Shown piece after piece: positions 1 through 64,000 of a DNA stretch of 64,000 nucleotides. The position numbers were made by a program, and so were the translations under genes. Under the pieces are notes generated by a model. It saw only the letters and a program-made list of their open reading frames with translations. It had not been told where the DNA came from and did not search any database. Origin of the DNA: Chitinophaga pinensis (GTDB taxonomy: Bacteria > Bacteroidota > Bacteroidia > NS11-12g > UBA955). The DNA lies in NCBI GenBank assembly GCA_945888525.1, contig CAMDAF010000001.1, positions 62,001 to 126,000 of the forward strand, given 5' to 3'. The first letter of the stretch is position 1. Each line of letters opens with the position of its first letter.

Positions 1-1
1 A

Positions 2-1270
2 AAACAAGGGGGGTATAGCCTAGAACGCATCGATTTAAATAGACCTTGTTTGGCTGCAAATAATTGGTCTGCCAGCAAGGCAAGTATTGGAGGTACGCCG
101 AATGCGAAAAACTCCATATCAGAAAAGCTGCCGCTCGATACCATTGCGCCAAAACTTTTAACCTTTTACACCAGCAATGAGCAGTTAATTAGTTTTGTGT
201 TTAGCGAAAAAATTGACACCAATAATACCCTGCAAACAAAGATCAAAAACAACAATTTAAGTTTGTTGCTTTCGGCAACCCAAGTCCCTGTGTACACATT
301 TAAATGGCCCTATATCCCAAGCAAAGATTCTATTTACAATATTGAAATTTTAGGCGTCAAAGACTGCGAACAGAATATCAATCCTTTAATTAAAATGGCA
401 TTTCAATGGCCCTCTGTACCAGAAAAAAAAGAAATTGTAGTGAATGAAATATTGTTTAATCCCAAGTCAAATGGAGCGGATTTTATAGAGTTGTATAACA
501 ACAGCAATAAAACATATGATTTGTCAAATCTGTATTTTGTAGAATTGGATGCCAATGGTTCTCCCAGTAAATTTTATCCCATCTCAAAAACCTATAAACT
601 CTTTGAGCCGCAAAGTTATGCCTTGATTTCGGAGGATACTTTTGCTGTGTGCCAAAATTATTCATGTGGAAGGAGCAAAGCATTGTTTGTAAAGAGCAAT
701 GATCTAATGGCCATGCCAGACAAAGAAGGGAAGGTTATCTTGTACAACCGATTGAACCTTATGGTGGACAGTGTATGCTACAATTCAAGTTGGCATTTTG
801 CTTTTTTAGCAGACCAAAATGGGGTGAGTTTGGAACGTTTAAATGCCCATATGGAAAGCAATGATAAGAATACATGGCATAGTGCAGCCTCTTCTGTTGC
901 TTATGCTAGCCCCGGAGCAGAGAATTCGCAAATCTCGGTCCACACTCATAAAGACTGGTTTTTTACTTTGAATTCAAGAAGCTTATCTCCCGACATGGAT
1001 GGGTTTGAAGATTTATTGATTTTGAGGTACAAATTTCCAGAAGCGGATTATTTGAGTACAATAAAAATTTTTAATATAGAAGGCAAAGAAATGAAAACAT
1101 TAATTAACAACAAAACACTAGGAACAGATGGCGCAATCGTTTGGGATGGAACAGGCCAAAATGACGAAGTATTGCCAATTGGCGTTTACTTGGTATTGAT
1201 CGAATGCCTTTCTCCCTCTGGCGAGCTTAGAAGAGAAAAACTAAGTATCTTATTGGCTGAGAGCTTGTAA
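2..1270 (+). CDS. Lamin-tail-domain surface protein, C-terminal part (5' end outside window)
   Basis: The reading frame is open from the window edge, so the start lies outside. The first visible residues (GGYSLERIDL, then GGTPNAKNS about 35 residues on) are the closing signature of one lamin-tail domain. A linker of Ig-like character follows, then a second complete lamin-tail domain beginning at EIVVNEILFNP and closing with GVSLERL and SPGAENS. The last ~90 residues carry SPDMDGFEDLL and a WDGTGQNDEVLPIGVYLV stretch typical of FlgD-like or gliding-motility C-terminal domains. Such proteins are exported, usually through the type IX route, and bind surfaces, DNA or other proteins; the specific role here is unknown. 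Its stop lies only 8 nt from the end of the convergent ftsB gene. Confidence 0.8.
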   Translation, partial: KQGGYSLERIDLNRPCLAANNWSASKASIGGTPNAKNSISEKLPLDTIAPKLLTFYTSNEQLISFVFSEKIDTNNTLQTKIKNNNLSLLLSATQVPVYTFKWPYIPSKDSIYNIEILGVKDCEQNINPLIKMAFQWPSVPEKKEIVVNEILFNPKSNGADFIELYNNSNKTYDLSNLYFVELDANGSPSKFYPISKTYKLFEPQSYALISEDTFAVCQNYSCGRSKALFVKSNDLMAMPDKEGKVILYNRLNLMVDSVCYNSSWHFAFLADQNGVSLERLNAHMESNDKNTWHSAASSVAYASPGAENSQISVHTHKDWFFTLNSRSLSPDMDGFEDLLILRYKFPEADYLSTIKIFNIEGKEMKTLINNKTLGTDGAIVWDGTGQNDEVLPIGVYLVLIECLSPSGELRREKLSILLAESL

Positions 1271-1278
1271 ATATTTAT

Positions 1279-1572
1279 TTATTCCTCGTCCTTTTGGGTG
1301 ATAATAAATAAATCTTCATTGTCTTTTTTCATGAGATATCTTTCTCGTGCAAATTTTTCCAAATTTCTATTGTTTGAAAACAACTCCTTTTCGGCATTTC
1401 TAACATTTATGATTTCGGATTTAAAATAACCTCGTTTTTCTTTAAGGTCAGACACCTCACTTCGCAACTCGATGAGATCAATAAAGTTATTGCTGTCAAA
1501 GACAAGCATCCATGTCAAAGCAGACAAACTAATTAACCAATATTTGTATTTATTCCAAAGTTTAATCACCAC
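1279..1572 (-). CDS. ftsB: FtsB/DivIC-type septum formation initiator
   Basis: A 97-residue bitopic protein: short cytoplasmic N-terminus, one membrane helix (about residues 10-28), then a coiled coil (LIELRSEVSDLKEKRGYF) and a conserved tail with the LEKFAREKYLMKK-type motif, seen here as LEKFARERYLMKK. This is the standard plan of FtsB/DivIC, which bridges FtsL and FtsQ in the divisome and activates septal peptidoglycan synthesis. The first codons are GTG GTG, so the start is non-ATG; either GTG is possible. It lies 54 nt downstream of queD on the same strand and may be co-transcribed with it. Confidence 0.85.
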   Translation of the reverse strand: MVIKLWNKYKYWLISLSALTWMLVFDSNNFIDLIELRSEVSDLKEKRGYFKSEIINVRNAEKELFSNNRNLEKFARERYLMKKDNEDLFIITQKDEE

Positions 1573-1626
1573 ACAAAGTAAATGATGTTTTAATTATAAT
1601 TATAATTTTGATTTACGCCTTGTCTA

Positions 1627-2061
1627 TTAAAATGGAGTATCTGGGCCGTAATACTCTACTGAATTGTTGACAGTCTCAATTAGATGAATTTTATGCAATT
1701 TGACATCTGAAGGTAAATGAGGAATTAAACGTTCCCATATTGCAATAACAATGTTTTCTACCGACGGCAATACATCTTTTAGAAAAGGAACATCTAGATT
1801 TAAGTTTTTATGGTCAAGATGCTCAACTATTTCGTCTTCAATAATGACTTTAAGACGTTTTAAGTCCATTACAAACCCGGTGTCCTTGGATGGTCTTCCT
1901 TTAATGGTCACATACAAATCAAAATTATGTCCATGCCAATGTTCATTAGCACATTTGCCAAAACATGCTTCATTTTCTTCTTTGGTCCAAAGGGGGTTGT
2001 ATAATTTATGAGCAGCATTAAAATGCGCCTTTCTGGTAACAAATAATACTGGAATGGTCAT
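1627..2061 (-). CDS. queD: 6-carboxytetrahydropterin synthase / PTPS family
   Basis: 144 residues of the 6-pyruvoyl-tetrahydropterin synthase fold. Zinc-binding histidines are visible in FNAAHKL and in HWHGHNF, with the catalytic cysteine in FGKCANEHWHGH, and the later LDHKNLN and EN..I motifs are in place. QueD converts dihydroneopterin triphosphate to 6-carboxytetrahydropterin in the queuosine/7-deazaguanine pathway. A queuosine-precursor transporter gene at 15.3 kb fits that role, although a PTPS-like enzyme could also serve another pterin. I chose the ATG at 2061 over a TTG 21 nt upstream because the TTG lies in the promoter box and the family normally begins close to this ATG. Confidence 0.87.
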   Translation of the reverse strand: MTIPVLFVTRKAHFNAAHKLYNPLWTKEENEACFGKCANEHWHGHNFDLYVTIKGRPSKDTGFVMDLKRLKVIIEDEIVEHLDHKNLNLDVPFLKDVLPSVENIVIAIWERLIPHLPSDVKLHKIHLIETVNNSVEYYGPDTPF

Positions 2062-2079
2062 CGGTTTATAAATAAGCTG

Positions 2080-2087
2080 CAAATTTA
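2080..2087 (-). promoter_or_regulatory. queD promoter, -7 element
   Basis: Reading the minus strand, TAAATTTG followed by CAG matches the Bacteroidota -7 box TAnnTTTG. It lies 18 nt before the queD ATG. A matching -33 TTTG is not obvious. Confidence 0.6.
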
Positions 2088-2100
2088 ACTCAAAATTATT

Positions 2101-2108
2101 TATTTTTG
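2101..2108 (+). promoter_or_regulatory. hldD promoter, -7 element
   Basis: TATTTTTG matches TAnnTTTG and lies 14 nt before the hldD ATG. It is only 13 bp from the oppositely oriented queD box, so the two promoters overlap back to back. Confidence 0.6.
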
Positions 2109-2122
2109 GAACTGACTTTTAT

Positions 2123-3088
2123 ATGATTATAATTACCGGAGCAGCAGGTTTTGTTGGCAGTTGTCTAGCAAGCAGATTGAATAGGGATGGCTATGTTGAC
2201 CTTGTATTGGTGGATGATTTTTCCAAAGAAATCAAAAAGAGAAATTGGGAAAACTTGCAATATGCTGAATTGGTCGACAGAAATGACTTTTTTAATTGGG
2301 CAATTGGCAAGGGAAATCTTATACAATTTGTTTTTCATATCGGCGCAAGAACGGATACCACTGAATTTAATGTTGACCTATTAAATCAACTTAATTTCGA
2401 GTATTCCAAAAACATGTGGAATCTTTGTCTTGAAGAGGGTATACCTATGGTTTACGCAAGCAGTGCAGCAACTTATGGAATGGGCGAGTTTGGTTTTTCT
2501 GACGATTACCAGCACATCAATGACCTTAAGCCATTGAATCCTTATGGCCAAAGCAAACAAGATTTTGATCTTTGGGTTCTTGCCCAAGAAAGAGCTCCTT
2601 TTTTCTGGGCAGGATTGAAGTTCTTCAATGTGTATGGACCTAACGAGTACCACAAAGGCAGAATGGCATCTGTTATTTTGCATGCAATGGATCAAATAAG
2701 TGCCAAGAAGCAATTGAATCTGTTTAAATCGCACCATCCTGACTTTAAAGATGGCGAGCAAAAAAGAGACTTCGTTTATGTGATGGATGTCTTAAATGTT
2801 TTGATCTTTTTGATGAACCACAGAAAAGACAGTGGTATTTATAATTTAGGCAGCGGCACTGCCAATACGTTTAAGTTGTTGGCCGAATCTGTTTTTGCTG
2901 CACTTCATTTGGAGCCCGCAATTCACTTTATTGACACACCCGTCGATATTCGTGATAAATACCAATATTATACCTGTGCCGATATGCGAAAACTAAAGCA
3001 GATTGGTTTTGATATGCCTTTTACCTCTTTGGAAGATGGTATTAAATCGTATGTTCAAGAGTATCTTTTGACCAATAGCATTTATTGA
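2123..3088 (+). CDS. hldD: ADP-L-glycero-D-manno-heptose 6-epimerase
   Basis: 321-residue short-chain dehydrogenase/epimerase. The N-terminal NAD(P)-binding glycine motif is G6-A-A-G9-F-V-G12; the catalytic pair is Y141 and K145 in YGQSK, and the HldD-typical NVYGPNEYHKGRMASV and KRDFVYVMDV blocks are present. The enzyme makes ADP-L-glycero-D-manno-heptose, the activated heptose for the LPS inner core, in the cytoplasm. Its stop codon overlaps the TTG start of the following histidine kinase (TTGA), so the two should be translationally coupled. The length is normal for the family. Confidence 0.92.
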   Translation: MIIITGAAGFVGSCLASRLNRDGYVDLVLVDDFSKEIKKRNWENLQYAELVDRNDFFNWAIGKGNLIQFVFHIGARTDTTEFNVDLLNQLNFEYSKNMWNLCLEEGIPMVYASSAATYGMGEFGFSDDYQHINDLKPLNPYGQSKQDFDLWVLAQERAPFFWAGLKFFNVYGPNEYHKGRMASVILHAMDQISAKKQLNLFKSHHPDFKDGEQKRDFVYVMDVLNVLIFLMNHRKDSGIYNLGSGTANTFKLLAESVFAALHLEPAIHFIDTPVDIRDKYQYYTCADMRKLKQIGFDMPFTSLEDGIKSYVQEYLLTNSIY

Positions 3089-6000
3089 AATTAAAAGACA
3101 GCATATTTTTCATCCTTTTTCTTCTGAGCTTTTGCACCGCTTTGCTCATCGAGAATTTCGCTTTAAAAGATGATTTTTTACAGCAGGATGCCAATGCATT
3201 GTTGCTGCGAAAGCTCAATAAAAAGCTCGTTAAACAAGAGCAGCTGTTGTCTGATTCAAATCTAATTGACCTAATAGATGGCTTTGATTTAAGCAACGGT
3301 CTTTACAAGGACATTGAAAAACAACAGGTATCTATATTTGCCTATAAGCATAAATGTTTGGTCTTTTGGACCGATAACTTAATTCAACCTTACAATTTTG
3401 CATGCACAGATACATTTAAGAAGGAGATTTTACATAACAAAAAGGGATGGTTTCAAATGCTCTCCATATCTAAAAATGGGTATGATATCTATTGTTATTT
3501 CCAATTTTACCAAACTTATCCATTCAATAATGCCTACTTTTTAGATGCGTTTAATTCTGAACTGTCCTTAGAAAATGTAAATTTAAAACGCAAAGCTTCG
3601 AGTTCGAAGCTAGAACCTTCAGGTTACATGACACATTCTAATTTGCCTGAAATTGACCAATCAAGTTTTTCGGGAAAGCGCAAAAGGCAAATGTTGGAGT
3701 TCTTTTACACGATATCATTTGTCTTCTACCTGATATTTACTTTGCTCTTGGCAAGCAAGCGCCAATTTTTTAATGCAAGAAGTTTTGTAATGGCCCTGAT
3801 TGCATTTATTTCGGTGTTTAGTTTTTTGGCGTATTTCAACGTTGTATTAAAACACAAATCGGATATCCCTTTATTTTCTCCTGATTTAGCGGCTTATAGT
3901 TCCCTAATACCTTCACTTGGTCATTGCCTCCTTTTAATGCTTGGAGCTGTTTCTGCACTGGTGTTTCTGCATCAATTGATTAGCACCTTCAAACAAAAAG
4001 CGCATCTAGAACCCAACAACATTATTTATGCAGGGATATCATTGCTGCAATGGGCTTTGAATTATTTGGTGGTATTGCTTGTGCTGCCAAAATACATTTT
4101 AAATTCAAGGATAAATTACGACTTTAAACTCCTGGCCAATGTTGATCAATACACTCTGATAGGCTTGTTTAATGTGTTCTTGTTTTTCTTTGTTATAATT
4201 TTATTCAATCGGATTTTATCCAATCTGGTTAAACATAAAATTAATCAAATTGGCTTTTTAAAATTGCACATAGTGATAGGCTTTTTGTTGGCTATTTTTG
4301 CCTATTTTTATGCGCATACCAACGGGTTTTTATTGATCTGTTTTTCTGCTTATGGGGTGCTATTGCCTTTTTGGGTCATATTTATTAAGAAGCTATTTTT
4401 TAGGCATATTATTGCATTAGGTTTATTATGCTCTGCAATATTCTCTGTACAGTTTGAACAATTAAACAGCTTTAAAGAAAAAGAACACAGGAAATTATTT
4501 GCTACAAAATTAATTGCCAAAGAAGACATTGATTTAGAATTTAAGCTTTTAGATATCGAGGAGGAGATGGTGCATAACGAGGCTATCGATTCTTTGTTTT
4601 ACTACACTAAAAACGATTACAATGAGCTTGAATTAAATTACAGGTATACTTTCTTCAACGATTTCATAAAAAACTATGACATCAGTTTGATGCGCTACGA
4701 TAGTTTTGGTGCCGACATTACGCCCAATAAACTCAGTTATGGATACGTCAATGCCCTATACAACCAATCGACCAATAAAAGCATTAGCAATTACTTTCTG
4801 TACATTAAAGACTTACATTATTTGGGCGGGTATTTGGCCAAATATGAGATTTGTCCTGGAAAACGAAATGTAGGTTATGTTTTCTTATTGTTAACGCCTA
4901 AAGTGAAAAGTGATCTATATAATTTAGATTACTTTTTTAATAAAATGGATTTCAATAGTTTGGCCGATAACCGCTATTCCTATGCCATCTATCAAAAAAA
5001 TGAGCTGATAAAAAGTTTAGGCTCCTATCCATATACCTTAAACAATGACCTTCAATACAGTAAAATGGAGGATGAGTCATTTATTGAAGTTAATGGTTAT
5101 TCTCAGCTTCTAAAGAAAATAAATTCAGAGACATTTATTATAGTCTCCTTAAAGTCTTACACCTGGAATCAGATTTTTACTGTTTTTACTTTTATACTCT
5201 TCTACATTACCAGCATATTGGTTCTTGTTTTTATTGGTCTTTATGCACTTATATTTCTAATTGGCCTGCTTGGCTTTAATGCCAGATTTCAAAAAGTATA
5301 CGCTGTTATTACCAAATATTTAAGGGTTCTGAATGTGAACAGACTTTATTTAGAAACTAAAATTAGATTGTCATTTTTATTGATGTCGGTATTGATTTGT
5401 TCTGTTGTGGTTTATTTCACCGTTCAAAATGTGAACAAAAGTTTTAAAGAGAAACAGAGTGAATCTTTAGATAAAAAGATGTCTCAAATTGTTTCTGAAC
5501 TAGAAGTGGGTTACAGCAAAAGAGATGAAAGACCAATTCAAAACTTAATTAAGCATTTGGCAAATACCTATGAAGTGGATATTAATTTGTATTTTAAAGA
5601 TGGCACATTGTATCAAACAGCAAACAATAGAATATACGATGAGTCTTGGTTTTCGCCCTATATTCACCCTTTGGCACATTACGAATTAATACAGCGCAAA
5701 CAATACAATCTGAAACAGGTCGAGCACATTGGCTTGCTTGATTATCAATCGTATTATAACGCTTTGTTTGATGCCAATCGAAATTTAATTGGGTATGTCC
5801 ATTTGCCTTATTTTTCAAAATCTTTGGATTTGAAAAATGAATTTTCAAGCTACCTTGGCAGTTTGCTGAATATTTCTGCGTTGCTACTCATGATTTCATT
5901 ATTGATCGCTTCGTATATTGGTAAAAGTTTGGTGAGGCCTTTGAATTTGATGATTACCAGTTTAGCAAAAATTAAACTTGGTGAGCAAAACCAATTGATC

Positions 6001-6780
6001 AATTGGAGCCGAAATGATGAAATTGGACAATTGGTCGATCAGTACAATGTCATGCTCAAAAAGCTGGAATTAAGCACTGAAAAGCTAGCAAGAAGCGAAA
6101 GGGAAGGCGCTTGGAAGGAAATGGCCAAGCAAGTTGCACATGAAATCAAAAACCCACTGACGCCAATGAAGCTACACCTGCAACATTTGCAAATGTCATT
6201 GCATAAAGATGATGCACACCTAAAGAGTCAAATTGCTTCGATAAGCCAAATATTAATTGACCAAATAGACCAGTTAAGCCATATGGCAGAAGAGTTTTCT
6301 TCTTTTGCAAAAATGCCAGCGGCGCTTCCTGAATTATACAATATCAATCAAATATTAAATTCAAGTATTGTTCTGTTTCGTTCGCAAAGCCATTTAGAAA
6401 TCGACTATGCTGTATCAGATGAAGTATTGCTGACATTGGTTGATAAAGACCAATTAACAAGGGTTTTTACCAATATTCTAAAAAATGCCCAACAAGCAAC
6501 TGAAGAAAATGAAATTTGTAAAATACAAGTCAAAATAGAATTGTTAGAAAGCAGTATAGACATCTCCTTCACCGACAATGGAAAAGGCATTGAAGATGAA
6601 TTAAAGGACAAGATTTTCCAACCTAATTTCAGTACAAAAAATTCAGGAATGGGTCTGGGTTTGGCCATTTGTAAGAAAATTATTGAACAAGTTCATGGAA
6701 CTATCACTTTTGAGAGTGAATTAAATAAAGGAACCACTTTTCACGTTATTCTTCCTGTTTACCAATCCGATCACCATTAA
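3085..6780 (+). CDS. Large multi-TM NtrY-like sensor histidine kinase
   Basis: A 1231-residue membrane histidine kinase. An N-terminal hydrophobic helix is followed by an extracytoplasmic stretch, a cluster of membrane helices at about residues 205-460, a second sensory stretch, further helices near 700 and 760, a large periplasmic loop and a last helix near 930. HAMP follows from ~945; the phospho-acceptor is H1019 in VAHEIKNPLTPMKL, an NtrY-like H box. The N box is NILKNAQQA, the G1 box is DNGKGIED (D1164), and the G2 region is GMGLGLA. It starts with TTG overlapping the hldD stop; no ATG occurs until well after the first membrane helix, so TTG is favoured. No response regulator is adjacent, so it is an orphan kinase here. 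Its position between an LPS gene and a giant barrel suggests envelope sensing (inference). Confidence 0.88.
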   Translation: MKLKDSIFFILFLLSFCTALLIENFALKDDFLQQDANALLLRKLNKKLVKQEQLLSDSNLIDLIDGFDLSNGLYKDIEKQQVSIFAYKHKCLVFWTDNLIQPYNFACTDTFKKEILHNKKGWFQMLSISKNGYDIYCYFQFYQTYPFNNAYFLDAFNSELSLENVNLKRKASSSKLEPSGYMTHSNLPEIDQSSFSGKRKRQMLEFFYTISFVFYLIFTLLLASKRQFFNARSFVMALIAFISVFSFLAYFNVVLKHKSDIPLFSPDLAAYSSLIPSLGHCLLLMLGAVSALVFLHQLISTFKQKAHLEPNNIIYAGISLLQWALNYLVVLLVLPKYILNSRINYDFKLLANVDQYTLIGLFNVFLFFFVIILFNRILSNLVKHKINQIGFLKLHIVIGFLLAIFAYFYAHTNGFLLICFSAYGVLLPFWVIFIKKLFFRHIIALGLLCSAIFSVQFEQLNSFKEKEHRKLFATKLIAKEDIDLEFKLLDIEEEMVHNEAIDSLFYYTKNDYNELELNYRYTFFNDFIKNYDISLMRYDSFGADITPNKLSYGYVNALYNQSTNKSISNYFLYIKDLHYLGGYLAKYEICPGKRNVGYVFLLLTPKVKSDLYNLDYFFNKMDFNSLADNRYSYAIYQKNELIKSLGSYPYTLNNDLQYSKMEDESFIEVNGYSQLLKKINSETFIIVSLKSYTWNQIFTVFTFILFYITSILVLVFIGLYALIFLIGLLGFNARFQKVYAVITKYLRVLNVNRLYLETKIRLSFLLMSVLICSVVVYFTVQNVNKSFKEKQSESLDKKMSQIVSELEVGYSKRDERPIQNLIKHLANTYEVDINLYFKDGTLYQTANNRIYDESWFSPYIHPLAHYELIQRKQYNLKQVEHIGLLDYQSYYNALFDANRNLIGYVHLPYFSKSLDLKNEFSSYLGSLLNISALLLMISLLIASYIGKSLVRPLNLMITSLAKIKLGEQNQLINWSRNDEIGQLVDQYNVMLKKLELSTEKLARSEREGAWKEMAKQVAHEIKNPLTPMKLHLQHLQMSLHKDDAHLKSQIASISQILIDQIDQLSHMAEEFSSFAKMPAALPELYNINQILNSSIVLFRSQSHLEIDYAVSDEVLLTLVDKDQLTRVFTNILKNAQQATEENEICKIQVKIELLESSIDISFTDNGKGIEDELKDKIFQPNFSTKNSGMGLGLAICKKIIEQVHGTITFESELNKGTTFHVILPVYQSDHH

Positions 6781-9700
6781 ATATTTAAGCAAAATAGGGT
6801 TTGTTCTTGCACTTATGGTTTGTCTAGGATTGCATTCTCAGACAAACCAAAACAATTTAAGACATGTGCTTATTCAAGTCCACAAAACGGTTTTGCTTTT
6901 AGATACAGTTCCTTTGCTTCCAAAATCAGTTGCTGTGTACCGCAAAGGAATAAAACTTGATTCAGGCTTTTCAATCGATTTGAAAGCCAGGGAAATCAGC
7001 TTCGAAAATTATTTATTTGGAGAGCATTTAGATATTTTCTACCGGGTGCTACCTTTAATAAAATTTGAAAACTACAGACATAAGCAGTTGTCAATGATTG
7101 AGCCAGAATTTGGTTTTGAGTTCCGCTCATTTTACAATTATAAAAATGAGACTGCATTGGCTTCGCCTTTGTTTGGCGAAGGACTCAATGTAAGTGGTAA
7201 TATAGCTAGGGGATTGGGGTTTGGAAACAATCAAGATTTGATTTTAAACAGCAATTTAAATCTACAACTAAACGGAAATTTAGGCAAAGGCGTATCTATT
7301 CTTGCTGCAATAAGCGATGAAAACAATCCAATTCAGCCCCAAGGCAATACCCAGCAAATTCAAGATTTTGATAAAGTATTTATTTCAATAACAAAGGACA
7401 GTAATACCTTGACCGTAGGCGATTTCTTAATGAATACCAATAAAGACCAGTATTTCATGAAGTTCTATAAAAAGTCGAGAGGACTTCAAATGGTTTTTAA
7501 TGACCGATCAAAAGTTCAGCAACAAGTGCAGGCAAATGCCGCAGTATCGAGAGGAAAATTTGTAAGAAATGAGATTCAAGGCCAAGAGGGTGTGCAAGGC
7601 CCTTACCGTTTGCAAGGTGCAAATTCTGAATTGAACATCATTGTTATATCGGGTACTGAAGCTGTTTTTTTAGATGGTAAAAAACTCGAAAGAGGACAAC
7701 AAAATGATTATGTCATTGATTATAATACGGGCGAGATTTATTTTATGCCAACACGGTTAATCAATCGGTACAACCGCATAGTAGTTGAATTTCAATACAG
7801 CGATCGAAACTACGCTCGTTCTGTTTTTACTTTGAGTGATGCATTTCAGTTTAAACAGTTTAAAGCTTCGGTTAATTATTATACAGAACAAGACAATAAG
7901 CTTCAAGCTACAGATACCTCATACGGTTCACAAATTCAAAAAATACTGGAGGAATCGGGTGATGCTATGGCAACATATCAAATCGAACGCCAGTATTCTC
8001 AATTACAAACAGACCGTGTTAATTACCGAAAAATAGATTCTTTGGGTTATAAAATCTATGTATTTACAAACAGTGCAACAGCCGATTCTGGTTTTTATAC
8101 CGCAACATTTTCATATGTGGGTAAAGGAAAAGGTAATTATATTCAAATTGCAAGTTCTGCAAATGGTCGCGTCTTTGCTTGGGTTCAACCGGTCAATGGA
8201 TCTCCCGTTGGCGATTATGAGCCCGCTGTTCAATTGGTGGCGCCCAAGAGGTTACAAATGCTTACGGCCAATGCCGCGTATCAAAATGGACAAAATTTTG
8301 AAATTAAAATTGAAGGTGCATACACCAACAGCAACAAGAATACCTTTAGTGTTTTGGATAAAAAAAATGACGATGGTTTGGGATTGTTCTTTTCTGTGAA
8401 TCAAAAAGATTTCAGATTTAAAGATTTTAAAGTCGGAAGTTCTATCAAGTTAGAATACATCAACAATAATTTTGCCTACATAGAAAGATACAGGGCAGTT
8501 GAGTTTAATCGAATATGGAACCGCCAAATTAACAATGCTGTTCAAAGTCAAGGTGCTTATGAGAGGATAACAAGCGCATCGGCAAATCTATTATACAAAG
8601 ACAAACACCGTTTGTCTGTAGACATTTCAAATTATAATAAAGGTCGTTTTTTTGATGGATACAGACTCTTAAGTGATTATAGTTATAGTGGTAAAAAAAT
8701 ATTTTATAGGGCTTATAATGAACAGCTATCTACCAAGGGCCTCAACCTTAACATTGAAAATAAAAACCGCTCACAAACCACTCAACTTGAGACACGTATT
8801 AATCTACAGTTTTTAAGTTTTGGCGTCAATTTGATTCTAGAAGAAAGTAGATTTACTTCTGACACAAGTGCAAAATTGGATCTTACTTCATTCAAATACC
8901 AACAAGTTTCTGCTTTTGTAGAAAGTAAACTGACTAAAAAATGGACTTACCATTTTGATGCCAATTACCGAACAGATTATTTGCCTCAAATAAATGACTT
9001 TAGTTTTAATTCAGCAGGAACCAATTTAAGCGCAAGTGTTGAACATGCAGGCGTTAAGATGAACAGATTGAAATTGGTTGGTTCGTATAGGAACTTGCAT
9101 ATGGTGGGCTTAAAAAATGATGGTGAGGTCATTTTAAGTCGTGTTGAGTACAATGCTAATTTCTTTAAAAAACTTATAAGTAGCTCCACCTATTATCAAA
9201 TTGGTACTGGAAGAGAACAAAAAAGACAGTTTTCTTTTGCTCTGGTTCAATCAGGATATGGAACCCATACCTGGATTGATTACAACAAAAATGGAATAGA
9301 AGAATTGAATGAATTTGAATTGGCCGTTTTTAACGACCAAGCAAGGTATGTAAAAGTGTATCTACCCACCAATGAGTTTATCAAAAGCAATTCCAATGAA
9401 TTTAACCAAACGCTTCGCATTCAAGCGCCAAGTGCTTGGCAAACATCCACAGCGTTTAAACGGTTTTTTTCTAAATTCAATTCAATAACTTCTTACAGGG
9501 CGGACAGAAAAATCACTGACAATAGTTTGTTAATGATTGTCAATCCGTTCCAATTGAATGTTTCTGATTCTTCTTTGATTGCGGTTAATAGTTTAATCAA
9601 ACAAACCACCTTTTTTAACCGTTCAAATTCAAAGTTTGGTTTGGAACATACCATACAAACCAATAAAGGCAAGCAATTTTTAAACAGTGGATTTGAATGG

Positions 9701-10231
9701 AAGCAAAATGATAAGCAACAATTAATTTCAAGGTTTGGATTTAGCAAAAGGATCAATTTTGTTGTTGACGCCGAAGTTTCAAGAAAACAAAACAGGAATG
9801 GGTTTTTTGAAAACCGCAATTACAATTACAATTCAAAAATTCTGAGACCAGAACTCTTTTATCAAACGTTGAGGGGTATGAGATTTGGAGCCTATTATAA
9901 ATACACCGAAGCGATCAATACGCCAGAATTTGGTGGCGATCAAGCCTATATTGGAGAGTCCGGTATAGAACTGCGTTATTTTATTATAAACAAAGGCAAT
10001 ATCGACATTAAAATAGCTTCACATAATATTAATTTTGCAGGAAATTCAAATTCTCCCTTGGCTTTTGATGTTTTAAATGGCCTTAGCAATGGAAAGAATT
10101 TAACTTGGAATATCGGTTTTGGTGGAAAAACAAAAGGGAATATTCAATTAAATGTTTCGTACGAAGGCCGTAAAACTGAAACCTATAAAACCGTTCATAT
10201 TGGCAGGGCAGAAGCCAGATACATCTTTTAA
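6776..10231 (+). CDS. Giant outer-membrane beta-barrel protein, function unknown
   Basis: About 1150 residues, rich in alternating aromatic beta strands and ending in ARYIF, as expected of an outer-membrane barrel (C-terminal aromatic). A block around residues 250-330 (SGTEAVFLDGKKLERGQ and DYNTGEIYF) is a motif seen in several very large Bacteroidota outer-membrane proteins. The first ATG is at 6815, but this would leave only a stub of a signal peptide. In frame upstream the sequence reads KYLSKIGFVLALMVCLGLHS, an excellent signal peptide, preceded by an ATT that overlaps the kinase TAA stop. I therefore start it at this ATT (6776); a CTG at 6755 is the alternative. It is in the hldD-kinase operon. 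Specific function is unknown; adhesion, transport or assembly are all possible. Confidence 0.75.
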   Translation: MKYLSKIGFVLALMVCLGLHSQTNQNNLRHVLIQVHKTVLLLDTVPLLPKSVAVYRKGIKLDSGFSIDLKAREISFENYLFGEHLDIFYRVLPLIKFENYRHKQLSMIEPEFGFEFRSFYNYKNETALASPLFGEGLNVSGNIARGLGFGNNQDLILNSNLNLQLNGNLGKGVSILAAISDENNPIQPQGNTQQIQDFDKVFISITKDSNTLTVGDFLMNTNKDQYFMKFYKKSRGLQMVFNDRSKVQQQVQANAAVSRGKFVRNEIQGQEGVQGPYRLQGANSELNIIVISGTEAVFLDGKKLERGQQNDYVIDYNTGEIYFMPTRLINRYNRIVVEFQYSDRNYARSVFTLSDAFQFKQFKASVNYYTEQDNKLQATDTSYGSQIQKILEESGDAMATYQIERQYSQLQTDRVNYRKIDSLGYKIYVFTNSATADSGFYTATFSYVGKGKGNYIQIASSANGRVFAWVQPVNGSPVGDYEPAVQLVAPKRLQMLTANAAYQNGQNFEIKIEGAYTNSNKNTFSVLDKKNDDGLGLFFSVNQKDFRFKDFKVGSSIKLEYINNNFAYIERYRAVEFNRIWNRQINNAVQSQGAYERITSASANLLYKDKHRLSVDISNYNKGRFFDGYRLLSDYSYSGKKIFYRAYNEQLSTKGLNLNIENKNRSQTTQLETRINLQFLSFGVNLILEESRFTSDTSAKLDLTSFKYQQVSAFVESKLTKKWTYHFDANYRTDYLPQINDFSFNSAGTNLSASVEHAGVKMNRLKLVGSYRNLHMVGLKNDGEVILSRVEYNANFFKKLISSSTYYQIGTGREQKRQFSFALVQSGYGTHTWIDYNKNGIEELNEFELAVFNDQARYVKVYLPTNEFIKSNSNEFNQTLRIQAPSAWQTSTAFKRFFSKFNSITSYRADRKITDNSLLMIVNPFQLNVSDSSLIAVNSLIKQTTFFNRSNSKFGLEHTIQTNKGKQFLNSGFEWKQNDKQQLISRFGFSKRINFVVDAEVSRKQNRNGFFENRNYNYNSKILRPELFYQTLRGMRFGAYYKYTEAINTPEFGGDQAYIGESGIELRYFIINKGNIDIKIASHNINFAGNSNSPLAFDVLNGLSNGKNLTWNIGFGGKTKGNIQLNVSYEGRKTETYKTVHIGRAEARYIF

Positions 10232-10261
10232 TTTGGCGTTTCCAAAAATTGTTTAAATTTG
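10232..10261 (+). promoter_or_regulatory. Canonical promoter of the DUF6252-like lipoprotein gene
   Basis: TTTG at 10232-10235, an 18-nt spacer and TAAATTTG at 10254-10261 give the best-formed Bacteroidota promoter in the window. The box ends 7 nt before the ATG, so the mRNA should have almost no 5' leader. The -33 element lies just after the stop codon of the barrel gene. Confidence 0.75.
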
Positions 10262-10268
10262 CACTGTT

Positions 10269-10814
10269 ATGAAAAATTTAATTAAGTATTCAAGCCTAGC
10301 GCTTCTAATCTTCACGCTATTTATGTCGTCGTGCAAGAAAACCGAAGATACTCCTCCAACTACTCCAACAGCAAAAACAGGCATAGTTACCTGCAAAATC
10401 AATGGAACTGCTTGGGAATCTGATGTTAGAACCCAAAACACCTTCTTTATCGATACCATTGTTCCTTCTGTTCGAGCCACACTAGAAGGAGATACTTTAA
10501 GCCTATTGGCATTTAGAACCAGAACCGGTGATTCAAGTGCATTGTTAATGAATGTATTGCTATCGCCTTCTGGAATCGGCACCTATACAATGTCAAGCTC
10601 TGATTACAATATCTACTACTTGCCTAGCACCAATTTGCAGGCTTTGTTCACCACATTGTTTACTTATACTGCTAGTTCAAGCATGACTATTACCAAATTT
10701 GACAAAGCGAATGGTAAAATTTCTGGAACCTTCAATACAACTATGACACCAAGTGCAACGGGTGCAACCTATACGGTTACTGAAGGGAAATTCACCGATT
10801 TAATAATAGAATAA
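10269..10814 (+). CDS. DUF6252-like lipoprotein
   Basis: 181 residues. A signal peptide ends in a clear lipobox (LFMSSC, Cys at about residue 20), followed by a Thr/Pro-rich tether. The mature part opens with VTCKINGTAWES and closes with KISGTFNTTMTPS...GKFTDLII, the beta-rich layout of DUF6252-type Bacteroidota lipoproteins of unknown function. It has its own promoter and terminator, so it is a single-gene unit. The assignment to DUF6252 is by motif recognition only. Confidence 0.75.
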   Translation: MKNLIKYSSLALLIFTLFMSSCKKTEDTPPTTPTAKTGIVTCKINGTAWESDVRTQNTFFIDTIVPSVRATLEGDTLSLLAFRTRTGDSSALLMNVLLSPSGIGTYTMSSSDYNIYYLPSTNLQALFTTLFTYTASSSMTITKFDKANGKISGTFNTTMTPSATGATYTVTEGKFTDLIIE

Positions 10815-10836
10815 TCACCTTATAATTTTATTGGAG

Positions 10837-10868
10837 TCCCGTTTTACATTGGTAAAACGGGATTTTTT
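10837..10868. terminator. Bidirectional terminator
   Basis: An 11-bp perfect stem (TCCCGTTTTAC / GTAAAACGGGA) with loop ATTG, flanked by a T-run on the plus strand and an A/T-rich tract on the other side. It serves the lipoprotein gene and lies at the 3' end of the convergent glycosyltransferase gene. Confidence 0.8.
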
Positions 10869-12597
10869 ATTTCCTTTGGTAAACTACAAAACCGTTTTTA
10901 TTCCAAAGCTCTTTAATTGTAAACTCCTTTTCTAATCCTTCTGTATCATCTGATTTGGCTATGAAATAGACTGCTCGGTCTAAATCTCCATGCAACAACC
11001 AGTATTTTTGATTGTCGTCGTATTCTTCTTTTTCCAGTTCGTTAAGCGCTAAAAAACTTGTTTTGCCTTTGCTGCGGATAAACTTTTCATTTAATAAATT
11101 TAATCCATCGGTATAGCGCAATGGTTTAACCTTGGCATAGAAATAGGATGCATAACTTTTATAACCAGTAATAAAAATGTAACACTTTTCATTTTCTTTA
11201 GATTTAAAGAACTCGATTGCAGTTGCCTGGGTGTGTTGCTCAATTTTTGGTGTTAACAATACAGAAGCTAAAAAGATTACCAGTGCATTCCCTGCCAATA
11301 AGCTGCCAAAAAGGATAACGGGTTTGTTTTTGTTCCAAAAATAGATGAAGGTCAAAACGATCAGAAATAAAAGGACACCAGGCAAAGTATGGTAAAGTTG
11401 CCAATCCACATTAGCTGCAAAGTTTTGTTTGCTGAATTCATCCTTTATGAGTTTGAGGATAATTTCACGCTTGTATTTCATAATCAATGGAAATGCAATT
11501 AATGCCGATGAAACCATAAAACCCATAACAACCGTAAAGAGTTTAAATTGCCATTTGAAACGGTGCACACCTTGGTATATGCTTTCTATCGAATAAGCAC
11601 TCAGAAAAGTTAGGGGAAGCCAACAAAGTGAAGAATAATGAACAATTTTGGTTTTTACGATTGAAAACAGAATCAAAACAACCCAAAACAAACATTGCAT
11701 AACGGTTCGAAATAAATTCTCATGGTAGGCGTAATATTCATTCTTTTTCCATACAGCGATTGCAATAATTGACGCAGGAAAGCATCCAATCAATAAAACC
11801 AGAGGGTGGTAATATATTGGCTGCTGATGTCCTGCAACATTTTGCGAAAATAGTTCAATTTGATATTGAATAAAAGCAATGATAAAGTAAGGTCCGTTTT
11901 GTATTGTTTCTGGGGCAAACCAAATACTGCTTACCAAACCTGTTACGAGCAAATACAAAACCACATTCGAAAAACTAAAAAACCAAACCATGCGTTTGGC
12001 AAACACCATGCTCAACAAAACTAAAATACTTACCAATAAAGCTACAGGGCCTTTGCATAAAATAGCTATGCCCGTATAAAATCCAGCTTTTAGAAAGTGA
12101 CGGTTAACGTTATACGCATTAGAGTGGTTCTTAAGCGCTTCAAAGAATTGCAAAATGCCTAAAAAAATAAAAAAGTTGAAAACAGGATCAATGAGACCTG
12201 TTTTGAAATATAAATGAGGGGTAATAGCACCTAAATAACTTAAAACCCACCAATGTGCAATGTGTCCCTTGAAGTTCTTTTTTCCAGTTCGGTAGATTAA
12301 GCATAAGGTTAGAATTCCGAAAACTGCATTTGGGAAACGCGCCGCAAATTCATTGACACCAAATATTTTCATTGACAACACTTGCATCCATATAAACAAT
12401 GGTGGTTTTTCCCAAAAGCCTTGAAAATTGATTTGAACTTTAGAATAATTGCCACTTACAATCATTTCTCTGGCCGATTCTGCGAAATTTATTTCATCCC
12501 AATCAAATAAATGCACATCGCCAAGAAAGGGTAGAAAGAAGATGCCACCAATTAAAACAATAATGAGATAGTGTAATGGATTGACTTCTTGCTTCAT
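10867..12597 (-). CDS. ArnT-like / GT39-family membrane glycosyltransferase
   Basis: About 576 residues with roughly a dozen membrane helices. The periplasmic N-terminal loop carries the DWDEINFAESAREM motif and the EKPPLFIW motif diagnostic of PMT/ArnT-type transferases that use polyprenyl-phosphate sugars. The C-terminal ~100 residues are a soluble extracytoplasmic domain. The ATG at 12597 overlaps the stop of the upstream PAP2 gene (ATGA), so it is preferred over a TTG 30 nt upstream. The pairing with a lipid phosphatase suggests modification of lipid A, another envelope lipid or surface glycan; the acceptor cannot be read from sequence. Confidence 0.83.
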   Translation of the reverse strand: MKQEVNPLHYLIIVLIGGIFFLPFLGDVHLFDWDEINFAESAREMIVSGNYSKVQINFQGFWEKPPLFIWMQVLSMKIFGVNEFAARFPNAVFGILTLCLIYRTGKKNFKGHIAHWWVLSYLGAITPHLYFKTGLIDPVFNFFIFLGILQFFEALKNHSNAYNVNRHFLKAGFYTGIAILCKGPVALLVSILVLLSMVFAKRMVWFFSFSNVVLYLLVTGLVSSIWFAPETIQNGPYFIIAFIQYQIELFSQNVAGHQQPIYYHPLVLLIGCFPASIIAIAVWKKNEYYAYHENLFRTVMQCLFWVVLILFSIVKTKIVHYSSLCWLPLTFLSAYSIESIYQGVHRFKWQFKLFTVVMGFMVSSALIAFPLIMKYKREIILKLIKDEFSKQNFAANVDWQLYHTLPGVLLFLIVLTFIYFWNKNKPVILFGSLLAGNALVIFLASVLLTPKIEQHTQATAIEFFKSKENEKCYIFITGYKSYASYFYAKVKPLRYTDGLNLLNEKFIRSKGKTSFLALNELEKEEYDDNQKYWLLHGDLDRAVYFIAKSDDTEGLEKEFTIKELWNKNGFVVYQRK

Positions 12598-13244
12598 GTA
12601 TTTTTTCGAAATATTGAATTCTGCCAATACGGCGTCCTTAATTTATTTGAGAATAATTGGTAAAATAAAAGAGCGTAAAAATACCCAATTAATGCCCCTG
12701 CATACACATCCATTAAATAATGTTGGGCCACATATACCCGAGAATAGGCTGAAGCACATGCAAGTAGGAACAATAAAAACTGAACAATCCCATTTTTGCT
12801 TATAAACCCTGCAATTGCCAATGCGCAAAAGGCTGACATCGTGTGGCCTGAAGGAAAACTGCCATTAGAATGCAGTTTTATGCCATCAACTTTGTGGTAG
12901 TTAATCTTATGGCTGCTCAGCCAAGCCAATGGCCTCTCGAAGTCTGAAAAAATAATTTGTTTGAAAATAACAATGGATAATCCACAAATCGACATGGCGA
13001 TTATTGTAGATAAAAATACTTTGCGTTCATGGAATGCCGACAACACAATTACAAAAACAATCATGAACAGCTCAGGCAATCTTGTAATATGGTACATCAA
13101 TTGGTCAAGTATTTTGCTGTTGTTGCCATTGATCATCAACAATGAATCTGATTGCTTAATCAATATAACAAGAGGCAAGACTCCAGCTGCCATGAGCAAA
13201 TGGCAAAAGAAAGAAACACGTTTATTGAGGAGAAATTGCTTCAA
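12594..13244 (-). CDS. PAP2-family membrane phosphatase
   Basis: 216 residues, about six membrane helices. All three PAP2 signature blocks are present: KQIIFSDFERP (K-x7-RP form), SFPSGHTMS, and SRVYVAQHYLMDV with the catalytic histidine. These enzymes remove phosphate from lipids such as undecaprenyl pyrophosphate, phosphatidylglycerophosphate or lipid A. It starts with TTG; no upstream in-frame ATG exists, and the next ATG is 17 codons in. It overlaps the ArnT-like gene by 4 nt, so the two form one operon. LpxE-like lipid A dephosphorylation is a plausible but unproved role. Confidence 0.85.
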   Translation of the reverse strand: MKQFLLNKRVSFFCHLLMAAGVLPLVILIKQSDSLLMINGNNSKILDQLMYHITRLPELFMIVFVIVLSAFHERKVFLSTIIAMSICGLSIVIFKQIIFSDFERPLAWLSSHKINYHKVDGIKLHSNGSFPSGHTMSAFCALAIAGFISKNGIVQFLLFLLACASAYSRVYVAQHYLMDVYAGALIGYFYALLFYQLFSNKLRTPYWQNSIFRKNT

Positions 13245-13334
13245 ATGAAAATTTTTACAAATATTGCTAAAATTTTATTTCTTAGGGCAATAAAAATTCA
13301 TTTAATTGCGGGTATTAATTCTAACTGTACAAAG

Positions 13335-13736
13335 ATGACTAAAAAACAAAGCAGAGCACAGGTTGTATTGGAGTTTCCGATTAACGCCTCACCCAGCTTG
13401 ATTTACAATTACATTCAAAGTGCCTCAGGCCTTCAAGAGTGGTTTGCGCACAAAGTTGTCAATAAAAGTAGAATTGACTATGTATTTGTTTACGATGATG
13501 GCCAGGAAGCAAAAGCCACATTAGATAAATCAATCAACAATAAACTCTGTAGGTTCCATTTTGAACACACCCCAGAAGATGAGTATATTGAAATGGAAAT
13601 TATTGTTGATGAATTAACCGAAGATGTGGCTATAAAAGTCACAGAATTTTGCAACGATACAGAATCTGAAAAGCGTGAAATAGGGGAGCTTTGGCATACC
13701 CAAATTCAAACCCTAAAAGACATTATCGGCGCTTAG
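13335..13736 (+). CDS. START-like (AHSA1-type) domain protein
   Basis: 133 residues from the ATG at 13335. The sequence is soluble and begins with beta-strand VVLEFPINASPSLIYNYIQSASGLQEWFA, the opening of the helix-grip START/AHSA1 fold, and ends in a helix (GELWHTQIQTLKDIIGA). It is a widely conserved single-domain protein in Bacteroidota; ligand unknown. The open frame extends upstream to 13152, but that part would overlap the divergent PAP2 gene and shows no family similarity. The LptF/G gene follows 47 nt downstream on the same strand. Confidence 0.75.
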   Translation: MTKKQSRAQVVLEFPINASPSLIYNYIQSASGLQEWFAHKVVNKSRIDYVFVYDDGQEAKATLDKSINNKLCRFHFEHTPEDEYIEMEIIVDELTEDVAIKVTEFCNDTESEKREIGELWHTQIQTLKDIIGA

Positions 13737-13783
13737 TTTTTTGGAACAAGGTTTGCTTAGTTCTTTGCAGATCATTTGAAAAC

Positions 13784-15220
13784 ATGAAGAAAATTAACCT
13801 TCTGGTTGTAAAAGCTTTTATCGGCCCTTTCTTAGGGACCTTCTTCATTTCTATGTTTTTGTTTTTGATGTTGTTTTTATGGAAATACATTGATGACTTG
13901 GTTGGTAAAGGATTAGAATGGCACGTGGTTGCTAGGCTTTTATTCTTTTCGCTGGCCGATTTGATACCAATGGCTTTGCCTTTGGCTGTATTGCTTTCTA
14001 GCTTAATGACTTTTGGTAATCTCTCCGAATCATATGAAATGGTGGCCCTCAAAGCTTCTGGTGTAAGTATTTACAGAGCGCTATTGCCTGCTTTTTTGAT
14101 TATCGTGTTTTTAAGCGTATTGACATTTTATGTTTCAAACATTGTTATACCCAAAGCCAATTTAGAGGCCAAAAGTTTGTTGTGGGATATTCGAAATAAA
14201 AAACCTGCCTTTGATATCAAAGAAGGTATTTTTTACAATGGTATCGATGGTTATCAGATTAAAGTAGGAAGTAAAGATGCCGACAATGAAGTCATTCGAG
14301 ACATCTTAATTTATGAACTCAAACCAGGCTATAGTGAATTGTCAATTATAAGAGCTGAGTCAGGTAAAATGAAGTTAAGTGACGATAAGAGGTTGTTGTA
14401 TTTTACGTTATTTAAAGGCATCCGCTACGAAGAGTTGGTCGAAAATGCCAATTATAGAAACAGAATTCCTTCTACAACTACTTTTTTTGAGGAACAAAAA
14501 ATCACGTTTGATTTAAGTGATTTAGATTTAAAAGAAACCGACAAAGCCTTGTTTAAAGGCAGTGCGGTTATGATGAACATCAACGAACTACAATTGGCAA
14601 TTGATTCAGCAAAAAGGGAAATAAAAAACAGAAATACGGCAACACGCGATTTTCTGAGACCGTATTATCCTGATCCAAAATTGTTAATGCAAGGTTCGAA
14701 TGTGAAAGATAGTCCTGCTTTAGCCAATGACACCATATTGCTTAATTTCTCAAAAGAAAATAGATACAATATTTTGGAATTGGCTTTGGGTTCAACGCGC
14801 AATCTTAAAAGCATCATTGAGTCTTCTGCCCAACAATTAGAGGACATAAAAAACGACGATAGGATGTTCACCATCAAATGGCATGAGAAATTTACCTTAT
14901 CGTTTGTTTTAATCGTTCTGTTTCTTTTAGCAGCGCCCTTAGGAACAATTATTAGAAAAGGAGGATTGGGTATGCCGATGGTGGTGTCTATTGTGATGTT
15001 TATTCTCTATTATGTGGTCAATATGATTGGAGTAAAAATGGGTAGGGAAGGTCTCTTGCCTGAATGGGCTGGCGCTTGGTTGGCTAGCTTTTTCTTGCTG
15101 CCTTTAGGTCTGTTTCTCCTGAAAAAAGCGGCAAGTGAATCGGCTATCTTTGATAAAGATAAATATCAAAAAATAATAGACCGATTTAATCGGTATGTTA
15201 AGGCTAAGCAAGGTAAATAA
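13784..15220 (+). CDS. LptF/LptG-family LPS export permease
   Basis: 478 residues from ATG 13784. The topology is the YjgP/YjgQ plan: three N-terminal membrane helices, a periplasmic jellyroll-like region (residues ~135-370) and three C-terminal helices. Recognisable family blocks include ADLIPMALPLAVLLSSLMTFG, SESYEMVALKASGVS and the C-terminal FVLIVLFLLAAPLGTIIRKGGLG. With LptB it forms the ABC transporter that extracts LPS from the inner membrane. I cannot decide between F and G; in Bacteroidota the two are usually unlinked, as here. Confidence 0.88.
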   Translation: MKKINLLVVKAFIGPFLGTFFISMFLFLMLFLWKYIDDLVGKGLEWHVVARLLFFSLADLIPMALPLAVLLSSLMTFGNLSESYEMVALKASGVSIYRALLPAFLIIVFLSVLTFYVSNIVIPKANLEAKSLLWDIRNKKPAFDIKEGIFYNGIDGYQIKVGSKDADNEVIRDILIYELKPGYSELSIIRAESGKMKLSDDKRLLYFTLFKGIRYEELVENANYRNRIPSTTTFFEEQKITFDLSDLDLKETDKALFKGSAVMMNINELQLAIDSAKREIKNRNTATRDFLRPYYPDPKLLMQGSNVKDSPALANDTILLNFSKENRYNILELALGSTRNLKSIIESSAQQLEDIKNDDRMFTIKWHEKFTLSFVLIVLFLLAAPLGTIIRKGGLGMPMVVSIVMFILYYVVNMIGVKMGREGLLPEWAGAWLASFFLLPLGLFLLKKAASESAIFDKDKYQKIIDRFNRYVKAKQGK

Positions 15221-15273
15221 TTTTTTCTTTTAATTTATTGACAAATTGAAAGAACTTTTATTGAAACCCTAGT

Positions 15274-16047
15274 CTATTCGGATTGCTTGTCAGCCGAATG
15301 AATCATCTTTTCTGAGGCTTCATCGCCTAAATATTTGTCTATTGCGTTGTGTAAAATATACAGCAAAGGGGTAATGAGCAAAGCTACTGTGAATTTGTAA
15401 ATGTAATTCATAAGTCCTATTGCCAATACTTGTTTTAAACTCCAATTGTTTCCAATATAGAATGCGATGAATAATACAACAAAACTATCGATCAATTGAG
15501 AAACCAAAGTAGACCCTGTGCTCCTAAGCCACAAATACTTATTGCCTGAGCTGGTTTTGATTAAATGAAAAACCCAAACATCAATTAATTGTCCAATTAA
15601 AAATGCAAACAATGAACCAATGATAATCCATAAACCTTGTCCAAATACTGCCGAAAAAGCATTTTGCATGTTGTCTATTGATTTTTTTTCGCCGCTGTGT
15701 ATCCACCATTCTGCCGGACTTGAACCCATAGAAAGGTAAACCATTATAAAAGCATAGGCAATCATGCCCGCTGCGATGAAACTGAGCAATTGAACACCTT
15801 TTTTACCATAATATTCATTGATGATATCGGTCATTACAAATACAACTGGCCAAAGCAATACCCCACAGGTCAGTTGAAAGGATAAATGGTCAAACCCGAA
15901 AAAAGAAATATCAAAGGCTTTAAATCCCAATGAGTTTTCTAGAGAAAATATTTTAGCACCAATAAATTCAGCGACAATGGCATTTGTAATAAAAAAACTG
16001 CCAAGTATGATAAACAGTTTGGTCTTTTTGTTAATATTTACGTTCAT
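15274..16047 (-). CDS. yhhQ: Queuosine precursor transporter (YhhQ/VUT family)
   Basis: 257 residues with six or more hydrophobic helices and the family blocks VVFVMTDIINEYYGKKG, FLIGQLIDVWVFHLIK and RSTGSTLVSQLIDS. YhhQ imports preQ0/preQ1, feeding the queuosine tRNA modification pathway, which fits with queD in the same window. It begins 3 nt after the stop of the beta-CASP nuclease gene, so both are probably on one transcript. Confidence 0.85.
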   Translation of the reverse strand: MNVNINKKTKLFIILGSFFITNAIVAEFIGAKIFSLENSLGFKAFDISFFGFDHLSFQLTCGVLLWPVVFVMTDIINEYYGKKGVQLLSFIAAGMIAYAFIMVYLSMGSSPAEWWIHSGEKKSIDNMQNAFSAVFGQGLWIIIGSLFAFLIGQLIDVWVFHLIKTSSGNKYLWLRSTGSTLVSQLIDSFVVLFIAFYIGNNWSLKQVLAIGLMNYIYKFTVALLITPLLYILHNAIDKYLGDEASEKMIHSADKQSE

Positions 16048-16050
16048 AAT

Positions 16051-17457
16051 CTAATCTAAAATAAAAGTTTCGCCTTTTTCAGGAATTACAATGTTCAAGA
16101 ATCCAGCCTGCGAGAGTTTATCGGCCCAATCTTTCTGGGTTTCAATCTCGCCATGAACCAAGAATAGTTTTTTTGTTTTGTTGCCATTTTGACATTCTAA
16201 ATAGTCTAACATTTCTTTGTAATCGGCATGTGCACTGAAGTTCTCCATGCTTTCAATTTTGGCGTTAACTTTAAAAAAATCGCCAAATATTCTCACTTCT
16301 TCATCGCCTGCTTTTAAATGACCCGCTAACGAAGACGCTGAGGCATAACCAACCAATAATATGGTGTTGTTAGGATTCTCGATATTGTTTTTAATGTGGT
16401 GTTTTACCCTTCCGGCTTCAGCCATGCCGCTAGAGCTAATAATGATGCACGGTTTTTTTAGGGAATTGATGTTTTTTGACTCTTCAACGGATTCAACATA
16501 ATGCAGGTTGGGGAAGTCGAACGGATTCCCATCTCTTGAAATGTATTCTAAAATGTCATTGTTGAAATACTCTCTGTGTTTAGACATAATTCGGGTGGCT
16601 TTTACTGAAAGGGGGCTGTCTACAAAAACATCTATTGCCGGCAATTTTCCATCATGCGCCAATTGGTCTAGGGCATAAATGATTTCTTGGGTTCTGTCTA
16701 TACTGAATGCCGGGATAATGATTTTCCCTTGGTTTTTTACACAGGTCTCATTAACCACTGCAAGCAATTTGCTTTCGACGTCGGTTTGAACAGCGTGCAA
16801 ACGGTTTCCATAAGTGCTCTCACAAATAATATAATCTGATTGCGGAAATGCAGCTGGCCCTTTAATAATAGCATCATCTTTGCGTCCAATATCACCTGTG
16901 AAAGTTAGCGTATTAATCGAACCATCTGCTCTTTTAATTTCTAAATGCAAGGCTACACTGCCCATAATATGACCACTCTCGAAGGTGCTAACTGTTACTT
17001 CATCATCAATTACCTTACTGCCATTTAACGGCAATTCAAGCATGTTTTCTAAAGTCTTTTTCGCATCCTCCTCACTGTACAATGGTTCTATTAGGGCTTG
17101 CTTTTTTTCTTTTTTTCTTTTGTTGATGTATTTTAAATCACTTTCTTGAATCCGAGCGCTGTCAAGCAACATGATTTCACAAAGTGAAATGGTGCCAGAT
17201 GTTGCATACACTTTGCCTGAAAATCCGTCCTTAAATAGTTTAGGCAATAAACCTGAATGGTCTATGTGTGCATGCGAAAGTAAAACATAATCTATTTCTC
17301 TTGGGTCAAATCCCCAATGAGAATTTAATGGTGGGGTATTTTTGCCTTCTCCTTGAAACAAACCACAATCAAGTAATATTTGCGTTCCTTTGTCTGTTGT
17401 CAAAAGATGCTTGCTGCCGGTAACGGTTCTTGCAGCCCCGTGGAATGTGATTTTCAT
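16051..17457 (-). CDS. Beta-CASP metallo-beta-lactamase RNA nuclease (paralogue 1)
   Basis: 468 residues. The N-terminal metallo-beta-lactamase domain has the zinc motif SHAHIDHSG (HxHxDH), with GHIMGSV and FTGDIGRKD further on; a beta-CASP insertion (GKIIIPAFSIDRTQEI onward) and the C-terminal RMMBL segment with SAHADY and LVHGE follow. This matches the CPSF-like archaeal/bacterial RNase family. Substrate RNA is unknown. It is upstream of yhhQ in a two-gene unit and has a paralogue at 44766-46178. Confidence 0.87.
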   Translation of the reverse strand: MKITFHGAARTVTGSKHLLTTDKGTQILLDCGLFQGEGKNTPPLNSHWGFDPREIDYVLLSHAHIDHSGLLPKLFKDGFSGKVYATSGTISLCEIMLLDSARIQESDLKYINKRKKEKKQALIEPLYSEEDAKKTLENMLELPLNGSKVIDDEVTVSTFESGHIMGSVALHLEIKRADGSINTLTFTGDIGRKDDAIIKGPAAFPQSDYIICESTYGNRLHAVQTDVESKLLAVVNETCVKNQGKIIIPAFSIDRTQEIIYALDQLAHDGKLPAIDVFVDSPLSVKATRIMSKHREYFNNDILEYISRDGNPFDFPNLHYVESVEESKNINSLKKPCIIISSSGMAEAGRVKHHIKNNIENPNNTILLVGYASASSLAGHLKAGDEEVRIFGDFFKVNAKIESMENFSAHADYKEMLDYLECQNGNKTKKLFLVHGEIETQKDWADKLSQAGFLNIVIPEKGETFILD

Positions 17458-17745
17458 TGAGCAATATTAAATAAAAATAATTGAAAATTACCTGATGAAA
17501 CCCTTAATGTGATTATGCTAAAGTTCCAATATTTTGAATTCAGAACGGCGCTTGTTAAAACATCTGATTCAAGCACCAAGCTTGGGTGTTTTTGCATAAA
17601 TTCAACAATACGGTCGAGAGTGTCGTAGGATTCTGGCAAAAAATATCAATTACTGTTAGCGAATCTTCTTCTGCACAATACAATACTTTGTCCAAAGGCT
17701 AATGGTAAAAAACTGATAAATAATTAAAGAGACTAATTGTTTCAT
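17454..17745 (-). pseudogene. Decayed OmpA-like envelope protein gene
   Basis: Reading the minus strand, an ATG at 17745 opens a signal-peptide-like frame (MKQLVSLIIYQFF), another frame continues with LAFGQSIVLC, a third gives AEEDSLTVIDI, and a fourth gives LPESYDTLDRIVEFMQKHPS, which closely resembles the start of an OmpA C-terminal peptidoglycan-binding domain (LPES...LD.LV..L..NP). The expected GHTD motif is missing after it. Several frameshifts within ~200 bp suggest a remnant and not one sequencing error. The last frame runs to the start of the beta-CASP gene. No intact copy is seen in the window. Confidence 0.45.
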
Positions 17746-17810
17746 CAATCTACTGAAAATATTCGTCGTTTAGTTTTATGATGCAAGGTTTAAAAATAAG
17801 AAAAAAACAA

Positions 17811-17818
17811 TACCTTTG
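17811..17818 (+). promoter_or_regulatory. yidC promoter, -7 element
   Basis: TACCTTTG followed by C matches TAnnTTTG exactly. It lies 29 nt before the yidC ATG; the -33 region is A-rich and only weakly matched. Confidence 0.6.
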
Positions 17819-17847
17819 CTGCCCTTAAATTTACTAATAAAAACGCA

Positions 17848-19689
17848 ATGGATCGTAATTCATACATAGGACTTGGCCTCATTTTCGCACTTCTAATTGG
17901 TTATTTCTATATTAACCAGCCAAGTGCTCAAGACTTGGCTATGCAAAAGCGCGCAGCAGATTCTATTCAAACTATAAAAATACTTGAAACAAAAAATCAG
18001 GATAAGCTCGCTCTAGCTGCAAAGAAAGAAAAAGACAGTTTAGCTTCTATACTGAAAACCGATAGCACTGCCCTTAAGAATGTTTATGGTGGATTTTCTG
18101 GAAATGTTCTTGGAGAAGAAAAAATTCAAACCATTGAAAATTCAGAATTGAAAATTAGTTTTTCAAACAAAGGCGGGATCATCAGGCAAGTTGAGTTAAA
18201 AAATTACAAAACCGACGGGAGAAAAGCGGTGAAGCTAATGGATGAATCGAACAGCCAACATGCTTTGTTTTTTACAGCAGATCAAAAAAAGATAAACTCC
18301 AATGATTTTTATTGGTCAATAGCCAAATCAGATGCGCATTCAATTGTTTACAGATTGTCCTATGGAGCAGCAGCGTACATTGAACATGAATACTTTATAG
18401 CTGACAAAGGGTTTAATTTAGAACATAGAATTCATACAAGTGGTATGGGTTCTGTCATTCAAAATGGCGCTGGAATGACTTTGCAATTTAACAACGACCT
18501 GCCTTTGCAAGAGCGTGAAGTTGTGGAGGAAAAGAAGAAGGCAACTATATATTTCAAATATTTAGACAAATCGGCTGACTATATTTCAGAGACAAAAAAT
18601 GAATCAATTAACCTCGAAGAACCTGTGCAATGGGTGAGTTTGAAACAACAATTCTTCAATACTTCAATTTATTCTGAAAAACCATTTTTAAAAGGCAGTG
18701 TGGTTTCCACCAAAGATGCAATTTCAAATCAGAATGTAAAAAACATGAGCGCGAGCTTGTCATTGCCATATGAGTCAGGAAGAGATCAAGATTTTAAGAT
18801 CAAGTATTTCTTTGGGCCTAACCAATATGAAACGCTGAAAGACCAAGGAATAGGCTTGGATAAAATTATTCCATTGGGTTGGGGGATTTTTGGTTGGATG
18901 AACCGATTCATGATTATTCCAATTTTTAATTTTCTTAAGGGTTATATGAGTAACTATGGTATCATTATCTTGTTGCTTACTTTAATTATCAAAACTTTAC
19001 TTCTGCCATTGGTATTTAAATCCTACAAATCGACAGCCAAGATGCGTTTGTTAAAGCCAGAAATGGATGAAATAAAGGAGAAATACAAGGACGATATGCA
19101 GACCATCCAAGTTGAAAATTTGAAATTGTACAAGCAAGCCGGCGTTAATCCTCTAGGTGGATGTTTGCCAATGTTGCTGCAAATGCCAATTCTGATTGCT
19201 GTGTTCCAATTCGTGCCTTCCGCTTTTGAATTCAGACAACAGGCTTTTTTATGGGCAGACGATTTGTCAATTTACGATTCAGTTTGGAATTTCGGAAAAT
19301 TGCCAGTCATTGATTATATTTATGGTGACCACGTCAGTTTGTTTACTTTGTTAATGACCATTTCAACCCTCATTTATACCCGTATGAATAACCAAATCAC
19401 TGGTGGAATGAATGAGCAAATGAAGTATATAAGTTATTTGATGCCTATTTTATTCTTAGGTTTCTTCAACAAATACGCAGCCGCTTTAACTTATTATTAC
19501 TTTTTAAGTAACGTCGTAACCTTTTCTCAGCAATGGGCAATTAAGAAATTTGTTGACGAAGATAAATTGAAAGCCCAAATTCATGATTCTAAAAGCAAAA
19601 AAGTTGAAGATAAAAAATCGGCTTTTCAGAAGCGTTTAGAAGAAATCGCCAAAGCGAAAGACGCCAGCAAAAACAATAAGAAAAAATAA
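17848..19689 (+). CDS. yidC: Membrane protein insertase YidC
   Basis: 613 residues. An N-terminal membrane anchor (residues ~5-23) is followed by a Lys/Glu-rich linker, the large periplasmic P1 domain (about 90-340) and the conserved five-helix insertase core from IPLGWGIFGWMNRFMIIP on, including NYGIIILLLTLIIKTLLLPL and NPLGGCLPMLLQMPILIAVF. It ends in a basic tail (KDASKNNKKK). YidC inserts and folds inner-membrane proteins alone or with SecYEG. Length and layout are normal for Bacteroidota. rsmE follows after 8 nt. Confidence 0.95.
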   Translation: MDRNSYIGLGLIFALLIGYFYINQPSAQDLAMQKRAADSIQTIKILETKNQDKLALAAKKEKDSLASILKTDSTALKNVYGGFSGNVLGEEKIQTIENSELKISFSNKGGIIRQVELKNYKTDGRKAVKLMDESNSQHALFFTADQKKINSNDFYWSIAKSDAHSIVYRLSYGAAAYIEHEYFIADKGFNLEHRIHTSGMGSVIQNGAGMTLQFNNDLPLQEREVVEEKKKATIYFKYLDKSADYISETKNESINLEEPVQWVSLKQQFFNTSIYSEKPFLKGSVVSTKDAISNQNVKNMSASLSLPYESGRDQDFKIKYFFGPNQYETLKDQGIGLDKIIPLGWGIFGWMNRFMIIPIFNFLKGYMSNYGIIILLLTLIIKTLLLPLVFKSYKSTAKMRLLKPEMDEIKEKYKDDMQTIQVENLKLYKQAGVNPLGGCLPMLLQMPILIAVFQFVPSAFEFRQQAFLWADDLSIYDSVWNFGKLPVIDYIYGDHVSLFTLLMTISTLIYTRMNNQITGGMNEQMKYISYLMPILFLGFFNKYAAALTYYYFLSNVVTFSQQWAIKKFVDEDKLKAQIHDSKSKKVEDKKSAFQKRLEEIAKAKDASKNNKKK

Positions 19690-19697
19690 GGGTTACT

Positions 19698-20396
19698 ATG
19701 CAATTGTTTTTCTGCGATAATCTTCAAGGCCCAACAGCCATATTGAATGAGGAAGAAAGCAGACATTGTAAGGTTTTGCGCAAGCAAATAGGCGATGAGA
19801 TTCATGTTATTGATGGCTTAGGCGCATTGGCACTGTGCCGCATCACTAAAATTCAAGGCAAAGAAATGCTCTTGGAACTTATAAATCTTGAAAGGCTCAA
19901 AAAATCTAGAGACTATTATTTCCATTTGTTTATTGCACCCACCAAACAAAATGACCGTATTGAGTGGATGTTTGAAAAGGCGGTAGAGGCAGGTTTGGAT
20001 GAAATAACATTTATTGAAACCGAACATTCCGAAAAAAATAGAGTCAATATTTCTAGACTTGAACGCATAGCACTATCTGCAATTAAACAAAGTGCTCAGT
20101 TTTATTTGCCTAAAATCAATCCTTTGGTAAAACTGAGTTCCATTTCATTGGACGGGAACTGCATGGCGGCGCACTGCAGGGATGATGCAGAGAAAATTGG
20201 ATTAGTAGAAGCTTTGGGGAAAAGCAAGAACATTAAATCATTTTCAATATTAATTGGTCCTGAGGGCGATTTTTCGCCTGCTGAAATACAAAGGTTTGAG
20301 CAAAAAAACGTTTTGCCTATCTCTTTGGGAAATAACCGTTTACGAACAGAAACGGCGGGTTTGTATTGTGCTATGGTGCTCAATGCGAATCTCTAA
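19698..20396 (+). CDS. rsmE: 16S rRNA m3U1498 methyltransferase
   Basis: 232 residues of the RsmE/SPOUT family: an N-terminal PUA-like RNA-binding part (SRHCKVLRKQIGD), then the knotted methyltransferase with EKAVEAGLDEI, IGPEGDFSPAE and SLGNNRLRTETA. It methylates U1498 of 16S rRNA in the assembled 30S subunit using S-adenosylmethionine. It is the second gene of the yidC unit. Confidence 0.93.
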   Translation: MQLFFCDNLQGPTAILNEEESRHCKVLRKQIGDEIHVIDGLGALALCRITKIQGKEMLLELINLERLKKSRDYYFHLFIAPTKQNDRIEWMFEKAVEAGLDEITFIETEHSEKNRVNISRLERIALSAIKQSAQFYLPKINPLVKLSSISLDGNCMAAHCRDDAEKIGLVEALGKSKNIKSFSILIGPEGDFSPAEIQRFEQKNVLPISLGNNRLRTETAGLYCAMVLNANL

Positions 20397-20522
20397 ATTT
20401 GTCTAATCCGAACAATTTTTGTAATCTTGCATTGCAAAACCCGAAAGTTAAATGGCTTTTAATTAGCATTTAACAGGTCAAACTTCATGTGTTTATTATT
20501 TGCTTGAAGGGTTTGGTCAATT

Positions 20523-21467
20523 ATGTCGTTTAAAAATCAAAAAATCCAAGTTGTTGTTTCTAATTTTGAAATTGGTGCTGGTAAAAGAGGTGCATCCAAA
20601 GGGCCTTTAAGCTTGCTGGAATCATTAAAACAGCTTGAAATAGAATTTGACTCTCCTATTTTGCTCAATGCATTGGAGTATTTAGATTCAGAATCAAATA
20701 CCCCTTTTTGTAAACATATTTTTGAAATTGAAAAGGCATCCAATTTATTAAATATTGAAATTGAAAATCAATTAAATCAGAATAAATTTCCCTTGATATT
20801 GTCTGGCGACCACAGCAATGCAATTGGAGGCATCAGTGGGGTTAAAAATACATATCCCGATAAACGTATTGGTGTCATTTGGGTTGATGCCCATGCTGAT
20901 TTGCACTCGCCTTATACAACACCTTCTGGAAATATGCATGGCATGCCTTTGGCAGCCTTAATCAATACAGACAATTTAAAGTTTCAAAAAAATCAAATTT
21001 CCTCCGTAGAATCAAATGCCTGGGATAGACTGAAAAAAATTGGGCGCAATTCAATTTCTCCCAAAATAAATCCAGAAGACATCGTATTTATTGGAATCAG
21101 GGATGCTGAAAAAGAAGAGTGGGGATTAATAGAAGAATTCGGGATTAAGACTTTTGAGCCACATGATATTCAGGCGCATGGAATTTTCTACGCTATAAAC
21201 AATGCCTTGAGCCATCTCGATGCTTGCGATTTGATTTATGTCTCATTTGATGTTGACTCATTGGATCCAAGTGTTTCGGTTGGTACGGGCACTACCGCAC
21301 CTAATGGACTAAGTTTTGTTGAGGCAGAAGGGGTGTTTAAAGCCTTTTTAAACCATCCTAAATTGGTGGCTTTTGAAATTACAGAGATTAACCCAAGTCT
21401 TGATCAAGATGGGAATTCAATGGCCAAAATTGTTGCAGCCTTGGTGGGTTATGGAATGAAGAATTAA
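20523..21467 (+). CDS. rocF: Arginase-family ureohydrolase
   Basis: 314 residues. All manganese-binding motifs are present: SGDHS, DAHAD (within VDAHADLHSP), and SFDVDSLDPS, together with TPSGNMHGMPLA, which is more typical of arginase than of agmatinase or formimidoylglutamase. Arginase cleaves arginine to ornithine and urea. No other arginine or histidine catabolic gene is near, so the substrate assignment rests on motif resemblance. A TAATCTTG box at 20422-20429 could be its promoter, giving a leader of ~90 nt. Confidence 0.8.
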   Translation: MSFKNQKIQVVVSNFEIGAGKRGASKGPLSLLESLKQLEIEFDSPILLNALEYLDSESNTPFCKHIFEIEKASNLLNIEIENQLNQNKFPLILSGDHSNAIGGISGVKNTYPDKRIGVIWVDAHADLHSPYTTPSGNMHGMPLAALINTDNLKFQKNQISSVESNAWDRLKKIGRNSISPKINPEDIVFIGIRDAEKEEWGLIEEFGIKTFEPHDIQAHGIFYAINNALSHLDACDLIYVSFDVDSLDPSVSVGTGTTAPNGLSFVEAEGVFKAFLNHPKLVAFEITEINPSLDQDGNSMAKIVAALVGYGMKN

Positions 21468-21573
21468 TCAATTGAAATTTAATTAGATTTTTGACCAGAT
21501 CTGAAGGGTTCAGATTGCTGAAAAACTGTGGAAATATTTGCAAAGTCCATTAGTATATGCCGCAAAAAAAGTG

Positions 21574-21581
21574 TATTTTTA
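21574..21581 (+). promoter_or_regulatory. Possible gyrB promoter, -7 element
   Basis: TATTTTTA differs from TAnnTTTG at the final base. It lies 25 nt before the gyrB ATG in a 139-nt intergenic gap. Confidence 0.4.
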
Positions 21582-21594
21582 CGCTTTAAATTAA

Positions 21595-23556
<1,962 letters not shown>

Positions 23557-23576
23557 AATATAATTTGAAATAGATT

Positions 23577-23603
23577 AAAAGGGGCTACTAAGCCCCTTTT
23601 TTA
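23577..23603 (+). terminator. gyrB terminator
   Basis: A stem AAAAGGGGCT / AGCCCCTTTT with loop ACTA followed by TTTT, about 20 nt after the gyrB stop. Confidence 0.85.
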
Positions 23604-23660
23604 TTGGATTATTTCTCGATTTTTCTTTTAATCGATGCCTTCTTATCTGCTAAAAATCTT

Positions 23661-23668
23661 TATTTTTG
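23661..23668 (+). promoter_or_regulatory. guaA promoter, -7 element
   Basis: TATTTTTG matches TAnnTTTG and lies 14 nt before the guaA ATG. Confidence 0.6.
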
Positions 23669-23682
23669 TAGCCGTTTATCCC

Positions 23683-25209
23683 ATGCAAGAACAAATATTA
23701 ATTTTAGATTTTGGTTCTCAATATACCCAACTAATAGCAAGACGAGTTAGAGAGCTTAATGTCTATTGCGAAATTCATCCATACAACCATATTGGCGAAA
23801 TATCTGAAGGCGTCAAAGGCGTCATCCTAAGTGGAAGCCCAGCTTCTGTTAGGGATCCAGAATGTCCAAAAATTGATTTAGAACAATTTATTGGAAAATA
23901 TCCAGTACTAGGTGTTTGTTATGGAGCTCAATACATTGCTCAAAACTTAGGAGGAAAGGTGGCCGCAAGTGATCACCGCGAATACGGCCGCTCAATGCTG
24001 CATATCAAGAACGAATCAAGATTGCTAAAAGGATTGTCATCGCCCACCCAAATGTGGATGAGCCATGCCGATACCATTATGGATTTGCCCAACAATGCCG
24101 AATTATTGGCTGGAACAGATTCAATTAGCAATGCCGCTTTTCGTCTTAAAGATTCTGAAACGTATTGCATACAATTTCACCCTGAGGTAACCCATAGCAC
24201 AGAAGGGTTAAAAATGTTGCAAAATTTCGTTGTTGACATTTGCGGATGTAAACAAGATTGGAATCCAGATAATTTCATCCACGAAACTGTGGAACAACTG
24301 AAGAAACAAATTGGCGATGACCGTGTGATTTTGGGTTTGTCTGGGGGTGTAGATAGTAGTGTAGCTGCTGCTTTATTGCATAAAGCCATTGGTAAGAATC
24401 TATACTGTATATTTATTGACAATGGCTTGTTAAGACAAAATGAATTTCAGGAAGTATTAGAAGCATACAAACAGATGGATTTAAATGTAATTGGTGTAGA
24501 TGCTTCTCAACAATTTTATGATGCATTGCTTGGATTGTATGATCCTGAGCTAAAAAGAAAAGCCATAGGTCGCGTGTTTGTCGAAGTTTTTGATCAAGAA
24601 TCCCATAAAATTGATGGCGCTCAATGGTTGGCGCAAGGAACAATTTACCCAGATGTTATTGAATCTGTGTCAGTAAAAGGACCTTCTGCAACCATTAAAT
24701 CGCACCACAATGTGGGTGGATTGCCAGAAAAAATGAAAATGAAAATTGTTGAACCACTAAGATCGCTTTTTAAAGATGAAGTAAGAAGAGTAGGGGCAGC
24801 ATTGAACATTCCAAAGAACATTTTGGGCAGACATCCTTTCCCAGGGCCAGGTCTTGCAATCAGAATTATAGATGATATTACGGTTGAAAAAGTTAGAATT
24901 TTACAGCAAGCTGATGCCATTTATATTGAAACCTTGCGTGAAACGGGTTGGTATGACAAAATATGGCAAGCAGGTGCAATTTTCCTTCCTGTAAAAAGCG
25001 TAGGGGTAATGGGTGACGAAAGAACCTATGAATATGTAATCGCATTGAGAGCAGTATCTTCTTTGGATGGTATGACCGCAGATTGGGTGCATATTCCGTA
25101 TGAGATTTTAGCCGATATAAGCAATAAAATAATTAACCGTGTAAAAGGGATTAACAGAGTGGTTTATGACATTAGTTCCAAGCCGCCAGCAACAATTGAA
25201 TGGGAATAA
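23683..25209 (+). CDS. guaA: GMP synthase (glutamine-hydrolysing)
   Basis: 508 residues from ATG 23683. The glutamine amidotransferase domain has the nucleophile in GVCYGAQY and the QFHPEV histidine/glutamate; the ATP-pyrophosphatase domain has SGGVDSS; the C-terminal dimerisation domain carries [14 protein letters not shown] and ends KPPATIEWE. It aminates XMP to GMP. The frame is open for 16 codons upstream (to 23635), but those codons contain the promoter box. It is followed after 1 nt by the binding-protein-fold gene. Confidence 0.96.
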
Positions 25210-25210
25210 A

Positions 25211-26329
25211 ATGAAAATCGGCCAGTATACATTTTTGCTTTTTCTTTTGTTCAGTACCCTTTTGAGTGCTAATAATGGAATAAAGGAGCAATTACCACCT
25301 TACAAAAAAGAATACAAGGTGGTATTAATGTTGCCTTTCTGCATTGGTATGCCCGATAAATGGAAGGTAAGGGATATAATGGCCGAATATTACGAAGGTG
25401 TCGAAATGGCAATTGCTGATCTAGAATCTCAAGGCCTTAAAATGAAATTAACTGTTCTTGATACCAAAATGGACAGTTTAGAGGTCATTAGGTTGTTGCA
25501 AAACCCTGCACTTCAAGAAACAGATTTAATGATTGGACCGGTTTATGACAACGAACTGTTCGAAGTTGAAAAATTCTGTGCCATTTATAAGATACCACTG
25601 GTTTCGCCTCTGCGTTATTACCCAAATACTTTAGGTACAGATTTTCCTTTAATTAATTGCAATACTGTCGATAGCTTGCAATATTATTACACCGGCAAAC
25701 ACGCTGCGTCTGCATTCAAAAAATTTCAGGTTGTGGTGGTGGATGATGTGCTTAAAAACACAAGAACATTTGCAGCTAGAAATTTCAAAAAAGGATACGA
25801 ACTTGCCTCAGGGTTAAAATGCCAAATTATTGATGGTAAATTGATTACGATAGAATCAATTTGGAATAAAAAGGACTCATTAATGGTTTTTTACACGGGT
25901 AAAAGTTCCAGTAGCTGTAGCCAAGGAATTTCTGCAAAAAACAATCCCAAATGCATTGTTGTTGGCCCAACGGATTGGTTGGATATTGATAGGGTTAGCT
26001 ATAATTCATTAAATGGATTGTATTTTTACGGTACATATAGTGTTCCTTACAATGACACCACGTATAAAGCTTTTCGCAAGTCGTACCGCTCAAAATATGG
26101 AGGCGATCCAGACCGCTATACGTTTATTGGATACGATCAGTTTTCGTTTTTTGGAATGGCCTTAATGGCTTTTGACAATGGCTTTTATAAAAATATTTTA
26201 AACAAAGAATTCAACTATACCCACCGCACTTTTCATTTTGTACAAAGAGGTAATCTAATTGAAAACGCAGGGTTGAATCTGTTTTATTATGAAAATTATA
26301 ATTTTTATAAAGCATTTTGGAGATACTAA
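25211..26329 (+). CDS. Exported type-1 periplasmic-binding-fold protein
   Basis: 372 residues. A signal peptide (residues ~1-22, LLFLLFSTLLSANNG) is followed by a fold resembling branched-chain amino acid binding proteins: VVLMLPFCIGM, EGVEMAIADLESQG, MIGPVYDNELFEVEKFCAIYKIPLVSPL and a late FIGYDQFSFFGMAL block. No permease or ATPase gene is adjacent, so it may act as a sensor or scaffold and not in ABC transport. Its ATG lies 1 nt after the guaA stop, implying translational coupling. Its 3' end overlaps the next gene by 13 nt. Confidence 0.72.
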   Translation: MKIGQYTFLLFLLFSTLLSANNGIKEQLPPYKKEYKVVLMLPFCIGMPDKWKVRDIMAEYYEGVEMAIADLESQGLKMKLTVLDTKMDSLEVIRLLQNPALQETDLMIGPVYDNELFEVEKFCAIYKIPLVSPLRYYPNTLGTDFPLINCNTVDSLQYYYTGKHAASAFKKFQVVVVDDVLKNTRTFAARNFKKGYELASGLKCQIIDGKLITIESIWNKKDSLMVFYTGKSSSSCSQGISAKNNPKCIVVGPTDWLDIDRVSYNSLNGLYFYGTYSVPYNDTTYKAFRKSYRSKYGGDPDRYTFIGYDQFSFFGMALMAFDNGFYKNILNKEFNYTHRTFHFVQRGNLIENAGLNLFYYENYNFYKAFWRY

Positions 26330-27390
26330 AACCATTCAGATTAGCCGTTGTAGCTGATATATTGTCAAATTATCAATACGATCAGCCATTTCAATATTAC
26401 TTCACCAACCTTTGCAAACAAAATAGATCTTGGGGAAGTAAAGACCGAAAAATTTACAAAAACTTATGCTTTGCCTATTTTAGAATGGGTTATTCATTAA
26501 AAAATGAAGTGGATATTCAAAGTAAGATTCAAAAGGCTGTGTCTTCGGCAGACGGCAGCGTTGCTTATCCTAGTGCAAAAGAAATTTTCCCTTTTAAAAA
26601 TGAAGTGAGTCAATTAATTGATTTTGAAGATTGGGTAAATGGTCTTCAATTTCAAAAACCCCTATATTTAGTTTTGCGCCGAGGCTCAGAGGCATTGGTT
26701 TTTAATTATCTAAAGCAGAATCAAATACAATATGAGCAAGTTTCAGATTTTAGCCTAAAACTAAATGCAGACAGCAAATGCAACCATATTCTAGAACATG
26801 GATGGGCATGGACAATGGATTTTGCCTCACAAAAAGTGGCAGACTGTGTTGAACCGGAAGAAGATGATGCGATATGGGATGCCTGCAGCGGGGCTGGTGG
26901 AAAATCAATTTATATTTCAAACAAGTATATAAAACCTTTTCAATTGACCTGCAGCGACAAAAGATTTACAATTCTAGAAAACTTAAAAACCCGTTTTAAA
27001 ACCTTAGGATTAAAAGTCCCGCAAATTGAATTATGCGATTTGTTGGAACCATTTCAATTAAAGACAAAATACGATAAAGTAATATTGGATGTACCATGTT
27101 CTGGTAGTGGGACCTGGGGCCGATCCCCTGAGAACATCCTTGGTTTTGAAATCTCTAAAATTGATTATTTTTCAAAATTACAGCAAAAAATTGCTGGCAA
27201 TGCGGTTAAAAACTTAAAAACTGATGGGACCTTGTTTTATATGACCTGTTCGGTTTTTGCTTCCGAAAATGAAAAAAACGTAGAGTACCTGGTGCAAAAT
27301 CTTGGCTTAAGAGTGGAATCAATGCAATATACCTTTGCACAAGACAATGCTTCAGATACCTTGTTTATTGCCATATTAAAAAAGCTTTAA
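26317..27390 (+). CDS. RsmB/NOP2-type RNA m5C methyltransferase
   Basis: 357 residues. The Rossmann methyltransferase core carries the SAM site DACSGAGGKS, the DVPCSGSGTWGRSPE motif IV with one conserved cysteine, and YMTCSVFASENEKNVE with the catalytic cysteine. The N-terminal ~150 residues are the NusB-like part seen in RsmB. It likely makes m5C in 16S rRNA; which site is not determinable. The start is a TTG at 26317, inside the previous gene; the first ATG is over 50 codons later and would cut into the N-terminal domain. Confidence 0.85.
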   Translation: MEILKPFRLAVVADILSNYQYDQPFQYYFTNLCKQNRSWGSKDRKIYKNLCFAYFRMGYSLKNEVDIQSKIQKAVSSADGSVAYPSAKEIFPFKNEVSQLIDFEDWVNGLQFQKPLYLVLRRGSEALVFNYLKQNQIQYEQVSDFSLKLNADSKCNHILEHGWAWTMDFASQKVADCVEPEEDDAIWDACSGAGGKSIYISNKYIKPFQLTCSDKRFTILENLKTRFKTLGLKVPQIELCDLLEPFQLKTKYDKVILDVPCSGSGTWGRSPENILGFEISKIDYFSKLQQKIAGNAVKNLKTDGTLFYMTCSVFASENEKNVEYLVQNLGLRVESMQYTFAQDNASDTLFIAILKKL

Positions 27391-27407
27391 GCAAATCAAT
27401 TAATAGC

Positions 27408-27566
27408 TTGGTCATTAAAAGTGCGGTGAAACGGAGGCCAAAAATTGCATCAAATTTCGACATTTATGAAATTCCATATGATCCAAAGGAATTTGCCGAT
27501 GCTATCCTATATTTGCAAGACCTGAAAAATAGAAATCTTAATATTGAGCAAGGTCTATCAGCATAG
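27408..27566 (+). pseudogene. 52-codon open frame, possible gene remnant
   Basis: A TTG-initiated frame reads VIKSAVKRRPKIASNFDIYE and then ...DPKEFADAILYLQDLKNRN before a TAG. There is no ATG, but the composition is protein-like; the second half resembles the C-terminal helix region of GT-B glycosyltransferases (PxEFAxAIxxL). It could be a truncated remnant, a small protein or chance. The rest of the 260-nt gap between the methyltransferase and asnB shows nothing else. Confidence 0.25.
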
Positions 27567-27650
27567 CGAGCGTGTCGTAAGCAATTTCTGACTTAGACAA
27601 TTATTCAAAGCATTTCAGTGGTAAGTCGGGTATAGTTTATTAATATTAAA

Positions 27651-29492
27651 ATGTGTGGAATAGTTGGCATAATTGGTTTAAATAAAGAAGTTTCAAGTTC
27701 TAAAATTCATGATATGAATAAGAGAATTGAACACCGAGGTCCGGATGCAGAAGGGTTTTTCATTGAAGATGGAATTGCACTTGGACACAGAAGATTGTCT
27801 ATTATTGATTTAAGTTCTGGTGCCAATCAACCGCTTTTTGATCACAGTAACCGCTATGCAATCGTATTCAATGGTGAGATTTACAATTACCAGGATGTAA
27901 AATCAGAATTAGACTACAATTGGAGTTCCAATTCTGATACTGAAGTCATTTTGGCGGCCTACATCAAATGGGGTAAGGCTTGTTTGGAAAAGCTCAATGG
28001 CATGTTTGCTTTTGCTATATGGGATAAAGCAGAACAAGAACTTTTTATTGCCAGAGATCGATTGGGGGTAAAACCATTATACTATAGTTTTGTCAACGGT
28101 GTTTTTGTATTTGCCTCTGAAATTAGAAGCATTCTAGCCTCTAAAATTTTAGAAGCTAAAATAGATGAAAATAATTTATCTGAATATTTGCGGTTTCTTT
28201 CCATTGCGACACCCAAAACTTTAATAAAAGATTTATTTCAACTTTGCCCTGGCCACTATTTAATTTTAAAGCATAATGGTTTTTCAATTCAAAGGTATTG
28301 GAGCTTGTTGGATAAGCCCGTGCCTAATTTATCAAACCGTCAGGAGGTTTTAAAAGCTTGCAAATCGAATTTTGTGGATGCGGTTAAAAGCAGGATGGTT
28401 GCGGATGTGAAAGTTGGTGCCTTTCTTTCTGGAGGTATAGATTCATCGGCGGTTGTTGCAGTAATGGCTGGATTGAGCAAAGATCCAATTGATACGTTTT
28501 CAATTGTTTTTAATGAGAAGCAATACGATGAATCTGAGTATTCTCAATTCGTCGCAAATAAATACAAAACCAATCACCAGGCTTTTTTAATGAAGCCCGC
28601 TGACTTAATTCCCAACTTGGATCCATTTTTTAAATCTATGGACAATCCCACTGTAGATGGAATAAATACCTATATGATATCTCAATTGGTTGCTAAAACT
28701 GGCATCAAAGTCGTTCTGACCGGTATTGGAGGTGATGAGCTATTTGCGGGATATGTGGGCTTTGAAAGATGGCAATCTTTTCAGAAATTTTCATGGGTAT
28801 TTAAGGTTCCTATTTTCAAACCATTGCTTTCAGTTATTAATACAGTAAAGAAATCGAGGGCGAGTCTTAAGCTTTCTGATATGTTTGATTCGTCAAGTGC
28901 AGATTTGTCGGCTTTTTATGCCAACAGCCGAAGTGTGTATTTCGGAAATGAATTAAATTATTTGTTAGACAAACCTATCCTTAAAAATGATTCTTGGTTG
29001 GATTTAAATCAAACAAAAGATTTCCCGGTTTTAAGCCAATATTCGATTGCCGAACTGAGTCATTATACATTGGATGTTTTAATGAAAGACACAGATCAAA
29101 TGAGCATGGCTTGGGCCTTAGAAGTAAGAGAGCCATTTTTTGATTATAAATTGATTGAGTTTGTTTTAAATATAGACGATAAAAATAAATTCATAAAGGG
29201 GAGCCCCAAACATTTATTTGTTGAAGCTATGGGCGATTTATTGCCACCTGAAATTGTGAATAGAACCAAAAAAGGTTTTACCTTTCCTTGGAACTTTTGG
29301 TTGCGCAACGAACTAAAACCATACTGTGAGGAGGCTTTAGATTCTTTGGCGAAAAGACAACTATTCAAACCCGAAGGCATTCAATACTTATGGAATTCTT
29401 TTTTGAACAATAAGCAGGCTCTTACGTGGCTGCATATTTGGGGATTAGTCGTTTTGGAGAAATGGATGACTGAAAACAATATTAAAAACTAA
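27651..29492 (+). CDS. asnB: Asparagine synthetase (glutamine-hydrolysing)
   Basis: 613 residues. Cys2 is exposed after Met removal (MCGIVGIIG), giving the N-terminal nucleophile amidotransferase domain, with RGPDAEG and FNGEIYN motifs. The synthetase domain carries the PPi loop SGGIDSSAV, the TGIGGDELFAGY segment and REPFFDYKL. It converts aspartate to asparagine with glutamine and ATP. It stands alone, so it may be the metabolic enzyme or a surface-glycan amidotransferase as in some Bacteroidota; no glycan genes adjoin it. Confidence 0.92.
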   Translation: MCGIVGIIGLNKEVSSSKIHDMNKRIEHRGPDAEGFFIEDGIALGHRRLSIIDLSSGANQPLFDHSNRYAIVFNGEIYNYQDVKSELDYNWSSNSDTEVILAAYIKWGKACLEKLNGMFAFAIWDKAEQELFIARDRLGVKPLYYSFVNGVFVFASEIRSILASKILEAKIDENNLSEYLRFLSIATPKTLIKDLFQLCPGHYLILKHNGFSIQRYWSLLDKPVPNLSNRQEVLKACKSNFVDAVKSRMVADVKVGAFLSGGIDSSAVVAVMAGLSKDPIDTFSIVFNEKQYDESEYSQFVANKYKTNHQAFLMKPADLIPNLDPFFKSMDNPTVDGINTYMISQLVAKTGIKVVLTGIGGDELFAGYVGFERWQSFQKFSWVFKVPIFKPLLSVINTVKKSRASLKLSDMFDSSSADLSAFYANSRSVYFGNELNYLLDKPILKNDSWLDLNQTKDFPVLSQYSIAELSHYTLDVLMKDTDQMSMAWALEVREPFFDYKLIEFVLNIDDKNKFIKGSPKHLFVEAMGDLLPPEIVNRTKKGFTFPWNFWLRNELKPYCEEALDSLAKRQLFKPEGIQYLWNSFLNNKQALTWLHIWGLVVLEKWMTENNIKN

Positions 29493-29859
29493 TTCTCTAA
29501 AATACTTTGGGTAGTTAATTCAATGGATACTATAACGTGCATAGTCTGACGAGTTATGAGCCTTAATAGGACGAAGGCATACCTATCTAATATGTTGTAT
29601 AGATTCACGTAATTCATTGCGTCTAAAAAATAAAAATTTGCCAATTTTGTATTTAGGCCCTGCAAAATTTCCATTGCATTATATTTCAATTTTACGCCAT
29701 GCCATTTTTATTTAGATTCTTGTTTAATGCCATCTTTATGAATTAAAAGTGAGCAATTCAATGTTTGAAATGTTTTGCTTTTATTCTGTTACGTTTTTGT
29801 AACAATTTTGTAACGCCTGTTTTGTTTTGAAGTATTTTTTTAACACTTAGATTTATTTT
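29493..29859. other. 367-nt intergenic region with GTTAC/GTAAC repeats
   Basis: AT-rich non-coding sequence before the T9SS protein gene. The only structure I see is GTTAC at 29788, GTAAC at 29799 and GTAAC at 29810, which form an inverted repeat plus one extra half-site, and could be an operator. No clear TAnnTTTG box was found. Confidence 0.4.
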
Positions 29860-31716
29860 ATGTTTAATAAGACCATAGAAGTTTCAGTATCGAATAAATT
29901 TTTCTTGTTTATTTTTGTGTTGATGTGTTCAAAGTTCAATGTTTGCGCTCAAAGCACGTATAATGTCAACAATCAAACTATGGCTTTTCTTGCAGCCAAT
30001 AAAATTCATAAAATTGGAACAGATGGATCTTCAGCAGGAAATAAGACTTTATACACCAATGTAATTACCATCGGATCTCAACAAATCGACTGCATTGTTA
30101 CAACGGTGAGCATAAGTAATGGATCGTTTTCTTTGCCTTCGAGTCCTTCTAGCGGCACAATTCCTTTTGATTATAGTGCAAATTCAGGTTCTGGCATGAG
30201 CGCGAATGAAGATAGTTTTTTTTCGCCTACTATAAATTGGAGTTCTGGTGGCGGAAAAATTAGATTTAATTTTCAATTTATTGCAGGGGCTTCCTATAAC
30301 AACTCATCAAACTCAGGAACCAATGTTATACTTCAAAATGTATTTGTTAATACCTACGATATTGATGGAAATGGGGGTTCTGGTTCAAATCAATTTAATG
30401 AATTCGGAGGTTTTTCAAACACACAATTTCAAACCCTAACTGGGGGCTATATTCAATCTGTTTTTGATTTTCCTGAGAATAAAACAAAGTTTCGATCTAC
30501 AACTTCAAGCAATATTTCGACGATCACAGACGATAGGACCAGGGTAAAGGTTTTTTACAATTCTTTATCTTCATTTGATTTTATTGTTGGGGCTGAGGGT
30601 AGCGGTGCGGCATATTATTTTATAGATTTTGGTCAGGGCCCCGCTTGGACAAATACGCCGAGTATTCAAGTGCCACCAGTCTTAGACCTCGACCCAAGCG
30701 GATCAAGTTATGATAGGTATACTGATGTAAGTATTTGTAATCAATCAAATTCATTTGCATACAATGGAACCAATGTGACTTCTTCTGCAAACATTGATAC
30801 TTTGTTTTTCTCGTTTTCTACTTCTGATATTGTTGACGGGAGTTCAGAAAAATTAATTATTGACTCTGCAATAAGCGGAGGCAGTATAGCACTCAATTTC
30901 AGCAACAATGCAAGTATAAGCAATGTTGTTTTAAGCGGAACAACTTACAGCGTAAAAGCCAAAGTTTCAGGGGGAATAAGCAAGTTGTTGTTTTATAAAT
31001 CTGCGGGCACAATGACCAATGTTGAAACTGAAAAATTGGTATCTTCTTTTAGTTACTTAAATGACAATTGTATTGCACTAACTATTGGCCTGAGGACTTT
31101 TGAACTTGAGGTTTTTCAAACACCTTTTATGAGTAATCTTGTTAAATTTGAAGCAAACATTATTGTGCCTTTGCCTTTGGAATTTATCGATTTTAAGGCT
31201 TACAAAAAGCAAGGTTTATCGATTTTGACATGGAAGGTTGCTGATGATTACGATGCGGATTCTTATACAGTACAAGGTTCTGCGGACGCTAAGGTTTTCT
31301 ACACAATAAACAGCCTTAAATCATCGAAAAAAGAACAAACCTTGGCTGAATACCAATTCATTATTCCAAGCAATATTAATGATAAGTTTTACCGCATTCT
31401 TGCCACTAAAATGGACGGTAGCATAGTTACATCTGCTGTTGTTTATTTATATGAATCAAATTCGAATTCTAAAAGTGTCGCTTTTCCTAATCCGATAAAC
31501 ATCAATACAACAGGCTTGAAAATTAATTCTTCAGAAGCTTTTGAAGGTTTAATCAATATTGTTGATGTGCATGGCAAGGTACTATACTCTAAGTTAATTG
31601 AATCAATGTCTGAGACCATACATTTGGAGGGCCTCTCTTTACAAGCGGGCGTTTATTATATTCAACTACTTAATGAAGATGTCATTAACAAAGTTATCAT
31701 CTTAAGTGTGGAGTAA
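29860..31716 (+). CDS. Type IX-secreted protein of unknown function
   Basis: 618 residues. An N-terminal signal peptide (FFLFIFVLMCSKFNVCAQS) precedes a Ser/Gly/Asn-rich beta-type region with no recognised domain. Residues ~435-510 (LPLEFIDFKAYKKQG, LTWKVADDYDADSYTVQGS) form the common fibronectin-like module that precedes sorting domains, and the final ~80 residues (FPNPI, GVYYIQL, KVIILSVE) are a type A T9SS sorting domain. It is therefore expected at the cell surface or released. It is followed after 16 nt by a tiny coiled-coil ORF and then DUF2779; whether these share a transcript is unclear. Confidence 0.8.
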   Translation: MFNKTIEVSVSNKFFLFIFVLMCSKFNVCAQSTYNVNNQTMAFLAANKIHKIGTDGSSAGNKTLYTNVITIGSQQIDCIVTTVSISNGSFSLPSSPSSGTIPFDYSANSGSGMSANEDSFFSPTINWSSGGGKIRFNFQFIAGASYNNSSNSGTNVILQNVFVNTYDIDGNGGSGSNQFNEFGGFSNTQFQTLTGGYIQSVFDFPENKTKFRSTTSSNISTITDDRTRVKVFYNSLSSFDFIVGAEGSGAAYYFIDFGQGPAWTNTPSIQVPPVLDLDPSGSSYDRYTDVSICNQSNSFAYNGTNVTSSANIDTLFFSFSTSDIVDGSSEKLIIDSAISGGSIALNFSNNASISNVVLSGTTYSVKAKVSGGISKLLFYKSAGTMTNVETEKLVSSFSYLNDNCIALTIGLRTFELEVFQTPFMSNLVKFEANIIVPLPLEFIDFKAYKKQGLSILTWKVADDYDADSYTVQGSADAKVFYTINSLKSSKKEQTLAEYQFIIPSNINDKFYRILATKMDGSIVTSAVVYLYESNSNSKSVAFPNPININTTGLKINSSEAFEGLINIVDVHGKVLYSKLIESMSETIHLEGLSLQAGVYYIQLLNEDVINKVIILSVE

Positions 31717-31732
31717 TTAAGCTTTTGTATTT

Positions 31733-31876
31733 ATGGATCAATTGAATTTAGTTTCAAAAAAATATGATAAGGAAGAAACAAATCAATTAATCGAAATAAA
31801 AATGGAACTTGAAGATTTGAAGCGCCAGCAAAGAGAAATTTTGGATGCATTGAAAAATAAGCAACTAGATAAATGA
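31733..31876 (+). CDS. 47-residue coiled-coil protein
   Basis: ATG-started frame: MDQLNLVSKKYDKEETNQLI, then a heptad-like stretch IKMELEDLKRQQREILDAL and a basic tail. It is strongly charged and predicted to be a single amphipathic helix. It sits 16 nt after the T9SS gene and 23 nt before DUF2779, so it may be operonic with the latter. I do not recognise a family. Small size makes it uncertain, but composition and spacing favour a real gene. Confidence 0.5.
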   Translation: MDQLNLVSKKYDKEETNQLIEIKMELEDLKRQQREILDALKNKQLDK

Positions 31877-31899
31877 ACCGAGAAATTTAAACAAAAGAA

Positions 31900-33390
31900 A
31901 TGGCTTTAATTTCTAAATCTCGCTTTGTTTCAGGCGTCCAATGCGAAAAAAAACTCTATTATGATCTTTATCGCAAAGATTTAAAACCACCTATTTCAGA
32001 GCAGCAGAAAGAATTGTTTTCTTCAGGCAATATTATTGGTCAACTTGCTCAAAAATTATATCCGAACGGTAAAGATGCAAGCCCGGAAAGTTATTATGAT
32101 TTTTCGTCTTCTTTTAAAAATACAAAGCAATGGATTAATGAAGGCGTTGAAACAATTTACGAAGCTGCATTTTTGGATAATGATGTAATGGCTGCATTGG
32201 ATATTCTGCATCATCAAAACGGAGAGCGTTGGGCTATTGAGGTTAAAAGCAGCACAGATGTTAACAATTATCACATCACTGATGCTGCTTTGCAATACTG
32301 GGTTATGAGCAACTCTGGCTTTAAGCCTGATAAATTCTTTTTGATGCATGTCAATAATAAATTTATTAAAAATGGCATTATTGATCCAAAAGAATTTTTC
32401 ACATTAAAAGAAATTACAGATCAGGTAATTGAAAAACAGTATGAAGTAAATCATAATGTAATTCGTTTAAAAAATGTAGTAAAAAACAAAGAATCAGAGC
32501 CCTTTGTTAAAATTGGCAAACACTGTAGCTCTCCCTTTATCTGTGATTACATGCACCATTGTTGGCAACACATTCCAGAAAATTCTGTTTTTAGTTTGCC
32601 CTACGCAAGAGGTAAAGAATGGGAATTGTATGAAAAAGGTATTGTTGAATTAGCTTCTATTCCCGACGAAGTCGAACTTAGTCATCGTCAGAAATTGCAG
32701 GTAGAAGGTATAAAACATGGTACTTCATATGTAGATAGAACTGCGATAAAAGAATTTATTTCTGACTGGACTTATCCACTTTATTTCTTTGACTTTGAAA
32801 CAGTATTTCCTCTTATTCCTGTTTTGGATGGAACTACACCCATGCAGCAAGTGCCTTTTCAATATTCCTTACACATAAAATCTGATGACCGTTCAGAAAT
32901 GATACATCGGGAATTTTTGGCTGACCCTGCAAGTTTTCAAAGTGGTTCAACGCGCAATCCACTCAAGGCAATAATAGAACAATTGAAAACTGATTTTGGC
33001 CCTAATGGCAGTATCGTAGCGTATAATGCAAGTTTTGAAATGGATGTTTTAAGAAAATTGGCAATCGCTTTCCCCGAAGACAAAGCGTTTTTAGATGGTT
33101 TAATCAATCGTTTTGTTGACCTGTTAATTCCGTTTAGAAAAGCTTGGTATTACAAGCCTGAAATGGGTAATTCTGCATCCATTAAGTATGTTTTACCCGC
33201 TATAGCCCCTGAGTTTTCATATAAAGATTTAGAAATAAGTAACGGAGGATTAGCTAGTAATACATATCTATCAATGATATTAAATGAATTCGAAGGTAAT
33301 GAAGCTGAAACTCGAAAAAATTTATTAGCCTATTGTGAAAGAGATACATTAGGTATGGTAGTTATATGGAAACATTTAACAGAACTTTGA
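31900..33390 (+). CDS. DUF2779: Cas4-like Fe-S nuclease fused to DEDD exonuclease
   Basis: 496 residues. N-terminal half: C15 (GVQC) with C209, C215 and C221 (HCSSPFICDYMHHCW) gives the one-plus-three cysteine pattern of a Cas4/AddB-type 4Fe-4S cluster; between them E88, D101, E114 and K116 (ALDIL, AIEVKSS) make a PD-(D/E)XK nuclease site. C-terminal half: D298-F-E300 (FFDFETVF), E380/D382 (YNASFEMDVLR) and D482 (CERDTLG) fit a DnaQ-like DEDD 3'-5' exonuclease. The domain family is DUF2779; its biological role is not established. No helicase, integrase or restriction gene is adjacent. A PH-fold gene follows 39 nt downstream. Confidence 0.85.
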   Translation: MALISKSRFVSGVQCEKKLYYDLYRKDLKPPISEQQKELFSSGNIIGQLAQKLYPNGKDASPESYYDFSSSFKNTKQWINEGVETIYEAAFLDNDVMAALDILHHQNGERWAIEVKSSTDVNNYHITDAALQYWVMSNSGFKPDKFFLMHVNNKFIKNGIIDPKEFFTLKEITDQVIEKQYEVNHNVIRLKNVVKNKESEPFVKIGKHCSSPFICDYMHHCWQHIPENSVFSLPYARGKEWELYEKGIVELASIPDEVELSHRQKLQVEGIKHGTSYVDRTAIKEFISDWTYPLYFFDFETVFPLIPVLDGTTPMQQVPFQYSLHIKSDDRSEMIHREFLADPASFQSGSTRNPLKAIIEQLKTDFGPNGSIVAYNASFEMDVLRKLAIAFPEDKAFLDGLINRFVDLLIPFRKAWYYKPEMGNSASIKYVLPAIAPEFSYKDLEISNGGLASNTYLSMILNEFEGNEAETRKNLLAYCERDTLGMVVIWKHLTEL

Positions 33391-33429
33391 ATATTTTTTA
33401 TATATTTACCAGATAAAAAAAGTTAAAAG

Positions 33430-33714
33430 ATGAAATCATATACTGCATCGCGTTTAACAGATGGCAACGGAATATTTCCATCAAGAATAATTATTGGTGA
33501 TTCTACGGTTACATTTAAAATTCCAAGTCTATTTAGTGGCCAAGAAACAACAATTCCGTTTAGTAGAATTTCATCCGTAAATATTGATAGTCCATTTATT
33601 GGATTCTCAACCATTATAATTGAAACAACTGGCGAGGGACAAATACTTGCCAAAGGATTTTTAAAAAGTGAAGTAGAAGAAATGAAAGCGCTTATTTTAT
33701 CAAAATTAACTTGA
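33430..33714 (+). CDS. Small bacterial PH-domain-like protein
   Basis: 94 residues with alternating short beta strands (RIIIGDSTVTFKIP, TTIPFSRISSVNID, STIIIETTGEGQILAKGF) and a C-terminal helix (SEVEEMKALILSKL), the layout of the bacterial PH fold (bPH). It has no signal peptide or membrane helix, so it is cytoplasmic. These domains are widespread adaptors of unknown ligand. It lies 39 nt after the DUF2779 gene and is probably co-transcribed. Confidence 0.65.
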   Translation: MKSYTASRLTDGNGIFPSRIIIGDSTVTFKIPSLFSGQETTIPFSRISSVNIDSPFIGFSTIIIETTGEGQILAKGFLKSEVEEMKALILSKLT

Positions 33715-33959
33715 TGTAAAAAGGTTTTCAGTTTTTTTAGTTGTTATTTAATTGATCTCAAAAACGTAAATAACAAAAATTTCATGGACTAAACTTTAAA
33801 ATAAAAAGCGCAAAACATTGAAAATAAATGAAAGTAAGGCATTGCTTCGTGATACTAGAAGTAGGCCATTTAAAAAACCAAAGTAAAGCTTGGCCTTTCT
33901 GCTTTTTATGCAATAAACGCAGCTACTCAAGCGGGCTTGGTGTCTGTGTTATGGGATTA

Positions 33960-34001
33960 CTGCGTGGTCCCAAGGCTACGAGGGTTCTGCACAAGACAAA
34001 A
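33960..34001 (+). other. tRNA 3'-end relic
   Basis: On the plus strand GTGGTCC (33964-33970) is followed 19 nt later by CACAAGACAAAAGC. The minus-strand tRNA-Lys has GTGGTCC in its variable/T-arm region and CACAAGACAAAAGC across its 3' end, 22 nt later. A terminator hairpin follows at once in both. The relic lacks the T-loop consensus and acceptor stem, so it is not a working tRNA. Confidence 0.45.
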
Positions 34002-34034
34002 GCAATTGATTGGCATCAATTGCACTTTTTATTT
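34002..34034 (+). terminator. Hairpin terminator after the tRNA relic
   Basis: Perfect 9-bp stem GCAATTGAT / ATCAATTGC, loop TGGC, then ACTTTTTATTT. It may terminate the DUF2779-PH transcript. Confidence 0.7.
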
Positions 34035-34081
34035 ATAACATTCATTCATTAAAGCGCGCTTTATGAATTCATTTTTATAAA

Positions 34082-34110
34082 TAAAAAAAGCCTTCCGAAG
34101 AAGGCTTTTG
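34082..34110 (-). terminator. tRNA-Lys terminator
   Basis: Read on the minus strand: AAAGCCTTC-TTCG-GAAGGCTTT followed by TTTT; a UUCG tetraloop hairpin that begins 6 nt after the tRNA 3' end. Confidence 0.85.
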
Positions 34111-34115
34111 TCTTG

Positions 34116-34188
34116 TGATCCCGCTGGGATTCGAACCCAGGACCACTACATTAAAAGTGTAATGCTCTACCAGCTGAGCTACGGAATC
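34116..34188 (-). tRNA. tRNA-Lys (anticodon TTT)
   Basis: 73-nt cloverleaf on the minus strand: acceptor stem GATTCCG / CGGGATC with discriminator A, D arm TAGCTCAGCTGGTAGAGCA, anticodon loop CTTTTAA (TTT), T arm CTGGGTTCGAATCCCAG. CCA is not encoded. It is flanked by a canonical promoter and a hairpin terminator, so it is a single-tRNA transcription unit. Confidence 0.95.
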
Positions 34189-34201
34189 GTTAAACGTGGT
34201 G

Positions 34202-34232
34202 CAAAAGTAAGATTTTTATTGATTTAAACAAA
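34202..34232 (-). promoter_or_regulatory. tRNA-Lys promoter
   Basis: Minus strand TTTG (34232-34229), a 19-nt spacer, then TACTTTTG (34209-34202): a full match to the Bacteroidota sigma consensus, 13 nt before the tRNA 5' end. Confidence 0.8.
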
Positions 34233-34258
34233 TGCTTTTTGATAATAATTCAATTATT

Positions 34259-35359
34259 TTAAACGTTGAATCTAAAATGCATACAATCGCCATCTTTGAC
34301 TATATATTCTTTGCCCTCAACACCCAGCTTTCCAGCCTCTTTAATCGCTGCTTCGGTGCCATATTGAAGGTAATCATCGTATTTAATAACTTCTGCTCTT
34401 ATAAATCCTTTTTCAAAGTCTGTATGAATAACCGCAGCCGCTTGCGGAGCTTTCATTCCTCTTGTAATTGTCCAAGCTCTAACTTCCTTTTCACCAACGG
34501 TAAAATAGGTAATATAATTGAGCATTTTATAGGCGGCTTTGATCAATTTGGCAACACCGCTTTCGCTCATGCCCAAATCGTTTAAGAACATTGCTCTTTC
34601 TTCAGGATCTTCTAATTCTGCGATATCAGCTTCTGCAGCAGCGCAAATAACCAAAACATCTGCATTTTCTGTTGCGGCCATTTCGCGAATTTGATCTACC
34701 CAGGCGTTGCTGGTAATTAAACTTTTTTCATCAACATTGCATACATACAAAACAGGCTTACCAGTCAACAAATTAAGGTCTTCACAAAGCACTTTTTGTT
34801 CATCGGTTAAACTGTCCATTGTACGGGCGTTTAGTCCTTGTAATAAATGGGCTATGTATTTTTCACAAGCATCCGCAATTTTACCGGCATCTTTGTCGCC
34901 TGCCTTCGCTTGCTTTTGAACCCTTAACAGTCTGTTTTCAACTGCTTCGAGGTCTTTTAATTGCAGCTCTGTGTCTATAATTTCTTTATCTCTAATCGGA
35001 TTAACAGAACCATCGACATGTATAATGTTATCATCTTCAAAACATCTAAGAACATGCAAGATGGCCTGAGTGCTTTTAATATTTCCTAAAAATTGATTGC
35101 CCAAGCCTTCGCCTTTGCTAGCGCCTTTAACTAAGCCAGCAATATCTACAATTTCTACTGTAGCTGGAACAATGTTTTGTGGCTTTGCTATTTCAGTAAG
35201 CTTTTGCAAACGTTCATCTGGAACTGTAATTACACCAACATTGGGTTCTATTGTGCAAAAAGGAAAATTTGCTGCTTGGGCTTTAGCATTGCTAAGGCAA
35301 TTGAAAAGGGTAGATTTACCAACGTTTGGAAGTCCTACGATACCACACTGTAATGACAT
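34259..35359 (-). CDS. ychF: Redox/ribosome-associated ATPase YchF (Obg family)
   Basis: 366 residues. GVGKS-containing P-loop ([15 protein letters not shown]), [21 protein letters not shown] switch region, the NVDE motif in place of NKxD that favours ATP, and a C-terminal TGS domain ([14 protein letters not shown]). YchF/OLA1 binds ribosomes and is linked to oxidative stress response. Length and motifs are standard. It is on the minus strand, 35 nt downstream of glmM. Confidence 0.94.
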
Positions 35360-35394
35360 GTTTTAACTTTGTTTTTTTTCCTGTAAAGGTCTAA

Positions 35395-36783
35395 TTATTG
35401 ATTTGCAATTTCACCAATGTCTTTGATGATTTTCATTGTTAAATTTCTTGCTGTTGTCTCCGATTTGCTTTCAGCATATATTCGGATAATAGGCTCGGTG
35501 TTTGATTTTCTCAAATGTATCCAATCTTCGTCAAAATCTATTCGAACCCCATCGACCGTGTTGATTTCAAAATTTTTATATTTTTCCTTTATCTTTTCTA
35601 AGACATCGTCGGGGTTGATGTCTTTGGTCAAATCAACCTTGTTTTTAGAAATAACATAATTAGGGAAACTCATTCTTAATGCCGTGCAGGTTTTACCCGA
35701 TTTAGAAAGTGAACTTAGAAACAGGGCTATTCCAACCAAAGCATCACGTCCATAGTGCAAGTCAGGATATATAATTCCTCCATTGCCTTCTCCACCAATA
35801 ACAGCATTGGTTTCCTTCATCATTTCTACAACATTTACTTCTCCAACAGCACTAGCAGTGTATATGCCGCCTGCTTTTTCTGTGATGTCTTTCAAAGCCC
35901 TTGTAGACGATAAATTTGAAACGGTATTGCCTTTTGAAGTGTGTTTTAAAATATAGTCAGCAACTGCAACCAAAGTATACTCTTCTCCAAACATTCCTCC
36001 GTCTTCACCAACCAATGCCAATCGGTCAACATCTGGGTCTACACAAATGCCTAAATGGGCTTTTTTGCTTTTAACCATCGATGATAGCTCTGTTAAATGT
36101 TCTGGAAGTGGTTCAGGATTATGAGCGAAATGTCCTGTTGGTTCGCAATTTAATTCAATGATTTGCTCAACCCCCAAGGCTTTTAACAACATTGGGACAG
36201 CTATGCCACCACTAGAATTTACTGCATCAACCACTATGCTGAATTTTTTTTCTTTTATTGCAGCAACATCAACCAATGGAAGTTTTAAAATCTCATCAAT
36301 GTGTTTTTGTAGATAGCTGTTGTCTTCGGCGTATGTGCCTAAAGAGTTAATGTCTGCATATTCGAAAGCCTGTGATTCTGCAATTTCCAATACCTTTGAC
36401 GCTTCTGCTCCAGATATAAACTCACCTAAATTGTTCAACAATTTAAGTGCATTCCATTGCTTTGGATTGTGGCTCGCAGTTAGTATAATTCCACCAGCGG
36501 CTTCTTCAAGTTTTACAGCCATTTCAACCGTAGGCGTAGTTGACAAACCCAAATTGATAACATCTAGGCCCATTGACAGCAAGGTAGATACAACCAAGTC
36601 AGAAACTATTTTGCCCGATATTCTTGCATCTCTGCCAATAATGACAAGCTTTCCTTTGTCTTTACTAAGCACCCAAGCGCCGTATGCAGAAGCAAATTTA
36701 ACAATATCTAAAGGTGTTAAGTTCTCATTTGGGATACCGCCAATCGTGCCTCTAAAGCCTGATATTGATTTAATTAATGTCAT
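35395..36783 (-). CDS. glmM: Phosphoglucosamine mutase / phosphohexomutase
   Basis: 462 residues from ATG 36783. The phosphoserine loop TASHNPKQWNALK, the metal-binding DPDVDRLAL loop, the sugar-binding GEGNGGI loop and the C-terminal RKSNTEPIIRIYAE phosphate-binding loop are all present. The GEGNGG and ISGFRGTIGG features fit GlmM, which makes glucosamine-1-phosphate for peptidoglycan and LPS, though related mutases acting on mannose or glucose cannot be fully excluded. The frame runs upstream to 36843 but crosses the promoter box. Confidence 0.85.
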   Translation of the reverse strand: MTLIKSISGFRGTIGGIPNENLTPLDIVKFASAYGAWVLSKDKGKLVIIGRDARISGKIVSDLVVSTLLSMGLDVINLGLSTTPTVEMAVKLEEAAGGIILTASHNPKQWNALKLLNNLGEFISGAEASKVLEIAESQAFEYADINSLGTYAEDNSYLQKHIDEILKLPLVDVAAIKEKKFSIVVDAVNSSGGIAVPMLLKALGVEQIIELNCEPTGHFAHNPEPLPEHLTELSSMVKSKKAHLGICVDPDVDRLALVGEDGGMFGEEYTLVAVADYILKHTSKGNTVSNLSSTRALKDITEKAGGIYTASAVGEVNVVEMMKETNAVIGGEGNGGIIYPDLHYGRDALVGIALFLSSLSKSGKTCTALRMSFPNYVISKNKVDLTKDINPDDVLEKIKEKYKNFEINTVDGVRIDFDEDWIHLRKSNTEPIIRIYAESKSETTARNLTMKIIKDIGEIANQ

Positions 36784-36797
36784 TGATTTTGAGGCTG

Positions 36798-36805
36798 CAA
36801 AAATA
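36798..36805 (-). promoter_or_regulatory. glmM promoter, -7 element
   Basis: Minus strand TATTTTTG followed by CAG, 14 nt before the glmM ATG; matches TAnnTTTG. Confidence 0.6.
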
Positions 36806-36843
36806 CGCAATTTATCGCAACTAAAATAACAGATTACTAACAA

Positions 36844-37195
36844 TATGATTGTTGAAATTTCACATAAATTTCATTTTTGTATGTCAAAAAGCATAATAAA
36901 AAGTATTTAATTGCGATAAAATTAAATGTTTACACCGAGTTTGATATTTTGGCGTCTTTTATGCTCGTCTTTTACCTTTGAATGCTCGGAGAAGTCTAAC
37001 GCTTTTAGCAGAAATAAACTTTGCGTCTTTTTTTACAATTTAGACAACTTGTACGTCACAATAAATGATTCCAAAAGTAAAAAATGGATGTTACAGAAAG
37101 CTAAGTTTGAAGGATATCTGCACCGAACGTTTGCTGGAAATAAATACTTAAACGCTTACAGTGATCATTTGCAATGGGGTTAAGAATACAAATTA
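36844..37195. other. 352-nt gap between glmM and ppk1
   Basis: AT-rich. A TACCTTTG at 36973-36980 on the plus strand fits a -7 element and could drive ppk1 with a ~210-nt leader. An 85-codon open frame (36926-37183) is present but matches no family I recognise and crosses that box, so I do not call it a gene. Confidence 0.4.
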
Positions 37196-39259
37196 ATGAT
37201 AAAGAAAAAAATTAGAACAATAAACAGAGAGTTAAGTTGGCTCTCGTTTAACGACCGTGTGCTTCAAGAAGCCAATGATGTGCATGTGCCATTATTAGAG
37301 CGATTAAAGTTTTTGGGAATATTTTCTTCAAATTTAGATGAGTTTTTTCGTGTACGTGTTGCCACAAATAAAAGGATGTTGCAGGTAAAAAGCTCCAAAA
37401 CCAACACGATTAATAAAAAAGAGATTCAAGAAGCATTGCAAGATATTTACAACAAAGTTGTTATTCAGCAGGTTAAATTTAACAATATTTACAATCAATT
37501 GCTGAATGAATTTAAAAGCAAAAATGTCTATTTTGTAAACGAAAAACAAATCAATATTCAACAAACCTTAGAGGTTAGAAAGTATTTTAAAGATGAAATC
37601 ATCAATACTATATTTCCACTCATTTTGGATGCAAAACAATCATTTCCATTTTTAAGGGACAATACGGTATACCTGGCTTGTAAGTTAAGTAATTCCATCA
37701 CTAAAGAGAAAAAGTACGCCTTAATTCCATTGCCAACAAAGATTAAGAAACGGTTTTTTCAATTGCCCAAACAAGGCGGAAATACCTACATGATGTTTAT
37801 TGATGATGTCATCAGATGCAATCTTGATGTGGTGTTTTCTAGTTTTGAGTTTAATATGTTCGAAGCTTATACCATCAAGTTAACCCGAGATGCAGAAATT
37901 GATTTAGAAAGTGATGTGTCTTTAGATATTCTGGATACGATCAAGAATTCACTCAAACAACGTAAAAAGGGTCAGCCAGTGCGACTGATTTACGATCAAG
38001 AAATGCCAAAGGATTTTATAAAATTCATCAATCAGAAATTAAAACTTTCGAAAGATGAATTAATCCCAGGTCAGCGTTACCACAACTTCAGGGATTTTAT
38101 TGGATTTCCAGACATTAAAAAAACGGATTTAAAATATCAAAACATCGAACCTTTAGCTATTCCTGAGCTGGATAAGGCAAAAACTTTATTCAATGCCATT
38201 AGAGCAAAGGATTTTTTAATCAGCCATCCCTACCAACCATTTAGTTACATTATTCGTTTGCTGAGAGAGGCTGCAATAGACCCTAATGTTGTTAGCATCA
38301 AAATAACTTTATACAGGGTGGCCGAAAATTCAAATGTTGTAAATGCGTTAATTAATGCGGTAAAAAACGGAAAAAAAGTAATTGTTATGATGGAACTTAA
38401 AGCCCGATTTGATGAAGAACATAATATCTATTGGAGCAATAAGTTAAGAGAGGAGGGGGCAACTGTTTTGTTTACAATACCTAGTTATAAAGTACACACA
38501 AAAATGTGCCTTATCTCACGAAAAGAAAAAACCGGTTTGAAAAATTATGCCCATCTAGGTACTGGTAATTATAATGGTGAAACGGCAAAATTCTATTGCG
38601 ACCATTCTGTTTTTACAAGCAACAAGCGAATTACCGACGAGTTAACAAAAGTGTTTAAATTAATTGCTGATTTCAAGCCTGAAAAATATAAATTCAGCAC
38701 AATATTGGTTTCTCCAATCAATTTAAGAGCCACATTTATCAGACTTATTGATGCAGAAATTTCGAATAAAAAAGCAGGAAAAGAAGCTTACATCATTATG
38801 AAAATGAATAGCTTGGTTGATCTTGAAATTATTGACAAATTGTATACGGCGAGCAATGCAGGTGTGCGAATCGATTTAATTGTAAGAGGCATATGCTGTC
38901 TTGTGCCAGGTGTAAAAGGCAAAAGTGAAAATATAAATGCCATTAGTATTGTCGATAAATTCTTAGAACATGCGCGGGTATATGTGTTTGCCAATGCAGG
39001 TAGAGAGCGCATATATATGGGATCTGCCGATATGATGACAAGAAATCTTGATAACCGAATCGAGGTTTGTTTTCCTGTCATTAGCCCTGATATTAAACAT
39101 GAAATTAAAAAAATGCTAAGTATTCAAATGTCAGACAATGCCAAGGCAAGGATTTTGGATGCCTACCAAATTAATGAATACAAACCCAATGGCATACCAA
39201 GGATACGTTCACAGGTGGAATTTTATAATTATTTAAAAAATAAATATGAAAACACTTAA
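37196..39259 (+). CDS. ppk1: Polyphosphate kinase 1
   Basis: 687 residues. It begins with the N-terminal domain INRELSWLSFNDRVLQEA, continues with the head domain, and has two phospholipase-D-like catalytic halves. The autophosphorylated histidine is H434 in YKVHTKM, and the second conserved histidine is H592 in FLEHARVYVF; GTGNYNGETAKFYCD and MGSADMMTRNLDNRIEV are also present. It polymerises the gamma-phosphate of ATP into polyphosphate, probably at the inner membrane. It is a single gene, with no adjacent ppx. Confidence 0.95.
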   Translation: MIKKKIRTINRELSWLSFNDRVLQEANDVHVPLLERLKFLGIFSSNLDEFFRVRVATNKRMLQVKSSKTNTINKKEIQEALQDIYNKVVIQQVKFNNIYNQLLNEFKSKNVYFVNEKQINIQQTLEVRKYFKDEIINTIFPLILDAKQSFPFLRDNTVYLACKLSNSITKEKKYALIPLPTKIKKRFFQLPKQGGNTYMMFIDDVIRCNLDVVFSSFEFNMFEAYTIKLTRDAEIDLESDVSLDILDTIKNSLKQRKKGQPVRLIYDQEMPKDFIKFINQKLKLSKDELIPGQRYHNFRDFIGFPDIKKTDLKYQNIEPLAIPELDKAKTLFNAIRAKDFLISHPYQPFSYIIRLLREAAIDPNVVSIKITLYRVAENSNVVNALINAVKNGKKVIVMMELKARFDEEHNIYWSNKLREEGATVLFTIPSYKVHTKMCLISRKEKTGLKNYAHLGTGNYNGETAKFYCDHSVFTSNKRITDELTKVFKLIADFKPEKYKFSTILVSPINLRATFIRLIDAEISNKKAGKEAYIIMKMNSLVDLEIIDKLYTASNAGVRIDLIVRGICCLVPGVKGKSENINAISIVDKFLEHARVYVFANAGRERIYMGSADMMTRNLDNRIEVCFPVISPDIKHEIKKMLSIQMSDNAKARILDAYQINEYKPNGIPRIRSQVEFYNYLKNKYENT

Positions 39260-39378
39260 GTTTTTCGCAAGAAGCTAAGACAAGTTACCAATCAAAAAAT
39301 AATTTGTCTTATTTATTGATTTTTGTTTTTGATGGTAAGACTATTGTTCAAATATCTAAAAATAGACTAATTGTGCGC

Positions 39379-40650
39379 TTAGTAGTTTCGCTTATCTCTG
39401 CCGCCGCCATATGACTTTTTGGGCGGTTTATTTCCGCCTGTTTTTGGGGCAGAACCTTGGCCTCTGTTTGGTCTTGGACCATACGATGGTTTGGCTGCCT
39501 TTGGTGGATTTTCATCCAATAAAGGAAAATTATGCCCGTTAATAACTGGGATTTTCATTGAAATTAATTTTTCAATGTTTTTTATGTCAACACGTTCTTC
39601 TGCATCGCAGAATGAATAGGCTGTTCCCTTGTTACCCGCTCTGCCTGTTCTTCCAATTCTGTGCACGTATGTTTCTGAAATATTTGGAATGTCAAAGTTG
39701 ATCACGTATTCCAATTCATCAACATCAATTCCTCTGGCTGCGATATCTGTCGCTACTAAAACGCGGGTCGTTTGTGCCTTAAAGTTGGCCAAAGCTGCCT
39801 GTCTTGCATTCTGAGCCTTGTTGCCATGGATTGCTTGCGCTTTAATGTCGTTTTTTACTAAAACCTTTACAATTTTGTCGGCACCATGTTTGGTTCTTGT
39901 AAACACAAGTACTGTTTTGATTTTAGAATCTTTTAGTATGTCCAAAAGCAATGCATTTTTATTGCCTTTATCTACATAGTACAAAAATTGTTTAATTGTT
40001 TCTGCAGTCGATGACACGGGTGCTACCTCCACTTTTGCAGGATTGCTAAGAATGCTGCTGGCTAATTTTACGATCTCTGGCGGCATGGTGGCAGAGAAAA
40101 ATAAAGATTGTCTTTTCTGAGGCAGTGCTGCTATCAGTTTTTTTACATCATGAATAAATCCCATATCCAACATTCGGTCTGCTTCATCTAATACAAACAT
40201 TTCTATTTGTCTTAAATTAATAAAGCCTTGTTGCATCAAATCAAGCAATCTTCCCGGTGTAGCAACCAAAATGTCAATGCCTCTTTGAAGGGCGTTTACT
40301 TGTGAATGTTGCTTTACGCCACCAAAAATTACCGTATGGTTTAAACGGTGGTATTTGCCATAGGCTTGAATACTCTCACCTATCTGTATCGCCAACTCCC
40401 TAGTTGGGGTAACAATTAGACATCTAATAGGCCTATTTCTAGAATTATTTTCATTTTTGTCTAATAATTGAATGATTGGTATGGAGAAGGCTGCTGTTTT
40501 GCCTGTACCAGTTTGTGCGCAACCTAATAAGTCGCGTCCCTCTAAAACAATTGGAATGGCTTTAGACTGAATAGGGGTGGGTTGGGTATAGCCTTCTTCG
40601 CTTAGGGCTTTGAGTATCTCAGGTGTGAGATTTAAATCTTGAAATGTCAT
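39379..40650 (-). CDS. rhlE: DEAD-box RNA helicase, RhlE type
   Basis: 423 residues. The Q motif ([11 protein letters not shown]), walker [38 protein letters not shown] and [10 protein letters not shown] are all intact. The C-terminal ~45 residues are a Gly/Pro/Lys/Arg-rich tail ([19 protein letters not shown]) typical of RhlE and able to bind RNA. It likely remodels ribosomal or structured RNAs. The nearest good promoter lies ~138 nt upstream of the ATG, giving an unusually long 5' leader for this window. Confidence 0.92.
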
Positions 40651-40787
40651 ATTTGTTTAATAAAATACCGATGGGAACTTTTTTGAAAGAAACAATCGCT
40701 AAACCAATAAACGAAAAACCTAAAAAGTTTTTTTGTGATATAAAGAGCCGTGAGATAAATATTCTGAATCAGATCCGAAAGGTTTTG

Positions 40788-40795
40788 CAAAGGTA
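40788..40795 (-). promoter_or_regulatory. rhlE promoter, -7 element (long leader)
   Basis: Minus strand TACCTTTG followed by CA is a perfect TAnnTTTG. It lies 137 nt before the rhlE ATG; no nearer box was seen. Confidence 0.5.
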
Positions 40796-40849
40796 ATGCT
40801 TTTTTACCAATTTCGAATTACTGACTTAATTCACCAGGGAAAATACAAA

Positions 40850-42421
40850 TTATAATTTGATAAGGTGTCTACCAATTTGCCCATTCGGGCTAATTAATTG
40901 ATAGTAATAATTTCCCGGAGGAAGATCATGTCCATCTAAATGGTAGCTGTATTTTCCTTTGTCAACGGTTTCGTTAAGCAAAGTTTTAATCAATCTTCCT
41001 TTGTTGTCAAATAAGTTGAGCTCTACTTTTCCCGCAGGTACACTGTATTCAATATTTGTGAAATCTTTAAATGGGTTGGGGTAGTTTTGAAGTAAACTGA
41101 TTTGTTCAGTTCTGAAATTTTTAACCCATAAACCTTGTTTAAAAATTGGTAAAGTGTCAAAATGTTTTAACAATAAAGAAGTATCTGTTTTGCTGCTTGG
41201 GGTTTGAAACCAATCAATCAATACCGAGGCATATACCTGTCTGAAATCATATTGCATTGGAATATTGTCTCCAACATTGACAGTACTTGGAATATTCGGA
41301 TTGTTGCCAATAATTGTTGGATTCACTTGGGTGCCAAATACGATTAACGGAGCTGCCGCACCATGGTCAGTTCCTCGGCTATCATTGCTTTTTATTCTTC
41401 TTCCAAATTCACTGTAGGTCATGCCCGCAACTCGGTCGGCAATACCCAATTGTTCGCAATCATCTTGAAATGCTGCAATTGCATCTGAAACATTTTTCCA
41501 CAATGTAGCATGGTTTCCCGTTTCATTTCCTCCAGTTGCAGATACCTGATTCGAATGTGTGTCAAATCCACCCAAACTCACAGTGTATATAGGTGTCTTT
41601 AAACCACCTGCAATTAAATTGGCTACTATTTTCAACTGATCTGCTAAGGTATTGTTGCTCGGATAGATTGCTTTGTTGGTGCTTGATTGAGCTGCGGCTT
41701 TTACTGTTGTGTTGTATTCTTGGGTTTGTTGTAAAACAAGGCGCACATAGGTTAACTCGTGGCCAGCAGGTGTATTTGGCGCAGCATCTACGGTGCCACT
41801 TACCAATTGGTAAAAGCTGCTGGGATTTGATATGGCCATCCCGGTGTTTACAGTATTTCCCATCAAAGCCATAGACACGCTGTAGCCAATTGAAATAGCC
41901 AATGGATCAGGGTCATTCAAATTCGGGTATCCATCAGGAAATCCTGGGTATAAATCTTCTAAATACCGGCCTGCCCAGCCTGAATTTAAAAATTGAGAAC
42001 TTTCACTGGCTGTATGCCAAATATCGGTGGCTCTAAAATGCGAAAAATTTGGATTTGGATAACCCACTGCTTGCACAATGTTTACCTTTTGGTTATTGAA
42101 CATCGTTCTCAAGCCTGTCATTGCTGGGTGCATGCCCACTCCGTTAATTCCATTCAAGGTTAATACTTTACTTTCTTGAATCAAAATATTGCTCCGTGCA
42201 TTGGATAGGTTGGTGTATTGGTCGGTAGGGATTATGGTGTTTAGACCATCATTTCCCCCATTCAATTGTATCATTACAAATACCCTCCCGTTTTTGGCTG
42301 CAGCTTCTGAAATCGCTTTGAGCATTGGCGTGGCCGCATATGCTTGAAATTTCATACCGTCGATAAAAAACGGCAACATGGCTGCAGGAATTGCTTTCTT
42401 TAAAAAATCTTTTCTTTTCAT
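40850..42421 (-). CDS. DUF1501 exported protein with T9SS sorting domain
   Basis: 523 residues. The N-terminus MKRKDFLKKAIPAAMLPFF resembles a signal or Tat-like leader. The body is DUF1501, a family in the alkaline phosphatase/sulfatase-like fold group: VMIQLNGGNDGLNTIIP, FSHFRATDIWHTA, YTVSLGGFDTHSNQ, TYSEFGRRIKSNDSRGTDHGAA. The final ~85 residues (LLQNYPNPFKD ... GNYYYQL) form a type A T9SS sorting domain, so it is expected on the surface. The gene starts 5 nt after the DUF1800 stop; the two form an operon. Its biochemical role is unknown. Confidence 0.88.
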   Translation of the reverse strand: MKRKDFLKKAIPAAMLPFFIDGMKFQAYAATPMLKAISEAAAKNGRVFVMIQLNGGNDGLNTIIPTDQYTNLSNARSNILIQESKVLTLNGINGVGMHPAMTGLRTMFNNQKVNIVQAVGYPNPNFSHFRATDIWHTASESSQFLNSGWAGRYLEDLYPGFPDGYPNLNDPDPLAISIGYSVSMALMGNTVNTGMAISNPSSFYQLVSGTVDAAPNTPAGHELTYVRLVLQQTQEYNTTVKAAAQSSTNKAIYPSNNTLADQLKIVANLIAGGLKTPIYTVSLGGFDTHSNQVSATGGNETGNHATLWKNVSDAIAAFQDDCEQLGIADRVAGMTYSEFGRRIKSNDSRGTDHGAAAPLIVFGTQVNPTIIGNNPNIPSTVNVGDNIPMQYDFRQVYASVLIDWFQTPSSKTDTSLLLKHFDTLPIFKQGLWVKNFRTEQISLLQNYPNPFKDFTNIEYSVPAGKVELNLFDNKGRLIKTLLNETVDKGKYSYHLDGHDLPPGNYYYQLISPNGQIGRHLIKL

Positions 42422-42426
42422 ATTGC

Positions 42427-44112
42427 TTATGCCAATTGGTTTTCTGCTAAGTCTAATAAATATTTTAACATGAGGTACAGCCCATTTGTAACCGTAGTCT
42501 TTTTATTGTTGTCTGTTGGGTTGCTTAAATAATCGTTCCATGCATTTGTCCAATAGATGTCATTGTTTTGTCCAAATAACAAGGTGCTTTGCTTTAATCC
42601 CGTTTTTTGGGTTGAACTAATGTCCATTGCATATAGAAAGTCGATTGTTTCTTGAATTAAGATATTGGGGTTTGAAGGATCGGAGGTTTTTTTGGCAAAC
42701 TCTATAACATCTGCTTGAAGTTTTTTACTGCCTTTGTAGGTGAATCCGTAGACAAGTGCTACGGTGTACTGAATGCGTTTGGGTAGGGTGTCCGAATTAA
42801 GCCATAGCTGATGGTATTGAGGTGTTTGGTAATAGGCTGGCCATCCTGAAACACTAGGAGGGTTGCCCAAAAACATTCCTGAAACAGCAGCGCCGGCCCA
42901 AATAGAATAATAGGCATCTTGTGTGTCCTCAGGTGTTAAATTTGGGAATTGTACATTAAATTGCTTGATGACACAACCTAATACATCCAGAGGGTTTTTT
43001 ATGTAACATCCAATGTTTTTGCTGTCATAAAAATGTTCACTCTTGAGCAATGCAGTCAAAAGGGGTTTTAGTTCCCAGTTTGTTTTAAAGTCATTTGCAA
43101 GAGGGATAATAACATTGTTTTCAATATCTGCATCAATGACATAATAAATGAAATACCTGTAGAGTTTTCTAACCACATGCCTTGCTACTACATCACTTTT
43201 AGTGAAAATCATATTGATTAAATCGTCTGTTTCTGTTGCCCCTGCTGCACCTGTCTTTCCAGATATAACTGTGTTGTTGAAAAAGCTTGAAAATGTTTTG
43301 TTGGTTTGATCGTGCAACGCGTCAGAGAAAAAAGTGCTTAAACCCGCATTGTTAATGCGCCATCCAGTTAAAACTTTTGCAGCTGCTTTTACATCGTCTT
43401 CTGTGTATTGACTTTCTGGAAGTTTGCCAAGTGTAAACAACTCCATTAATTCCCTAGCATAGTTTTCGTCTGGTGCCGTTTTGGTGTTGACATAACCATT
43501 AAGATAAATTAACATAGCCATGTCGACGGTTACACTTTTAACCATCGTCTTAAAATTACCGAGGCAATTTTCCCTTAACATCTTATGATGTCGGTAGGCG
43601 ATTATCGGCGATGAAACTTGCTCTACCTCTGTAGCAAAATGGTTGTGCATAAACACCGTCATTTTTTCTCGGATGTGCCTATCAGGATTCAGCACCTGTT
43701 TCATGCTCCAAGCATATAAAGATGCACGTCTTTTTGAAGTGAAATCATTGTTATCAGGGCCATTGACCCATGTTGCGCCAGATGCAATGTCAGGATCAAT
43801 ACTTGATTGCGTATTGTAACCATTAACAGGTGGACTTGGCTGAGCGCTTGGAATGTTTAATAGATAGTCAACCGCATCAGACATGCTCATTGATTTAAAA
43901 AAAGCGATGTCAGACCTGTCAAATCCAAATAAAGTTCGCCTCAACAAATGCTTAACTTGCGTTTCGCCCCATGCACCCGAATAATTCGCTATAGAACCAG
44001 TACCTAAATCTAAGTTATTGGGTTCAACCTGATTTTGAAATTGTTCAATATTTGCTTTTTTGACTGGTTCTTTTTCTACAAAAAGTTCAGAAATGAAATC
44101 TCTTCTTTGCAT
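42427..44112 (-). CDS. DUF1800 protein, partner of DUF1501
   Basis: 561 residues from ATG 44112. Typical DUF1800 blocks are visible: HLLRRTLFGFDRSDIAFF, REKMTVFMHNHFAT, MLIYLNGY, NYARELMELFTLG and GYNTQ/DPDI segments. It begins MQRRDFISELF, with no clear cleavable signal peptide and no C-terminal sorting domain. The DUF1800-DUF1501 pair is widely conserved across bacteria and is of unknown function. A TTG/ATG-type longer start to 44151 crosses the promoter and is rejected. Confidence 0.87.
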   Translation of the reverse strand: MQRRDFISELFVEKEPVKKANIEQFQNQVEPNNLDLGTGSIANYSGAWGETQVKHLLRRTLFGFDRSDIAFFKSMSMSDAVDYLLNIPSAQPSPPVNGYNTQSSIDPDIASGATWVNGPDNNDFTSKRRASLYAWSMKQVLNPDRHIREKMTVFMHNHFATEVEQVSSPIIAYRHHKMLRENCLGNFKTMVKSVTVDMAMLIYLNGYVNTKTAPDENYARELMELFTLGKLPESQYTEDDVKAAAKVLTGWRINNAGLSTFFSDALHDQTNKTFSSFFNNTVISGKTGAAGATETDDLINMIFTKSDVVARHVVRKLYRYFIYYVIDADIENNVIIPLANDFKTNWELKPLLTALLKSEHFYDSKNIGCYIKNPLDVLGCVIKQFNVQFPNLTPEDTQDAYYSIWAGAAVSGMFLGNPPSVSGWPAYYQTPQYHQLWLNSDTLPKRIQYTVALVYGFTYKGSKKLQADVIEFAKKTSDPSNPNILIQETIDFLYAMDISSTQKTGLKQSTLLFGQNNDIYWTNAWNDYLSNPTDNNKKTTVTNGLYLMLKYLLDLAENQLA

Positions 44113-44148
44113 AAAATAATGGAAGTTTAATTTTGGCTTTTGATGAAT

Positions 44149-44156
44149 CAAAAATA
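44149..44156 (-). promoter_or_regulatory. DUF1800-DUF1501 operon promoter, -7 element
   Basis: Minus strand TATTTTTG, matching TAnnTTTG, 36 nt before the DUF1800 ATG. Confidence 0.55.
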
Positions 44157-44765
44157 AAGATTTTTATTTAAATTAGCATGTATTGCCTAAAAAATACAAG
44201 AACTTTTTTAAGTTTTTGAATTCATATTTTTTTTAAATCTTTTTAAATGAGATTGTTGAATCTGATTTTTTTTTCGGAGAAGTCAATAGTTGCCACCGAA
44301 TTATTTTTCATCGTGCTTTTTAAGTTAGCTAAAAGTTAATTCATGTTCACATTGCAAATTTGATTTTTTCTATATTTCGCGGCGTTTTATTTGTTTTCAA
44401 CAGCAGATTTTTAAAGTGTTCTGATTTTTACGCAAGTTGCTCTCTTTTTTCAAAATTGTGCACACCTAGCATCTTTGTGCCTAGTTCCTCTGAGTCATTT
44501 CCAATATCAGTTTTGTTTTTATAAAAAACTTGTATGTTAAAGCCAAAGTAGAGCTCTCTATTGTCTTTTGTGTTTTGCTTCATTGTCTACTTGTTGATAA
44601 CGCAAATGAAACTTTAAGGGTCTAATTAATATTTTTGTACCAATCTATTGCTTTTGTTCTGAGGTGGTATGTTTGATTTTAGCCCAGTATTGACAAATAC
44701 TGAAATTATTTGACAACCTTTTAGCATTCTCAATTGGTGCATATAAAAAATAAAGTTAAGACGAC
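44157..44765. other. ~610-nt intergenic region between divergent units
   Basis: Long AT-rich gap with no convincing gene in any frame. Notable sites: TATTTTTG at 44630-44637 (plus strand; possible promoter for the beta-CASP gene, leader ~130 nt) and a perfect 7-bp inverted repeat CAGTATT-GACA-AATACTG at 44685-44702. The rest shows only poly-T tracts. Confidence 0.45.
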
Positions 44766-46178
44766 ATGAATATCACATTTTGGGGAGCAGCCAGACAAGT
44801 CACAGGAAGTATGCATTTGCTGACTTTAAAGTCGGGATATAATATTTTAATTGACTGTGGTCTTGATTATGAAAATCGAGATGATTTTGATGCCAATAAC
44901 AGAAATTTTCCTTTTTTGCCAGAAGAAATTGATCTCGTTATCTTAACACATTCGCACATTGACCATTCCGGCAATTTGCCCAATTTGGTGCGTCAAGGCT
45001 ATAGTGGGCAAATATTATGCTCTGAGGCAAGCGTTGAATTGACGCAAAATCTATTGCTCGATTCATTAAATGTTCAACAAATACAGAGTCAGAAAAAACA
45101 TAGAAACAAAAAGAATTCTAAAAGACCTGTTAGACAAAGTAAAGCTGAGCAAGTCGCAACATTGTACAACAGAATTCATGTTACCCAAACCCATGATGCA
45201 ATGGTGGGAATTGATTTTTATAAACCATTTAAGGTGAGCGATGAATTGACCATTGAACTGTTTGAGGCTGGTCATATTTTAGGTGCAGCTTCTGTCAAAG
45301 CAACGGTTAATGAGGATGGTGTGATTAAAGTCATTGGTTTTACAGGAGATTTAGGCAACTATAATTCAAAATTAGTAAAAGACCCTGTACCAATGCCGGG
45401 CCTAGATTATTTAGTAAGTGAGAGTACTTATGGTGCTCGATTGCATAGCCATTCTGGCGATGCCAGTTCGGTCTTGCTTGAATATGTCAACAATACTTGT
45501 GTAAAGTATAAGGGTAAATTGGTTATTCCTGCCTTCAGCGTAGGACGAACACAGTCAATTCTGTTTGCATTTAATGAATTATATGTTAAAGGTTTGTTGC
45601 CAAACGTGAAAGTTTTTACAGACAGTCCTTTGGCCATCAAAACAACTAAAATGTATGCCGCGCATATTTCTGGTTTGAATGATGAAGCAAAAGAATTTTA
45701 CAATACCCATGGCAATTTATTTTCCTTTCCAGAATTATACACCATCGAAAACAACAACGACAGCAAAATGATTTCGATGATGCCTGAGCCTGTCGTGATT
45801 ATATCCGCAGCGGGAATGGTCGAAGGTGGCAGAATTCAAGAACATGTTAGAAATAACATAGGCGATGCATACAGCACCATTTTAATTGCAGGGTATTGTG
45901 CAGAAGGTACTTTAGGGGCTGAATTGTTAAAAGGTAGACCAACTGTAATGATAAGTAAACGTGTTAAACAGGTCTATGCTAAGGTTGCAAGAACAGATGT
46001 TTTTAGCGCACATCCCGACCGTGAAGGTTTGTTAAAGTACTTTGCCAATTCGCAAGTCGACAAATTGAAAAAATTATTTTTAGTCCATGGTGATTTGGAG
46101 AGTATGGAAGGCCTGAAAGCATACATTAAGTCAAACAATGTTGAACTGCCTATCCAAGGGGAGACGTTTGAACTTTAA
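44766..46178 (+). CDS. Beta-CASP metallo-beta-lactamase RNA nuclease (paralogue 2)
   Basis: 470 residues, same plan as the gene at 16.05 kb: zinc motif THSHIDHSG, FEAGHILGAAS, FTGDLGNYN, beta-CASP start GKLVIPAFSVGRTQS, ISAAGMVEGGRI, and C-terminal SAHPDRE and LVHGDLESM. It has a Lys/Arg-rich insertion near residue 110 (QKKHRNKKNSKRP) that could aid RNA binding. The two copies are clearly diverged, so the duplication is old or one arrived by transfer. RNA substrate unknown. Confidence 0.87.
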   Translation: MNITFWGAARQVTGSMHLLTLKSGYNILIDCGLDYENRDDFDANNRNFPFLPEEIDLVILTHSHIDHSGNLPNLVRQGYSGQILCSEASVELTQNLLLDSLNVQQIQSQKKHRNKKNSKRPVRQSKAEQVATLYNRIHVTQTHDAMVGIDFYKPFKVSDELTIELFEAGHILGAASVKATVNEDGVIKVIGFTGDLGNYNSKLVKDPVPMPGLDYLVSESTYGARLHSHSGDASSVLLEYVNNTCVKYKGKLVIPAFSVGRTQSILFAFNELYVKGLLPNVKVFTDSPLAIKTTKMYAAHISGLNDEAKEFYNTHGNLFSFPELYTIENNNDSKMISMMPEPVVIISAAGMVEGGRIQEHVRNNIGDAYSTILIAGYCAEGTLGAELLKGRPTVMISKRVKQVYAKVARTDVFSAHPDREGLLKYFANSQVDKLKKLFLVHGDLESMEGLKAYIKSNNVELPIQGETFEL

Positions 46179-46230
46179 AGACTTTGTCATTTAGTTTTTT
46201 TTATTCAACGGTTTGGATTTTAAAAAAATC

Positions 46231-46560
46231 TTACAATAATTCCTTTTCTGGATCCCAAAACAATTGATCAAAATTTACAACTTGATCATTTTTGATTTCA
46301 ATGCCTTCATTTTCCAATAATTCTTGCATGGTATTGCCCCTAAAATGCATTTTTCCTGTCAATAGGCCATTTCGATTGAGTACCCTATGCGCCGGAATCC
46401 TATCTTCAAGCCCATGTGAGGCATTCATTGCCCAACCAACCATTCTGCTGGATGACTTTGTCCCTAAGTAGGCAGCAACAGCTCCATAGCTAGTAACACG
46501 GCCATAAGGGATGAGTTTTACCACCTCAAATACACTGTTGAAAAAGTTTTGTTTTGTCAT
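46231..46560 (-). CDS. Alkyltransferase-like (ATL) DNA-repair protein
   Basis: 109 residues, the size of the C-terminal DNA-binding part of O6-methylguanine methyltransferase. The helix-turn-helix core (IPYGRVTSYGAVAAYLG, SSRMVGWAMN) is intact, but the acceptor motif PCHRV reads P56-A57-H58-R59-V60, so the alkyl-acceptor cysteine is missing. ATL proteins bind O6-alkylguanine and hand the lesion to nucleotide excision repair. The gene is divergent from the thioredoxin-like gene. Confidence 0.88.
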   Translation of the reverse strand: MTKQNFFNSVFEVVKLIPYGRVTSYGAVAAYLGTKSSSRMVGWAMNASHGLEDRIPAHRVLNRNGLLTGKMHFRGNTMQELLENEGIEIKNDQVVNFDQLFWDPEKELL

Positions 46561-46618
46561 ATTTATGTCAGCAAACTATTTTGGCAAAATTATTGTCTAT
46601 AGTCTAAATAAAGAATAA

Positions 46619-46626
46619 TAAATTTG
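46619..46626 (+). promoter_or_regulatory. Promoter of the TlpA-like gene, -7 element
   Basis: TAAATTTG followed by CA, 12 nt before the ATG at 46639; matches TAnnTTTG. Confidence 0.6.
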
Positions 46627-46638
46627 CAATTGTATAAA

Positions 46639-48300
46639 ATGAATAAATCGAACTTATTACCACGTCTCCTTTTTCTTGCCCTTAGTATCGGAATTTTTTT
46701 CCAAGCTTCAGCACAGAAACCTGAAAAGAAAGCAGATCAAAAATCTGCTAAGAAAACAGATCAGAAACAAGCAGAAACAACAACAAAAGAGACTGCAACT
46801 GTATCAACACCTGCAGTCAAAAAATTTGATGCCTCTCAAGTCGGAAGAGATAAAGGAAGTTATGCCATTAAAGTCAAATTAAAAGGTTTTAAAAATGCAC
46901 CTATTTACTTAGCGGACAATTTTGGCGACAAACAATACCTAAGAGATACCTGTATGTTGGACGCAAATGGTGTTGGAACTTTTGAAGGAAACCTGAAACT
47001 TCAAAGGGGCATGTATATGATTGTTTTTCCTCAAATGCAGGCCTTTTATGAGTTGCCAATTACAGCCGACCAAGAATTTTATTTCGAAGCCGATACCAAT
47101 GCAGACGAAACAACAGTGAAAGTTACCGGTTCAGTTGAAAATGAAGCCTTTGTAGAATATCAACGCATAAGAGCCATCAACGGTAAAAACCGTTATTACC
47201 TTGACCAAGATATGAAAAATGCCAAATTGGCAAACAATGATACCTTGTACATGCGTTTAAAAACCCAAAGAGATTCTTTAGATGCTCAAGACATCCGTTT
47301 TAGAGAATCTTTTGTCTCAAAAAATTCAAGCCATTTTGTGACTAAATTATTTAAAGCTTTTCAATCAATAAAAATTCCTCAAAACCCGAATCCATTAGAT
47401 TCAATGTTTGATTACCGTTATTTCCGCGACCATTACTGGGACAATGTCGATTTTAATGAATCTGGATTAATTCGGGCTCCTCAAGGTTTATTGGCAGCCA
47501 AATTAAATGAATACATTGACAAGGTTTCCTTTCAAGATCCTGATAGTTTGGTCAATGCGGTTGATATTGCCATAGGCAAAACCGTTCCGTTTACAGAAAC
47601 TCAAAAATATTTTGTTCAATATCTAACCAACAAATTCCAAGATAGAAAAATAATGTGTCAAGACAACGTAACCATACATTTGATCGATAAGTACTATTGT
47701 CAAAATGAAGCATGGTGGTATGATGACACCGCTGGAAAAAGAAAAATGTGTGAAGAAGCTAAAAAAGCGCTTCCAACTTTGTGCGGAAAAACAACACCAG
47801 ATTTAAATATGGCAGATACAGCAGGTAAAATGCACCGTCTGTATGAAAATTTAGGACGCTACACCATATTGTTCTTCTATGACCCAACTTGCGGACATTG
47901 CAAAGAAGTAATTCCTGTGGTTAACCGTGTTTTCCTGGAGCATAAGAAAAATGGCATTAAGGTTTATGCTGTTTCAACTGAAAATCAATACGACGAATGG
48001 CGCAAAATGATGCGCAGTAGACCTGAATTGCAAGGTTGGATAAATGTTTGTAGAGTCGATAGATATGCTCCTTGGCCTTATTACAAACAAGATTATAATA
48101 TTGTCGCTAACCCAACCATGTTTATTCTCGACGAAAACGGTAGAATTATTGGAAAGAAAATACATGAGGACCAATTAGAGTTCTTTATAGAATCTCTTTT
48201 GTTCGAAAAGGGTATCATTTCAACAAAACCAACGCCTCCGCTTGAAAAGAAAGAAGAAAAAGCAGAGGGTTCTGCAAGCGAATTACCTAATACTTATTAA
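46639..48300 (+). CDS. Exported TlpA-like thioredoxin with DUF4369/DUF5106-type N-terminus
   Basis: 553 residues from ATG 46639. A signal peptide (LLFLALSIGIFFQASAQ) is followed by a Lys/Gln/Thr-rich linker, a beta-rich domain resembling DUF4369 (residues ~75-160), a helical DUF5106-like middle, and a C-terminal thioredoxin fold with the redox site C418-G-H-C421 in FYDPTCGHCKEV and a cis-Pro region NPTMFIL. It acts in the periplasm on disulfides of exported proteins. It has its own promoter and terminator. Confidence 0.82.
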   Translation: MNKSNLLPRLLFLALSIGIFFQASAQKPEKKADQKSAKKTDQKQAETTTKETATVSTPAVKKFDASQVGRDKGSYAIKVKLKGFKNAPIYLADNFGDKQYLRDTCMLDANGVGTFEGNLKLQRGMYMIVFPQMQAFYELPITADQEFYFEADTNADETTVKVTGSVENEAFVEYQRIRAINGKNRYYLDQDMKNAKLANNDTLYMRLKTQRDSLDAQDIRFRESFVSKNSSHFVTKLFKAFQSIKIPQNPNPLDSMFDYRYFRDHYWDNVDFNESGLIRAPQGLLAAKLNEYIDKVSFQDPDSLVNAVDIAIGKTVPFTETQKYFVQYLTNKFQDRKIMCQDNVTIHLIDKYYCQNEAWWYDDTAGKRKMCEEAKKALPTLCGKTTPDLNMADTAGKMHRLYENLGRYTILFFYDPTCGHCKEVIPVVNRVFLEHKKNGIKVYAVSTENQYDEWRKMMRSRPELQGWINVCRVDRYAPWPYYKQDYNIVANPTMFILDENGRIIGKKIHEDQLEFFIESLLFEKGIISTKPTPPLEKKEEKAEGSASELPNTY

Positions 48301-48316
48301 TAGTTAAAATTGTATT

Positions 48317-48350
48317 AAAGGCTGCACTTTATAAAGTTGCGGCCTTTTTT
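48317..48350 (+). terminator. Terminator after the TlpA-like gene
   Basis: AAGGCTGCACTTT / AAAGTTGCGGCCTT stem with one bulge and a small mismatch, loop ATA, then TTTTTT. It abuts the end of the convergent gene. Confidence 0.65.
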
Positions 48351-48996
48351 ATTTCTTTTTTATTAGTGCTTTGCTGCGGTTAAAAATTTCACCATAGCGC
48401 AGAGATAAACCAAAAGTATAGTAAGATCCGGAGAAACCCTTTGACACCAAAGATACCCTTGTTCCCATCCCGGCTCCAAGCCACAACCACCAAGTAAGTT
48501 TGTAATTAGCCCAAAAACCGATTTCTGCAGGCATTACAAACAGCGATTTTTTACTAATGTCTTGCACGCTATTTCTTTGTTTAATACTTCCACCACCAAT
48601 CCCAACGGCAAATGGAATTGAAAAACGCCACCTTTTTGAATTGTGAAAATAATATTCACAACCAAAATTTATATAAGTCAATTTATAGGCTTGCCATATT
48701 GTATTTGAATCCGTTTTTTTTGCTCCTGCACTTGGATTACTAATGATGTTTTCTTTGTTGTATGCATTGTAAAAACCTAAAAACAAATTGGTTCTTTGAT
48801 TAAACAAATAACCAGCTTGTAATCCGAATAACTTAATTGGCACATCTCTGACAATGCTGTTTTTTCCATCCAAACTGACAAATGCACTTTTTTCACCCCT
48901 TAAATCTGTTCGAATATTGCTGTACATATTCTTAAGCTGACCAATACATAAGTTGGATGTTATGAAACAGATAAATAAAATTAATGACCTCAACAT
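48349..48996 (-). CDS. Small outer-membrane beta-barrel protein
   Basis: 215 residues from ATG 48996. A signal peptide (LRSLILFICFITSNLCIGQ) precedes alternating beta strands with aromatic girdles (LFGLQAGYLFN, YINFGCEYYF, LWLGAGMGTRVSL, YTFGLSLRYGEIF). This looks like an 8-stranded porin-family barrel, function unknown. The frame runs open to 49125, but the upstream part crosses the promoter and the divergent pnuC promoter region, so it is rejected. Confidence 0.72.
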   Translation of the reverse strand: MLRSLILFICFITSNLCIGQLKNMYSNIRTDLRGEKSAFVSLDGKNSIVRDVPIKLFGLQAGYLFNQRTNLFLGFYNAYNKENIISNPSAGAKKTDSNTIWQAYKLTYINFGCEYYFHNSKRWRFSIPFAVGIGGGSIKQRNSVQDISKKSLFVMPAEIGFWANYKLTWWLWLGAGMGTRVSLVSKGFSGSYYTFGLSLRYGEIFNRSKALIKKK

Positions 48997-49001
48997 TGGT
49001 G

Positions 49002-49026
49002 CAAAAATAATCTTAAATTTATCGAA
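49002..49026 (-). promoter_or_regulatory. Promoter of the barrel gene, near-leaderless
   Basis: Minus strand TTG, about 17 nt, then TATTTTTG (49009-49002). The box ends 5 nt before the ATG at 48996, so transcription should begin at or within a few bases of the start codon. Confidence 0.6.
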
Positions 49027-49035
49027 CAAGACAAG

Positions 49036-49043
49036 CATCTTTG
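49036..49043 (+). promoter_or_regulatory. Possible pnuC promoter, -7 element
   Basis: CATCTTTG is one base off TAnnTTTG and lies 6 nt before the pnuC ATG, back to back with the barrel-gene promoter. Confidence 0.4.
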
Positions 49044-49049
49044 CCACAG

Positions 49050-49625
49050 ATGTTGCATTTATTGGAAATTGCCTCAGTAGCACTTTTGTTTTTTTATATG
49101 TTTTTTGCCTATAAGCGTCATGCAAACGCTTGGTTGTTTGGTATATTAGGCTCAGTTTTTAGTGCAATCTTATTTTATAAAAAAGGGTTTTACGGCAGCA
49201 TGTTTCTGAATATAATCTATGCTTTTCAAGGTGTGTTTGGGTATTTTGAATGGAAATGGAAATCACCCAACTCAAAACCATCCTATCAATTTAGGTTCAA
49301 AGTGCATTTTTTGATTGTCTTTGCCTCAATGCTACTTGCCTTAGTCGTAATCAAATCATTTGTGCTTTTAAACTACGTTGAGTTTAAGTATTTAGATATA
49401 TTTTTAGCCTTCTTAAGCATCGTTGCAACCTATTTGGAAATCAAAAAGGACATTGCATGCTGGTGGTATTGGATTGTTTGCAATGTTGCGTACTCGATTT
49501 TATATTTGAATCTAAATACCCCAGAGTCGCCGCTCTATTTTTATTCCTTTTTGATGCTTGCTTTGGGTTTGTTTTCGTGGTTTGCCCTAAAAGAATGGAC
49601 TAAAAACCTACAAACTGAGGATTAA
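49050..49625 (+). CDS. pnuC: Nicotinamide riboside transporter PnuC family
   Basis: 191 residues with about seven membrane helices. Family blocks: LEIASVALLFFYMFFAYKR at the N-terminus, NIIYAFQGVFGYFEWKWK, and DIACWWYWIVCNVAYSILYL. PnuC carries nicotinamide riboside by facilitated diffusion; relatives carry thiamine (PnuT) or riboflavin. No thiamine genes or riboswitch are adjacent. I use the ATG at 49050; a TTG 9 nt upstream overlaps the promoter box. It overlaps the convergent LysE gene by 18 nt. Confidence 0.83.
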   Translation: MLHLLEIASVALLFFYMFFAYKRHANAWLFGILGSVFSAILFYKKGFYGSMFLNIIYAFQGVFGYFEWKWKSPNSKPSYQFRFKVHFLIVFASMLLALVVIKSFVLLNYVEFKYLDIFLAFLSIVATYLEIKKDIACWWYWIVCNVAYSILYLNLNTPESPLYFYSFLMLALGLFSWFALKEWTKNLQTED

Positions 49626-50228
49626 TTTTATTCCAACCCCTATAAAAACCAACCCAGATGCTTGATTAATTCTTTGAACAAGCTTGTCCGTCATCTGTTT
49701 TTTAAGTAAGGATGCAAAATAGGCTATGGCAATTTCAACCATAAAAATACTAAATAAACAAGCGGTAAAATAGATGATTTGATCATTGATTTGATAATGG
49801 AACTTAATTTTCAAAAGGGAACTGATTGCAAGCCAGCTAAAGAAGTTAACTGGATTGAGTATGTTTAATAAAAAACCATTTCCTATGTAATAGACAGCAC
49901 TCTTACTCGAGGATTTGAAGTCTTTGCCGGCGTCTGTTTTTGGCTTTGCCCTTACAAACATAGCTAAGCCCATTAGCAACAATACCGATCCACCAACAAT
50001 AGAAATTGTATGTTGATTGCTTTCTAAAAAATTGGCAAATTCGGTACTCAATATTGCTAGCGTAATAAATATTATATCACAAAGTATTACTCCAATGGCG
50101 ATATACACGCCCGTTTTGAAACCTGAACTGAGACTGTTTTTTATTAAAGAAAAGAATACTGTACCCAGCATAATGCTAAGTATAGCACCAGTTAGTAGGC
50201 CTTGCAGTATGCAATTTATTACATGCAT
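49608..50228 (-). CDS. LysE/RhtB-family exporter
   Basis: 206 residues, six membrane helices. The LysE signature is seen as GLLTGAILSIMLGTVFFSLIKNSLSSGFKTGVYIAIG (first helices, glycine-rich loop) and NPVNFFSWLAI in the fourth helix. These proteins export amino acids such as lysine, homoserine or threonine; substrate here is unknown. Its 3' end overlaps the 3' end of pnuC. Confidence 0.82.
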   Translation of the reverse strand: MHVINCILQGLLTGAILSIMLGTVFFSLIKNSLSSGFKTGVYIAIGVILCDIIFITLAILSTEFANFLESNQHTISIVGGSVLLLMGLAMFVRAKPKTDAGKDFKSSSKSAVYYIGNGFLLNILNPVNFFSWLAISSLLKIKFHYQINDQIIYFTACLFSIFMVEIAIAYFASLLKKQMTDKLVQRINQASGLVFIGVGIKLILSL

Positions 50229-50292
50229 TTGAATGAAATTTTAATGGTTAAAAAAAATATAAAATTAAAATAATAATAAGGATTGCAAATTA

Positions 50293-50300
50293 TAACTTTG
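50293..50300 (+). promoter_or_regulatory. rbfA promoter, -7 element
   Basis: TAACTTTG followed by CAG, 12 nt before the rbfA ATG at 50313; matches TAnnTTTG. Confidence 0.6.
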
Positions 50301-50312
50301 CAGTGGATTTAT

Positions 50313-50687
50313 ATGAGTACAAGGACAGAAAAGTTCAATAAAGAAATGCAAAGAGAACTGGGTGTTATCTTTCAAAGTAAAACACACGATTGGTTCGAAG
50401 GTGCATTTATCACTGTGACAGAGGTAAGTTCTAGTCCTGACTTAAGCTATGTCAAAGCATATCTTAGTATTTTTAATGTTAAAAGTAAGCAGAAAGCTAT
50501 GGAATTAGTGAATTTGTACAACAAGCAAATCCGAAAAATATTAGCCGGAAAAATAAAAAATTCAGTTAGAATTATACCGGAATTACATTTCTTAGAAGAC
50601 AACAGCTTAGAAAATGCACTTAAATTTGATAAATTGTTTGATCAATTAAGGGAGGAAAGATCGACGAGAGAAGAAAATAAGGACTAA
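50313..50687 (+). CDS. rbfA: Ribosome-binding factor A
   Basis: 124 residues of the KH-type RbfA fold: MSTRTEKFNKEMQRELGVIF, VTEVSSSPDLSYVKAYLSIF, and VRIIPELHFLEDNSLENALK. It matures the 5' end of 16S rRNA in the 30S subunit and is a cold-shock factor. The frame opens 10 codons earlier, within the promoter. It heads a three-gene unit with a methyltransferase and a LolC/E-type permease. Confidence 0.9.
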   Translation: MSTRTEKFNKEMQRELGVIFQSKTHDWFEGAFITVTEVSSSPDLSYVKAYLSIFNVKSKQKAMELVNLYNKQIRKILAGKIKNSVRIIPELHFLEDNSLENALKFDKLFDQLREERSTREENKD

Positions 50688-50695
50688 TAAAATTC

Positions 50696-51502
50696 ATGCC
50701 TGTAAGCCATAGAACAGAGTTGTTTACTGAGGTGCTGGACAAACACAGCAATGCAAGAAAATTATACAATTTTTTTACCCATTCTCTTTTGTTGAAAAAT
50801 CACATCATTCGAAGAGAGATTAAATTATGTAGCAGGAGGAAGAATAAGGTACAACATGTTTTATACCCTGGTTTTGGAATGGGGCAATTGTTGGGTTTGT
50901 TTTCAAATTACAGAAGCAAATACAATATTTTGGCAATAGATAAGAACCATAAAATGGTGACTCAATCTACAGCTTATTTTAATCATGAAAATATCCATAA
51001 TATCTACTGTAGAACTGCAGATATTTTGAGTTTTGATCAACACGATGCATTCGACTTATGCCTGTCAATTAATCTATTGAATTACATTGAAGAAGATAGA
51101 AAGGCCTTAACCAATATGTTTAATGCACTAAAAAAACCAGGAATGCTGTTGATTTTTAACTCAAGCAATTATGCCGACGACAAGGCAAGTAGACTTAACA
51201 TAGGTATTTACTCAGACCCAAAAGTTCGCAATGGTTATGGTGTTATTGAACTACAGCAAATGTTAAAGGAAATTGGTTTTTCAAAAGTTAAAGCCAGATA
51301 TGCATACGGAACCCCCGGTATTTACAGCTGGAAATTAACAACTGCTTGGCCCACAAAAATGATAAAAACCTCTCAATTGTTTTTTGCTGTTTTGCCAATT
51401 TATACTTTGCTGTGTATTCCTTTTGTTATTTTATTTAATTTTCTAGACATCAATATGAAGCACAACAAAGGCAAATGTATTCTTGTTAGAGCATTTAAAT
51501 AA
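50696..51502 (+). CDS. Class I SAM-dependent methyltransferase
   Basis: 268 residues. A SAM-binding glycine motif is seen as VLYPGFGMGQLLGL, with an acidic turn at NILAIDKNHKMV and motif IV DLCLSINLLNYIEED. A hydrophobic helix at the C-terminus (FFAVLPIYTLLCIPFVILFNF) suggests membrane association, so a lipid or envelope substrate is possible. The substrate is unknown. It lies 8 nt after rbfA and overlaps the permease gene by one base (TAATG). Confidence 0.72.
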   Translation: MPVSHRTELFTEVLDKHSNARKLYNFFTHSLLLKNHIIRREIKLCSRRKNKVQHVLYPGFGMGQLLGLFSNYRSKYNILAIDKNHKMVTQSTAYFNHENIHNIYCRTADILSFDQHDAFDLCLSINLLNYIEEDRKALTNMFNALKKPGMLLIFNSSNYADDKASRLNIGIYSDPKVRNGYGVIELQQMLKEIGFSKVKARYAYGTPGIYSWKLTTAWPTKMIKTSQLFFAVLPIYTLLCIPFVILFNFLDINMKHNKGKCILVRAFK

Positions 51503-52695
51503 TGAGAACGTCGTTGTTTATAGCTGGTCGTTACCTTTTCTCAAAGAAGAAAAGAAATGCGATAAATATCATTTCAAGTGTTGCAGTTCTGGCATTTGCA
51601 GTCTGTACCTCTGCCCTGATTGTTATATTAAGCACCATGAATGGCTTTGAATCGTTGATATTTTCTATGTACAACAAGTTCAATCCTGAAATCAAAGTTA
51701 GTTTAAACGAAGGGAAAGTATTTGAGCAAGCGCATACCATACAGAAATTGAAATCCATAAAGGGCATTAAAAACATGATGCCAATAATGGAGGATAATGC
51801 AGCGATTAGGAACGGCGACTATCAAACTGTGTGCACTGTAAAGGGGGTTGATTCGAATTATTTTATTGTCAATGGACTTAACTCAATGGTGGTAGAAGGT
51901 GAAGGGATTGTCAAACAGAATGCTTATAATTTTATGGTACTTGGATCTGGAATTGATCAAAAAATCAATTGCAATATTGGGGGGCCTTTTAGTCTGGTTT
52001 CTCTAATTACGCCAAGACGGGGTGATTTTAATGTAAATGACATTGAATCCATTAAATCAATGGAAATTGAACCAGCAGGTGTGTTAACCCTTGATGAAAC
52101 CATTAGCAACCGATACGTATTTGTACCAATCGATTTTGCTCAATCACTTTTTGAGAGAGAAAATCAAATTTCTTCCCTTGAAATAACGCTTCAAAAAAAC
52201 ACCAATGTTGATCTGGTTTTGAATGAAGTCAAACAAGTTTTGGGAAAATCATTCAAGGTCCAAAACAGAATGGAGCAGCAGGCTTCCTTATACAAAATGT
52301 TTAAAAGTGAAAAATGGGCCAGTTATGCCATCTTAACTTTTATTTTATTGATTGCCGCCTTTAACGCCTTGGGCAGCTTAACCATGTTGGTAATTGAAAA
52401 GAAAGACGATATAAAAACTTTAATGGGAATGGGTGCAAGGCCTTCATTAATTCGAAATGTGTTCTTTAGTAACGGGTTCTTTATCTCAGCAATTGGGACA
52501 TTTTTCGGTCTTGCTTTGGGCATTGCTTTGGTTATTGTCCAAGAAAAATATGGCTTGGTGAAAATGCAGGGGGCTATTGTAGAAAATTATCCTGTAAAAT
52601 TGCTTTTAAAGGATGTTTTACTCGTGCTAGGAACCGCTTTAGGGCTTGGTGTTTTAACAGGAATTTATCCCGCTTTAAAAGCGATGAAATCATAA
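51502..52695 (+). CDS. LolC/LolE-type lipoprotein-release ABC permease
   Basis: 397 residues: one N-terminal membrane helix (NIISSVAVLAFAVCTSALIVI), a large MacB-like periplasmic domain, and three C-terminal FtsX helices (YAILTFILLIAAFNALGSL, IRNVFFSNGFFISAIGTFFGL, VLLVLGTALGLGVLTGIYPAL). It matches LolC/E, which extracts lipoproteins from the inner membrane with the ATPase LolD, not encoded here. Its ATG overlaps the previous stop by one base. Confidence 0.85.
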   Translation: MRTSLFIAGRYLFSKKKRNAINIISSVAVLAFAVCTSALIVILSTMNGFESLIFSMYNKFNPEIKVSLNEGKVFEQAHTIQKLKSIKGIKNMMPIMEDNAAIRNGDYQTVCTVKGVDSNYFIVNGLNSMVVEGEGIVKQNAYNFMVLGSGIDQKINCNIGGPFSLVSLITPRRGDFNVNDIESIKSMEIEPAGVLTLDETISNRYVFVPIDFAQSLFERENQISSLEITLQKNTNVDLVLNEVKQVLGKSFKVQNRMEQQASLYKMFKSEKWASYAILTFILLIAAFNALGSLTMLVIEKKDDIKTLMGMGARPSLIRNVFFSNGFFISAIGTFFGLALGIALVIVQEKYGLVKMQGAIVENYPVKLLLKDVLLVLGTALGLGVLTGIYPALKAMKS

Positions 52696-52707
52696 TGATA
52701 ACTGAAC

Positions 52708-52745
52708 GCATAAAAAAAGCCCCTTATCTTGGGGCTTTTTTATGC
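52708..52745. terminator. Bidirectional terminator
   Basis: Palindrome GCATAAAAAAAGCCCC / GGGGCTTTTTTATGC with loop TTATCTT (one-base imbalance in the A/T runs); U-run in either direction. It separates the permease gene from the convergent PPIase operon. Confidence 0.88.
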
Positions 52746-52759
52746 ATTTTATAAATTGA

Positions 52760-53395
52760 TTAATACTTGGGAACGTAATTGTATTCAGCTTTTATTTCAG
52801 CTAAAGTTTTTCGAATAACCCTCACTTGCATTTTTTGGTCTACAAATGGTCGGTCTTTTGAACTTCTTGACTGTTTAACAATACTGTCGGCATATTCGAT
52901 GCCTTTCATAACATAGCCAAAAACGGTGTATTGTTTATCTAATCCTTTGGTTCCGGCTGTGCTTACACTAATGTAAAATTGAGAACCACTGGAGGCACGG
53001 GTTGGATTAACCGCATCTCCAAGTCTGGCCGCTGCCAATACCCCGCGTTCATGTTGTATGGTGTCTCTAATTTCAGCAGGGATCGTATAACCTGGGCCAC
53101 CAGATCCATCGTTGCTTATATCCGAATCTTTGCTATTAGGGTCACCTCCTTGAATCATGAAATTAGGAATTACACGGTGAAAGGTGGTGTTGTTGAAGAA
53201 TCCATCGTTGCTTAATTTTAAGAAATTCGCTCTGTGTAAGGGCGTAGCTTTATACAACCAAATATACATGTTTCCAAATGGGGTTGTCATTTCAACGACA
53301 TCCTCTGTGGGAATAACCGGAGCTTCTTCTTTTTTTGCTTTACAAGCGCCAAGCAGAATGGAAGCTGCAATAAAAGAATAATACAAATATTTCAT
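52760..53395 (-). CDS. Cyclophilin-type PPIase lipoprotein (copy B)
   Basis: 211 residues. A lipobox at LLGAC (Cys ~18) makes it an envelope lipoprotein. The cyclophilin fold is intact: TTFHRVIPNFMIQGGDP, GPGYTIPAEI, GVLAAAR, SSGSQFYIS, YTVFGYVMKGIE. It catalyses proline cis-trans isomerisation in exported protein folding. It is the last gene of a five-gene unit and directly follows a paralogue after 3 nt. Confidence 0.88.
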   Translation of the reverse strand: MKYLYYSFIAASILLGACKAKKEEAPVIPTEDVVEMTTPFGNMYIWLYKATPLHRANFLKLSNDGFFNNTTFHRVIPNFMIQGGDPNSKDSDISNDGSGGPGYTIPAEIRDTIQHERGVLAAARLGDAVNPTRASSGSQFYISVSTAGTKGLDKQYTVFGYVMKGIEYADSIVKQSRSSKDRPFVDQKMQVRVIRKTLAEIKAEYNYVPKY

Positions 53396-53398
53396 GCC

Positions 53399-54097
53399 TT
53401 ACTTTCCTTTACTTGCAGATTTAGGCGCGTTGATATGCTTCATGCTTATGATTTTTACAGGCGCATTTGGCCTGTCATTCATGCCAGTAGGAACTGCAGC
53501 AATTTTGTCTACGATGTCTAAACCTTTAACAGTTTCGCCAAACACAGTATATTGACCATCCAAAAATGGCGTAGCGACATGGCAAATATAAAATTGAGAA
53601 CCGCTAGATGCGCGTTCTGGATTTTCTGTTCTAGCTGCAGCTAGTGAGCCCTTATTGTGTCTATACAATGGGCTGATTTCTGCAGGAATCAAATAGCCTG
53701 GTCCGCCCATTCCATCGTTGTTTGGGTCTGTATCTTTACTCAATGGGTCGCCAGTTTGAATCATAAAGTTTTTGATTACACGGTGAAATAAAATCCCGTT
53801 GTAAAAGTTAGAGTTCACCAATTTCAAGAAGTTATCTCGGTGCAAAGGTGTTTCATTGTATAATACTACAACCATATCTCCCATGTTTGTTTTGATTAAA
53901 ACAGAGTCTCTGTCTTTTTTAGTGGTGTCTGCAGCTGTTTGTGGGGCAGACTGTTCTGCTGCTGATGGTTCCGGCGCACTGATGCTAGACTCCGTGTAGG
54001 TTTCTTCTTTTGCAGCATCGCTGCTGTTGTTGCACGTTGCCGTCGCTAACAATACGCTAAGGGCTGTAATGCCAATGTGGTTTAGTAAGTATTTCAT
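53399..54097 (-). CDS. Cyclophilin-type PPIase lipoprotein (copy A)
   Basis: 232 residues. An N-terminal hydrophobic leader ends in LLATATC, a loose lipobox, followed by a long Ala/Ser/Glu/Pro-rich tether. The cyclophilin domain has ILFHRVIKNFMIQTGDP, GPGYLIPAEI, GSLAAAR, ASSGSQFYICH and YTVFGETVKGLD. It is a tandem duplicate of the following gene, with a longer tether. Its ATG overlaps the stop of the preceding unknown gene by 4 nt. Confidence 0.87.
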   Translation of the reverse strand: MKYLLNHIGITALSVLLATATCNNSSDAAKEETYTESSISAPEPSAAEQSAPQTAADTTKKDRDSVLIKTNMGDMVVVLYNETPLHRDNFLKLVNSNFYNGILFHRVIKNFMIQTGDPLSKDTDPNNDGMGGPGYLIPAEISPLYRHNKGSLAAARTENPERASSGSQFYICHVATPFLDGQYTVFGETVKGLDIVDKIAAVPTGMNDRPNAPVKIISMKHINAPKSASKGK

Positions 54098-54450
54098 AAA
54101 ATCTGTTCGTTGATAAAATATTCAATAATGTGTTCGCGAATATAAGTTTCTTGTTCCAAAAGTGCCATATCTGGAAGCGGATTTTTTAACTTCCAATGAG
54201 GCCAACCGTCGTCATCCGTGCCAATTAATTCATAGTGGTCTGAATAGCTTAGTATTTTGCAGGTTGCTATATGCATTAGAGATACTTTGTCGTCTTTTTT
54301 GAAATTAGATTCATTAAGATTGCCAAGCTCTCGCATACCAATAATAAATAGGAGGGCATCAAGATCAGGTCGTTTTCCAAAACGGGTTTCGATAAAGGCA
54401 ATGATGTCTTGCCAAATTTGTTTGCGGTCCAACTCAGGTTTATTTTCCAT
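54094..54450 (-). CDS. Conserved Bacteroidota protein of unknown function
   Basis: 118 residues, soluble, with no signal peptide or motif I can assign. Notable features are MENKPELDRKQIWQDIIAF at the start, an MRELGNLNESNFKKDDKV segment and a WPHWKLKNPLP stretch. It lies in a tight operon with def upstream (1-nt overlap) and a PPIase downstream (4-nt overlap), which suggests a link to protein maturation or is simply operon co-location. Confidence 0.75.
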   Translation of the reverse strand: MENKPELDRKQIWQDIIAFIETRFGKRPDLDALLFIIGMRELGNLNESNFKKDDKVSLMHIATCKILSYSDHYELIGTDDDGWPHWKLKNPLPDMALLEQETYIREHIIEYFINEQIL

Positions 54451-55001
54451 TATTTTTTAGGGAAACGCATTTTATAGCTATGTTCAACTCTACCAAGACT
54501 GATATTGTTTAATTTACCTTTGATTAAATTTCTCTTCAAAGGCGAAATCTTGTCAACGAATAATTTTCCTTCAATGTGGTCGTATTCATGTTGGATAATT
54601 CTTGCAACCATTCCATCAAATGTTTTTTCATGCTCTTTGAAATTTTCATCTAAATATTTGATGCGCAATTCTGGTTTGCGGGAAACATTTTCATGTATGG
54701 TTGGAATGCTTAAGCAACCTTCTTCATATTTCCATTCTTCGCCCCATTCTTCTATAATCACAGGGTTGATAAAAGTCTGTTTAAATCCCTCTGGCTTGAT
54801 TCCCTCAATAGGAGACCCATCAACAATAAAAATTCTAATTGGCAAACCAATCTGAGGGGCAGCTAAACCAATGCCATGGCTGTCGTACATGGTCTCATAC
54901 ATATTGTCTAGAAGATCCTTCAAATTCGGGTATTCCAATTCGATGTCGGAACATTTTTTTCTAAGCACAGGGCTTCCGTAGGCGTATATCGGTAATATCA
55001 T
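54450..55001 (-). CDS. def: Peptide deformylase
   Basis: 183 residues. The three catalytic motifs are complete: GIGLAAPQIG, EEGCLSIP and QHEYDHIEG, giving the Cys and two His metal ligands and the catalytic Glu. It removes the formyl group from nascent N-terminal methionine. It overlaps ruvX upstream by 4 nt and the unknown gene downstream by 1 nt. Confidence 0.95.
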   Translation of the reverse strand: MILPIYAYGSPVLRKKCSDIELEYPNLKDLLDNMYETMYDSHGIGLAAPQIGLPIRIFIVDGSPIEGIKPEGFKQTFINPVIIEEWGEEWKYEEGCLSIPTIHENVSRKPELRIKYLDENFKEHEKTFDGMVARIIQHEYDHIEGKLFVDKISPLKRNLIKGKLNNISLGRVEHSYKMRFPKK

Positions 55002-55408
55002 TTAATTTCCAAATAGAGCTGCAAAATTAATGCCGCAGCGACTGTATCTACAAGTTTTTTATTTTGCCTGGCAATTTTTTTGTAACCAGCATCTATTAAA
55101 GTTTGTTTTGCCATTCGACTTGTTAAGCGTTCATCGATCATAACAATTGGCATATTTGGGAACAATTCCAAAAGTTTTAGCTTAAATGCTTCAACCAAAG
55201 GTGTCGCATCGGTATCCAATCCACTCAAACGCTTCGGTTCACCCAAAACAATTGTATCCACTTTTTCTTTTGAAAAATAATCTTTTAAAAATTCAAAAAT
55301 TTTTGGAGTATCTATTGTTACCAAGGGTTGCGCAATAATTTGCATAGGGTCTGTAACAGCAATTCCAACTCTTTTTTTGCCATAATCTATTGCCAGAATT
55401 CGTCCCAT
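54998..55408 (-). CDS. ruvX: Putative pre-16S rRNA nuclease / Holliday junction resolvase YqgF
   Basis: 136 residues of the RNase H-like YqgF fold: AIDYGKKRVGIAVTDP with the first catalytic Asp, DTIVLGEPKRLSG, and IDERLTSRMAKQTL, ending in the VDTVAAALILQLYL helix. It processes the 16S rRNA 5' end in E. coli. It heads the ruvX-def-unknown-PPIase-PPIase operon and diverges from lysA across 55 nt. Confidence 0.92.
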   Translation of the reverse strand: MGRILAIDYGKKRVGIAVTDPMQIIAQPLVTIDTPKIFEFLKDYFSKEKVDTIVLGEPKRLSGLDTDATPLVEAFKLKLLELFPNMPIVMIDERLTSRMAKQTLIDAGYKKIARQNKKLVDTVAAALILQLYLEIK

Positions 55409-55451
55409 TTTATAAGCGCAAATTGCATTTTTTATTCAGTGATAAAAAAAT

Positions 55452-55459
55452 TACTTTCG
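55452..55459 (+). promoter_or_regulatory. Possible lysA promoter, -7 element (near-leaderless)
   Basis: TACTTTCG, one base from TAnnTTTG, followed by CACA then ATGATG. The box ends 4 nt before the first ATG and 7 nt before the second. Confidence 0.45.
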
Positions 55460-55463
55460 CACA

Positions 55464-56699
55464 ATGATGCATTTAGAAGAAGGGAGATACAAAATTGACG
55501 GTGTAGACGTACTTGAGTTAATCAATCAATTCGATTCACCTCTTTATGTTTACAGCGCTGAAACCATGAAAATGCAATACGAAAAGCTAAGCGATGCTTT
55601 TCCTGGTGTAAAATTAAGTTTGCACTATGCTTGTAAGGCTCTCAGCAATGTAAATGTTCTCAAATATATGAAACACTTGGGTGCAGGTTTAGATGCTGTT
55701 TCTATTCAGGAAGTTTATTTAGGGCTTCACGCAGGATTTCTTCCCGAAAAAATATTATACACACCAAACGGGGTTGGAATGGAAGAAATTGAATTGGCGG
55801 TTAATGAAGGGGTTAAAATCAATATTGACAATATTTCTATCCTAGAGCAATTCGGTGCCAAATACGGTAAGACTGTTCCTGTTTGTATCCGTGTAAACCC
55901 ACATATTATGGCAGGTGGAAACACCAAAATTTCAACTGGTCATATTGACTCTAAATTTGGAATTTCCTATTACCAGCTTCGTCATGTTGCCCGCGTTGTT
56001 AAACTTTATGATGTTAATGTAGAAGGCCTACACATGCATACCGGTAGTGATATATTAGATGCAGAAGTATTTATCCGTGGCGCAGAACTGTTGTTCGAGG
56101 CCGCTGAGGATTTCAAGGACTTAAAATACATGGATTTTGGAAGTGGTTTTAAAGTAGCGTATAAAGAGGCTGATATAACCACAGATATCAATGACATAGG
56201 AGCAAAGATTGCTGGCAGATTTAAAGAATTTTGCAAACATTATGGCCGTGAACTTGAACTTTGGTTTGAACCTGGTAAATATTTAGTGAGTGAGTCTGGT
56301 TACTTTTTTGTTAAAACCAATATTGTAAAGCAAACCACAAGCACAATGTTTGCAGGCGTTGACAGTGGCTTGAACCATTTGATTCGCCCTATGCTTTATG
56401 ACGCGTACCATAAAATCACCAATATTAGCCATCCTACAGGGACTGAAAGAATTTACGCCGTTGTTGGATATATCTGTGAAACGGATACTTTTGGATGGGA
56501 CCGTAAATTGAATGAGGTTAGGGAAGGTGATATCCTTGCTTTTCACAATGCAGGCGCTTATGGCTTCAGTATGGCCAGCAATTACAATTCAAGATACAGG
56601 CCCGCTGAAGTTTTAATTGTTAATGGAAAAGCCGAGCTTATTCGTAAAAGAGAATCGTTTGACGATCTGATGCGCAACCAAGTTGAAATAGACTTTTAG
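55464..56699 (+). CDS. lysA: Diaminopimelate decarboxylase
   Basis: 411 residues (or 410 from the second ATG at 55467, favoured slightly by its 7-nt distance from the promoter box). The fold III PLP enzyme shows the lysine that binds PLP in HYACKALSN, GLHMHTGSD, the MDFGSGFKV glycine loop, and EPGKYLVSESG. It decarboxylates meso-diaminopimelate to lysine. Its 3' end overlaps that of the convergent lnt by 4 nt. Confidence 0.92.
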   Translation: MMHLEEGRYKIDGVDVLELINQFDSPLYVYSAETMKMQYEKLSDAFPGVKLSLHYACKALSNVNVLKYMKHLGAGLDAVSIQEVYLGLHAGFLPEKILYTPNGVGMEEIELAVNEGVKINIDNISILEQFGAKYGKTVPVCIRVNPHIMAGGNTKISTGHIDSKFGISYYQLRHVARVVKLYDVNVEGLHMHTGSDILDAEVFIRGAELLFEAAEDFKDLKYMDFGSGFKVAYKEADITTDINDIGAKIAGRFKEFCKHYGRELELWFEPGKYLVSESGYFFVKTNIVKQTTSTMFAGVDSGLNHLIRPMLYDAYHKITNISHPTGTERIYAVVGYICETDTFGWDRKLNEVREGDILAFHNAGAYGFSMASNYNSRYRPAEVLIVNGKAELIRKRESFDDLMRNQVEIDF

Positions 56700-58300
56700 G
56701 ACTCTAAAGATTTTTGAGGTTTGCGGCGGATAAATCTTCCAATCAGAACCATCAGCGCAATTAATAAGGCTAAATAGTAGGATACTTTTCCAATGATGTT
56801 GCCATATTTGGTGTAAAATGTGATTTTACTATTGGGCGTAATGTTGCATTTGAAAGCCTTTCTTTCGTTGTATTTGGTTTGATGCGTAATATTTCCAAAT
56901 TTATTGATTTTCGCAGATATGCCAGTATTTGCACTTCTCACCATTTCGCGGCGGGTTTCAATGCATCTAATTGCCCCGTATAACAAATGTTGTTTATGGC
57001 CTTGTGTTTGGCCCCACCATCCATCATTGGTAATAACCGATAGTATTTGTGCGCCATCATTTACAAAATCATTGGTGTAATCGCCATATATCGATTCATA
57101 ACAAATTAATGGTGCAATTTTTACCCCATTATTTAATTTGAAATTGATTGCCTTGTCGCTGCTTCCCAAACTGCCTGAGGTGCCACCTAAGTTGATACTT
57201 AGTTCTTCTAAAAATTCAAATGGCATTTTTTCGACGCCAGCAACTAGTTTTGATTTGTGGTAAATTTCTGAAACCGAATCATTTTTAATGTTTAAAGCCG
57301 TGTTATAGCTATCGTACCATTGCGATGAAAATTCATCAAACCTTGCGGTCTTTGAGGGTTTATTGTTTTTGTCATTTGGATATATGACATACGATTCAGC
57401 CCCGCTTATAATGCATAAATTAGAATCTTTACTCAATTTACGCAACGGGTTGATTAGCCCTAAATAATTTAGAGTTGCTTCATTATTGAAACCAACCAAA
57501 GCAGTTTCTGGAAATACAAGCAATTGGGTCTTATTTGTTATCAATGGTAAGGTCGAGTCTAATGCACATTCCAATTGAATCTCGGGTTCAAGATAGTTGC
57601 TGCCATCGGCAAACTTTTGCTCATACGGGTCGATATTTGGCTGCACGACAATGCATTCGATATTGTTTGTAATGCCTTTTCTGAAGCTAAAGTTATTAAA
57701 AGCACACAAGCTTGATAAGCCTGCAAAAAGCAATACCAATGCCAATGGCATCCATATTTTCTTCACATTCCCTTTTGCTATTAAATGCACAATCCACACG
57801 TTGACAAGTAAGATGAGTAAACTTCCTCCCATTTCACCAGAGTATTCATACCATTGAATATAGTTTGGAACGGCAGCCAAGCCTTTGCCCAGTGTTAACC
57901 AAGGCCATGATGCATTCCAATTAAAATGCAAATATTCCATTCCTAAATAAAGCGGAATAAATAAAAAATAAGAAGCCTTTGGAAATAGTTTATGGGCATG
58001 GGTAAACAACACAAAAGGAACACTCATGAAAAGTGTATTCACAAATAACATCATCAAACATCCCGTGGGACTGGCATTCCAAACCCACCAAGTAGTGGCA
58101 ATGTTCCATATTAAAACACTTAAACACGTGTACAACCAGAATTTTAAATTCTTCTTCTTAGTGTCTCTAAGTAAATGGTGTACAATTAACAATGGAACAA
58201 AACCAATAAAGAGCAATAGCCCAGTTGGCAGGGGAGGCCAGGCTATTGATAAAATAGCCGCCGAGAGAATCGATAGGAACAAAGGGTTTTTTTTAAGCAT
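56696..58300 (-). CDS. lnt: Apolipoprotein N-acyltransferase
   Basis: 534 residues. About six N-terminal membrane helices and one C-terminal helix surround a periplasmic nitrilase domain carrying the triad: Glu in VFPETALVGF, Lys in YHKSKLVAGVEKMPFE, and Cys in PLICYESIYGD. Lnt adds the third acyl chain to the N-terminal cysteine of lipoproteins. It overlaps rsmI by 8 nt (ATGCTTAA). Confidence 0.93.
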   Translation of the reverse strand: MLKKNPLFLSILSAAILSIAWPPLPTGLLLFIGFVPLLIVHHLLRDTKKKNLKFWLYTCLSVLIWNIATTWWVWNASPTGCLMMLFVNTLFMSVPFVLFTHAHKLFPKASYFLFIPLYLGMEYLHFNWNASWPWLTLGKGLAAVPNYIQWYEYSGEMGGSLLILLVNVWIVHLIAKGNVKKIWMPLALVLLFAGLSSLCAFNNFSFRKGITNNIECIVVQPNIDPYEQKFADGSNYLEPEIQLECALDSTLPLITNKTQLLVFPETALVGFNNEATLNYLGLINPLRKLSKDSNLCIISGAESYVIYPNDKNNKPSKTARFDEFSSQWYDSYNTALNIKNDSVSEIYHKSKLVAGVEKMPFEFLEELSINLGGTSGSLGSSDKAINFKLNNGVKIAPLICYESIYGDYTNDFVNDGAQILSVITNDGWWGQTQGHKQHLLYGAIRCIETRREMVRSANTGISAKINKFGNITHQTKYNERKAFKCNITPNSKITFYTKYGNIIGKVSYYLALLIALMVLIGRFIRRKPQKSLES

Positions 58301-58976
58301 CTGGTTTGCCCTCCAAAACGATTACAAATTCACCTTTGGGTGCTTTCTTTATAAAGTGTTGATTGACTTCTTCTAGGGTTCCATTGATGGTCTCTTCGTA
58401 AATTTTGCTAATTTCTCGACTAACTGAAATTTTTCTTTCATTTCCCATAACCAAAGCCAAGTCTTTTAGTGTTGTTTGCAATTTATAAGGCGATTCGTAA
58501 AAAACAATTGTACGGGTTTCATTTTGCAATAAATCCAAGCGTGTTTTTCTGCCTTTTTTAACCGGTAAAAATCCTTCAAATACAAATTTATCGCAAGGCA
58601 ATCCACTCTTTACAAGCGCAGGTACAAAGGCAGTGGCGCCGGGCAAGCACTCTACATATATTCCAGCTTTAATACATTCTCTTACAATTAAAAAACCTGG
58701 ATCACTAATTCCGGGTGTGCCTGCATCGGTTACCAAACACATCTTTTTACCCGCATTAATTTGATTGATTACATCGATTATTTTGTCGTGCTCATTGTGC
58801 GCATGGTAACTTTGTAATGGCTTGTCAATTTCATAATGTTTCAATAATATTCCGGTGTTTCTGGTGTCTTCGGCTAATATTATGTCACATTCTTTAAGGT
58901 ATTCCAAGGCCCTTAAAGTAATGTCTTTTAAATTCCCAACAGGAGTAGGAACTAGTATTATTCTATTTATTGACAT
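58293..58976 (-). CDS. rsmI: 16S rRNA 2'-O-ribose C1402 methyltransferase
   Basis: 227 residues of the tetrapyrrole-methylase fold: LVPTPVGNLKDITLRALEYL, AEDTRNTGILLKHY, LVTDAGTPGISDPG, and EFVIVLEGK at the C-terminus. It methylates C1402 in the decoding centre. It overlaps the upstream membrane-protein gene by 14 nt and lnt by 8 nt, so all three are one unit. Confidence 0.94.
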   Translation of the reverse strand: MSINRIILVPTPVGNLKDITLRALEYLKECDIILAEDTRNTGILLKHYEIDKPLQSYHAHNEHDKIIDVINQINAGKKMCLVTDAGTPGISDPGFLIVRECIKAGIYVECLPGATAFVPALVKSGLPCDKFVFEGFLPVKKGRKTRLDLLQNETRTIVFYESPYKLQTTLKDLALVMGNERKISVSREISKIYEETINGTLEEVNQHFIKKAPKGEFVIVLEGKPDA

Positions 58977-59418
58977 GAATTTCGTTACTTAAATCAATAT
59001 TAAATAAGCCTTTTAAGCCAAATAAAAGCACACTCCAAAAAATAACAGATGCAATTTGATAGCTAAGGACTTTATGTTTGTTGTTTTCAAAAGCTGCACT
59101 GATTATGCAACCAATGGGAATGCTAAAAACGAGCGGACTAAACAGCGCTATTCCTATTAATCCGTAGCTGTTTTTTATTTTGATAAATTTCTTAAGTTTG
59201 GGATACTTCATTTTAAAGAAGTTGTATTTTGAAAGATAATTAGAAATATAGGCGCCTAAATAGGTGAATGCAAAAACACCCAAAATGCCTCCAGATGAAA
59301 CAATTAACATATCCCAATACCATTCTCGGTGAGATTTGGCCAGGAGCGGCAACACGGCAAAAAGAAATTTTACCCCTGAAAGAATTATCCATAAGCCTAT
59401 TTCTACAACCTCATTCAT
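58963..59418 (-). CDS. Small integral membrane protein, possible drug-export family
   Basis: 151 residues, four hydrophobic helices: VEIGLWIILSGVKFLFAVLPLL, MLIVSSGGILGVFAFTYLGAYI, SYGLIGIALFSPLVFSIPIGCII, and VLSYQIASVIFWSVLLFGLKG. The plan resembles the small multidrug export / DedA-like membrane proteins, but no diagnostic motif is strong. A TAACTTCG box (59434-59427) stands 8 nt before its ATG. It is first in the unit with rsmI and lnt. Confidence 0.6.
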   Translation of the reverse strand: MNEVVEIGLWIILSGVKFLFAVLPLLAKSHREWYWDMLIVSSGGILGVFAFTYLGAYISNYLSKYNFFKMKYPKLKKFIKIKNSYGLIGIALFSPLVFSIPIGCIISAAFENNKHKVLSYQIASVIFWSVLLFGLKGLFNIDLSNEIHVNK

Positions 59419-59484
59419 ACGCTCTGCGAAGTTATTGATTAGTTTTTGAATTCGTTGCCAAACTTAGAAAAAGATAACACAATA

Positions 59485-59524
59485 ATAAAAAAAGTCCCGA
59501 CGAAAATTCGCCGGGACTTTTTTA
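59485..59524. terminator. Bidirectional-type terminator
   Basis: AAAGTCCCG-A-CGAA / TTCG-C-CGGGACTTT, with one A-C mismatch, loop AA, and A/T runs on both sides. It lies downstream of the S46 peptidase (minus strand) and upstream of the membrane-protein unit. Confidence 0.8.
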
Positions 59525-59544
59525 ACGTGTTTTTTACAACAGGT

Positions 59545-61761
59545 TTATTCAACCAAAGTCATTTCATCTACAATGTGTTTTGCTCCGCCTAGTTTTTCGA
59601 TTAACCAAAGCACATAACGTATATCAACGTTGATGGTTCTTTTGTATTTGTCATCGAAATGAATGTTTCCACTCATTGCTTCCCAATTGCCATCAAAAGC
59701 CAAACCAATGATGTTGCCGCTTCCATCCATAACCGGACTTCCGCTATTACCACCCGTGATGTCATTGTCGGTTAAGAAAGCAACAGGCAATTTGCCATTG
59801 CTCGCAGCGTAGCGGCCAAAGTCTTTTGCTTTGTATAACTCTAATAATTTAGCCGGCAAATCAAATTCATAATCACCTGCCACATATTTTTCAATAACAC
59901 CATCAATCGTGGTAATGAAATCATAATGCACTGCATCTTTAGGGTCGTATGATTTAACGGTACCATAGGTTAAACGCTGGCTTGAATTTGCATCTGGATA
60001 GAAAACCCTATTTGGATTCATTTCCATCAAGCCCTTAATGTATTTTCTGCCTAGAGCCAAAGCTGAAGCAGCAAACTCATCAACCTTAGGTTTAAATTTG
60101 TTGGTGTAATTGTCAGCATGAGATTTTAAATAAATAAAAGCAGGGTCGCTTAGTATTTTCTTATGGTTAGGTGCTTTTAAGAAAGCTTCGATTTTTTCTT
60201 TTGAAGCAAACATTGATTTAGCAAATAACATTTCAGCATATTTTGCAAAAACTTCGTCTGAGTTGCCGTTTTTGATTTTAGAAGCAATTTTGGTAAACAA
60301 TTCTGGCCATTGAGAAGATGGAATGTTTTTGTAGTACATTTTCATCATCGCAGCCATGATTTTTTTGTCAGCAATTTTTATTCTATCGGTGTAAGGAACT
60401 TCAGCAAGCGCTTTAATTAGATTCTCAGAAGTGCTTTTTATTTTAGCTTCCAAATCAGCAATTTCTTTGTCTTTATCTGCAGCAGCTTTTGTTTTATCGG
60501 CTTTAATTTTATTGATTTTATTGTACAATGCATCTAGAGACATACCAAAAGAAGCTAATTGCATAATGCTTGGAGCCGTGATGCATTCCCTCATATAGGT
60601 GTTTTGTAATGCATAAGGTTTGTATACTGTGTAAGCTTGGTCAATATCGTAAAGCAATGATTTGTATTCTTCTTTGCTTTCAGCCCAAACAGCAAAAGCT
60701 TTTTCTTCAGCAGTTTTTTTGTCGTAAACTTTATTGTGCTTTAATTGTTCAGCTTCGCCATCGAAGAATTTCCAATAGTTAGCAATTGATGCATAGTCGC
60801 TAGACAATAACAATCTTGTTGCTTCATCTTGAACCATTTGTTCTTTCCAAGCTTTTAATCTAAGGTCTCTTAGATTAACAATGTTAGGGTTTACTATGTC
60901 TGTAGCAAGAGCCACACCATGAGAAAACTCATAACGGTTGGTTCTGCCAGGGAATCCGATGATCATTGCGAAATCGCCTTCTTTTACACCTTTCAATGAT
61001 ACAGGTAGGTAATGCATTGGTTTGTAGGGGGTGTTTTCAGCATTGTAATCGGCAGGTTTGTTGTCTTTGCCTACATAAACGCGGAACATACTGAAATCAC
61101 CAGTATGTCTTGGCCACATCCAATTGTCTGTTTCACCACCAAATTTACCGACATTTTGAGGAGGCGTTCCTACCAAACGGATGTCAGTGAATTTTTCCAT
61201 TACAAAGAGGTAATAAGCGTTTCCTTTGAACATTTCACGGCAAGTAGCATCGTAATGGGTTCCTTCTGTTGCCTTCTTTTGCAGCTCTTTGTATATTTCT
61301 TGTAATTTAGCAAAACGCTCTTTTTCAGAAACCCCAGCAATTTTTGCTAATACTTCAGAAGTGATATCATCTACACGCACAACTCTAGTGATTGACATAG
61401 GTGCTTTAGGTTTGCGCTCTTCAGCACGGGTTTTTGCCCAAAATCCATTGTCCAAAATGTTGTCAGATGTTGTACTTAATTCAGCAATAGCATCGTATCC
61501 ACAGTGGTGGTTGGTTAAAATCAAACCTTCAGAGGAAATGATTTCACCTGTGCATCCGCCGTTAAACCAAATACAAGCATCTTTTAAACTTGAATGGTTA
61601 ACACTGTAAAGTTGTTCAGGTGTAAGTCTAAGACCTTTGGCCTGCATGTCTTTGTAATTCATTTTTTCTAGCAAAGAAAGCAACCACATGCCTTCATCTG
61701 CTTTAGCTGCATTGCTACTAAATAGTAATGCAAGCGTAAGTAATGCGTATATTTTTTTCAT
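59545..61761 (-). CDS. S46-family dipeptidyl-peptidase, DPP7-like
   Basis: 738 residues with a signal peptide (IYALLTLALLFSSNAAKA). The chymotrypsin-like fold carries the catalytic His in LTNHHCGYDAI and Ser673 in TGGNSGSPVMDG, with the helical insertion between. In characterised S46 enzymes the residue 18 after the catalytic Ser sets P1 preference: Arg in DPP11 (acidic) and Gly in DPP7 (hydrophobic). Here it is Gly691 (FDGNWEA), favouring a DPP7-type activity. It removes dipeptides from peptides in the periplasm of amino-acid users. It has its own terminator and is divergent from RNase P RNA. Confidence 0.92.
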   Translation of the reverse strand: MKKIYALLTLALLFSSNAAKADEGMWLLSLLEKMNYKDMQAKGLRLTPEQLYSVNHSSLKDACIWFNGGCTGEIISSEGLILTNHHCGYDAIAELSTTSDNILDNGFWAKTRAEERKPKAPMSITRVVRVDDITSEVLAKIAGVSEKERFAKLQEIYKELQKKATEGTHYDATCREMFKGNAYYLFVMEKFTDIRLVGTPPQNVGKFGGETDNWMWPRHTGDFSMFRVYVGKDNKPADYNAENTPYKPMHYLPVSLKGVKEGDFAMIIGFPGRTNRYEFSHGVALATDIVNPNIVNLRDLRLKAWKEQMVQDEATRLLLSSDYASIANYWKFFDGEAEQLKHNKVYDKKTAEEKAFAVWAESKEEYKSLLYDIDQAYTVYKPYALQNTYMRECITAPSIMQLASFGMSLDALYNKINKIKADKTKAAADKDKEIADLEAKIKSTSENLIKALAEVPYTDRIKIADKKIMAAMMKMYYKNIPSSQWPELFTKIASKIKNGNSDEVFAKYAEMLFAKSMFASKEKIEAFLKAPNHKKILSDPAFIYLKSHADNYTNKFKPKVDEFAASALALGRKYIKGLMEMNPNRVFYPDANSSQRLTYGTVKSYDPKDAVHYDFITTIDGVIEKYVAGDYEFDLPAKLLELYKAKDFGRYAASNGKLPVAFLTDNDITGGNSGSPVMDGSGNIIGLAFDGNWEAMSGNIHFDDKYKRTINVDIRYVLWLIEKLGGAKHIVDEMTLVE

Positions 61762-61901
61762 ATTTTTTTAATAAAAAAGTGTTGCGAATTACCACAATTT
61801 AAGGCGCAAATGCAAAAGAGTTTAACCATTAATTTGAGTGTTTTGTCCATTTAGCAAATTTAGGGGTGTCAAAACATTGCATAGGCATACTTTTAATTTG
61901 C

Positions 61902-61909
61902 TATCTTTG
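61902..61909 (+). promoter_or_regulatory. RNase P RNA promoter, -7 element
   Basis: TATCTTTG followed by CA, a perfect TAnnTTTG, ending 4 nt before the RNA 5' end inferred from the P1 helix. Confidence 0.7.
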
Positions 61910-61912
61910 CAC

Positions 61913-62281
61913 AAAAGGTAAATGGTCTGTCGCTATTTGAAAAAATAGAGGAAAGTCCGGGCAACACAGAGCACCATACCGTTTGAAAAGACGGGAAGCA
62001 GAAAGAAATGACTGCTTACAGAGAGTGTCGCAGAAAATAACCGCCTTTGCTTTAGCAATAAAGTATCGGTAAGGGTGAAAATGTGGGGTAAGAGCCCACG
62101 CCGTGTGTCAGTAATGCGCAGGGGGGTAAACCTTAAGGGTTGTAAGGCCAAATATACCTGAGCCATAGAGCTGCTCGTTCAAGTTGGAGTTTACTTCAAC
62201 GCTCAGGAGGGTAGGCTGCAATAGATCAATGACAGACATCCGCTTCGGTGGATACAAAACTCGGCTTATAGTTTGCCTTTT
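61913..62281 (+). ncRNA. rnpB: RNase P RNA, bacterial class A
   Basis: The conserved P4 strand GAGGAAAGTCCGGGC lies near the 5' end, the GGTAAGAGCCCAC segment in the middle, and the ACTCGGCTTATAG strand near the 3' end. The first and last bases can form the P1 helix (AAAGGTAAA with TTTGCCTTT). This is the catalytic RNA that matures tRNA 5' ends. Length ~370 nt is usual for Bacteroidota. Promoter and terminator flank it. Confidence 0.95.
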
Positions 62282-62284
62282 TTT

Positions 62285-62322
62285 ATCCCGCTAGTTTTAT
62301 AATTAGCGGGATTTTTTTAAAT
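62285..62322. terminator. Bidirectional terminator between rnpB and the M61 gene
   Basis: 9-bp stem ATCCCGCTA / TAGCGGGAT, loop of 10 nt, then TTTTTT. The M61 gene stop lies just beyond it on the other strand. Confidence 0.82.
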
Positions 62323-64000
62323 CTTTTTTAGCCAAACCAATAAAATTGGGTCGTCTACTTTATCAATTGTAATGTTTAAATCCAATTTTGGGTTCTGACT
62401 TGGTTTGAGGGCCAATTCTCTAATTAGTCCATTTCTTGAAATGATAAAATTCAACTCAATGCCTTCACCAATAAGTTTTACAAGTTCGTCCAAGCTGGTT
62501 TTGATGCGTATGTTGTTTACTGCGATGATTTCATCTCCGGCTTGCATGTCCAATCCGAAGGCAGGCGATAATGCATCGATTGACTTAACTGCAATTTTTT
62601 CGCCTTTTTGTTCCGTGTTAATTCCAGTATAGAATAAATTGTTTTGAACTTTGTTTTCAATAGAACAAGCAACTTTTTTAAGAATGTTTTTGATCTGTTG
62701 ATTGGTCTCACTTGTATTGGTTTCCTCGGCCCAGGATTTGAAATTAAGTGGCTTTCCAGCAATATAATCTATGGCGTCATAAAATTCATTGTCAGTGAAA
62801 CCTCTCTGTTTTTTTTCGTAATATTCAGAATACAAATGCTGCAATAAATGGTCAAGCCCTTTACTGCCCTTAGTTGCATCTAACAATTCAATATCCAATA
62901 AGGCTGCAATTGAAGCGCCTTTCATGTAATAAGAGATATTGGTATTAATGCTATTTTCATTCGGTCTGTATTCTTTAATCCATGCATCAAAGGAAGCTTC
63001 ATGCATACTTTGTATTTCAGCACCCTTTCGGTTTATTGTTGCAGAAAACGTATTAGACAATATTCTCAAATATTCACTTTCAGTTCTGAAACCGGCTCTG
63101 TACATAGCAAGTTCATCGTAATAGCTTGTAATCCCCTCAGCAACCCAAAGCAAATTTGTGTAATTTTCTTTGCTGTAATCGAAAGGGCCAAGTGCCTCTG
63201 GACGTATGCGTTTTACATTCCACAAATGAAAGTATTCGTGTGCGCACAAGCTTAAGAAATTCAAATAACGTTCTTTGTTTGTGTATGCAAATCTTTGCAT
63301 TTGAACCACATTGCTGTTTGCATGCTCCAATCCACCACCACCTTCTTCCACATGGTGAATGATGAACAAATATTCTTTGCATGGATGTTTACCTACAATT
63401 TGGTTCATGGTGCTGCAAATCTTTTGCAAATCAGTTTTGAATTTATCCGTAGGGCAATTGTTTTTCCCTACCAATGCAACAGTATGCGGAACGCCCGCAA
63501 CCTCAAATTTAAAAACTTGATGGTTGCCAATTTCTATTGGGGAGTCTATTAGTTCATCGTAGTTGTCAAATGAGAATAAATTTGGCTTTGATTGTATTAA
63601 AGTGGTAGATATTTTGGTCCATGCTTCAGGATAATTGATGTCAAGTGTTCCTGAACCTTGTTTATCTGCATACAGCAAACAACTGCTCAGCAGCAAAAAG
63701 GCATGGTCGTTATCGATATAAGACGTTCGAACTGTGTTTTCAAAACAATATACTTTATAGGTAACTTCTATGGTTTTATCGGTTGATTTGTTTTCAATAG
63801 CCCAAGTACTTTTATCAACTTTACTGATTGTGTTGTTTTTCTTGTTTGAAATGGCACTTACTTGCTCAATATTTCTTTCAAACTCTCTGACCATATAACT
63901 CCCTGGAGTCCAAACGGGCATTTTTAGTACGATTCTGCTCTCCTTAATTTCAGAAATTTCTAATTTTACCAAAGCATAATGTGTATTGGGATTTTGAATG
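62317..64000 (-). CDS. M61-family glycyl aminopeptidase (5' end outside window)
   Basis: About 560 residues are visible and the frame is still open at the window edge (IQNPNTHYALV precedes the visible TTG), so the start lies outside; probably only a few residues are missing. The N-terminal beta domain is followed by a gluzincin catalytic domain with HEYFH zinc motif in LCAHEYFHLWNVKRIRP and the GGGGLEHANS substrate-binding loop, and a C-terminal PDZ domain (GLDMQAGDEIIAVNNIRI). M61 enzymes release N-terminal Gly or Ala from peptides. No signal peptide can be assessed. Confidence 0.9.
   Translation of the reverse strand, partial: IQNPNTHYALVKLEISEIKESRIVLKMPVWTPGSYMVREFERNIEQVSAISNKKNNTISKVDKSTWAIENKSTDKTIEVTYKVYCFENTVRTSYIDNDHAFLLLSSCLLYADKQGSGTLDINYPEAWTKISTTLIQSKPNLFSFDNYDELIDSPIEIGNHQVFKFEVAGVPHTVALVGKNNCPTDKFKTDLQKICSTMNQIVGKHPCKEYLFIIHHVEEGGGGLEHANSNVVQMQRFAYTNKERYLNFLSLCAHEYFHLWNVKRIRPEALGPFDYSKENYTNLLWVAEGITSYYDELAMYRAGFRTESEYLRILSNTFSATINRKGAEIQSMHEASFDAWIKEYRPNENSINTNISYYMKGASIAALLDIELLDATKGSKGLDHLLQHLYSEYYEKKQRGFTDNEFYDAIDYIAGKPLNFKSWAEETNTSETNQQIKNILKKVACSIENKVQNNLFYTGINTEQKGEKIAVKSIDALSPAFGLDMQAGDEIIAVNNIRIKTSLDELVKLIGEGIELNFIISRNGLIRELALKPSQNPKLDLNITIDKVDDPILLVWLKKI

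Follow-up and report, generated by a model that had tools for sequence, protein, structure and literature searches.

A probably mobile DUF2779 protein with two predicted nuclease sites, encoded next to a tRNA-Lys gene in Bacteroidota

Described relatives of the DUF2779 protein

Cas4 proteins combine a PD-(D/E)XK nuclease site with an Fe-S cluster, for which one cysteine is N-terminal and three are C-terminal. In the TM0106/COG2251 RecB-like putative nucleases (TIGR03491), a Cas4-like N-terminus is joined to an RNase-H-like domain. UvrD-Cas4 fusions, which combine a Cas4-like domain with a helicase, are known from defence loci in which WYL genes are present as well (PMC5704561). DUF2779 (PF11074) has been published as RNHL family F.17, with a DUF83 (PD-(D/E)XK-like) domain followed by an RNase-H-like exonuclease domain, for which 3'-5' exonuclease activity was predicted (PMC3985635). 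The papers found contain no biochemistry of this family, and the literature searched gives no function for it. Phage defence systems are among the targets of WYL regulators (PMC9122601, PMC9122588), which in PafBC respond to single-stranded DNA (PMC11804915).

The 64,000-nt stretch of DNA analysed here (the window) encodes a 496-aa protein (31900..33390, + strand) which belongs to the DUF2779 family and has the same two-domain architecture. Family and architecture were already known, while the association with WYL genes and the recurring PH-fold companion presented below are apparently undescribed, as neither was found in the open-access papers searched. The cysteines of the window protein follow the Cas4 and solo-Cas4 layout and are candidate Fe-S ligands, but the protein scores 15.3 bits against Cas4 (PF01930), below the curated cut-off of 22.7, and carries an additional exonuclease domain. 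No cas1 or cas2 neighbours were recognised at the window, and the loci of relatives have WYL, KAP, AbiE and other genes. The similarity to the TM0106/COG2251 proteins extends to both domains, although the window protein misses the TIGR03491 cut-off (27.7 bits vs 97.45) and is to be regarded as a member of a sister family; one plasmid carries nucleases of both types no more than 3 kb apart. As in the UvrD-Cas4 fusions, a Cas4-like domain is combined with a second enzyme and found in stand-alone or variable contexts, sometimes with WYL genes, but the fused partner is a helicase in those proteins and an exonuclease here (PMC5704561).

Single-domain versions of the Cas4-like N-terminus, about 223-236 aa long and 32-33% identical, were observed in two genomes of the same genus, at loci L009 (G047) and L010 (G053). 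The short form of L010 lacks the exonuclease domain, and comparable short forms occur in other families.

Domain content and predicted active sites

The position and length of the 496-aa ORF had been given correctly in the earlier note on this DNA. Its product matches PF11074 over the full profile (1-126 of 126) with 120.7 bits against a cut-off of 23.3 (E 5.9e-35) and has an N-terminal PD-(D/E)XK/DUF83-like domain with the expected catalytic residues, which places it in the DUF2779 family. A C-terminal RNase-H-like 3'-5' exonuclease domain (residues ~290-496; 32767..33387, + strand) is predicted from the matches to PF11074 and RNase_H_2 (PF13482; 7.6e-6) and from residue invariance. The N-terminal Cas4/RecB-like Fe-S PD-(D/E)XK domain (residues ~1-231; 31900..32592, + strand) is predicted from invariant residues and a low-confidence AF2 model, and its Cas4-like matches are weak (Cas_Cas4 0.022, TIGR03491 1.3e-6, PADLOC Cas4 6e-4).

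In an alignment of 65 full-length homologues, residues C15, E88, D101, E114, K116, C209, C215 and C221 were identical in all sequences. Both residue sets recognised in the earlier note, the Cas4-like cysteines (C15/C209/C215/C221), which may bind an Fe-S cluster, and the PD-(D/E)XK residues (E88/D101/E114/K116), are therefore invariant. The DEDD set needed one correction: D298, E300, E380 and D482 were also identical in 65/65 homologues, whereas D382, which had been offered as an alternative to E380, was kept in only 5% of them and was rejected as a catalytic residue. Y478 is likewise invariant, so that the pattern reads D298-x-E300, E380 (a motif II Glu replacing Asp) and Y478-x3-D482. As motif III has the form Y-x3-D, the exonuclease is DEDDy-like. 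This degree of conservation lies far beyond chance, and the earlier prediction that a single chain carries two nuclease sites is well supported by it.

Structure prediction of the fusion had been proposed as a check. The AF2 model, computed from a shallow set of seven sequences, was poor (pLDDT 60) and usable as a hint only; its best PDB matches were MGME1, RecE and Cas4 folds, as expected for the N-terminal domain. No solved structures related to the nuclease by sequence were found.

The DEDDy-like domain might act on RNA or short fragments, which would make the protein an RNA- or oligonucleotide-degrading enzyme. RNases are found among the RNase-H-like DEDD families (PMC3985635), and a Mycoplasma bovis DUF2779 transposon mutant showed no growth with host cells in a screen that also yielded nanoRNase and c-di-AMP phosphodiesterase mutants (PMC7373297). 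However, the N-terminal domain belongs to the Cas4/RecB type, of which the members studied so far have DNA as their substrate, and many of the neighbours are DNA helicases or nucleases. An RNA substrate is thus considered improbable, and a DNA substrate more likely.

Small ORFs flanking the nuclease gene

Two small ORFs on the + strand flank the nuclease gene, namely a Lys/Glu-rich 47-aa ORF (31733..31876), 23 nt upstream, and a gene for a 94-aa, bPH_2-like PH-fold protein (33430..33714), 39 nt downstream. Sizes and gaps agree with the earlier note, which had suggested that the three ORFs could form a module. That grouping did not hold in the neighbourhood search. No homologue of the 47-aa ORF was found in L002-L007 or the other loci compared, and other genes occupy its place upstream of nucleases that are 84-85% identical. 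A three-gene operon was rejected, since its first ORF is absent from the closest relatives, and the 47-aa ORF is placed outside the unit. Its codon use is coding-like, and it may therefore be a lineage-specific gene, though not a conserved partner.

The 94-aa protein scores 20.7 against bPH_2 (PF03703), just below the cut-off of 22, while three homologues lie above it (22.8-23.6). In its model (pLDDT 81), seven strands are followed by a C-terminal helix, and PH/PTB-superfold proteins dominate the best PDB matches. These data support the PH-like fold suggested earlier. The PH gene adjoins the nuclease gene in five loci, which show three different arrangements and fall on two separate branches of the tree of nucleases. 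It follows the nuclease on the same strand in the window, L002 and L003, and lies downstream in convergent orientation in L004; in L100 it precedes the nuclease on the same strand. As L100 stands apart from the other four loci in the tree, either the two genes came together at least twice or their pairing was exchanged. Seven genomes of the class sample contain both genes, which are adjacent in three of them against 0.005 expected (P ~1e-5 when two independent events only are counted).

The linkage is nevertheless loose, though real, because the PH gene is also found alone elsewhere. It often occurs without the nuclease, in unrelated surroundings, and in some cases forms the N-terminal part of a longer protein; no homologues were found on plasmids. 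Together with its absence from about 60 nuclease loci, this led to the rejection of the PH protein as an obligatory partner. It is only an occasional companion and would be, at most, an adaptor for the nuclease, with which it may make contact.

Small ORFs on both sides of a nuclease, and an AbiEii gene 13 nt upstream of the nuclease in L006, could suggest a dedicated toxin-antitoxin or abortive-infection unit, with a toxic nuclease kept in check by small partners. Such a unit is very unlikely here: the 47-aa ORF is unconserved, and the PH gene switches side and strand with respect to the nuclease and is often present where the nuclease is not, unlike an antitoxin.

The tRNA-Lys site

A tRNA-Lys(TTT) gene (34115..34188, - strand) forms the end of a conserved pgm-ychF-tRNA block and the border of a variable site. 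Eight genomes of the same genus all keep ychF; pgm is its neighbour in seven of them, and a tRNA-Lys was found in six. None of the eight has a nuclease or PH gene at the ychF site. In the two closest of these genomes, DNA similarity (83-84%) stops at the tRNA. What lies beyond the tRNA varies from species to species within the genus, and the nuclease located there, with its PH companion, is therefore probably recent cargo. The tRNA neighbour reported in the earlier note is indeed present, but as a conserved landmark and not as a part of the unit.

A structured element of about 110 bp (window positions 33900-34010; fold z ~-2.4) was observed between the PH gene and the tRNA-Lys gene. It matched no Rfam family. 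The genome contains one copy, and three copies are present in another genome of the genus (G099, locus L207), around small genes beside the same tRNA-Lys.

Distribution and phylogeny of the nuclease

The nuclease was found in 6 of the 108 genomes of the order and in 102 of the 395 sampled Bacteroidia genomes, i.e. about one quarter, as well as in 30 plasmid records from Campylobacterota, Cyanobacteriota, Bacillota, Pseudomonadota and Rhodothermota. There was no match among 50,697 phage records. A phage or virus origin was rejected, as neither these records nor the viral contigs, in a scan that finds close relatives only, contained relatives. Copies with 84-85% identity are present in two other Bacteroidota MAGs, L002 (CAMCYR010000003.1) and L003 (CAMBFX010000090.1). 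The L002 genome (G127) is placed in another family, f22, the other members of which have an ndk-linked, Flavobacterium-like gene order. The titles of the two MAGs name Chitinophaga pinensis and Chryseobacterium gleum, but with the L002 genome placed in f22 the public species label is doubtful.

The nuclease tree was divided, by a split chosen after the tree had been seen, into a 32-member clade (Flavobacterium and others) and the remaining 33 rows. The 32-member clade shows none of the scored contexts, and part of it has a stable housekeeping gene order, beside ndk in Flavobacterium. Within the 33-row set, 17 have WYL, KAP or PH companions; this is the mobile set, and the window copy belongs to it.

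A vertically inherited clade with conserved neighbours (ndk and a DHH family gene) in Flavobacterium, a second conserved gene order in seven f5 genomes, and nearest N-terminal folds (RecE, MGME1) that are those of end-processing enzymes would all suit a housekeeping DNA-repair or recombination nuclease without a defence role, whose neighbours merely reflect where accessory genes gather. Against this, the branch of the window copy is patchy, crosses families and occupies variable sites with WYL, KAP and AbiE genes, and we regard this explanation as rather unlikely. The likeliest interpretation is that DUF2779 proteins are DNA end nucleases, with two sites of probably opposite polarity, which have repeatedly been drawn into DNA-damage or anti-mobile-element responses and exist alongside a resident, probably repair-related set.

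WYL, KAP and defence genes near the nuclease

Pfam WYL was searched genome-wide in 56 nuclease-carrying genomes, which contain 40 WYL genes and 68 nuclease genes; the nuclease genes had been identified in previous searches, and some of the genes are close to a contig end. A nuclease gene is present within 4.5 kb of ten of the 40 WYL genes, against 0.15 expected (Poisson P ~1e-15). Some of these loci are related (L082/L118 and L087/L093/L096), so that the independent events number about six or seven; the P value is too small as given, but the excess is still large. The window copy has no WYL gene nearby, the sole WYL gene of its genome being on another contig.

For KAP genes, the genome-wide test gave 2 of 13 near the nuclease against 0.05 expected, and a KAP NTPase gene is found near the nearest relatives of the window copy (L002, L003, L004, L005 and L080). 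PDDEXK_4 and DnaB_C genes are located near the nuclease in L120, and DnaB_C in L092. Ten selected, non-random plasmid loci included four with WYL genes nearby and three with SbcC/SbcD-like genes.

Comparison with a defence catalogue, also suggested in the earlier note, gave no enrichment. PADLOC families showed no excess among 140 nuclease neighbours relative to 140 proteins at 20 random loci; hits were few in both samples, and those of the control were largely one methyltransferase. As these families are no commoner than at random loci, a general defence-island enrichment is unsupported. The DNA-processing or defence role put forward earlier is plausible and gains one strong argument from the proximity to WYL genes, but none from PADLOC families.

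Proposed role

Taken as a whole, the locus is best read as encoding a mobile DUF2779 dual nuclease that would trim DNA ends of both types and was recruited to DNA-damage or anti-phage responses, a reading to which we assign a probability of about 0.5. A horizontally moving DUF2779 copy with a PH-fold companion gene would have been inserted on the variable side of the tRNA-Lys. In the protein, the putative Fe-S cluster (C15/C209/C215/C221) would hold the N-terminal Cas4/RecB-like domain together, this domain would cut or resect single-stranded DNA ends, and the C-terminal DEDDy-type domain would digest 3' ends. In this way, a single polypeptide could act on DNA ends of either polarity, whether the DNA is broken, branched or foreign. 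Because the gene is paired in many relatives with WYL and ATPase, helicase or other nuclease genes, it is probably an interchangeable end-processing module, which probably serves DNA-damage-induced or anti-mobile-element responses.

More tentatively, and less likely than not, the mobile DUF2779 proteins might act as the common end-processing nuclease in an as yet unnamed modular response to phage or DNA damage, which would be under WYL control and have exchangeable partners, namely a KAP NTPase, a DnaB-type ATPase with PDDEXK_4, an SbcCD-like pair, an AbiE pair or a PH-fold adaptor. The WYL association and the invariant double active site lead from a domain of unknown function to a specific and testable proposal, a two-polarity DNA end nuclease that would be switched on by DNA damage or infection.

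Other genes at nuclease loci

L088 and L120 share a small protein of 211-216 aa, whose gene is found at a distance of one to three genes from that of the nuclease. The L088 copy has no Pfam match and is encoded by a gene overlapping the one for an 831-aa AAA_11/AAA_12 helicase. In L083 and L088, which belong to two families, an AAA protein of 683-703 aa with a Peptidase_M41-like C-terminus is encoded near the nuclease and a WYL gene.
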